Below, one piece after another: positions 1-37,680 of a stretch of DNA of 37,680 nt. Positions within the stretch are counted from its first letter, which is position 1, and every line of letters begins with the position of its first letter. The translations under genes and the position numbers were made by a program. Source of the stretch: Azotosporobacter soli (GTDB lineage: Bacteria > Bacillota > Negativicutes > SG130); the NCBI RefSeq assembly GCF_030542965.1, contig NZ_JAUAOA010000027.1, positions 1 to 37,680 of the forward strand, in the 5' to 3' direction. The notes beneath the pieces were generated by a model. The model had not been told where the DNA came from. It saw nothing but the letters and a program-made list of their open reading frames with translations, and searched no databases.

Positions 1-60
1 TGAACTGAACCAGAAACAACGTACATAAAATAAAACGCCCAGAAGTAGAATAGCTTTAAA

Positions 61-918
61 TTACGCAAACTGGCATCGTTTTTCATACGGTGTCAGTTTT
101 GTTTTTAGTTGAATGCGTTCAAAATTATAAAAATAGATATACTCATCGATAACCTCGTTAGCCTCTGCAAATGTTTTGAGATGTATTCTCGAAATGCATT
201 CTGCTTTCAAAATACTAAAAAAGTTTTCAGCTAATGCGTTATCATAACAATTTCCTCGCCTTGACATGGACGGTGTAATACCATACTCTTTAGTTAGGTT
301 AAAATACCCCTGTGAAGTGTATTGAAACCCTTGGTCACTATGGAGTTGCAGCTCTGTAGTGACTTTTTCCTTTTTCATGGCAGTTCGAATTGTTTCAAGA
401 ACTAAATTTACAGTTTGTTCTGTTCCTGTTTTATAAGCAATAATACTGCGATCAAACGCATCGCGTATCATTGATAAATACAGGATTCCTTGGAGTGTAT
501 GGATGTATGAAATGTCGGTAACCCATTTCTGATTCGGCGCAGTTGCTTCAAAATCACGATTGAGTAGATTTTCATATTTATGAAGTTGTTGCTGCATTCT
601 CTTGTATTTTTTACGTCGGCGAATTTGAGATAATAAATTATATTTGCTCATTAAGCGAAGAACGGTTTTCGGATCAATAAATATATTTCTATTCTGTTGA
701 AGCCACAAATGAACCCTTCGATATCCATACGTTCTTTTTGATATTTCTTGGCATACCGCAATTTCTGCTACGATTCGTTCATTGCGATTCGGTTGATTCA
801 TGCGATGAACAAAATCATAGTACCCACTGCGTGATACATCAAAAAAGTCACACATTGCAGAGATAGAATAGCTGTCTTGGTTTTTATAAATTGCCATGTA
901 TTTTACAGATGGCCTCAC
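61..918 (-). CDS. IS3-family transposase OrfB (DDE integrase domain)
   Basis: Catalytic part of an IS3-type transposase, 285 residues from a GTG start. An N-terminal HTH_21-like segment (about 40-105, with TYGYRRVH) precedes an rve integrase core. The DDE triad is visible as Asp in WVTDISY, Asp in LHSDQGFQYTS and Glu in NALAENFFSILKAE. Its GTG overlaps the orfA stop in a GTGA junction and orfB is in the -1 frame, so it may be made as an OrfAB fusion by frameshifting or by coupled re-initiation. I did not see a classical A6G slippery heptamer at the junction. A downstream in-frame ATG (MAIYKN) is an alternative start. The reading frame is uninterrupted, so the element may be active. Confidence 0.93.
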   Translation of the reverse strand: MRPSVKYMAIYKNQDSYSISAMCDFFDVSRSGYYDFVHRMNQPNRNERIVAEIAVCQEISKRTYGYRRVHLWLQQNRNIFIDPKTVLRLMSKYNLLSQIRRRKKYKRMQQQLHKYENLLNRDFEATAPNQKWVTDISYIHTLQGILYLSMIRDAFDRSIIAYKTGTEQTVNLVLETIRTAMKKEKVTTELQLHSDQGFQYTSQGYFNLTKEYGITPSMSRRGNCYDNALAENFFSILKAECISRIHLKTFAEANEVIDEYIYFYNFERIQLKTKLTPYEKRCQFA

Positions 919-1229
919 TTCCTTCCAACGATTTGAAGAAAAGAACGTAATAGTTCGTTTTCCATCTTTAAACGCTTGATTTCATTATCTCTTTTATCCT
1001 GTATGGTAACATAGCTTTTAGGCGGTCTGCCTTTTTTCCGTGGAATAATTCCAGATTCAATCATCTTTTGTTTTCGGTTGTGTCTTCGGATTAGTTCTTT
1101 GATTACGTATTTATCCTTAAATCCATAGAACTCGCTAATTTCACGATTCGTTTTGCCTTCTTCTTTCATTTTTAGAACGTCGAGAATAATGTGTTCTCCA
1201 AAATGTTTTATTCCTCTTTGCCCTGACAT
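915..1229 (-). CDS. IS3-family OrfA (helix-turn-helix)
   Basis: Small DNA-binding protein that precedes OrfB in IS3 elements. It has an HTH region (about 15-45) and a C-terminal leucine-rich stretch ending IKRLKMENELLRSFLQ, typical of the leucine zipper used for multimerisation. I chose the ATG at 1229 (104 residues, MSGQRG) because a GGGGGTG ribosome binding site sits 5 nt upstream and the predicted transcript starts near 1247. The upstream ATG at 1247 (110 residues) would be almost leaderless. The stop overlaps the orfB start codon. Confidence 0.88.
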   Translation of the reverse strand: MSGQRGIKHFGEHIILDVLKMKEEGKTNREISEFYGFKDKYVIKELIRRHNRKQKMIESGIIPRKKGRPPKSYVTIQDKRDNEIKRLKMENELLRSFLQIVGRK

Positions 1230-1232
1230 ATG

Positions 1233-1275
1233 AACACCCCCAGTCATAGATTAATTATCTACAACTGGGGGTGTT
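1233..1275 (-). promoter_or_regulatory. Hairpin covering the IS3 orfA ribosome binding site
   Basis: Perfect 12-bp inverted repeat (1233-1244 and 1264-1275) with a 19-nt loop. The arm nearer orfA contains its GGGGGTG Shine-Dalgarno. RNA entering the element from outside on this strand would fold and hide the site. RNA from the internal promoter starts in the loop and leaves the site open. Confidence 0.6.
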
Positions 1276-1282
1276 TTGTCAT
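1254..1282 (-). promoter_or_regulatory. Promoter of the IS3 transposase genes
   Basis: Reading the lower strand, a -35 ATGACA (1282-1277) is followed by a 17-bp spacer and a -10 GATAAT (1259-1254). Each differs from consensus at one position. Transcription would start near 1247, inside the loop of the hairpin described separately, so transcripts made here lack the 5' arm of that hairpin. Confidence 0.6.
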
Positions 1283-1370
1283 TGTCCGTTTTTATTGGTT
1301 CAGTTCAAAGCAGCGAAGGCAATCTTTTTTTATTTGTACAAGAAAAAATAAAATACAGACAGGATTCAAA

Positions 1371-1388
1371 AATACGGCGGCGTATTAT
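1371..1388 (+). promoter_or_regulatory. Small palindrome upstream of the alcohol dehydrogenase
   Basis: AATACG-GCGG-CGTATT (1371-1386) is a perfect 6-bp inverted repeat with a 4-base spacer. It overlaps TATTAT (1383-1388), a possible -10. No good -35 was found at the right distance. It may be an operator; the IS3 end lies only 64 bp upstream. Confidence 0.25.
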
Positions 1389-1425
1389 GTAAGAATACAA
1401 GTTGGCTTACGAGGAGGAAAATAAG

Positions 1426-2532
1426 ATGAACTTTGATTTTTACATGCCGACTAAAATTCATTTCGGCAGTGAATGCGTATTGCAGCAAGGGGATGAATTT
1501 TCGCGCTGGGGCGCGAAAGCTTTGCTTGTGACCGGTCGCCATTCGGCGAAAGCGAGCGGTGCGCTCGATGATGTCGTCAAAGTGCTGACGCAAAAAGAGA
1601 TGCAGTGGAAAATTTTTGACAAGATTGAAGAAAATCCGACGGTCGAATCGGTGGCCGAGGGCGGCGCGTTCGCCAGAGAGTGGCAACCGGATGTAGTCGT
1701 TGCAATCGGCGGCGGGTCGCCGCTTGATGCGGCGAAGGCGATTGCGACGCTTGCGGTCAATGTCGTCGCGGCGCTGGAACTGTTTAATGGCAAACTGAAA
1801 AACGAAGCGCTGCCGATCATTGCGATTCCGCTTACGGCAGGAACCGGCAGCGAAGTGACGCCGTATTCGGTCTTGACGGATGCGAGCCAAGAGACGAAGC
1901 GGAGTTTTAGCGGCGACGGCATTTTCCCTAAAGTAGCCTTTCTTGACGCCCGCTATAGCCAAAGTCAGTCGCGTGACGTAACGGTAAACACGGTGATCGA
2001 TGCGCTGTCGCACTCGGTCGAAGGTTACCTGTCAAACCGGGCCACCGCGATTAGCGACAGTCTGGCACTGGCAGCGATCCGGCACTTTGCCGCTGCGAAG
2101 CAGGCGTTAAAAACCGACACTTTCAGCCTGGCGGATCGTGAATCGTTGTTGTACGCCTCGATGCTCGGCGGCATGGTGATTGCACAGACCGGTACGACCG
2201 CGGTGCATGCGATGGGCTATTCGCTGACCTATTTCCATCAGGTACCACACGGCCGGGCCAACGGCCTGCTGCTCGGCGAATACCTGCGTTTCAACGAACC
2301 GGCCGTGCCGGAAAAAATCGCCAACGTGCTGCAGGCCGCCGGTGTTGCCAATGTCGACGAGTTCAAGGCGCTGATGAGCGAATTGCTGCGCAACGATGAA
2401 ACGTATACGGCGGAAGAGATGAAAGCGTTTGCGGCGCAAGCCGGCAAGGCGAAAAATATCGCCAACACGCCGCGCCAGCCAAACGTGTCCGAGCTGGAAC
2501 AAATCTTTACCGCTTCGCTGCAGGTGAAATAA
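1426..2532 (+). CDS. Iron-containing alcohol dehydrogenase (group III ADH)
   Basis: Cytoplasmic NAD(P)-dependent alcohol/aldehyde oxidoreductase of the metal-dependent group III family, 368 residues. The N-terminal nucleotide-binding half has GGGSPLDAAKA and LTAGTGSEVTPYSV. The C-terminal half has the full metal ligand set at the family spacing: Asp192, His196 (DALSHSVEG), His261 (AVHAMGY) and His275 (VPHGRANG). The ATG at 1426 is preferred over an upstream in-frame TTG because GAGGAGG lies just before it. The next gene begins 1 bp after the stop, so the two are translationally coupled. The exact substrate cannot be read from the sequence. The IS3 element may have separated the gene from its original upstream context. 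Confidence 0.93.
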   Translation: MNFDFYMPTKIHFGSECVLQQGDEFSRWGAKALLVTGRHSAKASGALDDVVKVLTQKEMQWKIFDKIEENPTVESVAEGGAFAREWQPDVVVAIGGGSPLDAAKAIATLAVNVVAALELFNGKLKNEALPIIAIPLTAGTGSEVTPYSVLTDASQETKRSFSGDGIFPKVAFLDARYSQSQSRDVTVNTVIDALSHSVEGYLSNRATAISDSLALAAIRHFAAAKQALKTDTFSLADRESLLYASMLGGMVIAQTGTTAVHAMGYSLTYFHQVPHGRANGLLLGEYLRFNEPAVPEKIANVLQAAGVANVDEFKALMSELLRNDETYTAEEMKAFAAQAGKAKNIANTPRQPNVSELEQIFTASLQVK

Positions 2533-2533
2533 G

Positions 2534-2893
2534 ATGGCAGACAAGGCATTGTTTCTTTGGTATCCGAAATGCACGACCTGTCAAAAGACAAAAAGCTGGC
2601 TCGACGAACATGCCGTCCTCTATGAAGCGCGCGACATCAAAGAGCAGCCGCCGAGCGCGGCCGAACTGAAGACCTGGCACGAGCGAAGCGGTTTGCCGCT
2701 GCGCAAATTCTTCAACACCAGCGGTCTGGTCTATAAAGCGCGCGGCTTGAAAGACAAACTGGCGACGTTATCGGACGCGCAGCAGATCGAACTGTTGGCA
2801 AGCGACGGCATGCTGGTCAAACGTCCGCTGTTGGTTACGGCCAAAGCGGTTTTGGTCGGTTTTAAGGAAGCGGAATGGGCTGCGAAAGTGTAA
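2534..2893 (+). CDS. ArsC/Spx-family protein
   Basis: 119-residue thioredoxin-fold protein of the ArsC/Spx/YffB superfamily. The N-terminal strand is followed by a CxxC motif, KCTTCQKTKSWL, with Cys13 and Cys16. The C-terminal part shows DGMLVKRPLLV, the conserved RP segment of the family. Members include arsenate reductases, the Spx regulator and proteins of unknown role; nothing here decides between them. The absence of arsR or arsB nearby argues against a dedicated arsenic operon. It is one base downstream of the alcohol dehydrogenase and probably co-transcribed. Confidence 0.85.
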   Translation: MADKALFLWYPKCTTCQKTKSWLDEHAVLYEARDIKEQPPSAAELKTWHERSGLPLRKFFNTSGLVYKARGLKDKLATLSDAQQIELLASDGMLVKRPLLVTAKAVLVGFKEAEWAAKV

Positions 2894-2930
2894 GGCGCAT
2901 CTCGTTGCAGCAGGAAGAATGTGAACAAAA

Positions 2931-3150
2931 ACGCGAGTTTCCGACTTGCGTCAGACTGTCGACAAAACGAAATCAAGCGGGACGGTTTTTACACGAAGAA
3001 TTGAAGAAGGGAAGGCCGGAAGGATTTTTAAATTTTTCTTCCTCTCCTCCCGCCGGGCCGATGCGATCGGCCCACTTCGATTCTTCGTGTTATCCCGTTC
3101 TGTTTTTCAAGGGTCTACACTCTGACGCGAGTTTCCGACTCGCGTTTTTG
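2931..3150. repeat. Non-coding palindromic element (MITE-like or structured RNA)
   Basis: The 366-bp gap between two genes holds a nested set of repeats. A 21-base sequence at 2931-2951 recurs at 3125-3145 with one mismatch, and each copy is itself a small hairpin. Inside are inverted pairs 2950-2963 with 3113-3126 (12 of 14) and 2991-3006 with 3075-3090 (15 of 16), plus a perfect 8-bp hairpin at 3055-3073 (GGGCCGAT, loop GCG). The whole region could fold into one long branched stem. No convincing reading frame is present. It may be a miniature inverted-repeat element or a non-coding RNA. Confidence 0.55.
3125..3149 (+). terminator. Intrinsic terminator at the right end of the palindromic element
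   Basis: ACGCGAG, loop TTTCCGA, CTCGCGT, then TTTTTG: a 7-bp perfect stem followed by a T run. It can end transcripts from the alcohol dehydrogenase operon and is also the right terminal hairpin of the element. Confidence 0.6.
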
Positions 3151-3194
3151 TTTGCAAATGAAAAACGGCTAGGCAAACCTATTGCGCGAGGCAT

Positions 3195-3223
3195 TTGTCA
3201 AGTCGAGTAAACTATGGTACTAT
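3195..3223 (+). promoter_or_regulatory. Promoter of yjdM
   Basis: -35 TTGTCA (3195-3200), 17-bp spacer, -10 TACTAT (3218-3223). The start codon of the zinc-ribbon gene is 36 bp downstream. Confidence 0.6.
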
Positions 3224-3259
3224 ATTGAAATTGAGTACAAAGAATGGAGCATGTGAAAG

Positions 3260-3601
3260 ATGTCTGATTTGCCTAATTGTCCCAAATGTAATTCCGAATA
3301 TACCTATGAAGACGGCGTTCAGCTGGTTTGCCCGGAATGCGCGCACGAGTGGACTGCCGGAGCGGCGGATGATTCCGGCGATGCCGGATTGGTCGTTAAG
3401 GATGCTAACGGTAATCTCTTAACTGACGGCGATTCGGTCGCGATCATCAAGGATTTGAAAGTCAAAGGCAGCTCGTCGGCGCTGAAGATCGGCACGAAAG
3501 TGAAGAACATTCGTCTGGTGGAAGGCGATCATAATATTGATTGCAACATTGACGGTTTCGGCGCGATGAAGTTGAAATCGGAATTCGTCAAAAAAATATG
3601 A
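3260..3601 (+). CDS. yjdM: YjdM/PhnA-family zinc-ribbon protein
   Basis: 113-residue small cytoplasmic protein. The N-terminus is a zinc ribbon with CPKC (residues 7-10) and CPEC about 17 residues later. The rest is the PhnA C-terminal beta domain, with [16 protein letters not shown] and [14 protein letters not shown]. The family was named for a phosphonate locus but the molecular role is not established. Length and motifs agree with the full family. It appears to be a single-gene unit with its own promoter and a terminator directly after the stop. Confidence 0.9.
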
Positions 3602-3613
3602 TCCTGTGAAAAG

Positions 3614-3651
3614 GCCCTGTTTTTGCAGACGCAGAAGCAGGGTCTATTTTT
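3614..3651 (+). terminator. Terminator after yjdM
   Basis: Imperfect hairpin GCCCTGTTTTTGC / GCAGAAGCAGGGT followed by CTATTTTTA, 12 bp after the yjdM stop. Confidence 0.6.
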
Positions 3652-3666
3652 ATGCGCGCTAATGTC

Positions 3667-3754
3667 TTGTGAACAATGCACGAAATAAAGGAGTGGATTT
3701 GTGAATGGTTCACAATGCAATTCTATTGACCTGCCGAGAGAAGTCTGTTACGCT
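3667..3754 (+). promoter_or_regulatory. Candidate operator and promoter for the aldehyde dehydrogenase
   Basis: The 307-bp gap before the dehydrogenase carries a perfect palindrome TTGTGAATGGTTCACAA (3699-3715), that is TTGTGA-N5-TCACAA. A weaker copy TTGTGA-N5-GCACGA lies 32 bp upstream (3667-3683), three helical turns away on the same face. A possible promoter follows: TTGACC (3726-3731), 17 bp, TACGCT (3749-3754, weak). The sites just upstream of -35 would suit an activator, plausibly the PucR-family protein encoded downstream. A further small hairpin, AATGCGC/GCGCATT, lies near 3812-3832. Confidence 0.45.
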
Positions 3755-3908
3755 AGAAAAAACAAAATGTTTGCCGGTGCAGACGAATTAGTCAACGAAG
3801 ACTGGAAAATAATGCGCAAGCAATGCGCATTGTAACCGGTCTGTTTTTTTTTTTGACGCAGGCGGCGGTAGGTTAAAGGAAATGGATGAAAAGCAGGAGG
3901 AGTTTTAG

Positions 3909-5333
3909 ATGAAGACGCATGGCTTATTTATTGCTGGCAAGTGGCAGGTAACGGAGAAAAAGATCGCGGTGCGCGATAAGGCGAGCGGCGAAGAATGCGC
4001 GTATATCTCGGCGGCAGGGCCGGAGGAAGTGAAGCTTGCGGTTGATGCGGCGGAAAAGGCGTTTAAAACAATCAAACTGGAGCCGTACCGGCGTTATGAA
4101 ATTTTGCTGGAGGCGAGCCGCCTTTTGATGCAGCAGCAGGAAAAAATGGCCAACTTGATTTGCACCGAGGTGGGCAAGCCGTTTGGCGAAGCGATGGCGG
4201 AAGTCGCGCGAGCCGAACAGACCTTGATTCTGTCGGCGGAGGAAGCAAAACGGATGACCGGCGACATGGTGCCGCTTGCGGGCGCTCCCGGCTGCGGACA
4301 GCGCTGGGCGTTTACGCTGCGCGTGCCGGTGGGTATTGTTTGCGCAATCACGCCGTTTAATTTCCCGCTCAATCTGGCCTGTCACAAGATTGGTCCGGCG
4401 TTGGCTGCGGGCAATACGGTGCTCTATAAACCGGCGACCGTCACGCCGCTTTCGGCGGTACTCTTGTGCGAAATTTTTGCTGCCGCCGGATTACCGGACG
4501 GCTGTTTGAATTTAGTAACCGGTTCCGGCGCGGAACTTGGCGAGTTGTTGACGCAAGAGCCGCGCATCGGATTTTACAGTTTCACCGGCAGTCCGGAAGT
4601 CGGCAAGACCTTGCTGAAGAATGCGGGCTTCCGGCGCGTCGCGCTTGAACTGGGCTCTAATTCGGCCAACATTGTGCATGACGATGCGGCAGATGTGAGT
4701 GCGACCGCGGAACTTTGCGCGAAACAGGCCTTCGTCAATGCAGGGCAGGTCTGCATTTCGTGCCAGCGTGTTTATGTGCAAAAAAACGTAATGGAGGAAT
4801 TTTGCGCCAGTGCGGTCAAGTATGCGAAAAGCCTTGTCGTCGGCGATCCGCATGAACCGCAAACCGGCATCGGGCCAATGATCAGCGAGTCGGAGGCCAA
4901 GCGGATTGAAGCTTGGATCAACGAGGCAGTTGCGCAGGGCGCGACGCTTTTGAGCGGCGGAAAACGGCGCGGCGTTTGGTTTGAACCGACGGTCTTAACG
5001 GATGTGACGCCGGAGATGAAAGTGGTTTGCCAGGAAACGTTCGCACCGGTGGTTTGCATCGTGCCTTACGATACGATTGAAGAAGCGATCCGTCAGGTCA
5101 ATGCTTCGGTCTATGGTCTGCAAGCAGGCGTGTTTACCCAATCGCTGGAATTGGCCAGGCGCTGTGCGCTGGAAATTGAGACCGGCGGCGTGATCATCAA
5201 CGACGGGGCGACCTTCCGGACGGACAATATGCCGTACGGCGGCGTCAAGGAAAGCGGCATCGGTCGTGAGGGCCCGCAATACGCGGTTAAGGAAATGACG
5301 GAAGAAAAGTTGGTCGTGTTCAATTTTAAATAG
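3909..5333 (+). CDS. NAD(P)-dependent aldehyde dehydrogenase (semialdehyde type)
   Basis: 474-residue aldehyde dehydrogenase that oxidises an aldehyde to the acid. The cofactor region has ITPFNFPLNLACHKIGPALAAGN and YKPA. The general base is Glu247 in LELGSNSANIV and the catalytic nucleophile is Cys282 in NAGQVCISCQRV. The C-terminus has the typical MPYGGVKESGIGREG. Relatives include succinate-semialdehyde, lactaldehyde and phosphonoacetaldehyde dehydrogenases. Together with the nearby class III aminotransferase and permease, a semialdehyde formed by transamination (from GABA or a similar omega-amino acid) is the most economical substrate; that is inference. It is followed after 37 bp by the PucR-family regulator. 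Start: ATG after GCAGGAGGAG. Confidence 0.93.
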   Translation: MKTHGLFIAGKWQVTEKKIAVRDKASGEECAYISAAGPEEVKLAVDAAEKAFKTIKLEPYRRYEILLEASRLLMQQQEKMANLICTEVGKPFGEAMAEVARAEQTLILSAEEAKRMTGDMVPLAGAPGCGQRWAFTLRVPVGIVCAITPFNFPLNLACHKIGPALAAGNTVLYKPATVTPLSAVLLCEIFAAAGLPDGCLNLVTGSGAELGELLTQEPRIGFYSFTGSPEVGKTLLKNAGFRRVALELGSNSANIVHDDAADVSATAELCAKQAFVNAGQVCISCQRVYVQKNVMEEFCASAVKYAKSLVVGDPHEPQTGIGPMISESEAKRIEAWINEAVAQGATLLSGGKRRGVWFEPTVLTDVTPEMKVVCQETFAPVVCIVPYDTIEEAIRQVNASVYGLQAGVFTQSLELARRCALEIETGGVIINDGATFRTDNMPYGGVKESGIGREGPQYAVKEMTEEKLVVFNFK

Positions 5334-5370
5334 CAAGTTGCGGCGTTGCGGTAAAAGGAGGGAATCGGAT

Positions 5371-6609
5371 ATGATCAGTTGCCGGGAAATTGTACATCTG
5401 CCGTCCTTGAACAAGCTTCGTCTGGTGGCTGGCGAAGCGGGCTTGGATCGTGTCGTGCGCTGGGTTCATTTTATTGATCTGCCGGATGTGATTCCCTGGG
5501 TGCAGGGCGGTGAACTGTTGATTATCACCGGTATCGGTCTGCAGGGCGACGCGGCTAAGCTTAAAGAAGTGGTACGCGGCAGTATCCGAAAAAAATTGGC
5601 CGGACTGATCGTGAACGTCGGCCGCTACATCAAGGAAGTGCCGCCGGACGTTGTCGCGCTGGCCGATAAAGCCGGATTTCCGATTTTTGAACTGCCTTGG
5701 GAAGTGAAACTTATCGATGTGACGCAGGAAATCTGCAGTCATATTATTATGAAGCAGACGGAGGAACGCTCACTCAATGATTTCCTGGAGCAATTGCTTT
5801 TTCGTCCGTTGGCTGACAGCGAAGTGCTGATCGAGCGTGCGGCTTTTTACGGTTACGATTTGGCAAAACCGCATCAGGTGGCGATTATCCGCCCGCATCA
5901 ATTACGGGAGTTTTTGCAGACGCAGCGCGAAAAAGATGAAAAGGCGCTGGTCGCGCTGAAGGTCCGTTTTGAACGGATTGTGCGTGAGGCGCTGGAGCGG
6001 CGGGGGCGGAAAATGATTTCGATGCTCTGGCTTGATGACATGCATTTGCTGATGCCGCATCCGGAAAAGGATACGCAATCGCGCCAAAATGTCGCGTTGC
6101 TTGCGGAAATTATCGAGCGTCTCGCGTCGGAAATCCCAGGCTTGTTTGTGTCGGCTGCGCTCGGCGGTACGTTTGAATGTTTGCAGGAGGCCAGAAACAG
6201 TTATCTGCAGGCGAATAAAGCGTTGCGTTTTAGCGAACGGAAAAAGGTTTCGCCGCCGATCTACTTGTATGAGCAGTTGGGTATTTATAAATTGCTCTTT
6301 GAAGTGGAAGCGGATAAATTGGCCGCCTATCATCAAGAGGTGATCGAACCGCTCAATGAATATGATAAAAAACATCATATGGCGATGGCGGAATGTCTGA
6401 CGGTGTACTTTGAAGAAAATTGCAATGCGGCCAAGACAGCGAAACGTTTGTTCTTGCACCGTAATACGCTCGATTATCGTTTAAAGAAAATAGAAGAAAT
6501 TACCGAGCGGAGTCTAAATGATCCGTATGACAGATTAACGTTGCAATTAGGGACGTTGATTGCAAGACAATTGGAGGGCGATGCGATTTCGCCGCAAGTT
6601 TCCGACTGA
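5371..6609 (+). CDS. PucR-family transcriptional regulator
   Basis: 412-residue regulator. The N-terminal PucR domain (about 1-120) has RWVHFIDLPDVIPWVQGGELLIITG. A GGDEF-like middle region follows (CdaR type). The C-terminal PucR HTH has YFEENCNAAKTAKRLFLHRNTL-type sequence ending YRLKKIEEIT. This architecture is typical of activators of purine, GABA, proline and other nitrogen-compound catabolism. The ATG at 5371 is preceded by AAGGAGGG; an upstream TTG at 5338 has no such site. It lies between the aldehyde dehydrogenase and aminotransferase genes, and similar TTGTGA-N5-TCAC palindromes precede both, so it is the likely local regulator. Its last codons share AGTTTCCGACT with the palindromic element at 2931-3150. 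Confidence 0.92.
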   Translation: MISCREIVHLPSLNKLRLVAGEAGLDRVVRWVHFIDLPDVIPWVQGGELLIITGIGLQGDAAKLKEVVRGSIRKKLAGLIVNVGRYIKEVPPDVVALADKAGFPIFELPWEVKLIDVTQEICSHIIMKQTEERSLNDFLEQLLFRPLADSEVLIERAAFYGYDLAKPHQVAIIRPHQLREFLQTQREKDEKALVALKVRFERIVREALERRGRKMISMLWLDDMHLLMPHPEKDTQSRQNVALLAEIIERLASEIPGLFVSAALGGTFECLQEARNSYLQANKALRFSERKKVSPPIYLYEQLGIYKLLFEVEADKLAAYHQEVIEPLNEYDKKHHMAMAECLTVYFEENCNAAKTAKRLFLHRNTLDYRLKKIEEITERSLNDPYDRLTLQLGTLIARQLEGDAISPQVSD

Positions 6610-6618
6610 CGGGATTAT

Positions 6619-6658
6619 CTCACAAAAAGCGAGCGGTTTTTTTGTGAGGAACTCACCT
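6619..6658 (+). promoter_or_regulatory. Inverted repeat and candidate PucR operator before the aminotransferase
   Basis: Two overlapping structures lie here. The first is a 10-bp perfect inverted repeat CTCACAAAAA (6619-6628) with TTTTTGTGAG (6639-6648), which has no T run after it and so is a poor terminator. The second is TTGTGA-N5-TCACCT (6642-6658), matching the left arm and the TCAC core of the palindrome upstream of the aldehyde dehydrogenase. It abuts a weak promoter TAGACG-17 bp-TAGTAT (6658-6686). Confidence 0.4.
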
Positions 6659-6724
6659 AGACGTGTAAAGTTGTAAATGATAGTATGGGGTCAAGGAAAA
6701 AATCAAATGATGAATTTAGCAATG

Positions 6725-6769
6725 GCGCTGATGCATATCAAAAAGATATGTCTCAGCGCGTTTATTTTT
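6725..6769 (+). terminator. Terminator-like hairpin in the aminotransferase leader
   Basis: GCGCTGATGCATATC (6725-6739) pairs with GATATGTCTCAGCGC (6745-6759) in 13 of 15 positions with a 5-A loop, followed by GTTTATTTTTG. It sits between the presumed promoter and the aminotransferase ribosome binding site, where it could attenuate expression. It could also terminate pucR read-through. Confidence 0.5.
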
Positions 6770-6800
6770 GCCCGATTTATCATGACGGGAGGAAATTAGC

Positions 6801-8120
6801 ATGACAAAGGAACTGAGCAAGACGGAAGAGCTGATGCAACGAAAAAATAATGCGGTTGCCGCCCCAATATCCAATACAACGGGGATTTTTGTCGAGCGGG
6901 CAAGCGGAGCGGTGATTACGGATGTTGAAGGGCGAGAATTTCTCGACTTTTACGCAGGCGTCGGCGTGTTGAATGTCGGACACTGTCCGGAGTCGGTTGT
7001 GAAGGCGGTGCAAAAACAGGCAGGCGAACTGCTGCATTCTTTCTTTGCAATCGGCATGTACGAATCCTATGTCGCACTGGCGGAAAAGATGAATGCGCTG
7101 CTGCCGGGCAGTGGACCCAATAAGACGATGTTTGCCAACAGCGGTGCAGAGGCGGTTGAGAATGCGGTGAAGATCGCACGACAGGCGATGAAGCGACCGG
7201 GCATTATTTCTTTTGAAGGCGGCTTTCATGGCCGGACGCTGATGGCAATGAGTCTGACCAGTAAGGTGAAACCGTACAAGCATGGTTGTGGGCCGATGGC
7301 GCCGGAGGTGTACAAGGTGCCCAGCGCTTATTGCTACCGTTGTCATTATCGTTCCGAATATCCCGGCTGCGGCATGCACTGTCTGGAAAACTTTGAACGC
7401 TTCTTTATTTCTGAAGTGGATGCCGAGCAAATTGCAGCGATGATTATTGAACCGGTGCAAGGTGAAGGCGGCTTTATCGTACCGCCACCCGAGTTTTTGC
7501 CGGGCGTCAAAGCGATTTGCGAGAAAAAGGGCATTTTGTTTATTGCAGACGAAATTCAAAGCGGTTTCGGGCGCACCGGAAAAATGTTTGCGATTGAAAA
7601 CTGGGGCGTAGAGCCGGATCTGATGACGACCGCAAAATCGATTGCCGCCGGCGTGCCGCTCAGTGCGGTGACCGGCAAGGCCGAGTACATGGATGCGCCT
7701 GGTCCGGGCGTGATCGGCGGGACGTATGGCGGCAATCCGCTGGCCTGCGTCGCGGGTCTTGAAACGATAAAGCTGATCGAAGAGCAGGAGCTATGCAAAC
7801 GCGGCGCTAAAATCGGCCAGATCACGATGAAGCGGTTGAAAACTCTGCAAGAACGCTGCAAGATCATCGGCGATGTGCGCGGACTCGGTTCAATGATCGG
7901 CATCGAGCTGGTAAAAGACCGTCAGACGAAAGAACCGGCGAAAGATCTTACGGCTAAAGTCGTCAAGTATTGTTTGGAAGAAGGTGTAATGCTGATCAGC
8001 GCCGGAATCTACGGCAATGTGATCCGCCTCTTGATTCCGCTGGTCGTGACCGACGAACAGCTGGATAAAGGGTTGACGGTGCTGGAAAAAAGTCTGCTGC
8101 GGGCGGCAGAGGAAGCATAG
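6801..8120 (+). CDS. Class III PLP-dependent aminotransferase (GabT-like)
   Basis: 439-residue class III (omega-) aminotransferase moving an amino group from 4-aminobutyrate or a similar omega-amino acid to 2-oxoglutarate or pyruvate. Visible are FANSGAEAVENAVK, FEGGFHGRT, the acid LFIADEIQSGFGRTG and the PLP lysine, Lys279 in TTAKSIAAG. A four-cysteine insert, CYRC then CGMHC (Cys178, 181, 190, 194), looks like a metal or disulfide site. I recall similar inserts in Firmicute GabT-like proteins. With the aldehyde dehydrogenase and permease it makes a two-step route from amino acid to semialdehyde to acid. Start: ATG after GGGAGGAAATTAGC. The substrate is not settled. Confidence 0.9.
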   Translation: MTKELSKTEELMQRKNNAVAAPISNTTGIFVERASGAVITDVEGREFLDFYAGVGVLNVGHCPESVVKAVQKQAGELLHSFFAIGMYESYVALAEKMNALLPGSGPNKTMFANSGAEAVENAVKIARQAMKRPGIISFEGGFHGRTLMAMSLTSKVKPYKHGCGPMAPEVYKVPSAYCYRCHYRSEYPGCGMHCLENFERFFISEVDAEQIAAMIIEPVQGEGGFIVPPPEFLPGVKAICEKKGILFIADEIQSGFGRTGKMFAIENWGVEPDLMTTAKSIAAGVPLSAVTGKAEYMDAPGPGVIGGTYGGNPLACVAGLETIKLIEEQELCKRGAKIGQITMKRLKTLQERCKIIGDVRGLGSMIGIELVKDRQTKEPAKDLTAKVVKYCLEEGVMLISAGIYGNVIRLLIPLVVTDEQLDKGLTVLEKSLLRAAEEA

Positions 8121-8136
8121 AAGAGGTAAGGCGAGC

Positions 8137-8181
8137 AAAGACGCTTGTCGGCGGCGCGCGTCGTTGATAAGCGTCTTTTTT
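8137..8181 (+). terminator. Terminator between aminotransferase and permease
   Basis: AAAGACGCTT (8137-8146) and AAGCGTCTTT (8169-8178) form a perfect 10-bp stem with a GC-rich loop, followed by TTT. The permease start is only 26 bp further, leaving little room for a separate promoter, so it probably lowers rather than abolishes permease transcription. Confidence 0.65.
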
Positions 8182-8207
8182 AGATAAAGAAAAGGAGGGC
8201 GAACGAT

Positions 8208-9617
8208 ATGGAAGAAAAGTCGCTACATTTAGCAAAAGAAAATCTCAAAAAAGATCTCAAGGACAGACACATTCAATTGATTGCCATCGGCGGCGTCATC
8301 GGAGTCGCCTTATTCATGGGCTCGGCTCAGGCCAGCAAAATGGCTGGACCAGCGCTTACGCTGGCGTATGCGATCGGCGGCGTGATTATGTACTTCGTGC
8401 TGCGTGCACTGGGCGAGGTAGCGGTGGAACATCCGGTGACATCGTCCTTTGCTGGTTATGCGCGGACGTTCTGTGGGCCGCTGGTTTCCTTTATTACTGG
8501 TTGGACATACTGGTATCAGTGGGTCGTGTTGGCGATGTGCGAAATCTCGGCGGTCGGCATGTATATGAAGTACTGGGCGCCGGATATACAGCAATGGATT
8601 CCTGCACTGATTTGTCTTGCCTTGATTCTTGCAATTAATCTGGTTTCTGTGAAATACTACGGCGAGTTTGAGTTTTGGTTTGCTTTGATTAAGGTCGTGA
8701 CAATCGTTGCGATGCTGGTAGTCGGTTTTGCGATGATCTTATTCGGCATCGGCAATGGCGGCGTCGCAATCGGGTTTTCCAACCTTTGGACGCACGGCGG
8801 CTTCATGCCGTTTGGCTGGACCGGCGTCGCGATGGCGCTTGTGATGGTCGTCTTCGCGTATTCGGGCGTTGAGTTAATCGGCATCACGGCCGGTGAAGCA
8901 AAAAATCCGGAAGCGTCGCTGAAATCGGCGATCGACAAAGTATTCTGGCGGGTACTCGTCTTCTATGTCGGTTCGATGGTGGCGATACTCTCGATCTTCC
9001 CATACGACACGTTGCCTAAAGGCGTCAGCCCGTTCGTAATGATTTTCGAGAAAGCTGGCATTCCTTACGCGGCCTCCATCATCAATACGGTTATCATTTC
9101 CTCGGCTGCATCCTGTCTGAACAGCGGCATGTACGTATGCGGCCGGATGTTGTACGGTTTGGCGCTCAGAAATGAAGCGCCGGCATTTCTCGGCAAACTG
9201 TCGGAGAACCAAGTGCCGGCCAACGGCATCATCGTCTCCAGCATCGTCTGCCTGATCGGCGTGTATCTGAATTATACTTCGCCGGACAGCGTATTCTACT
9301 ATATGTCGGCTATTACGACGACCGGCTGCATGTGGACCTGGTCGCTGATCATGTATATCCAGTACAAATGGCGCAAAAGCCTGAGTGCAGAGCAGATTGC
9401 GCAGCTAAAATATCCGATGCCCTGTTATCCGTATGCGAACTACCTGGTCGGCGCGTTTATGCTGGCGGTGACGCTCGGCATGGGCTACGACCATGACAAT
9501 CTGGTCGGACTCTATGTCGCACCGGTTTGGTACGGCGGACTCTATATTCTGTATCGTATGTTCAAGATTGGCGCAGCGCAGGCGCGAGCCGACTTGAGCG
9601 TTCAAACCGAATGGTAG
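8208..9617 (+). CDS. Amino-acid permease, APC superfamily (AAT family)
   Basis: 469-residue inner-membrane proton/amino-acid symporter with about 12 hydrophobic segments. The N-terminus shows the AAT-family hallmark LKDRHIQLIAIGGVIGVALF, followed by GSAQASKMAGPALTLAY. Later motifs are FAYSGVELIGITAGEAKNPE and the Glu-rich intracellular loop. Relatives carry GABA, D-alanine/D-serine/glycine, proline or aromatic amino acids; the sequence alone does not choose. Its position after the aminotransferase suggests uptake of that enzyme's substrate. Start: ATG after AAAAGGAGGGCG. Confidence 0.93.
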   Translation: MEEKSLHLAKENLKKDLKDRHIQLIAIGGVIGVALFMGSAQASKMAGPALTLAYAIGGVIMYFVLRALGEVAVEHPVTSSFAGYARTFCGPLVSFITGWTYWYQWVVLAMCEISAVGMYMKYWAPDIQQWIPALICLALILAINLVSVKYYGEFEFWFALIKVVTIVAMLVVGFAMILFGIGNGGVAIGFSNLWTHGGFMPFGWTGVAMALVMVVFAYSGVELIGITAGEAKNPEASLKSAIDKVFWRVLVFYVGSMVAILSIFPYDTLPKGVSPFVMIFEKAGIPYAASIINTVIISSAASCLNSGMYVCGRMLYGLALRNEAPAFLGKLSENQVPANGIIVSSIVCLIGVYLNYTSPDSVFYYMSAITTTGCMWTWSLIMYIQYKWRKSLSAEQIAQLKYPMPCYPYANYLVGAFMLAVTLGMGYDHDNLVGLYVAPVWYGGLYILYRMFKIGAAQARADLSVQTEW

Positions 9618-9632
9618 GCAAGGGATGCTAAG

Positions 9633-9683
9633 AAAGAGAAGACATGCAGCGTAAAAAAAACGCACAGCATGTCTTCTCTTTTT
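9633..9683 (+). terminator. Terminator after the permease
   Basis: AAAGAGAAGACATGC (9633-9647) pairs perfectly with GCATGTCTTCTCTTT (9667-9681), followed by further T. The hairpin carries A and T tracts on both sides and could work on both strands. Confidence 0.8.
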
Positions 9684-9799
9684 CGCAAGCTTTCGCGGAT
9701 TTTCATGTCATTCAGGCAGGAGCTTTCCGGCGTTTACGGGAATAATAAGCAAGAGTGAAAAAGCAAAGTGAAAAAGAAACGAAAGTTGGAGGAAGCAGG

Positions 9800-11107
9800 A
9801 TGAAATCATATCGCAGCGTAATGGCTGGCTTGGCCATTACTATTATAACGGTGCTCGCGCTGAATCAACCGGCGCATGCGGAGACGCTGGAACTGTCGCT
9901 TGAAGACAGCATCGCACTGACGCTGAAAAATAATCCGAGTATGAAAATTGCCGGAGCGCAAAAAGAAAAAGCGGCCTGGACGGTCAAACAGGCGCAGGCT
10001 GCCAAAGGCATCAGCCTAGATTACGCCTATACGCAGCTGCGTACCGACGCGCCGCCGTCCTGGGTTAATCAGACAGTGATGTGGGAGGTTCCCTATTATA
10101 ATTATTTCAGCAATCAAATCAGCGCGACATTGCCGATTTATACCGGCGGCAAATTGGAAAACACGATCGCACAGGCCAAGAAAGGCAGCCAGGCAGCCGT
10201 ATTGAATGAAGATGCGATGAAGCAACAGTTGAAACTGACGGCGACGCGTGCATACTTTAATCTGTTGCAGGCGCGCAATCTGCGCGACATTGCCAAGCAA
10301 TCGGTCGATGATTTTGCGGCGCATTTGAAAAACGTCCAGAATCAATTTGACGCCGGTACGGTGGCTAAGGTTGACGTCTTGCAGACGAAAGTACAATGGG
10401 CCAATGCCCAGGACGGTTTGATCAAGGCGCAAAATAGTTATGAAGTGGCGGCGCTCACGCTGAATACGGTGATGGGCATGCCTCTTTACAGCGAAGTCAA
10501 AACAAAGGAAAATCTGGCATATCGTCCGTACCTCCTGACGCTCGAAGAATGTGTCGAAACGGCGCTCAGCAAACGCCCGGAAATGGAGCAGGCTGCAGTC
10601 ATGATTGGCGCAGCGAAAGACCAGATTAAGATCTATCAGAGTGATAAATTGCCGACGGTTGCGCTGACGGCCAGCGCCAAATGGCAGGATATGAAATCGC
10701 CGGGCTGGAATTACCAGACAAAAAACATCACGCTTTTGGCGAAGTATAATATTTTTGATTCCGGCCGGACGGAAGCGCAGATCAAAGGCGGCGAAGCCGC
10801 GTTGACGGTAGCCGAAGAACAGGCGCAGCAGGTGCGCGATGCGATATCGCTCGAAGCCAGTAGTTCATACTTGACGCTGAAGGAAGCGGAAAAACGGATT
10901 GAGACGAGTAAAACGGCAGTTGAACATGCCGAAGTCGATTTTGTGCTTTCACAGGAACGTTACGAAGCCGGCGTCGGTACGAATCTTGATGTGATCGATG
11001 CGGAACTGGCGCTGGCGAAAGCGAGAACCAATTATACGCAGGCGCTTTATGATTACAATACCGGCAAGGCGATGGTGGAACGCGCGATGGGCAGCGCGTT
11101 AAAATAA
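9800..11107 (+). CDS. TolC-family outer-membrane efflux channel
   Basis: 435-residue outer-membrane factor. A signal peptide MKSYRSVMAGLAITII...PAHA is followed by mature ETLELS. The body has the two repeated OEP halves: the first begins LSLEDSIALTLKNNPSMK, the second LTLEECVETALSKRPEME. Each is rich in long amphipathic helices (for example YEAGVGTNLDVIDAELALAKARTNY, split by the conserved TNLDV turn). These proteins trimerise into a beta-barrel with a periplasmic tunnel serving efflux or type I secretion. The gene shows that the organism has an outer membrane. No membrane-fusion or inner-membrane pump gene is adjacent. ATG 9800 follows TTGGAGGAAGC and gives a clean signal peptide; an upstream frame adds 15 residues. 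Confidence 0.93.
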   Translation: MKSYRSVMAGLAITIITVLALNQPAHAETLELSLEDSIALTLKNNPSMKIAGAQKEKAAWTVKQAQAAKGISLDYAYTQLRTDAPPSWVNQTVMWEVPYYNYFSNQISATLPIYTGGKLENTIAQAKKGSQAAVLNEDAMKQQLKLTATRAYFNLLQARNLRDIAKQSVDDFAAHLKNVQNQFDAGTVAKVDVLQTKVQWANAQDGLIKAQNSYEVAALTLNTVMGMPLYSEVKTKENLAYRPYLLTLEECVETALSKRPEMEQAAVMIGAAKDQIKIYQSDKLPTVALTASAKWQDMKSPGWNYQTKNITLLAKYNIFDSGRTEAQIKGGEAALTVAEEQAQQVRDAISLEASSSYLTLKEAEKRIETSKTAVEHAEVDFVLSQERYEAGVGTNLDVIDAELALAKARTNYTQALYDYNTGKAMVERAMGSALK

Positions 11108-11136
11108 ACGGCAGGCAATGGACGGAGGAAGCAAAG

Positions 11137-11700
11137 ATGCTTTGGCTCGAGGCGGTGAAAAATTATCGACCCGGCAACGAACAGGAAGAGGCCGATCGGC
11201 GAGTGATGCTCGAGTGCGCCAGGCTCTTGCCGGATATTTTGACGCGGCGCTGCGAAATCGCGCATCTCACAGCGTCGGCCTTTGCCGTGAACGCAGAGCG
11301 CGACAAGACCTTGATGATTTACCACCGTATTTATGATTCCTGGTCCTGGACCGGCGGTCATGCGGACGGCGAAGAGGACCTGCTGGCGGTAGCGCTCAAG
11401 GAACTGGCGGAGGAAACCGGCGTGACGCGCTGCCGACCACTCATTAAAACTCCGTTTGCGCTTGATGTGCTGCCGGTCGCGGCGCATCAAAAAAACGGCA
11501 AGTACGTTGCGGCGCATCTGCATCTGTCGCTGACGTATCTGATCGAGGCCGATGCGGAGCAACCGTTGCTGCTTAATGAAAAGGAAACGAAAGATGTGGC
11601 CTGGCTGCCGCTTAGCGAAATGGTCGCCGCCAGCAGCGAGCCGCACATGAAAATCGTATATGAAAAACTGGTGCAGCGTTTGGCTGATTATCGGGGCTGA
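11137..11700 (+). CDS. Nudix hydrolase
   Basis: 187-residue hydrolase of nucleoside-diphosphate-linked substrates. The Nudix box is clear: G-HADGE-E-DLLAVAL-KELAEETGV, with the Arg of the classical REUXEE changed to Lys, around residues 78-100. The fold resembles the isopentenyl-diphosphate isomerase or ADP-ribose pyrophosphatase type, but the specificity is unknown. It starts 29 bp after the TolC-like gene, behind GGACGGAGGAAGC, and is probably co-transcribed although no functional link is obvious. Confidence 0.88.
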   Translation: MLWLEAVKNYRPGNEQEEADRRVMLECARLLPDILTRRCEIAHLTASAFAVNAERDKTLMIYHRIYDSWSWTGGHADGEEDLLAVALKELAEETGVTRCRPLIKTPFALDVLPVAAHQKNGKYVAAHLHLSLTYLIEADAEQPLLLNEKETKDVAWLPLSEMVAASSEPHMKIVYEKLVQRLADYRG

Positions 11701-11703
11701 ACG

Positions 11704-11741
11704 AAAAAGAAGACTTCGTCTGCGGACGAAGTCTTCTTTTT
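11704..11741. terminator. Bidirectional terminator between Nudix gene and fbp
   Basis: AAAAAGAAGACTTCGTC (11704-11720), loop TGCG, GACGAAGTCTTCTTTTT: a 17-bp perfect stem with A and T flanks, placed between two convergent genes and able to stop both. Confidence 0.85.
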
Positions 11742-11742
11742 C

Positions 11743-13734
11743 TTATAAGTCAGTCGGCGAAGTGCCTGCGCCGGCGACATGCTCTTTGATGAAACCGTCG
11801 CGGTAGGCGGCAAGCAGCGTTTGCAGTTCGGCGATGCGGCGTTCGATCGCCTGGCCGTCGTCGGTGTGCTTGACGCGCATCCGAACCGGATGGCTCTTGA
11901 TGATTTCGGTTTTGGAGTCGATCGTAATGTCTTCCAAAATCGCTTTTTGAATGGACTCAAACGGTTGATGCGCGGCCAGCAGGAGGCCGTTCGAGTTTGA
12001 AATCAGCGTATAACCGGCGATGCCGGTCTGGCGTTGGTATGCTTTCGAGAAGCCGCCGTCGATCGTGATTAGCTTGCCGCTGGCTTTGACCGGTTTTTCG
12101 CCTTTTTTTACTTTGACCGGGACGTGACCGTTGATGATGTGTCCGGTGGTCGGCGAAAGGCCGAACTCTTTCAGGATGCGGTTGACCGCCGCTTCCTTGT
12201 CGCGGAAGGTGTAATAGGGGTTGCGCTCTTCGAGATGCGTGGCCGGATCTTCGAGGAAATAGCGCTCGAACGTGGTCATTTTTTCTTTGCCGAAGAGCGG
12301 CGATTGCGCGCCGGACCAGAGATACCACATCGCATCGAGCCCGTACTGCTTGTGTTCGTCGTTGCCGGTCGAAAAGAACGCCTGACGGGCGAGTCGATCG
12401 ACGCGGTCGAGGAACGCTTTACCGGAAAATTCTTGACCGTCGACGATGAACGGCCGGAACGTGCCGTCTTCGTTCATGGAGATGCAGGCGTGGTAGAGCA
12501 GGTTGCCGTCATGCACCAGATAAATGCTGCCTTTGGAATAAAGGAAGCGGGTATGCTGCTGCAGTTTTTTGCTGTTGGTGAAAAAGAGCTGCAGCTTGTC
12601 GATCAAGATCGTTTCGTCTTCGGTCAGCGCGTAGGGATCTTTTGGATCGACGGTCGGGAAATAGGTATCGAGCAGCGGATGTTCGACGCCGTCGAGCAGG
12701 ATCGTTCCCTTTTCGTAGTCGATCTTGTCAAGCAGCAGGCGGTGCTCCATCTGATAATGCGGCCGCCGCCGAATCAGCTGCCCTTCCAGTTTGAATTGGA
12801 TCACGCTGATCGCTTTGTGCATCTTCGCCATTAACTTGAGTTCATAGTTGGAGAAGTCTTCCTCGGCCAACGTCTTCGGGAAGAAGCGTTCGCCGGGATC
12901 CAGTTTGTAATTGTCGAGCGCGAATGCGGCCAGCGGCAGCAAATTGATGCCGTAGGCATTCTCAAGCGTTTCCATGTTCGCGTAACGCAGGCAGACGCGG
13001 ATGACGTTAGCGATGCAGACCTGGCTACCTGCTGCGGCTCCCATCCAGACGATGTCGTGGTTGCCCCACTGGATATCGACATGGCGATGCTGCATCAGTT
13101 CGTCGACGATCAGATGCGCGCCGGCGCCGCGGTCATAAATGTCGCCGATGACATGCAGTTTGGCAATCGCCAGATCCTGAATCAATTCGGCCAAAATGAT
13201 GATGAACTGTTGTGCGCTGCCGGTCGAAATGATCGTCTCGATATGACTTTGGTAATAGAGCGATTTGTTTTCGAGATTTTCCTGTTCGTAGAGCAGTTCT
13301 TCGATGATCGCGCTCGCTTCCGCCGGCAAGAGGCGCAAAACAGTGGAGCGCTGGTATTTTGAGATCAGGACGCGGCACAGTTTGATCAGCCGAACCAGCG
13401 TGTTGCGGCACCAGGATTCCGGGCAGGGCTCGGTTTGCAACATCAGCGCCGATTTTTGCGCCGGATAATAAATCAAGGTGGCCAGGCTGCGCTGTTCTTG
13501 CTTCGATAAAGTGTCGGCGAACAGTTCTTCAATCTTGCGCCAGGTCGAACCGGCGCCGTTGCGGATCACATGTTGGAACGATTCATGTTCGCCGTGGATA
13601 TCGGAGAGAAAGTGGTCGGTTCCCTTGGGCAACTGAAGCTGGGCGGAAAGATTGATGATCGCGGTTGAGGCGGCTTGAATCGAAGGGTAATGCCGGGCTA
13701 ACAGCGATAAATAGCGTAACTGGTCTTCATGCAT
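11743..13734 (-). CDS. fbp: Class III fructose-1,6-bisphosphatase
   Basis: 663-residue gluconeogenic enzyme hydrolysing fructose 1,6-bisphosphate, of the Firmicute-specific class III (B. subtilis Fbp type, about 670 residues). Metallophosphatase motifs are visible: HFLSDIHGEHESF, IGDIYDRGAGAH, and WGNHDIVWMGAAAG. The C-terminal part has ITIDGGFSKAYQ and GHIINGHVPVK. I place the start at ATG 13734 (MHEDQLRYL) because AGGAGTT lies 8 nt upstream and the N-terminus then matches the family; an upstream in-frame ATG at 13785 would add 17 unconserved residues. A single-gene unit, convergent with the Nudix gene. Confidence 0.95.
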   Translation of the reverse strand: MHEDQLRYLSLLARHYPSIQAASTAIINLSAQLQLPKGTDHFLSDIHGEHESFQHVIRNGAGSTWRKIEELFADTLSKQEQRSLATLIYYPAQKSALMLQTEPCPESWCRNTLVRLIKLCRVLISKYQRSTVLRLLPAEASAIIEELLYEQENLENKSLYYQSHIETIISTGSAQQFIIILAELIQDLAIAKLHVIGDIYDRGAGAHLIVDELMQHRHVDIQWGNHDIVWMGAAAGSQVCIANVIRVCLRYANMETLENAYGINLLPLAAFALDNYKLDPGERFFPKTLAEEDFSNYELKLMAKMHKAISVIQFKLEGQLIRRRPHYQMEHRLLLDKIDYEKGTILLDGVEHPLLDTYFPTVDPKDPYALTEDETILIDKLQLFFTNSKKLQQHTRFLYSKGSIYLVHDGNLLYHACISMNEDGTFRPFIVDGQEFSGKAFLDRVDRLARQAFFSTGNDEHKQYGLDAMWYLWSGAQSPLFGKEKMTTFERYFLEDPATHLEERNPYYTFRDKEAAVNRILKEFGLSPTTGHIINGHVPVKVKKGEKPVKASGKLITIDGGFSKAYQRQTGIAGYTLISNSNGLLLAAHQPFESIQKAILEDITIDSKTEIIKSHPVRMRVKHTDDGQAIERRIAELQTLLAAYRDGFIKEHVAGAGTSPTDL

Positions 13735-13756
13735 GTCGTCACAACTCCTGAATTCT

Positions 13757-13785
13757 ATAGTATGGTTTCTTGCTATCGTTTTCAT
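13757..13785 (-). promoter_or_regulatory. Promoter of fbp
   Basis: On the lower strand, ATGAAA (13785-13780), 17-bp spacer, TACTAT (13762-13757), four of six matches each. It overlaps the alternative upstream start codon, which supports the shorter Fbp start. Confidence 0.4.
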
Positions 13786-13981
13786 TCGTGCTACGCGAAA
13801 GAAGTTCCTGCCGGATTGTGAAAATAGCTAAAAGCTCGTGTGCGGCCGCTAAGCGAATTTGTTTGCGCTTCTTTGTCCGCGCAAAAGTTGCGTAACTATG
13901 AAATCGGAAAAACTAGCAGGAAGTTTTTCGCCGCGAAGAGAAGAAACCAAAGTAGAAAAGGAACGGAAAAGGAGCTTTCAA

Positions 13982-14845
13982 ATGAACCGATATAAAAACG
14001 TAGTGAGTAAGATGAGCGTCGCGGCGCTGCTATGTTTGTTGCCTGTGCTTTTCGCCGTGCAGACGCCGGTTGCCGCAGAGACTCTGGACGACAAGGCGGT
14101 CGTTGCGGAAGCGTATCAGAAGATGCGCGCCTTTAAGAGCTATCACATGACGGTGGATACGGTGATGTCGATGCACGGCGCGGACGTGGAAATCGGATCG
14201 AATGTGAAAGGCGAAATCGATCTCATGACAAAGCCGATGCTGGCCAAAACGGAACTGGATGTCGTCACCAACGCCGAAACGGCAGGAGGCAACAAAACGA
14301 CAAGCAAGAAGATCCTGCAATATGTAGAAGAGACGAACAACGGCATTTTCATGTATACGCAAGCGGACAATCAGTGGAAAAAGCAACTGCTGAAATCGGG
14401 CGGCTATGATCCGCTAAAGGAGTATGAGCAATATAGCAAGGGCATCAAGAGCGTGGAGAAAGTAAGCGAAGATGACGACAGGGCTGTCTTTAGCGTAGTT
14501 ATCAAGGGTAGTTATATGAAAGATGTTCTTTCGCGTCAGCTTCCTTCGCTGGGGCTGGATAAAATAAACCTATCCGCGGAGGCATTGAATAACATAAGCG
14601 ATGTAGCGTATCAACTGACGCTCGATAAAAAAAGCGGTGCTGTCTCTGCGATCGATATGGATTTGTCTTCGTTTATTGGCGAGTTTGGCAACAGTGTGGC
14701 CGAGGCCGTGGATGCTTCGCCGGAAAAGAAACAGGAGTTGCGCGAACTGTTCGGCAGCGTTAGCATGACCGTACATGTCGAATTTTCACGTTTTGATGCG
14801 GTAGAAAAGTTTGCCTTGCCGCAAGAACTGAAAGCGCTGCGTTAA
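13982..14845 (+). CDS. Secreted DUF6612-like protein
   Basis: 287-residue exported protein. A signal peptide (basic MNRYKNVVSK, hydrophobic core, cleavage near VAA-ETLDD) precedes a beta-rich domain resembling DUF6612/LolA-like lipoprotein folds, with KMRAFKSYHMTVDTVM near the mature start and repeated strands. No lipobox cysteine is present, so it is probably periplasmic and not a lipoprotein. The function is unknown; LolA-like folds bind lipids. ATG 13982 follows AAAAGGAGC; a longer upstream frame from 13859 adds a non-conserved extension. First gene of a probable five-gene operon. Confidence 0.8.
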   Translation: MNRYKNVVSKMSVAALLCLLPVLFAVQTPVAAETLDDKAVVAEAYQKMRAFKSYHMTVDTVMSMHGADVEIGSNVKGEIDLMTKPMLAKTELDVVTNAETAGGNKTTSKKILQYVEETNNGIFMYTQADNQWKKQLLKSGGYDPLKEYEQYSKGIKSVEKVSEDDDRAVFSVVIKGSYMKDVLSRQLPSLGLDKINLSAEALNNISDVAYQLTLDKKSGAVSAIDMDLSSFIGEFGNSVAEAVDASPEKKQELRELFGSVSMTVHVEFSRFDAVEKFALPQELKALR

Positions 14846-14864
14846 AAACGAAAGTGAGCGGTTG

Positions 14865-15446
14865 ATGATGAACAGCAATGAAGAACGCTATGAAAATTTG
14901 AAGATCAGCCAATGTAAAACAGCGCAGCGCGAGCTGGCCGGAAAAGAATTTTTTAATTGTGACTTTGAAAATTGTGATTTTACCGCGCAGGATTTTACAG
15001 CGGCGACGTTTGAAGACTGTACGTTTCGCGGCTGCAACCTGGCGTTGGCGATTTATCGCGACGCCAGGTTGCGCCGGGTGCGTTTTGAAAAATGCAAACT
15101 GCTTGGTATTGCGTTTTGTGACTGCGATTCATTTATTCTCGAAATGTCTTTTAGCGCTTGTGCGATGAAGAACTGCGATTTTTCTAAAATGAATCTCAGA
15201 CAGACGCGCTTTGAAGACTGTGAAATGACGGAGAATGATTTTATTGCGACCGATCTGTCGGATTGCGTTTTCAGCGGTTGCAGTTTACAGCGCAGCGTGT
15301 TTCAAAACTGTGATCTCAGTCGCGCCGATTTTTCTAAGGCGTGTGACTATGAAATCAATCCGGTGCAAAATCGCGTGACCAAGGCCGTCTTCAGCTGGCC
15401 GGAGGCAAGCGGTTTGCTGCATGAGTTCGGCGTTGTGATAAAGTGA
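14865..15446 (+). CDS. Pentapeptide-repeat protein, Qnr-like
   Basis: 193-residue right-handed quadrilateral beta-helix protein built from A(D/N)LXX-type repeats, for example FFNCDFENCDFTAQDF, CTFRGCNL and CDLSRADF. The central residues are mostly Phe or Leu, with Cys very frequent at the outer positions. Length and the C-terminal tail (TKAVFSWPEASGLLHEFGVVIK, split by WPEASGL) resemble Qnr and other gyrase-protecting members. Whether it binds gyrase is unknown. It starts 19 bp after the secreted protein gene; three closely spaced in-frame starts (TTG 14862, ATG 14865, ATG 14868) are possible. Confidence 0.87.
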   Translation: MMNSNEERYENLKISQCKTAQRELAGKEFFNCDFENCDFTAQDFTAATFEDCTFRGCNLALAIYRDARLRRVRFEKCKLLGIAFCDCDSFILEMSFSACAMKNCDFSKMNLRQTRFEDCEMTENDFIATDLSDCVFSGCSLQRSVFQNCDLSRADFSKACDYEINPVQNRVTKAVFSWPEASGLLHEFGVVIK

Positions 15447-15467
15447 TGCGCGATAAAGGAGAAAAGC

Positions 15468-15872
15468 ATGCTCATTTCTTCCAATATAATTAATCAGGAA
15501 TTGCTTGAATTTCAGGAAAAATGGGAAGCGCGGCGGGTGGAGACGATCATTTCGCTACTGCGTCTGACGCTGGCGAATAAAGTCGGCGCGCTTGACGGCG
15601 TGATGCTCGACCGCTTGATGGTGCAGGGGCATTTTCGCAACAAGGGACTGGGCACCGAAGCACTGGTTGAACTGCTTGCGATCAGCAACAAGTATAATTT
15701 CATCACCTTCGTCTATCCATCCGACGGGATCGGCGGCGATCAAAAGCGGATCGAGAAGTTTTATACCTCACATGGCTTCTTATATAACAAAGGCGAGACG
15801 CTGCTCTTTGCCAACTATCCAGGCATGTATTATCTGCCGACGCTGCTGCTTAAAATGATGCAGGGAAACTAG
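15468..15872 (+). CDS. Short GNAT-family acetyltransferase
   Basis: 134-residue protein. The only clear signature is the acetyl-CoA pyrophosphate loop, MVQGHFRNKGLGTEALVELL (residues about 51-70), with the following helix and a C-terminal strand-helix FYTSHGFLYNKG. The usual N-terminal strands are short or divergent, so it is a minimal or atypical GNAT. Substrate unknown. ATG 15468 follows AAAGGAGAAAAGC; 21 bp separate it from each neighbour, consistent with co-transcription. Confidence 0.75.
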   Translation: MLISSNIINQELLEFQEKWEARRVETIISLLRLTLANKVGALDGVMLDRLMVQGHFRNKGLGTEALVELLAISNKYNFITFVYPSDGIGGDQKRIEKFYTSHGFLYNKGETLLFANYPGMYYLPTLLLKMMQGN

Positions 15873-15893
15873 ACGGACGAAGGAGGTTTTTTG

Positions 15894-16883
15894 ATGCTGT
15901 TTTTAAGAGAAGCGGATATCCGGCGCGTGTTTAGCATGAACGATGCAATTGCTGCTTATAAAAAAGCGTTTCAGATTTTTTCACGCGGCGGCAGTGATGT
16001 GCCGCTGCGCACCAATATCGCGGCGCCGAAATACGAAGGGCAGATGCTTTTTATGCCGGGCTACGTAGAAGAATTGGACTGCGCCGGCGTCAAGATCGTC
16101 TCGGTCTTTCCGCAGAACAGCCGTCAGGGAAAAGCGGTGGTGCCCGCGACGATGCTGCTGCTCGATGCGACGAGCGGCGAAGTGAACTGCATTCTCGACG
16201 GTACCTATGTCACGCGTTTGCGCACCGGTGCGGCGACTGGCGCGGCAACGGCGGCACTGGCCAGAGCGGATGCTTCGATCGGTGCTTTGCTCGGTACCGG
16301 CGGCCAGGCGCAAGCGCAGCTCGAAGCGATGCTTGCGGTGCGCGAACTGACGGAAGTTCGTTTATGCGGCCGCGACTATCAAAAGACCGTCGCGTTTGCC
16401 GAACGGATGCGCGAGTGTTTGCATCTGAAGCGGGTAACGCTGCGCGCTGTCGCCACGGCCGAAGAAGCGGTGACTGGAGCCGACGTGGTTACTGCGGTGA
16501 CGACAGCAACAAAACCGGTTTTTGACGGGCGCTGGCTAAAGCCCGGTGCGCATGTCAACGCGATCGGCTCTTACATGCCGACGATGCAGGAAATTGACGC
16601 GCTTACGCTGCAGCGCTCCGGCAAGATCTTTTGCGAATCGAAGCAGGCAGCGCTGGCTGAAGCGGGAGATTTTATCGTGCCGCTACGGGCTGGGTTGATT
16701 TCTGCAGAGAGTATCAGCGGCGACATCGGCAATCTTTTTCTCGGACGACAGGCCGGACGTGAAACGGCGGATGAAATCACAATGTTCAAATCGGTGGGGA
16801 TGGCTGTGGTCGATATCGTTACCGCGCAGGAAATTTATCTGCGGGCCAGCGAAGCAGAAATCGGCGTCTCATTTTCGTTTTAA
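15894..16883 (+). CDS. Ornithine cyclodeaminase / mu-crystallin family dehydrogenase
   Basis: 329-residue NAD(P)-binding protein of the OCD/mu-crystallin family, which includes ornithine cyclodeaminase, alanine dehydrogenase and imine reductases. Features are the N-terminal substrate lobe with KIVSVFPQN, the invariant TRLRTGAATGAATAALARADA, the Rossmann loop LLGTGGQAQAQLEA, and AIGSYMPTMQEID near the C-terminus. It probably acts on an amino or imino acid; the exact one cannot be assigned. ATG 15894 follows GAAGGAGGTTTTTTG. Confidence 0.9.
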   Translation: MLFLREADIRRVFSMNDAIAAYKKAFQIFSRGGSDVPLRTNIAAPKYEGQMLFMPGYVEELDCAGVKIVSVFPQNSRQGKAVVPATMLLLDATSGEVNCILDGTYVTRLRTGAATGAATAALARADASIGALLGTGGQAQAQLEAMLAVRELTEVRLCGRDYQKTVAFAERMRECLHLKRVTLRAVATAEEAVTGADVVTAVTTATKPVFDGRWLKPGAHVNAIGSYMPTMQEIDALTLQRSGKIFCESKQAALAEAGDFIVPLRAGLISAESISGDIGNLFLGRQAGRETADEITMFKSVGMAVVDIVTAQEIYLRASEAEIGVSFSF

Positions 16884-16906
16884 AAAAATAACAGGAGGAA
16901 GAAAAA

Positions 16907-17449
16907 ATGAAATTTGAAGGAAATGAACCGCAACGCGACAGCAAAAGCTTTGTTGCCGACGGAGCGAAAGTGATAGGCAAAGTAACGATGAAAGAGTTCA
17001 GCAGCATTTGGTTTAATGTGGTCGCGCGCGGCGATGTGAATCGCATTGAGGTCGGGCGCTATTCGAACGTTCAGGACAACAGCGTGCTGCATGTCGCGGA
17101 CGAATCACCCTGCATCATCGGTGACTACGTGACAGTCGGGCACAATTGCGTCGTGCATGGTGCGACAGTCGAGGACCACTGCCTGATCGGCATCGGCGCG
17201 ATCGTGCTGAACAATGCGGTCATCGGGCGCGGCAGCATCGTCGCCGCCGGTGCATTGGTGCGCGAAGGTCAGATTGTCCCGCCCAACTCGCTGGTTGTCG
17301 GCGTGCCGGGTAAAGTGGTCAGGGAAATTCCCGAGCAATGGGACAGCATCCATGCGCAAGCGGTCAAATACAAAACGCTATGGACCGAACGTTATGCGAT
17401 TTTACCCGATGCGGGCGGCGAACGCTACGGCGGGGAAAAAATAATTTAA
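16907..17449 (+). CDS. Gamma-carbonic-anhydrase-like protein (YrdA/PaaY family)
   Basis: 180-residue left-handed beta-helix protein made of hexapeptide repeats. Zinc-ligand histidines are conserved: NVQDNSVLHV, then VGHNCVVHGATVEDHCLIGIGA. The family trimerises and includes gamma carbonic anhydrases, PaaY and carnitine-operon proteins. The His set suggests metal binding, but carbonic anhydrase activity is not assured. It is last in the presumed operon, 23 bp after the OCD-family gene, with AGGAGGAAG before the ATG and a strong terminator after the stop. Confidence 0.9.
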   Translation: MKFEGNEPQRDSKSFVADGAKVIGKVTMKEFSSIWFNVVARGDVNRIEVGRYSNVQDNSVLHVADESPCIIGDYVTVGHNCVVHGATVEDHCLIGIGAIVLNNAVIGRGSIVAAGALVREGQIVPPNSLVVGVPGKVVREIPEQWDSIHAQAVKYKTLWTERYAILPDAGGERYGGEKII

Positions 17450-17456
17450 GTAAGGC

Positions 17457-17491
17457 AAAAGCCGTCTCCATGCTGCATGGAGACGGCTTTC
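17457..17491. terminator. Bidirectional terminator between convergent genes
   Basis: AAAGCCGTCTCCATG, loop CTG, CATGGAGACGGCTTT: a 15-bp perfect stem between the gamma-carbonic-anhydrase-like gene and the lower-strand hydrolase. Confidence 0.75.
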
Positions 17492-17527
17492 TACTCTTTG
17501 GTGCGAGTTTATGGAATTGGCTGGGCG

Positions 17528-18253
17528 TCAGACGGAGATTACTGCGGCGAGCGGCAGCTTTTTCTGCAGCCAGTGGCGGAAAAAATCGAGTTGCTCTGCG
17601 CTGTGAAAATAATGTTCGCCGTTTTCAAGCACCGTGAGCTCGCAGCCGAAACGCCTGGCAAACGCCGTTACAAAAGAAAACTCGCAGAGCGTATCTGCTG
17701 AGCCGTAGAGAAGCGCGGTCGGTTTGTTCCAGGTAACGATCGGATGTTCTTTGACGTAGCGGTAGTAATCCCAGGAAAGCGTCTCGCCGATCGGGGTGGC
17801 GATCTCTTTTTCCGCCTCGAGTCTTTCTTCGCTTATCTCGAACCAGGTTAGCATGTTCAAGATGATGCGCTCCATATTTACGACCGGCGAAAGAAACAGG
17901 CACTGCGCCAATTCTGTATCGCGGTAGGCCAGGAGGCTGAAGTAAGCGCCCATGCTGCAGGCAAAGAGGCGGAGCTGCTTGGCTAACGACTGCGCATGCT
18001 GTAAAATGAGTGCAAGGTCCTGCACACAGTCTTGTACGTTGCAGCACGCAGCGTCTTTTTTACGGTCGCCATGCCCAGGCAAGTCGAAACTGAGCACTTG
18101 ATAACCTTTCGCAACGGCCGCTTCGGCAAAGAGCGCGATCACGGCGTCTTCTTTATTCGACAGGTTGCCGTGCACGGCGATGAATAACGCATCCGACGGA
18201 TCACCCCATAAGACCGCCGGAATCGAGCCTATGGTCAAAGCTTGTTTTCGCAT
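17528..18253 (-). CDS. Alpha/beta-fold hydrolase
   Basis: 241-residue serine hydrolase. The oxyanion motif is AVHGNLSNKED, DLPGHGD follows, and the nucleophile elbow is ACSMGAYFS (GxSxG variant with Cys before Ser). The acid is probably Asp in YGSADTLCE and the histidine is in NGEHYFHSAEQ. A cytoplasmic esterase or thioesterase of unknown substrate. The ATG follows GAGGTGATTTTACC. It is divergent from the ATPase-GNAT gene across an 85-bp gap that must hold both promoters; none is obvious. Confidence 0.88.
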   Translation of the reverse strand: MRKQALTIGSIPAVLWGDPSDALFIAVHGNLSNKEDAVIALFAEAAVAKGYQVLSFDLPGHGDRKKDAACCNVQDCVQDLALILQHAQSLAKQLRLFACSMGAYFSLLAYRDTELAQCLFLSPVVNMERIILNMLTWFEISEERLEAEKEIATPIGETLSWDYYRYVKEHPIVTWNKPTALLYGSADTLCEFSFVTAFARRFGCELTVLENGEHYFHSAEQLDFFRHWLQKKLPLAAVISV

Positions 18254-18338
18254 GGTAAAATCACCTCTAGAAAGAAGTATAAACCTGTTTTGGGAAAAAA
18301 CAAAGTTTTGCGAGATGAAAGGGCGGATTGTTTTGAAG

Positions 18339-19808
18339 ATGCAAAAGGGAACTGATTTTTCGCTGCAGATTCCTTACCGGATCGAATTGCTGTCACTGGT
18401 CACTTCATTTGTCGGCGAAGCGGCGCAGGCACTCGGCGCAAACGGACATGAAACGCAGCAGCTGCGCTTGGCGGCCGAAGAAGTCTTTTCGTATATCATG
18501 GAAGCGTTTCCGGCCTCGGAAACGAATGAAGTCTTTCATTTACAGGCGCAAGAAGACGGCGAAGCGATTCGCTATCATTTCAGCAATCATGGAACGCCGA
18601 TTAATGTCAGAGCCACGCCGGAATTTGACGCGTCCGACCTTGACGCAACGCTTGACGGACTCGGCTTCAGTCTGGTTAAGCAGCTGACCGATCACTTTGA
18701 ATGCATCAATTGCGGCAATGACGGTTGGTCGATCACTTTTTCCAAACGCTTGTCCGCCTTTCGCTCTTTGCTCTCCTCGCCAGTGACAGAGGCGGCAGCT
18801 CCTTCCCAGGAGAATCTCGGTTTGCGCGTGAGGCAAGCCACGGCGGACGATGCGACACAATTAATCGGGCTTATCTACCGTACCTACCGCTATTCCTATC
18901 TGCAAGCGGAACTGTATGATGACAAGGCGCTTCGAACGGCGCTGGAAAAGCGGCAGCTTATCGCGCTGGCGGCGCTGACCGGTGAAGGGGAAATGATCGG
19001 TTGCGGCATCATCCACTTCAAAGAGGCGCATTTTGCTGAACTGGGCACGTTGATGACGGCGCCGGATTATAGGACGACCAGTGCGGTCACTCTGCTCGTC
19101 AAAGAACTGTACCGTCTGCTGCGCGACGATTCGTTCAAAAAAGTGTATTTCTGCGCTAATTTTGTTACGACGCACACCTATTCGCAGCGCTTGATGCATA
19201 CGCTGAAAATGGTGACAATGGGCTTGAAGCTGTCGGTGCATGAGCGCGCAAAATTCATCGGGATCAACGAAGAAAAAGGTCAGCGTGAAAGCTATGTGTT
19301 CGCAGTACGCAAGATGGAAGACAGCGGCCGAAGTCAAACATTTCACGCACCGCAAGAGCATCAGGAGATCATCGGCCGACTCTTGTGCAATGTCGGCGTC
19401 TCGCACAACTGGGGCGAGGCGAAAGACGCTTCTATGCTGCCGCTGCAGGGCAAGCTGATCAAAGAGCCCTGCAACGATATACAGTTGATGGATTTGCAAG
19501 TCGATGCATTCGGTGCTGACTTTGCGACTGTCTTGAAGCAGGAAAGCGTGGCGATGCAACAGGATGGGTTTCTGACCTGTTTCCTCTCGTTGCCGCTTGA
19601 TCAACCGCAGCCGCGCGAACTTGCGTTGCTGCTAAAGGCAAACAAGTATTTCTTCAGCGGTCTGCAGCTCAAAGCGGATGGCCGCTGGTATCTCTTGTAT
19701 GCGAATCTTTTTCACCAGCGCTTCCAGTTTTACGGCATCGAGTTGCATGATCCGGTCGCGCAGGAATTGCGCCGCTACGTAGAAGCGGAATATCTAAGTT
19801 TATATTGA
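18339..19808 (+). CDS. Anti-sigma-type ATPase domain fused to GNAT acetyltransferase
   Basis: 489-residue multi-domain protein. Residues 1-135 form an RsbW-like HATPase_c_2 domain, with the N-box RLAAEEVFSYIMEAF (Glu47/48) and a G-box DGLGFSLVKQLTDHFE. After a Pro/Ala linker, residues about 155-320 form a GNAT-like domain (LRVRQATADDATQLIGLIYRTY, split at ADDA). A C-terminal domain (about 335-489) of unclear fold follows. RsbW-type domains bind ATP and usually act on sigma or anti-sigma partners; the fusion suggests a regulatory acetyltransferase. The start is uncertain: TTG 18333 has the best spacing from AAAGGGCGG, ATG 18339 is the conventional choice, and ATG 18315 is also in frame. Confidence 0.82.
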   Translation: MQKGTDFSLQIPYRIELLSLVTSFVGEAAQALGANGHETQQLRLAAEEVFSYIMEAFPASETNEVFHLQAQEDGEAIRYHFSNHGTPINVRATPEFDASDLDATLDGLGFSLVKQLTDHFECINCGNDGWSITFSKRLSAFRSLLSSPVTEAAAPSQENLGLRVRQATADDATQLIGLIYRTYRYSYLQAELYDDKALRTALEKRQLIALAALTGEGEMIGCGIIHFKEAHFAELGTLMTAPDYRTTSAVTLLVKELYRLLRDDSFKKVYFCANFVTTHTYSQRLMHTLKMVTMGLKLSVHERAKFIGINEEKGQRESYVFAVRKMEDSGRSQTFHAPQEHQEIIGRLLCNVGVSHNWGEAKDASMLPLQGKLIKEPCNDIQLMDLQVDAFGADFATVLKQESVAMQQDGFLTCFLSLPLDQPQPRELALLLKANKYFFSGLQLKADGRWYLLYANLFHQRFQFYGIELHDPVAQELRRYVEAEYLSLY

Positions 19809-19811
19809 AAG

Positions 19812-19853
19812 AAGCGTTACGCACCGAGCGACGAACGGTGCGTAACGCTTTTT
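19812..19853 (+). terminator. Terminator before the chemosensory operon
   Basis: AAGCGTTACGCACCG (19812-19826) pairs perfectly with CGGTGCGTAACGCTT (19836-19850), then TTT. It insulates the chemosensory operon from the upstream gene. Confidence 0.85.
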
Positions 19854-19960
19854 CTTATATCTTCATGGAATTAAAAGGAATTTGACGCCGAAGCTAGAAA
19901 ACTAATGATATGGAAAAAGATGTAAGAAAAGCAGGCTTGGCGCAAAGAGGAGGCGGGTTG

Positions 19961-20395
19961 ATGCAGGAGAAAGAGGAAGGAAAAAATGCGTTTTTTCTTT
20001 TTTACTTGGATCAGCAGGCCTATGCGCTGCCGCTTCGTCAGGTCGAGTGCGTGGTTCGTGCTGTCGAGATTTATCCGTTGCCGTTAGCGGCGGCGGAACT
20101 TCTCGGCGTCATTAATTTTCAAGGGTCGCCTGTTCCGGTATGGAACATGCGTAAATTGCTGGCGCTGCCTGAACGGGAAGCGCGGCTCGATGATGCACTG
20201 GTCATTGTCAAAGAACAAGCGTTGACGGCTTTTCTTGCGGATCGGGTCAGCGGGATTTTCAGCTGCACGCAAGCGGACGTCGCCTATGAAGAATCGTGCG
20301 CCATGCGCGGCATATCAGGCATAGCGAAGCGGGCGGGAGAAATCGTATATCTTTGCGATCTAAAGCAGATGCTGCCGAAATGCGGCACTGTCTAA
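19961..20395 (+). CDS. cheW: CheW-like adaptor (first copy)
   Basis: 144-residue CheW-domain protein coupling chemoreceptors to CheA in a signalling array. It shows the two SH3-like halves: AFFLFYLDQQAYALPLRQVE at the start, LLGVINFQGSPVPVWNMR for the conserved G(V/I)(I/V)N(F/L)RG region, and a C-terminal IVYLCDLKQML. The position equals wspB in Wsp-type loci. ATG 19961 is preceded by AGAGGAGGCGGGTTG; a TTG one codon upstream is possible. First gene of an operon running to 31803. Confidence 0.88.
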   Translation: MQEKEEGKNAFFLFYLDQQAYALPLRQVECVVRAVEIYPLPLAAAELLGVINFQGSPVPVWNMRKLLALPEREARLDDALVIVKEQALTAFLADRVSGIFSCTQADVAYEESCAMRGISGIAKRAGEIVYLCDLKQMLPKCGTV

Positions 20396-20423
20396 GCCGG
20401 GCAGGAAGGAGCTGCTACAGAGC

Positions 20424-21806
20424 ATGGACGAAAAAGCGAAGTGTCCGATCGCCCTCTTGGAACAGATAAGCAGTTTTATTGAAAAGGAACTGGGCCTTTA
20501 TTTTCCGCCGGAACGCAGCTGCGATTTGGAACGGGGGATGGCGGCCTGCGCCGCTGATTTTGGTTTTGCGGACGCGGAAGCTTGCGTGCGCTGGCTGCTA
20601 AGCACGGAGCCGACAAAGGAACAGTTGGAAAAAATGGCGGTGCACCTGACTGTCGGCGAGACGTTTTTCTTTCGCGACCGGGAGCTGTTTGCGGCGCTCG
20701 AAGAGCAGTTCTTCCCCGAACTGATCAAGCGCAAACGCGAAAAGGATAAGACGATCCGCATTTGGAGCGCCGGCTGTTCAAGCGGCGAAGAACCGTACTC
20801 GCTTGCCATTTTGTTGGATCGACTGTTGCCGGATATTGCGGACTGGAAGATCATGGTTTTGGCGTCGGACATCAATCCAGCGGCGCTGGCTAAAGCCGAA
20901 GGCGCACGTTATAACGAATGGTCGTTTCGTGATACGCCGAGCTGGGTCAAAAAAGATTATTTTGACAAAGTGAAGCATGAATTTACCCTGCAGGAGAAAA
21001 TCAAACGGTTGGTAAGTTTTTTTGCTTTGAATCTTGCGCAAACTGACTATGCCGGCGTGGACAGCCGCATTGCGGAGCTCGACTTGATCTTCTGCCGCAA
21101 TGTGCTGATGTATTTTTCGCGCGAGCGAAGTCTGAAGGTGGTCAAAAAATTATATGGCTGTACCGCGCAGTACGGTTGGATCGTGATGAATCCGCTCGAG
21201 GCGACGCCCGAGGTGCGCGCTCTCTTTACGCTGCCGAGTCCGTTCACATCGGCCATGCATGGCAGAGGCGCGTTTGAAATGCCGCAGCCGCTTTGCGCCT
21301 CTGGCGACGTTCTTGTCCTGCCGAAAAACGTTTTTTCGCCGCCGGAAGAGGCGGAAGGCGACTCTGCAGGCAAGAACGCGCCGGAATTTGAGACAACGAG
21401 CGTCATTGACGCAGCGCAGGGACAAAATCTCGCCGATCAGGGGCGATTGAGCGAAGCGCTCGAATGGTGCAAGGCGGCGCTCGAACGCGATAAATTGAAT
21501 CCGGCGCTACATCATTTGAGCGCGATGATTTTCCTTGAAATGGAGCGCAAAGAAGAAGCAAGCATCGCGTTGAAACGCGTCATTTACCTGAAGCCAGATT
21601 CCGTGCTCGCGCATTTTTCGCTTGGCTGCCTCTACCATCAACAGGAGCAGTCTGCGGAAGCGGAAAAACATTTCACCGCAGTCCGCATGCTGCTCGCCGG
21701 TCACGAACCGGAGGAAATGGTATCGGATACGGACGGAATCAGCGTGGCGGGATTGCTTGAGATCATGCAAGGCATAGCGCAAGGCGAAAATGGGGTGAAG
21801 ACATGA
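20424..21806 (+). CDS. cheR: CheR-type methyltransferase with TPR tail (WspC-like)
   Basis: 460-residue chemoreceptor glutamate methyltransferase. An N-terminal helical domain (1-75, with HLTVGETFFFRD) leads to the SAM-binding core, IWSAGCSSGEEPYSLAI, followed by VLASDINPAALAKA and LIFCRNVLMYF. After a low-complexity linker, residues about 335-425 carry roughly three TPR units (LADQGRLSEALEWCKAALE and relatives). A C-terminal TPR tail is characteristic of WspC in Wsp-type systems. It uses SAM to methylate the receptor and thereby tune signalling. Its stop overlaps the next start by 4 bp (ATGA). Confidence 0.93.
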   Translation: MDEKAKCPIALLEQISSFIEKELGLYFPPERSCDLERGMAACAADFGFADAEACVRWLLSTEPTKEQLEKMAVHLTVGETFFFRDRELFAALEEQFFPELIKRKREKDKTIRIWSAGCSSGEEPYSLAILLDRLLPDIADWKIMVLASDINPAALAKAEGARYNEWSFRDTPSWVKKDYFDKVKHEFTLQEKIKRLVSFFALNLAQTDYAGVDSRIAELDLIFCRNVLMYFSRERSLKVVKKLYGCTAQYGWIVMNPLEATPEVRALFTLPSPFTSAMHGRGAFEMPQPLCASGDVLVLPKNVFSPPEEAEGDSAGKNAPEFETTSVIDAAQGQNLADQGRLSEALEWCKAALERDKLNPALHHLSAMIFLEMERKEEASIALKRVIYLKPDSVLAHFSLGCLYHQQEQSAEAEKHFTAVRMLLAGHEPEEMVSDTDGISVAGLLEIMQGIAQGENGVKT

Positions 21807-22387
21807 ACTGGGAGGCGGTTTATCAGCGTTTGGCGGCAGTCGGCGCCGCGCTGGCAGCAAACGAAAATCCGGATGCAGATAGAAAGGCTTTGATTTTCAA
21901 GGCGAGAGCAGAGCGTCTGGCGCAGGAAAAAGCGGCCACGCCGGAAGGAACGCGCCACGAAATGCTGGAATTTCAGCTGGGCAGCGAGTCGTATTGCATC
22001 GAAACCGCCTATGTGGAAGAAGTATGCCCGTTGAAAGATTATACCGATTTGCCTGGAACGCCGCCGTTTGTTGCGGGGTTAATCAATGTGCGCGGGAGGA
22101 TCCTTTCGCTTGTCAATATCAAGGCGTTCTTTGCTCTGACCGAGCAGAGCGTCAGTGAAACGAGCAAAGTGATGATCCTGCGTGACGGGGAAATGGAGTT
22201 CGGCGTCTTAGCCGATGAAATTATCGGCGTGACGGAAGTGGCGCGTCAGGATATCGAGCCACTGCTTGCGACGTTGGAGGAAAAGCGCGGCGAGTGGCTG
22301 AGCGGAATCACGCGCTGCGGCTGTGCGGTCATCGATGCGCGCCAATTGCTGACGGATGCGCGCATCATTGTCGACGATGAAGTGTGA
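21803..22387 (+). CDS. cheW: CheW-like adaptor (second copy, WspD-like)
   Basis: 194-residue adaptor. A 50-residue helical N-terminal extension precedes a CheW domain (about 52-190) with MLEFQLGSESYCIETAYVEE, FVAGLINVRGRILSLVNIK and FGVLADEIIGVTEV. A second CheW with such an extension is the WspD pattern. Overlap with cheR (ATGA) implies coupled translation. Two different adaptors in one operon suggest a two-adaptor array geometry. Confidence 0.9.
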   Translation: MNWEAVYQRLAAVGAALAANENPDADRKALIFKARAERLAQEKAATPEGTRHEMLEFQLGSESYCIETAYVEEVCPLKDYTDLPGTPPFVAGLINVRGRILSLVNIKAFFALTEQSVSETSKVMILRDGEMEFGVLADEIIGVTEVARQDIEPLLATLEEKRGEWLSGITRCGCAVIDARQLLTDARIIVDDEV

Positions 22388-22437
22388 AGGTTGTTTTACG
22401 GCAGAGCCAGAGGAGAAACAAGGAGGGCGGATGCAAG

Positions 22438-24423
22438 ATGAAATGGTTTTTGAATTTGTCGACGCGGACGAAGTTGGTGGCCGGTTTTGGCGTGATCGTT
22501 CTCTTCTTACTCTGGGTATTGATCCTTGCCTATAGCGGAATCACGAGCGTTCGCAGATCGCAAAACGAACTCTTCAATGACGATTTTTTAGAAGTGCGCG
22601 ATCTCGCTGAATTTCGGGTCGATCAGAATCGCAGCCGGGTACAGCTCTTGGAAATGATGATGACAAAAGACAGGGAAAAGCAGCTTGCTTTGGAAAAAGC
22701 CATTCGCAGTCAAGCGAAAGTAATTGATATCAATTTGCAAAGGATTGGTGAAGCGGCGAAAGAACATCCGAGTGAATTAAAAAAATTCGAGGAAATGATG
22801 CTGCGCATCGAGGAGTATCGGAAAACGCGTGAAATGCAAGTTGCTCTGATCGGCAGCGGCCGGATTGCCGAAGCATTGGAAGTCTCGAATGCGCTGCAGG
22901 AAGAACGCTATGAACGCATCCGAAATCTGGCGCAGGAAATGGAAGAATTCGCGGTGGCGGAAGCGTTGGAAAAAATAAAGAAGACCGAGGAGAGTACGGA
23001 AAAAATCGGTTTTTGGTTCAGCATGCTCGGGGGAAGCAGCATCCTGATCAGCATCCTGGTAATATCGTTTTTGAACAGCAGCATTGCCAAACCGCTCGAC
23101 CGGCTGACGGCGATGGCGCGGCAAATGGCGCAAGGCGATTTGCGCATTGCGGCCGCACGCGAAGAACGGCGTGATGAGGTGGGCATGCTGATGGGCAGCT
23201 TCGCGGCGATGGTGCGCTACATTCAGGATATGGCCGATCTGTCGCAGCAGATCGCCAGGGGCGATCTGGCGGTGAAGGTCAAGGCGAGTTGTGCGGATGA
23301 TGTCCTGGGCAATGCCTATGTGGATATGGTAGCGTATTTGCAGCATATGGCCGATGCTTCGCAGCAGATTGCCAAAGGCGATTTGTCGGTACCGGTAACG
23401 CCGCTTTCCGAGCGAGACGTTCTGGGCAACGCCTATGCGGAAATGCTGCATTATCTGCGTGAAATGGCCGAAGTATCCGGACAGATCGCGGCAGGCAATC
23501 TGACCGTAATGGTGCAGCCGATATCGAGCAAGGACATGCTGGGCAACGCTTATGCCGACATGATTGCCAATTTGCGGCAGATGAGCATGGAAGTGCGCGA
23601 CGGCGTAAATGTGCTCGCCGCGTCGACTGCGGAAATACAAGTTGCGATGAGCCAGGTTTCATCCAGTATGACGGAAACGGCCAGTTCTGTTGCCGAAACG
23701 ACCGCCACAGTCGAAGAAGTCAAGCAAACCGCGCAGTTGTCGGCGGAAAAGTCAAAGAGCGTCTCAGATACGGCGCAAAAAGCGTCGCTGATCGCACGGC
23801 AGGGCAATGAGGCGGTGCGCGAAACGGTAAGCGGCATCAATCATATTCGCACACTAATGGAATCGGTTGTCGAAAGCATTGTGCGTCTGAGCGAACAGAC
23901 GCAGATGATCGGCGAAATCATCGCGTCGGTTAATGATCTGGCGCAGCAGTCGAACCTGCTAGCCGTCAATGCGGCGATCGAGGCTTCGAAGGCGGGGGAA
24001 CAGGGCAGAGGTTTTACCGTAGTGGCGCAGGAAATAAAAAGTCTGGCCGAGCAGTCGAAACAGGCAACCGAGCAGGTACGCACGATCCTGTCCGATATTC
24101 AAAAAGCGAGCGGGGCTTCGGTGCTCGCGGCCGAGCAGGTCAGCAATGCGGTCGACGGCGGCGTGAAGCAGGCCGATGATTCCGGCGAATCGATTCGACG
24201 TCTCTCGGACGGCATTGCCGATTCGGCGCAAACGGCGATCCAAATCGCCGCTTCCAGCCAGCAGCAATTGGCGGGCATGGAGCAGGTGGCGCAGGCCATG
24301 GAAAGCATCAAACAGGCGGCGCGGCAAAATCTCTCCGGCACTAAACAGGTAGAGGCGGCAGCGGAAAGTCTGAATGAACTCGGGCAAAAACTGAAACGGA
24401 TCGTAGATGCGTATCGGGTCTGA
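22438..24423 (+). CDS. Methyl-accepting chemoreceptor with tandem HAMP repeats
   Basis: 661-residue transmembrane receptor, WspA position. TM1 spans about 14-33; a four-helix-bundle periplasmic sensor (34-190) follows; TM2 spans about 191-212. A normal HAMP (213-262) is then followed by three further HAMP-like units of about 39 residues each (263-302, 303-341, 342-381), each with (S)xQIAxGxLxV and a LGNAYxxM closing motif. The signalling domain (385-661) has the CheA/CheW-binding tip around DLAQQSNLLAVNAAIEASKA, split at NLLAVN. No C-terminal CheR-tethering pentapeptide is seen. ATG 22438 follows AAGGAGGGCGG at 7 nt. Confidence 0.93.
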   Translation: MKWFLNLSTRTKLVAGFGVIVLFLLWVLILAYSGITSVRRSQNELFNDDFLEVRDLAEFRVDQNRSRVQLLEMMMTKDREKQLALEKAIRSQAKVIDINLQRIGEAAKEHPSELKKFEEMMLRIEEYRKTREMQVALIGSGRIAEALEVSNALQEERYERIRNLAQEMEEFAVAEALEKIKKTEESTEKIGFWFSMLGGSSILISILVISFLNSSIAKPLDRLTAMARQMAQGDLRIAAAREERRDEVGMLMGSFAAMVRYIQDMADLSQQIARGDLAVKVKASCADDVLGNAYVDMVAYLQHMADASQQIAKGDLSVPVTPLSERDVLGNAYAEMLHYLREMAEVSGQIAAGNLTVMVQPISSKDMLGNAYADMIANLRQMSMEVRDGVNVLAASTAEIQVAMSQVSSSMTETASSVAETTATVEEVKQTAQLSAEKSKSVSDTAQKASLIARQGNEAVRETVSGINHIRTLMESVVESIVRLSEQTQMIGEIIASVNDLAQQSNLLAVNAAIEASKAGEQGRGFTVVAQEIKSLAEQSKQATEQVRTILSDIQKASGASVLAAEQVSNAVDGGVKQADDSGESIRRLSDGIADSAQTAIQIAASSQQQLAGMEQVAQAMESIKQAARQNLSGTKQVEAAAESLNELGQKLKRIVDAYRV

Positions 24424-24449
24424 AAGCGAAGGATGCGGAGGCGGCGCAG

Positions 24450-26675
24450 ATGGATCAAAAGGATGAAGAATTCTTGAAAAGGCTTTTGGCCTTATTCAAG
24501 ATTGAAGCGCAGGAACATTTGAAAATCATTGCGACGGGCTTGGCTGAATTGGAATACTGTGATGCGCAGCAAGGCGGCGCGGTCGTGGAGCGGATTTATC
24601 GCGAAGCGCACAGCTTGAAAGGGGCGGCATGTTCCGTCAATTGGAGCGACATCGTCGCGCTTTGTCAGACGATGGAAGATGTTTTTTCCGCCTTGAAACG
24701 CGGCGACATTTTCTTTTCGCCGCGCATGAAGGACCGCTTGCTCGCTGCGACGGACTGGCTGGAAAATTTGATTGTCGGAGCCGCACTGACGCCGAATGCG
24801 AAGCTGCTTGGCAAAGAGCTGGTGCGCGAACTGGAGAATCTGGTCAACGGTCAGGCGGCAGACGGAGCGGAAAAAAACGCAAACGAAGGCGAAGCGGAAA
24901 AAGAGACCGCTGACAAAGAGCGGGAACTGGAAATGCAGGCAAGCGTGCTGTCGAGTGTCGCTTCTGCAGCGGTCGACGATACCGTGCGTATTTCGCTTAG
25001 CAAACTGGATGCCCTGCTTTTGCAGGTGGAAGAACTATTGGTCGTCAAGATGGCGCTGCGTCAGCGGGCAGCCGAGCTGCGTGAGATCAAGAAGCTGACC
25101 GAACTGCTGAAAAAAGAAAAGTGCGCTTTGCCGGAGCGAAAAACAGGAGAACGGGGAAGCGGCTTCTATTTGGGGCAATTGGAGAAGAAAGTGAATCAGC
25201 TCACGAAAGCCATGGAATACGACAGCCGGGGAACCGCAAGCATGGTGGACACGTTGTTAACGGATATGAAGAAGGCGCTGATGCTGACGGTCGGCTCGCA
25301 GCTCGACGGTTTTCCGCGTTTTGTGCGTGAACTGGCCAGAGAATCGGGCAAGCAGGCAGAACTGGTCATTGAAGGGCGGGAAATTGAAATCGACCGACGC
25401 GTGCTGGAAGAAATGAAGGATCCGTTGCTGCATTTAGTGCGCAACTGTATGGTGCATGGCATCGAGGAACCAAAAGTAAGGCAGCAGCGACAGAAACCGC
25501 CTTGCGGCGTCATTCAGATCGCTGTGCTGGCAAAAGATAACAAGATTGAAATTAATGTGAGCGATGACGGCGGCGGCATCGATGTGGAGAAGGTCAAAGA
25601 AACGGCAGTCGAGCGCGGCTTACTCTCGCCGAGCGAAGCCGAGTCGCTAAGCGTCGGAGACGCGTTGCAATTGATCTTTCATTCGGAAATCAGCACCGCG
25701 CCGATGGTAACCGATAATGCGGGGCGCGGTTTAGGGATGGCAATCGTGCGGGAAAAAATTGAGAAGCTGAACGGCGCGCTGCAGCTTGAAACGCAAGCGG
25801 GCAGAGGAACGACATTTCAATTGTCGATTCCAATCAGTCTGGCGATGTTGCGCGGTCTGGTAGTCAGTGAACGGCAACGCTTCTTCATTTTTCCGGCAGG
25901 AAAAGTGGCGCGGGTCGCGCGCATTCATAAAGAAGCGATACGTACGGTGGGAAATTGCGAGATGGTGTCGCTCGACGGTCGGCCCGTTGCGCTGGTTCGC
26001 CTCGCCGACGTGCTTGCCCTTGAAACACAAAAGCAGCTGCGGCAAAGCGAAGCAGACTATATCCCGGTTGTTGTCCTGCACTCCGGCGAACAGAGCCTGG
26101 CCTTCGGCGTTGATGAAGTACTGCAGGAGCAGGAGGTCTTGGCGAAGCCGCTGGGGCGTCAACTCTCACGGGTACGCAATATAGCAGGCGCGACCATTCT
26201 CGGCAACGGGAAAATCGCGCCGATTCTCCATGTACCGGATCTGATAAAATCAGCGCTGCGCAATCCGGCAGCCTGCAGCGTGCAAAACAATGCGCCGCTT
26301 AAAGCCTGCAAGGTGGTTTTAGTGGCGGATGACTCGATTACGGCGCGCATGATGCTAAAGCATGTTTTAGAAAGCGCCGGCTATGAAGTTGTCACCGCGG
26401 TCGATGGCTTGGAAGCGTTCGCTTTGCTGCAGAAGCAGGAACGCAAAATCGAACTTCTCGTATCCGATGTCAATATGCCAAAATTGGATGGTTTTTCTTT
26501 GACGGAAAAAATCAGACGTGATGAGCGTTTTGCCAAACTTCCGGTGGTGCTGGTCACTTCGTTGGAAGAGAAGAGCGACCGGGAGCGCGGCATCGATGTC
26601 GGCGCCGATGCCTATATCGTCAAGAGCAGTTTTGATCAGAATCATCTGCTGGAAGTGTTAGAACGGCTGATTTGA
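24450..26675 (+). CDS. cheA: Hybrid chemotaxis kinase CheA-REC (WspE-like)
   Basis: 741-residue kinase. The Hpt domain has phospho-His54 in REAHSLKGAACS. A charged, Glu-rich linker (about 130-165) replaces a recognisable P2 domain. The dimerisation helices (about 175-270) precede the ATPase with N-box LVRNCMVHGIEEP (Asn332) and G1 box DDGGGIDVEKV (Asp372). A CheW-like P5 region follows, then a C-terminal receiver (about 621-741) with Asp627/Asp628 and phosphoacceptor Asp673 in VSDVNMPKLDG. A CheA carrying its own receiver is the WspE/FrzE pattern; the receiver may be an output or a phosphate sink. No separate CheY is encoded in the operon. Confidence 0.94.
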   Translation: MDQKDEEFLKRLLALFKIEAQEHLKIIATGLAELEYCDAQQGGAVVERIYREAHSLKGAACSVNWSDIVALCQTMEDVFSALKRGDIFFSPRMKDRLLAATDWLENLIVGAALTPNAKLLGKELVRELENLVNGQAADGAEKNANEGEAEKETADKERELEMQASVLSSVASAAVDDTVRISLSKLDALLLQVEELLVVKMALRQRAAELREIKKLTELLKKEKCALPERKTGERGSGFYLGQLEKKVNQLTKAMEYDSRGTASMVDTLLTDMKKALMLTVGSQLDGFPRFVRELARESGKQAELVIEGREIEIDRRVLEEMKDPLLHLVRNCMVHGIEEPKVRQQRQKPPCGVIQIAVLAKDNKIEINVSDDGGGIDVEKVKETAVERGLLSPSEAESLSVGDALQLIFHSEISTAPMVTDNAGRGLGMAIVREKIEKLNGALQLETQAGRGTTFQLSIPISLAMLRGLVVSERQRFFIFPAGKVARVARIHKEAIRTVGNCEMVSLDGRPVALVRLADVLALETQKQLRQSEADYIPVVVLHSGEQSLAFGVDEVLQEQEVLAKPLGRQLSRVRNIAGATILGNGKIAPILHVPDLIKSALRNPAACSVQNNAPLKACKVVLVADDSITARMMLKHVLESAGYEVVTAVDGLEAFALLQKQERKIELLVSDVNMPKLDGFSLTEKIRRDERFAKLPVVLVTSLEEKSDRERGIDVGADAYIVKSSFDQNHLLEVLERLI

Positions 26676-26703
26676 TGCGGATGCCCATGCGGGAGGGAAC
26701 GGC

Positions 26704-27783
26704 ATGATTCGGGTATTGGTGGTGGAAGACTCCAGAGTGTCGCGTGAATGGATCATTCATGTTCTGCAGTCGGATCCGGAAATTGAAGTGATCGGTTTTG
26801 CGGAAAATGGCCGTGAAGCGGTTGAATTTGTCGCGCGCGATAAGCCGGATTTGATTACGATGGATATCTGTATGCCGGAAATGGATGGCTTCGAGGCGAC
26901 GCGCCGCATCATGGAGATGAACCCGGTACCGATTATCATGCTGACCGAGCAGCCCGAGATGCGTGAACTCGAAACTTCCTTCAGCGCGATCGATGTGGGC
27001 GCGCTGCTAGTCGTGAAGAAGCCGCCGGGATTAGGGCATCCGGAGCAGGCGCAGGCGGCGAAAGAACTGATTAGAATGGTCAAGCTGATGGCTGAGATCA
27101 GGGTGGTCAGGCGGCGCATGCGCGCGTTTGAAGAAAAAAATTCCTGCCAGCGCGAAGCGGAAAGCTGGGCAACGGAGAAATGGCAGGCGATACGCGTGCT
27201 TGGCATTGGCGCTTCGACCGGCGGACCGCCGGTCATTCAAAAAATACTGGCGGAAATGCCGTCTGATTTTCCCTTGCCGATCTTAATCGTGCAACATATG
27301 GCGCGGGGTTTTACCGAAGGTTTCGTCGAGTGGCTGGGCAAGACCGCGGCGCTGCCGGTCCAGCTTGCCGCTAACGGAGGCGATATCCGGGCGGGGCAGG
27401 TCTATGTCGCGCCGGACGGCTTGCAAATGAAGGTGGACGGCAATAATCACCTGATCTGCAGGGAGGAAATGAGCATGCATGGACTGAGTCCATCGGTCTC
27501 CTATCTCTTTCAATCGCTGGCCCTTCACTATGGAGCAGCGGCGATGGGGATATTATTGACTGGCATGGGCAAGGACGGAGCGGCTGAATTGGCCTTGATG
27601 AAGAAAGCAGGAGCGCTGACGATCGCTCAGGATCGCGAGAGCTCTATCGTATTCGGCATGCCAGGAGAAGCCGTGCGCCTGAACGGTGCGAGTTACGTTT
27701 TGCCGCCGGAGCGGATCGTGTTGTTGTTGAAAAAAATAGCTGAAGACGTGCAGCGAAAGGGAGAAGCGGCATGCAGGAGATAG
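26704..27783 (+). CDS. cheB: CheB methylesterase response regulator (WspF-like)
   Basis: 359-residue receptor demethylase. The receiver (1-125) has phosphoacceptor Asp54 in [11 protein letters not shown]. The catalytic domain (about 165-350) has the Ser-His-Asp triad: Ser171 in GASTGGPP, His198 in VQHMARG and Asp291 in GMGKDGA. It removes receptor methyl groups, opposing CheR. Its last 13 bases overlap the start of the hybrid kinase, so the two are co-translated. Confidence 0.95.
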
Positions 27784-30743
27784 GACGGCAGACGGTAAAA
27801 ATTCTCGTCGTGGAAGACAGTCCAACCCAGGCAGAACAGTTAAAATACTTTCTCGAAAAGGAAGGCTTTGCGGTGACGGTCGCGCCGGACGGCCTTTCGG
27901 CGCTGCAAATGCTTGCGCAGTGTTGCCCGGATGTCATTATCAGCGATGTTGTGATGCCGGAAATGGACGGTTATGCGCTTTGCAAGCGCTTGCGCGAATC
28001 AGAAGCGTGGCAGGAAGTGCCGGTCATTCTGCTGACAAGCCTGTCTGATCCGATCGATGTGATCAAGGGACTTGACGCCGGCGCGAATAATTTCATCACC
28101 AAACCGTATGCCGGGCAATACTTGGTCTCGCGCATTCGCTATTTGCTGGTGAACAAGGAACTGCGGCGCGCGTCTTCCGAGAGCGACGAGATCACGATCT
28201 TTTTCGCCGAACAAACATTCCATGTCTCGGCCGGGCGTCTACAGATCCTTGATTTACTGCTCTCCACTTATGAAAATGCGTACAACCAAAACAGCGAGCT
28301 GCGCCGCGCAAGGCAGGAACTGGTAGAGATGAACGAAGGCCTGGAAGAGATCGTGCAAAAACGAACCGAAGAACTGTTGGTTGTAAACCGACGTCTCCAA
28401 GTGGAACTGGCGGAGCGCAAACAAGCCGAAGAGGAAATACGGCAGCTGAACAGCAGTCTGGAGACGCGTGTGAGCGAACGGACGCAGGAATTGGAACGGG
28501 TGAATGCGGAACTGACCAACGCTAAGGAAATTGCCGAGGCGGCCAGCAAGGCAAAAGGCAGCTTTGTCGCCAACATGAGCCATGAGATCCGAACGCCGAT
28601 GAATGCGATCGTCGGAATGAGCAAAATGCTGGCGGACAGCCCGCTCGACGACAAGCAACGCGGTTGGCTGAAGAAAATGGATATGGCGACGCAGATGCTG
28701 CTTGGCGTCATCAATGACATCCTCGATTTTTCCAAGATTGAAGCCGGAAAACTGGAGATCGAATGGATCGAATTCGATTTGGAAAGCCTGGTTCGTACCG
28801 CGGTGGGCATGCATGGCGTCAAGGCGGCGGAAAAAGGGTTGGAACTCAACGTCCGTATGCCGGACGATTTGCCGCCGTGCATGAATGGAGATCCGCTGCG
28901 CTTAAGCCAGATTGTGCATAATTTGCTTAGCAACGCGATCAAGTTCACGCAGCGCGGTGAAGTGACGCTGCAGATCGAAGAACTCAAACAAATACGTGAG
29001 ACGCTCATCCTGCAATTGACGGTAGAGGACAGCGGCATCGGCATGAGCGAAGAGCAGCAGGAGGGGCTGTTTCGGGCGTTCAATCAGGCGGACAGTTCTA
29101 CGACGCGCAAGTATGGCGGCACGGGCTTGGGCCTGGCGATCTGCAGGCAGTTGTGCGAGCTGATGGGCGGCAGTATCCGCGTGGAAAGCGAAGCGGGCGT
29201 CGGCAGCCGTTTTATCGTGGTCCTGCCTTTCAATATCGCGGCGGAGCGCGGCCGTCAACCACGTTGGCTGACGGCGGAGGAATTGCGCGGCAAACGGATT
29301 TTGCTGGCGGAAGACAATAGCGCGGCGCGGCAAATCGTCGCGAATATGCTGACCGCGATGCAATTTAGCGCCAGTGCGGTAGATGGAGGAACGGCCGCCT
29401 TGAAAAAACTGCGCGAAGCAAAAGAGTCCGGCGAGAGATTCGATTTGATCATCCTCGATCGGTCGATGCCGGATATGGACGGCATTGCGACTGCGAGGGC
29501 CATTCGGGAAGAAGAGCTGTCGGATGCACCAAAGCTGCTCTTAGTCACGGCGTGCGAAGCGGAAACGGCGCCGCAGCAAGGCGGTGAAAATGATCTGGCC
29601 GGGTCGTTGACAAAACCGGTCCAACCTTCGGAATTGTTCGAGGCGATCCTCGATTGCTTCGGCAAACGGCGCAGCGCAAAACGGCAGCTGAAAGAGCGGA
29701 TCACGTTTGCCGGTACGCGGATCTTACTGGTCGAAGATAACGAGATCAATCAGGAAATCGCACTGGAACTGCTGCGCAAACTGGAGATCGAAGTGGAAGT
29801 TGCCTGCAACGGAGAAGAGGCAGTCGAACTGGTTCAACGCGGCGGCTTTGCGATGGTGCTGATGGATATCCAGATGCCGGTGCTCGACGGAATTGAGGCG
29901 ACGAAGCGGATTCGGGCCTTGCAAGATCCGGCGCTGAAAGAATTGCCGATTGTTGCGATGACGGCGCATGCAATGAAAGGCGATCGGGAGAAAAGTCTCG
30001 CGGCCGGCATGAATGACCATTTGACGAAGCCGATCAATCAGGACGCGTTGGAAAAGGTGTTGGAGCAGTGGCTGACGCAGTATGCGACAACGCTGGCGGC
30101 GCCGGAAGAGAGCGGCAAGGGAGAACGTGTCCGAGGCATCGACGGGATTGATGCGGCAGCGACCTTGCAATTGCTCGACGGCAATGAAAGCATGTATATA
30201 CGGCTTTTGCAAAAATATCTTGAACAATACAACGAAACGGCGAATCAGCTGCGCGCTGCTTTGGAGAATGCAGATTGGCAGCTTGCCGTGCATTTGGTGC
30301 ATAGCGTCAGGGGCGTTTCCGGCAATCTGGGCGCAACGCGCGTGCAAAAGGCGGCCGCTGAACTGGAAACGGCGCTCAATCGGCAAACGGATTATCAGGA
30401 CGCGCTGGGGAGTTTTATTCAGGAGCAAGAGTGTTTGAAAACGGCGCTGCGCGATTTTTTTGCGCAACAGGAAGAAAGCCAGCCGCTTGCCTCGCCGGTC
30501 GGTGACCAGGCGGAACTTAGCTTGCTGCTTAAAGAACTCGAACCTTTCTTGCAGCGGCGTCAGCCTAAACCCTGCCGGGAACTGATCGAAAAGCTAAAGG
30601 CAAAGCGCTGGCCGCAGTCGGCGCAGCGCGAAATCGAAGAACTCGGCGAAGAAGCGGAGCATTATCGCTTTGCGGAAGCGCTGCGCCATTTACGCCGCGC
30701 GAGCGAATTGTTGGCGGATTGCACGGGGGAAGCGGGGGATTGA
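27771..30743 (+). CDS. Hybrid histidine kinase REC-HisKA-HATPase-REC-REC-Hpt
   Basis: 990-residue cytoplasmic multi-step phosphorelay protein with no membrane segments. An N-terminal receiver has Asp59 ([11 protein letters not shown]). A coiled coil (about 175-260) leads to HisKA with His271 ([12 protein letters not shown]) and an HATPase with the GTGLGLAI box. Receiver 2 has Asp563 ([10 protein letters not shown]) and receiver 3 has Asp699 ([10 protein letters not shown]). The Hpt domain has His844 in [14 protein letters not shown]. The N-terminal receiver could be phosphorylated by the operon's CheA, making this a second kinase layer feeding the Hpt and then the next gene's receiver. It ends 1 bp before the next start. 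Confidence 0.93.
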
Positions 30744-30744
30744 A

Positions 30745-31803
30745 ATGGAAATGAGAAAACGGTCGCAAATCTTGATTGTGGAAGACTCGGAAGTGAACGT
30801 CGATATTTTGGTCGAGGCGCTGGGGGATGACTATGAGATCAGCGTCGCGTTGGATGGAGAAACGGCACTGCTGGCAGTGGGTGAGGCACAGCCGGATTTG
30901 ATTCTGCTCGATATCGTCATGCCCGGACTCAGCGGCTACGAAGTCTGCCAGCGTTTGAAGAAAAATAAGGACTTCCGCCATATTCCGATCATCTTTCTGA
31001 CCTCGCTCACCGACGAAGCGGATGAGGCGAAGGGGCTGAGCCTTGGCGCGGTAGACTACATCATAAAACCTTATAATCTGGCGATGGTCAAGGCGCGCGT
31101 TCGCAATCATCTGGAATTGAAACGTTATCACGATTCGCTGGAAGAGCTGGTTGCCTTGCGAACCGGTGAACTGGAAGCGACGAAGAGAGCGATCATTGGT
31201 TGTATGGCGGTGCTCGGCGAGTTTCGGGATACGGAAACCGGCGCGCACACGCAGCGCACGCAGGAATATGTCAGCGTTTTGCTGACCGTGCTTGATAATG
31301 AAGAAGCGAAGATGTCGGTCGAGCGCAAGCAGCTGCTTTGCCAGTCAGCGGTGCTGCATGACATCGGTAAGATTGCCGTGCCGGATGCGATCCTGCAAAA
31401 ACCGGGCCCTCTGACGGCCGAAGAATTCGAAGAAATGAAAAAGCATACTTTGGTGGGCGGATTGATCATCCGGCGCGCGGAACAGGCGATCGGGCACAAC
31501 TCCTTTCTCGGCTTGGTCGGAGAGATCGCGGAATTTCATCATGAAAAATGGGATGGCAGCGGTTATCCGCATGGCCTTAAAGGGAAAGAAATCCCTTTCG
31601 GCGCGCGTTTGATGGCGTTGGCGGACATCTATGACGCATTGATCAGTGTGCGTCCGTACAAGAAAGGCTTTTCGCATGAAGAAGCGCTGCAGATCATTTT
31701 AGACGGCGACGGGCGGACGAAACCGGAACACTTCGACCCGGAAATTCTTGCTGCGTTTGCAAAGGTGCATGAATCGTTCCGGAACATTGGGCAGGGGCAG
31801 TGA
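30745..31803 (+). CDS. REC-HD-GYP response regulator (predicted c-di-GMP phosphodiesterase)
   Basis: 352-residue response regulator. The receiver (1-125) has phosphoacceptor Asp56 (LLDIVMPGLSG). A helical linker (126-150) leads to the HD-GYP domain. That domain has His205-Asp206 in LHDIGKIAVPD, HHEKWDGSGYPHGLKG with Gly273-Tyr274-Pro275, and ADIYDALISVRPYK. All signature residues are intact, so cyclic-di-GMP hydrolysis is predicted. In the Wsp locus this last position is held by the diguanylate cyclase WspR; here the output would have the opposite sign. ATG 30745 follows CGGGGGATTGAA and is 1 bp after the kinase stop. Confidence 0.93.
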   Translation: MEMRKRSQILIVEDSEVNVDILVEALGDDYEISVALDGETALLAVGEAQPDLILLDIVMPGLSGYEVCQRLKKNKDFRHIPIIFLTSLTDEADEAKGLSLGAVDYIIKPYNLAMVKARVRNHLELKRYHDSLEELVALRTGELEATKRAIIGCMAVLGEFRDTETGAHTQRTQEYVSVLLTVLDNEEAKMSVERKQLLCQSAVLHDIGKIAVPDAILQKPGPLTAEEFEEMKKHTLVGGLIIRRAEQAIGHNSFLGLVGEIAEFHHEKWDGSGYPHGLKGKEIPFGARLMALADIYDALISVRPYKKGFSHEEALQIILDGDGRTKPEHFDPEILAAFAKVHESFRNIGQGQ

Positions 31804-31860
31804 AGCGTGCGGTTCTGAGCTGAGTCTTGCGTGCAGAAAAAGGATGATGTAGGTAAACAG

Positions 31861-31889
31861 TTGACGTATGCTGGACATCTTGCTACAAT
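31861..31889 (+). promoter_or_regulatory. Promoter of the cobalamin riboswitch transcript
   Basis: TTGACG (31861-31866), 17-bp spacer, TACAAT (31884-31889): five of six matches in each element. Transcription would start near 31896, just before the riboswitch. Confidence 0.75.
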
Positions 31890-31907
31890 AACGATAAATA
31901 AATAGAG

Positions 31908-32074
31908 TATACGGTCAAGGTGCCGCCTTCGGGCGGAGAATAGGGAAGTCTGAGCAGAGACAGTTGTCATGCGTAGGCGCGGGCCCACCACTGTACCGCA
32001 AGAGCCCTTGCAATGCCACTCGAAAGGGGAAGGCGCAAGACGGCGATGAAGCGGGAGCCAGGAGACCTGCCTTG
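31908..32074 (+). promoter_or_regulatory. Cobalamin (B12) riboswitch
   Basis: The 397-bp leader before the CobT-like gene contains an adenosylcobalamin-type aptamer. Visible features are GGTGCC followed by a GC hairpin (31920-31936), GGGAAGTC, the conserved GCCACTC...GGGGAAGGCGC core, and the B12 box AGCCAGGAGACCTGCC (32057-32072). Binding of a cobamide should favour the downstream terminator and switch off the gene. This shows that the following gene belongs to cobamide metabolism. Confidence 0.92.
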
Positions 32075-32098
32075 TTTGTTTATTTACCCTTCGTGGAA

Positions 32099-32147
32099 TA
32101 AGAAGGCTTTTTTGGCATGACGTCCAAAAAAGTCTTTTCTTTTTTTC
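32099..32147 (+). terminator. Riboswitch expression platform (intrinsic terminator)
   Basis: AGAAGGCTTTTTTGG (32101-32115) pairs with CCAAAAAAGTCTTTTCT (32124-32140) across an 8-nt loop, followed by seven T. It lies between the aptamer and the start codon (32201), as expected for transcriptional control. Confidence 0.85.
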
Positions 32148-32200
32148 GACTGCGCCTGACGAATAGCACTATTCTTATTGATGATTTTGGAGGTTGCGTT

Positions 32201-34126
32201 ATGAAAATATTAGAAGAAGCATTGGCGAGAATCGTTGCACCGGATGAGGCGATAAAAGAATGCGTCCGAGAAAAACTGGCGCAAGCAATTCGTGCGCCGG
32301 AGCGTTTAGGACGTTTAGGTGCGATGCTCGAACAATACGCCGCAGTAACAGGAAGCGCTGCACCCCAAGCGCCGAAAAACTGCATGGTGATCGCGTCGGC
32401 CGATCATGGCGTCGCAAAGCGCGGCATCAGCGCGTATCCGATTGAGACGACAATGGGGATGACGGAAAATTATCTGGTGTCAAAAGGGGCCAGCGCAAAT
32501 GCATTCGCTAATTTTTGCGGCGCCGACATGGTCGTAATGGACATGGGTGTGGCCGGCGACTTATCCCATGTGCCGGGCCTTTTGCAGCGAAAAATAGCGT
32601 ACGGTACGCAGGATTTCAGTGAAGGAGCGGCGATGACGAAAGAGCAGGCCGTTCAGGCTCTGGAAAGCGGAATTGCGCTCGTCAATGAACAGGCGGCAAA
32701 AGGCTACCGCTGCTTCAGCCTCGGAGAAATGGGGATCGGCAATACAACGTGCAGTGCGACGATTGTGGCGGCTTTTCTCGCGCTTGCGCCGGAAATCGTT
32801 ACCGGACGGGGCACCGGCATTTCCGACAGCCGTCTGCAGGTGAAAATGGAACTGGTTCGGCGTGCGCTGATGGTGAACAACCCCGATCCGACGGACGGAC
32901 TCGATGTCTTGGCTAAAGTAGGCGGTTTTGAAATCGGCGCGCTGGCCGGCGTCGTGCTGGGCTGCGCGGCCAACCGGTGCGCCGTCGTGCTCGACGGACT
33001 CAATACCACGGCGGCTGCGCTGATTGCACAGGCCATACATCCGCTCGCGAAAGAGTACATGTTTGCCTCGCACCTTTCGGGCGAGCCGGCGCATCGCATC
33101 GCACTGCGCCATTTGGGTCTCGATGCCTGCGTCGATATGGGCGTGAGGCTCGGCGAAGCGATCGGCGCGTCGATCGTCATGGATATGATCAAACTGTCGG
33201 TTTCGTTATTGGAAAAAGCGCCGTTAAGCTCCCTGCCGGAGGAAAACGAAACGCAAAGAAGCAAGCGTTCTTTGGCGGAACGGATCGCGCAAATCGAAGC
33301 GCTGGATGAAGCGGCGATGCAGGCGTGCCAACTGCGCCTGGACAATCTGACGAAACCGCTGGCCAGTCTGCATCACTTTGAACATATCGCACTGCAATTG
33401 GCAGGCGTGACCGCTCAGCCAAGGCCGCGAAATCTGAAAAAAAGCGTAGTGCTGCTCTGCGAAGCGGATAGCGTAGAGGAAGATGTGGTGATTGCGCGCC
33501 GTTTTGCGCAGCATGCCGGGGCGGAGCTTATCGTCGCGGCAGCGAAGGAGCAAAGCCTTGCGTCGCAAGAGACCATCGCGGCGCTTCACGCCGGGATCGA
33601 TCTGGCCGAAAGTCTGGCGGATAACGGGCAACGCATCATCGGTCTTGGCGCGCTGACGAAAGACTACAGAACGGCAGAAGAGGTCATTGCCCACAGCAAG
33701 AGTGAAACGTCGGATGCGCTTACGTTGCTTTATGAACACGCTGGCGGACAGATTGCCGCTTTGGTCGGCGTGATCATCGGCGCCGCCGCCAGCCGTTCCG
33801 TCGTCATCATCGACGATCTCGTCACCGCGGCCGCCGCGCTGCTCGCGCTCAAACTGGCGCCGCAAAGCAAAGCGTATTTGATGGCGTCTCATCTTTCGCC
33901 GCACGGCGCGCACGGCGAAGCGCTGATGCAGCTCGGTCTGCCGGCGTATCTGAAACTTGACCTGCGCTTTCAGGGCGGCTGCGGCGCTGCGCTGGGCATG
34001 GCGCTACTCGATGCGTCGCTGCATATGTTAAACGATATGAAAACGTTCGGCGATGCGCAGGTCGCCGTTGCCGAAGACGGCCCCGGCGCGCTGAAGCAAA
34101 ACCTGGCCGTTAAGGAAAATAGCTAA
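32201..34126 (+). CDS. Fused tandem CobT-like phosphoribosyltransferase (ArsAB-like fusion)
   Basis: 641-residue protein, nearly twice the roughly 350 of CobT, which transfers phosphoribose from nicotinate mononucleotide to the cobamide lower-ligand base. Residues 1-350 form a complete CobT domain: ADHGVAKRGISAYP, GEMGIGNTT with Glu176, and RLGEAIGAS with Glu319 at the catalytic-base position. Residues about 365-641 are a second, degenerate CobT domain aligning with LTKPLASL, GGQIAALVGVIIGAA and KAYLMASHLS. There GEMGIGNTT has become GALTKDYRT and the catalytic Glu is Gly592. One active plus one inactive subunit recalls the Sporomusa ArsAB heterodimer, which activates phenolics. ATG 32201 follows GGAGGTTGCGTT. 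Regulated by the upstream riboswitch. The base specificity is inferred. Confidence 0.9.
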   Translation: MKILEEALARIVAPDEAIKECVREKLAQAIRAPERLGRLGAMLEQYAAVTGSAAPQAPKNCMVIASADHGVAKRGISAYPIETTMGMTENYLVSKGASANAFANFCGADMVVMDMGVAGDLSHVPGLLQRKIAYGTQDFSEGAAMTKEQAVQALESGIALVNEQAAKGYRCFSLGEMGIGNTTCSATIVAAFLALAPEIVTGRGTGISDSRLQVKMELVRRALMVNNPDPTDGLDVLAKVGGFEIGALAGVVLGCAANRCAVVLDGLNTTAAALIAQAIHPLAKEYMFASHLSGEPAHRIALRHLGLDACVDMGVRLGEAIGASIVMDMIKLSVSLLEKAPLSSLPEENETQRSKRSLAERIAQIEALDEAAMQACQLRLDNLTKPLASLHHFEHIALQLAGVTAQPRPRNLKKSVVLLCEADSVEEDVVIARRFAQHAGAELIVAAAKEQSLASQETIAALHAGIDLAESLADNGQRIIGLGALTKDYRTAEEVIAHSKSETSDALTLLYEHAGGQIAALVGVIIGAAASRSVVIIDDLVTAAAALLALKLAPQSKAYLMASHLSPHGAHGEALMQLGLPAYLKLDLRFQGGCGAALGMALLDASLHMLNDMKTFGDAQVAVAEDGPGALKQNLAVKENS

Positions 34127-34137
34127 AAAACCAAGGG

Positions 34138-34182
34138 AAAACCCGCAGCAAAAGGATTTGATCCGCCTGCTGCGGGTTTTTG
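34138..34182 (+). terminator. Terminator after the CobT-like gene
   Basis: AAAACCCGCAGCA (34138-34150) pairs with TGCTGCGGGTTTT (34168-34180), followed by T. It makes the CobT-like gene a single-gene riboswitch unit. Confidence 0.85.
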
Positions 34183-34260
34183 ACGATAAACGTATTTTGC
34201 AAAAGCAGGAGCCGGACGGCGCTGTGCGGAATCAGGTAAGGGAAGAAAGGCGGGATGAAC

Positions 34261-34881
34261 ATGGATTTCAACAAAGAGGCGGCAAACTGGGACACGCCGC
34301 AACGACTGGAACGGGCGGCGGTCATTGCCGGGGAAATCCGCCGTAGCGTCAGCTTGCAGGGCGAACTGAAAGCGCTCGAATTCGGCGCAGGAACCGGCTT
34401 GATCAGTTTTGAACTGGCGGATTCGCTGGCTGAGATCTGGTGCGTCGATCCGTCGGCAGCGATGATTGCAAAGCTGCAGGAAAAGATTGCGCAGCGCAAA
34501 CAAGGAAACATCCGGGCCTGCTGCGCGGCAATCGAAAGCATCGAAGCGCCGGGCGAAGGCTTCGATCTTATTTATACGTCGATGGCGCTGCACCATGCAA
34601 GCGATCTTCTGAAAACGCTCACTACGCTGGCGCGCTTGCTCCGTTTTGGCGGCAGCCTTTGCATTGTCGACTTGGATGAAGACGACGGAAGCTTTCATCG
34701 GCAGGAAGAAAATTTTTCCGGCTATCACGGCTTTCAGCAGACAGGGCTCAAAGCGGTTCTGGAAAAGGTCGGCTTTTCTGAGGTGAAAGCGAAGACGTTT
34801 TATCACGGCAAAAAGAAGCTGGAAAATGGTACGGAGCATCCGTATTCGCTCTTTAGCATGAGCGGGAAAAAGAGCAGTTAA
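34261..34881 (+). CDS. Class I SAM-dependent methyltransferase
   Basis: 206-residue methyltransferase of the Methyltransf_11/25 type. Motif I is ALEFGAGTGLISFEL, the acidic residue of motif II is in CVDPSAAM, and FDLIYTSMALHH and FGGSLCIVDLDEDD represent motifs IV and V. The substrate is unknown; the C-terminal part resembles small-molecule methyltransferases. ATG 34261 has AAAGGCGG at 7 nt; an ATG two codons upstream (34255) is also possible. It follows a terminator, so it must have its own promoter in the 134-bp gap; I did not find a clear one. Confidence 0.88.
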   Translation: MDFNKEAANWDTPQRLERAAVIAGEIRRSVSLQGELKALEFGAGTGLISFELADSLAEIWCVDPSAAMIAKLQEKIAQRKQGNIRACCAAIESIEAPGEGFDLIYTSMALHHASDLLKTLTTLARLLRFGGSLCIVDLDEDDGSFHRQEENFSGYHGFQQTGLKAVLEKVGFSEVKAKTFYHGKKKLENGTEHPYSLFSMSGKKSS

Positions 34882-34926
34882 ATAATAGGACGATAAGTTT
34901 ACAGAAAACTTATCGTCCTATTATTT
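34880..34926 (+). terminator. Terminator after the methyltransferase
   Basis: A 21-bp perfect stem (34880-34900 with 34906-34926) and a 5-nt loop ACAGA. The right arm ends in TTATTT. It overlaps the last codon of the methyltransferase and borders the peroxide operon promoter. Confidence 0.8.
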
Positions 34927-34937
34927 AATAATTATTA

Positions 34938-34975
34938 TTGACAAAAAAGAATTAATGTCATAAGATTAAATTGTA
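34938..34975 (+). promoter_or_regulatory. Promoter and candidate OhrR operator of the peroxide operon
   Basis: TTGACA (34938-34943), 17-bp spacer, TAAGAT (34961-34966) form a near-consensus promoter. TAAGATTAAATTGTA (34961-34975) matches, in 13 of 15 positions, the OhrR operator I recall from B. subtilis (TACAATTAAATTGTA) and covers the -10 and start site. That position suits repression by the OhrR-like protein encoded at 36546. Confidence 0.6.
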
Positions 34976-35008
34976 CACAAGATAAAAATAAAACGTTGGA
35001 GGCGCAAA

Positions 35009-35554
35009 ATGAACGTATATGATTTTAAAGTAAAAACGATTGAGGGCAAGGAAGTTTCCTTGCAGGAATACAAGGGCAAGGTGCTGGTCATTGTCAATAC
35101 GGCCAGCAAATGCGGCTTCACGCCGCAGTATGAAGGTTTGGAAAAACTGTACCAGCAATATAAAGAGCAGGGCGTCGAGATCCTCGGCTTTCCCTCGAAT
35201 CAATTTGCCGAACAGGAACCCGGCAGCGATCAGGAAGTGAAAAATTTCTGCCAGTTGAATTACGGCGTATCGTTCCCTCTCTTCGCCAAAGGCGACGTAA
35301 GAGGCGAGTCTGCACAGCCGCTCTTTAACTACCTGAGCAGCAGCATTGCATTTGGCGGCTTTGATATGAATCATCCAAACGGAAAAATGCTGCAGGGCTT
35401 TTTGGCAGAAAAATTTCCCGAACTGCTGGTCGGCGATTCGATCAAATGGAATTTCACCAAGTTTGTGATCGATCGCGAGGGCAATGTAGTGAAGCGATTT
35501 GAACCGACGACCGAACCGGCGGCGATGGCCGATGCGTTAGAAAAATTACTGTAA
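35009..35554 (+). CDS. Glutathione peroxidase family protein (Cys type)
   Basis: 181-residue peroxidase reducing hydrogen or organic peroxides. The peroxidatic Cys35 is in VNTASKCGFTPQY, the Gln is in GFPSNQFAEQEPG, and the Trp-Asn pair is in IKWNFTKFVID. Bacterial Cys-type members generally use thioredoxin rather than glutathione, and the next gene encodes a thioredoxin-reductase-like protein, which fits. ATG 35009 follows TTGGAGGCGC. First gene of a three-gene operon. Confidence 0.94.
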   Translation: MNVYDFKVKTIEGKEVSLQEYKGKVLVIVNTASKCGFTPQYEGLEKLYQQYKEQGVEILGFPSNQFAEQEPGSDQEVKNFCQLNYGVSFPLFAKGDVRGESAQPLFNYLSSSIAFGGFDMNHPNGKMLQGFLAEKFPELLVGDSIKWNFTKFVIDREGNVVKRFEPTTEPAAMADALEKLL

Positions 35555-35570
35555 GGGCGGGCGTGATACT

Positions 35571-36512
35571 ATGGCGGACCAAAGCAAAAAGCAAGATAAG
35601 AATATTGAACTGCTGATTATCGGCGGCGGCGCCGCCGGTTTGACGGCAGGGATCTACGGCGCCAGAGCAAAACTGGAGACGCTGATTATCGAAGATGAAT
35701 TGGTCGGCGGTCAGATTCGCGATGCCTATGCGATTGAAAATTACCCCGGTTTTTCCAGTGTCGGAGGTGTGGAGCTGGCGGAACGAATGCAGCGCCAAAG
35801 TCTCGAAGCAGGCGCTGTGATCGATGATCTGGATGCGGTCGTTTCCGTAAAGCTGAGTGCTGCGGAAAAAATCGTCGAAACCAACAAGTATCGTTATCAT
35901 GCGAAAGCGCTCATCATCGCAGCCGGATCAAAACGACGTCAGTTGCCGATTGCCGAAGAAGAAAAATTTCGCGGTAATGGAATCCATTATTGCGAGTTGT
36001 GCGATGGCCGCTTTTACGAAGGCAAGCATATTGCCGTCGTCGGCGGCGGCAGTGCGGCGGTCGGTGCGGTACAGCATCTTTCCAATTATGCGGCGAAGAT
36101 CACCTTGATTCATCGTTCGGAAAAGCTGCGGGCCGATCAGAAGAGCCAGCAGGCGCTAATGGAGAATGAAAAAGTTGAGATCCTTTGGAATTCTGAAATA
36201 AAAGAGGCGCTCGGCAACGAACGACTGAGCGGCGTGATCGTGGAGAATCGTTTGGATGGGACGCGGAGGCAGATTGAGCTTGACGGCATCTTTGTCTACA
36301 TCGGCTCAGTTGCGCGCACCGGCATCTATAAGGATTACCTGACGCTTGACGCGGAAGGGAATCTGGTGGCGGGAGAAGATTGCAAGACGGATGTCGAAGG
36401 CGTCTTTGTCGCCGGTGATGTGCGCAGCAAGCGCATCCGCCAGCTGACGACCGCGGTCAGTGATGGCACGATTGCTGCGTTGATGGCGGAAGAATATATC
36501 CGACAACGCTAA
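35571..36512 (+). CDS. Thioredoxin-reductase-like FAD/NAD(P) oxidoreductase
   Basis: 313-residue flavoprotein. The FAD dinucleotide loop is LLIIGGGAAGLTAGIYGARA, the redox pair is Cys141/Cys144 in HYCELCDGRFYEG, the NAD(P) loop is VVGGGSAAVGAV, and the C-terminal FAD motif is GVFVAGDVRSK. The usual CATC is CELC and the NADPH-binding HRR motif reads IHRSEK, so partner or cofactor preference may differ from standard TrxB. Placed 16 bp after the peroxidase, it probably recycles it, perhaps through thioredoxin. Confidence 0.9.
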   Translation: MADQSKKQDKNIELLIIGGGAAGLTAGIYGARAKLETLIIEDELVGGQIRDAYAIENYPGFSSVGGVELAERMQRQSLEAGAVIDDLDAVVSVKLSAAEKIVETNKYRYHAKALIIAAGSKRRQLPIAEEEKFRGNGIHYCELCDGRFYEGKHIAVVGGGSAAVGAVQHLSNYAAKITLIHRSEKLRADQKSQQALMENEKVEILWNSEIKEALGNERLSGVIVENRLDGTRRQIELDGIFVYIGSVARTGIYKDYLTLDAEGNLVAGEDCKTDVEGVFVAGDVRSKRIRQLTTAVSDGTIAALMAEEYIRQR

Positions 36513-36545
36513 GAGAGCGTTATTGCTGAGAGGAGGCGTCCGACG

Positions 36546-36989
36546 ATGAGCCATGATAAACAAGAGGAAATGCTGCGTTTGGATAACCAGTTGTGTTTTG
36601 CCGTTTACGCCAGCGCAAAGGCAATTGTCGGCGCCTACCGAACGGAACTGGAAAAAATCGGTCTTACCTACACCCAGTACATCGCGCTTTTGGCGTTATG
36701 GGAAAAGGAAGAGATGACGTTGAAGGAACTGGGCCGGCGTCTCTTTCTGGATTCAGGTACGCTGACGCCGATGCTGAAGAAGATGGCAGCCGCCGGACTT
36801 TTGACGCGACTGCGCAGCACGACCGATGAACGAAACATGGTGGTTCGCCTGACCGAACAGGGCAGAGCCCTGAAGAGCAAGGTGTATTCCTTGCCTGAGC
36901 AAACGCTATGCGCCAGTAAATTGTCGCTGGAAGAAGCCGTTCAGCTGCGTGAGCAGTTGAAACGCTTGTTGCATGCGCTACAGGAATAA
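36546..36989 (+). CDS. ohrR: MarR-family organic-peroxide sensor, OhrR-like (2-Cys type)
   Basis: 147-residue winged-helix repressor. The N-terminus LRLDNQLCFAVYASAK carries the conserved sensor Cys17, and LTYTQYIALLALWE follows as in OhrR. The wing has STTDERNMVVRLTEQG. A second cysteine, Cys122, lies 105 residues later, matching the spacing of the two redox cysteines that I recall for Xanthomonas OhrR; B. subtilis OhrR has one. It probably represses its own operon from the operator at 34961-34975 and releases on peroxide oxidation. The start follows GAGAGGAGGCGTCCGACG, 33 bp after the flavoprotein stop. Confidence 0.92.
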   Translation: MSHDKQEEMLRLDNQLCFAVYASAKAIVGAYRTELEKIGLTYTQYIALLALWEKEEMTLKELGRRLFLDSGTLTPMLKKMAAAGLLTRLRSTTDERNMVVRLTEQGRALKSKVYSLPEQTLCASKLSLEEAVQLREQLKRLLHALQE

Positions 36990-36996
36990 ACGAATC

Positions 36997-37035
36997 GCTG
37001 CCTGCTCTTCGCAGTGAAGGGCAGGCAGCTTTTTT
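36997..37035 (+). terminator. Terminator after ohrR
   Basis: GCTGCCTGC (36997-37005) pairs with GCAGGCAGC (37021-37029), followed by six T. Confidence 0.85.
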
Positions 37036-37103
37036 GTATAAAGAAAACCACGCGCTAGGCGTGTGGTTCCGGAAAGCTTATAGCTATAAGTAGAAAAGAA
37101 AAG

Positions 37104-37158
37104 CCTCCTTTGCTAGAATAAATGCAGGTTTGCCGACCGCATAAACTAACAAAGGAGG
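37104..37158 (+). promoter_or_regulatory. Leader pairing that hides the tnpA ribosome binding site
   Basis: CCTCCTTTGCTAG (37104-37116) is complementary to CTAACAAAGGAGG (37146-37158) in 12 of 13 positions. The second arm contains the AAAGGAGG Shine-Dalgarno of tnpA. IS200 elements are known to restrain transposase translation with such a leader structure. Confidence 0.6.
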
Positions 37159-37168
37159 AGTATCCAAA

Positions 37169-37639
37169 ATGGATAACAGCAGTTTAGCACACACAAAATG
37201 GAAATGCAAATACCATATAGTTTTCGCACCGAAATACAGAAGACAAATCATATATGGGAAAATAAAAAGTGATATCGGAGTTATACTGAGAAAGCTATGC
37301 GAACATAAAGGTGTTGAAATTATAGAAGCAAGTGCTTGCCCGGATCACGTTCACATGTTGGTAAGCATACCGCCGAAAATAAGCGTGTCAAGTTTTGTGG
37401 GGTATCTAAAAGGAAAGAGTTCATTAATGATATTTGATAGGCATGCGAACTTGAAATATCGATATGGCAATCGACAGTTTTGGTGTAAAGGATACTATGT
37501 AGATACAGTAGGTCGAAATAAAAAAGCAATTGAAGAGTATATCAAAAATCAGTTAAAAGACGATGTGATCGCCGAGCAACTTACTTTGAAAGAGCTAGTT
37601 GACCCGTTCACGGGTGAGCCAGCAAAAAAGTCGAAATAA
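37169..37639 (+). CDS. tnpA: IS200-type transposase TnpA (Y1 HUH)
   Basis: 156-residue single-strand transposase. The HUH metal motif is CPDHVHMLVSIPP, and the catalytic tyrosine is in FWCKGYYVDTVGRN near residue 111-112. Length and motifs match full IS200 TnpA, so it is likely intact. The ATG follows AAAGGAGGAGTATCCAAA. Its AT-rich codon use differs from the GC-rich neighbours, as expected of a mobile gene. Confidence 0.95.
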   Translation: MDNSSLAHTKWKCKYHIVFAPKYRRQIIYGKIKSDIGVILRKLCEHKGVEIIEASACPDHVHMLVSIPPKISVSSFVGYLKGKSSLMIFDRHANLKYRYGNRQFWCKGYYVDTVGRNKKAIEEYIKNQLKDDVIAEQLTLKELVDPFTGEPAKKSK

Positions 37640-37680
37640 GACCCCTTTAGGGGTAGACTGAAAAGGCTATGCGGTTGGCG

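Follow-up and report, generated by a model that had tools for sequence, protein, structure and literature searches.

The window, that is, the whole stretch of 37,680 nucleotides of Azotosporobacter soli DNA that was analysed, carries a gene that is read in one uninterrupted frame on the forward strand, from its ATG to a stop. Its product of 641 aa is a member of the PF02277 superfamily (Pfam DBI_PRT, the CobT family), which it matches with 495 bits in three stretches. When the genome DNA was searched, the same family was found at 32234-33217, 33293-33484 and 33680-34063, corresponding to two copies, as expected from the initial annotation, which had described two CobT domains in one riboswitch-controlled gene. 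The features of the locus are listed in Table 1, with the two halves named after the subunits of ArsAB, the NaMN:phenol/p-cresol phosphoribosyltransferase of Sporomusa ovata (PDB 4hdk/4hdm/4hdn/4hdr/4hds), to which they are assigned below.

Table 1. Coordinates of the fused gene, its parts and its upstream control elements in the window
Feature	Position	Strand	Basis or remark
Promoter-like site, TTGACG-17-TACAAT, extended TG	31861..31889	+	Consensus scan, 10/12; consensus only
Cobalamin riboswitch aptamer, RF00174	31901..32088	+	cmscan 85.4 bits, E 7e-20, full length 1-189
Terminator-like hairpin and T run, putative expression platform	32101..32148	+	Aptamer-to-gene interval; 15-pair stem, then CTTTTTTTCG
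Shine-Dalgarno GGAGG	32189..32193	+	Sequence; 7 bases upstream of ATG 32201
Single-chain ArsA-ArsB, 641 aa	32201..34126	+	Open frame, structure matches, Pfam, tree, predicted model
ArsA half, residues 1-340, catalytic core	32201..33220	+	519 bits to 4hdk_A
Codon of Glu176	32726-32728	+	Within ArsA half
Codon of Glu319	33155-33157	+	Within ArsA half
Linker, residues 341-357	33221..33271	+	Poorly conserved, low model confidence
ArsB half, residues 358-641	33272..34123	+	4hdk_B match; ArsB clade, SH-aLRT 100
ArsB small-domain N segment, residues 365-405 (CQLRLDNLTKP...)	33293..33415	+	Conservation mean 0.66; retained in Pectinatus
Eroded ArsB Rossmann core, residues 406-593	33416..33979	+	Ala484 and Gly592 at two Glu positions
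ArsB C-terminal helix and tail, residues 594-633 (LHMLNDMKTF...DGPGALKQ)	33980..34099	+	Conservation; retained in Pectinatus

The region joining the two halves is weakly conserved (0.22 for residues 341-364), and its first part is of low confidence in the predicted model (pLDDT about 55 for residues 341-350). At the position of the ArsB start the fused gene has the codon TCT (Ser357). A Shine-Dalgarno-like CGGAGG at 33237-33242 in the linker, with no start codon close behind, may be either a remnant or a chance match. The single frame cannot plausibly be put down to faulty sequencing of one genome, since the same fused architecture occurs in isolates of five other genera (Propionispira, Schwartzia, Pectinatus, Anaerovibrio and Propionispora).

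The riboswitch claimed in the initial annotation was recovered as a cobalamin aptamer scoring far above the curated RF00174 cut-off of 31.5 bits and followed by the terminator-like hairpin. This hairpin is retained in minimum-energy folds, the energies of which are unexceptional in comparison with shuffled sequences. By way of transcription termination, the riboswitch would switch the gene off when cobamide is plentiful. Riboswitches of the same family also lie upstream of arsAB in S. ovata, S. malonica, the locus L003 discussed below and several others, in front of both split and fused forms. As none of five checked Selenomonadaceae loci reached the RF00174 cut-off, control by a riboswitch does not belong to the fused architecture in general. 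Downstream, the next gene (34255-34881) encodes a class I methyltransferase without apparent connection to cobamides, so that the riboswitch probably controls the fused gene only. A chemotaxis/signaling cluster (20424-31803) encoding CheR, MCP, a CheA-type kinase, CheB, a hybrid kinase and a HD-GYP-type response regulator lies immediately upstream of the riboswitch. The window additionally contains an IS200-type transposase gene (37169-37639), ahead of which Rfam RF01405 (STnc490) is matched at 37046-37155.

Ancestry of the two halves

In a search of solved structures, residues 1-338 matched S. ovata ArsA (4hdk_A), while residues 358-422 and 518-638 matched ArsB with 65 and 127 bits, respectively (4hdk_B 2-66 and 229-349). 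Ordinary CobTs were hit with at most 215 bits and by the N-terminal half only. This half is 69% identical to S. ovata ArsA with all catalytic residues present, and it superposes with a Z score of 55 on the ArsA structures, including those of ArsAB crystallised with phenol, p-cresol and 5,6-dimethylbenzimidazole (DMB). The initial annotation had put forward a possible natural ArsA-ArsB fusion and had named, as part of what would overturn the ArsAB reading, a tree in which both halves branch with CobT from one recent internal duplication. In a tree of 102 rows that combines CobTs with the A and B halves of ArsAB, the two halves do not branch together: the N-terminal half falls within the ArsA clade (SH-aLRT 98) and the C-terminal half within the ArsB clade, together with ArsB of S. 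ovata and Veillonella. Both are placed apart from CobT, with which the second homologue of the same genome (contig 17, 30% identity) branches. Judged by these comparisons, the protein is an ArsA-ArsB fusion and not a recent duplication of CobT.

A tandem duplication of an ordinary CobT within this lineage, acting on a benzimidazole or purine and with a decaying second copy, would be in line with the Pfam and NCBIfam labels, which name CobT only, with the many bases usable by a CobT-like enzyme and with the Tyr/Met/Met signature (see below), which is found in ordinary CobTs too. Against this, one half branches with ArsA and the other with ArsB, while the true CobT of the genome branches with CobT, by which a recent internal duplication is excluded, and genes for benzimidazole synthesis were not found in the genome. 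A CobT duplication of this kind is therefore extremely unlikely.

ArsAB itself is already known; of the joined, single-chain form no description was found in the main texts of openly accessible papers that were searched. In S. ovata, ArsAB is encoded by two overlapping genes in different frames, likewise downstream of a cobalamin riboswitch, and its ArsB of 350 aa has both Glu motifs, whereas the fusion is one chain with a shortened ArsB core in which both Glu are lost. Both subunits of Veillonella parvula ArsAB fall into the same clades as the halves of the fusion but are encoded by separate genes. Another natural fusion in lower-ligand activation is BluB/CobT2 of Propionibacterium freudenreichii (PMC4657239); it joins DMB synthesis to CobT, whereas fused ArsAB joins two CobT paralogues.

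The ArsB half and a probable single active site

All residues named in the initial annotation, namely Tyr79, Met87, Glu176, Met177, Glu319 and Gly592, are present in the 641-aa protein. Its description of the second half as catalytically dead holds true at the level of sequence: GLGALTKDY takes the place of GEMGIGNTT of the N-terminal half, Ala484 and Gly592 occupy both catalytic Glu positions, and the ArsB core is about 67 residues shorter than that of S. ovata ArsB. With Glu176 and Glu319 present in the A half, the A/B pair has one complete set of catalytic residues; ArsAB pairs in general presumably have one active site.

Both catalytic Glu are present in all 100 ArsA halves compared. The second Glu of the B halves is present in 43 of 53 separate ArsBs versus 6 of 47 fused ones (Fisher p 2e-12, but with 0-2 informative independent pairs on supported branches). 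Since the association is phylogenetically clustered and so few independent lineages are informative, it is not claimed that fusion drives the loss of this residue. Conservation is reciprocal between the halves. The A-half core (residues 56-320) is kept at 0.67-0.73 and the ends of this half are relaxed (0.42-0.54), while in the B half the core is at 0.34-0.53 and two terminal segments, residues 365-405 and 594-632, are at 0.66-0.75. The best conserved part of the ArsB half is its C-terminal helix and tail (mean 0.74-0.75), and ArsA has no counterpart of this tail.

An extreme form of this pattern is found in Pectinatus, where at four loci (about 6001-7431) the ArsAB chain measures about 477 aa and the ArsB Rossmann core is deleted. 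The remaining B portion of about 138 aa consists essentially of the N segment and the tail, and a predicted model of one of these proteins (pLDDT 94.5, pTM 0.94) shows it as all-helical. By comparison of the sequences, the second partner appears to have shrunk towards a helical cap in many gut and rumen relatives, and down to the cap in this one genus. If the C-terminal half were a functionless leftover, tolerated because it is harmless, a Rossmann core missing both catalytic Glu and about 67 residues would be readily understood. Such a leftover would not be expected to hold two segments that are among the best conserved of the protein across very distant lineages, and that Pectinatus retains although it has lost the core entirely, so that this explanation can be given hardly any weight.

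The decay pattern rather suggests how the enzyme may work. In CobT, the small domain is formed by N- and C-terminal helices and closes the active site of the neighboring subunit. Salmonella enterica CobT (SeCobT) shares with the fusion its fold (Z about 51 for the N-terminal half), the chemistry of Glu174 and Glu317 and a base pocket that is built by both chains (PMC9561151), but it differs in being a homodimer with two equal active sites and a preference for DMB-type bases. The full-length predicted model of the 641-aa chain (pLDDT 94.1, pTM 0.94) places the two halves confidently relative to each other, as the pTM of the full chain indicates. The ArsA half would thus bind NaMN and perform the chemistry with Glu176 and Glu319, whereas the ArsB half, having no active site of its own, would use its small domain, that is, the N-terminal helices and the NDMKTF...DGPGA tail, to close over the ArsA site and to complete the base pocket in the way the neighboring subunit does in the Salmonella dimer. 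The fusion would lock this asymmetric 1:1 pair into one chain. Reciprocal conservation, the reduction in Pectinatus and the confident single-unit models fit one active site. We consider it very probable that the protein is a single-chain ArsAB in which an ArsA core and an ArsB small-domain cap form one active site that activates p-cresol or phenol.

Candidate lower ligand and cobamide context of the genome

Three things point to p-cresol or phenol as the candidate base: descent from ArsAB, the Tyr/Met/Met set and the lack of other genes for lower-ligand synthesis. Tyr79, Met87 and Met177 correspond to the three positions changed in a Salmonella CobT variant crystallised with p-cresol (4kqj, 4kqk), and their equivalents are invariant in 100 of 100 ArsA halves, yet the same set occurs in ordinary CobTs of Thermus and Trichlorobacter. 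As a diagnostic of phenolic specificity the set was therefore rejected, in agreement with the initial annotation, which had called it supportive only. The base can also not be read from homology alone, since S. ovata ArsAB has likewise been solved with DMB bound, according to the title of 4hdr.

The genome gave no sign of BzaA/B/F, as only a single copy of ThiC is present, and no BluB scored over the cut-off. Two of its genes code for tyrosine lyases, one being ThiH and the other HydG-like and adjoining a HydE-like gene. Both are expected to release p-cresol from tyrosine and would be a possible internal source of it. S. ovata and V. parvula, which both have ArsAB, produce p-cresolyl cobamide (PMC8123684).

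A single-chain ArsAB by descent might nevertheless have shifted its preference to another base such as a benzimidazole, adenine or a different phenol. The crystallisation of ArsAB with DMB besides phenolics would allow for this, as would the divergence of the ArsB side, which helps to form the base pocket, and the large distances between lineages (50% at best for the C-terminal half of the window protein). Such a shift seems improbable, since no member of the ArsA clade deviates at Tyr79, Met87 or Met177 and since the genome has retained CobT as a separate gene; a phenolic base is preferred here.

The separate CobT is encoded on contig 17 in a cobT-cobC-cobS cluster, next to genes for an iron alcohol dehydrogenase and for a sensor kinase whose N-terminus is PocR-like. 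This cluster is a second base-activation module distinct from fused ArsAB, and the organism may, like V. parvula (PMC8123684), produce or salvage another cobamide when conditions differ.

Distribution and history of the fused form

The initial annotation had treated the fusion as a single curiosity, which does not agree with its distribution. Among 380 Negativicutes genomes searched across the class, 358 contain a homologue and at least 86 the fused form, counted where the match sits in one open frame of at least about 560 aa that reads through from one half into the other. At least five further genomes, all of one genus, have frames of 484-512 aa, as long as the proteins of Pectinatus. Carriers of the fusion include Selenomonadaceae of rumen and gut, Propionispira, Schwartzia, Megamonas, Anaerovibrio, Pectinatus and Propionispora, and arsA and arsB are separate genes in Sporomusa, Pelosinus and Veillonella. 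A search of plasmids yielded ordinary single CobTs only.

Changes between the fused and the split state number six on a combined tree and seven on the ArsA tree, only two of them being forced by supported branches, and the fusion may have arisen once or more often. The nearest relatives of the 641-aa protein are split genes, and by these relationships the fusion in the window probably arose separately from that of the Selenomonadaceae. At locus L003 (7017-7060) of a close relative, arsA and arsB lie in one frame that is interrupted by a single TAG at the Shine-Dalgarno sequence of arsB (GAGTAGGAGGC). This arrangement is a plausible precursor, one codon away from a fusion.

Phenolyl cobamides reportedly make up 16% of the cobamides in human faeces and 20-34% of those in the bovine rumen, yet the list of known producers given there names S. 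ovata and V. parvula only (PMC8123684). In the main genomic survey, arsAB was called only where two cobT genes are adjacent and was found in 27 species (PMC6461909); such a survey would accordingly miss a fusion such as the one described here, a single frame of 641 codons. This rule is one survey's search rule rather than biochemistry and was not treated as defining the enzyme. As fused forms escape it, producers of phenolyl cobamides have probably been under-counted. The genomes with the fused form, which include rumen and gut genera, represent a testable list of candidate producers. On balance, we lean towards a combined reading in which many rumen and gut Selenomonadaceae produce phenolyl cobamides by means of single-chain ArsAB and the family records a stepwise conversion of a subunit into a minimal cap, from full ArsB via a fused ArsB with a dead core to the helical remainder in Pectinatus. 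This decay series singles out the small-domain cap as the portion of ArsB that is apparently important.

A different arrangement was observed at three loci of a family coded f2, represented by L161 (862-4817), where an operon contains cobU, an ArsA-like gene, cobS, an ArsB-like gene of 286 aa and cobC. Here cobS lies between the two CobT paralogues, the latter of which again keeps its ends (RFDNLIKPVGSL, METFAEAGV) with a shortened core.
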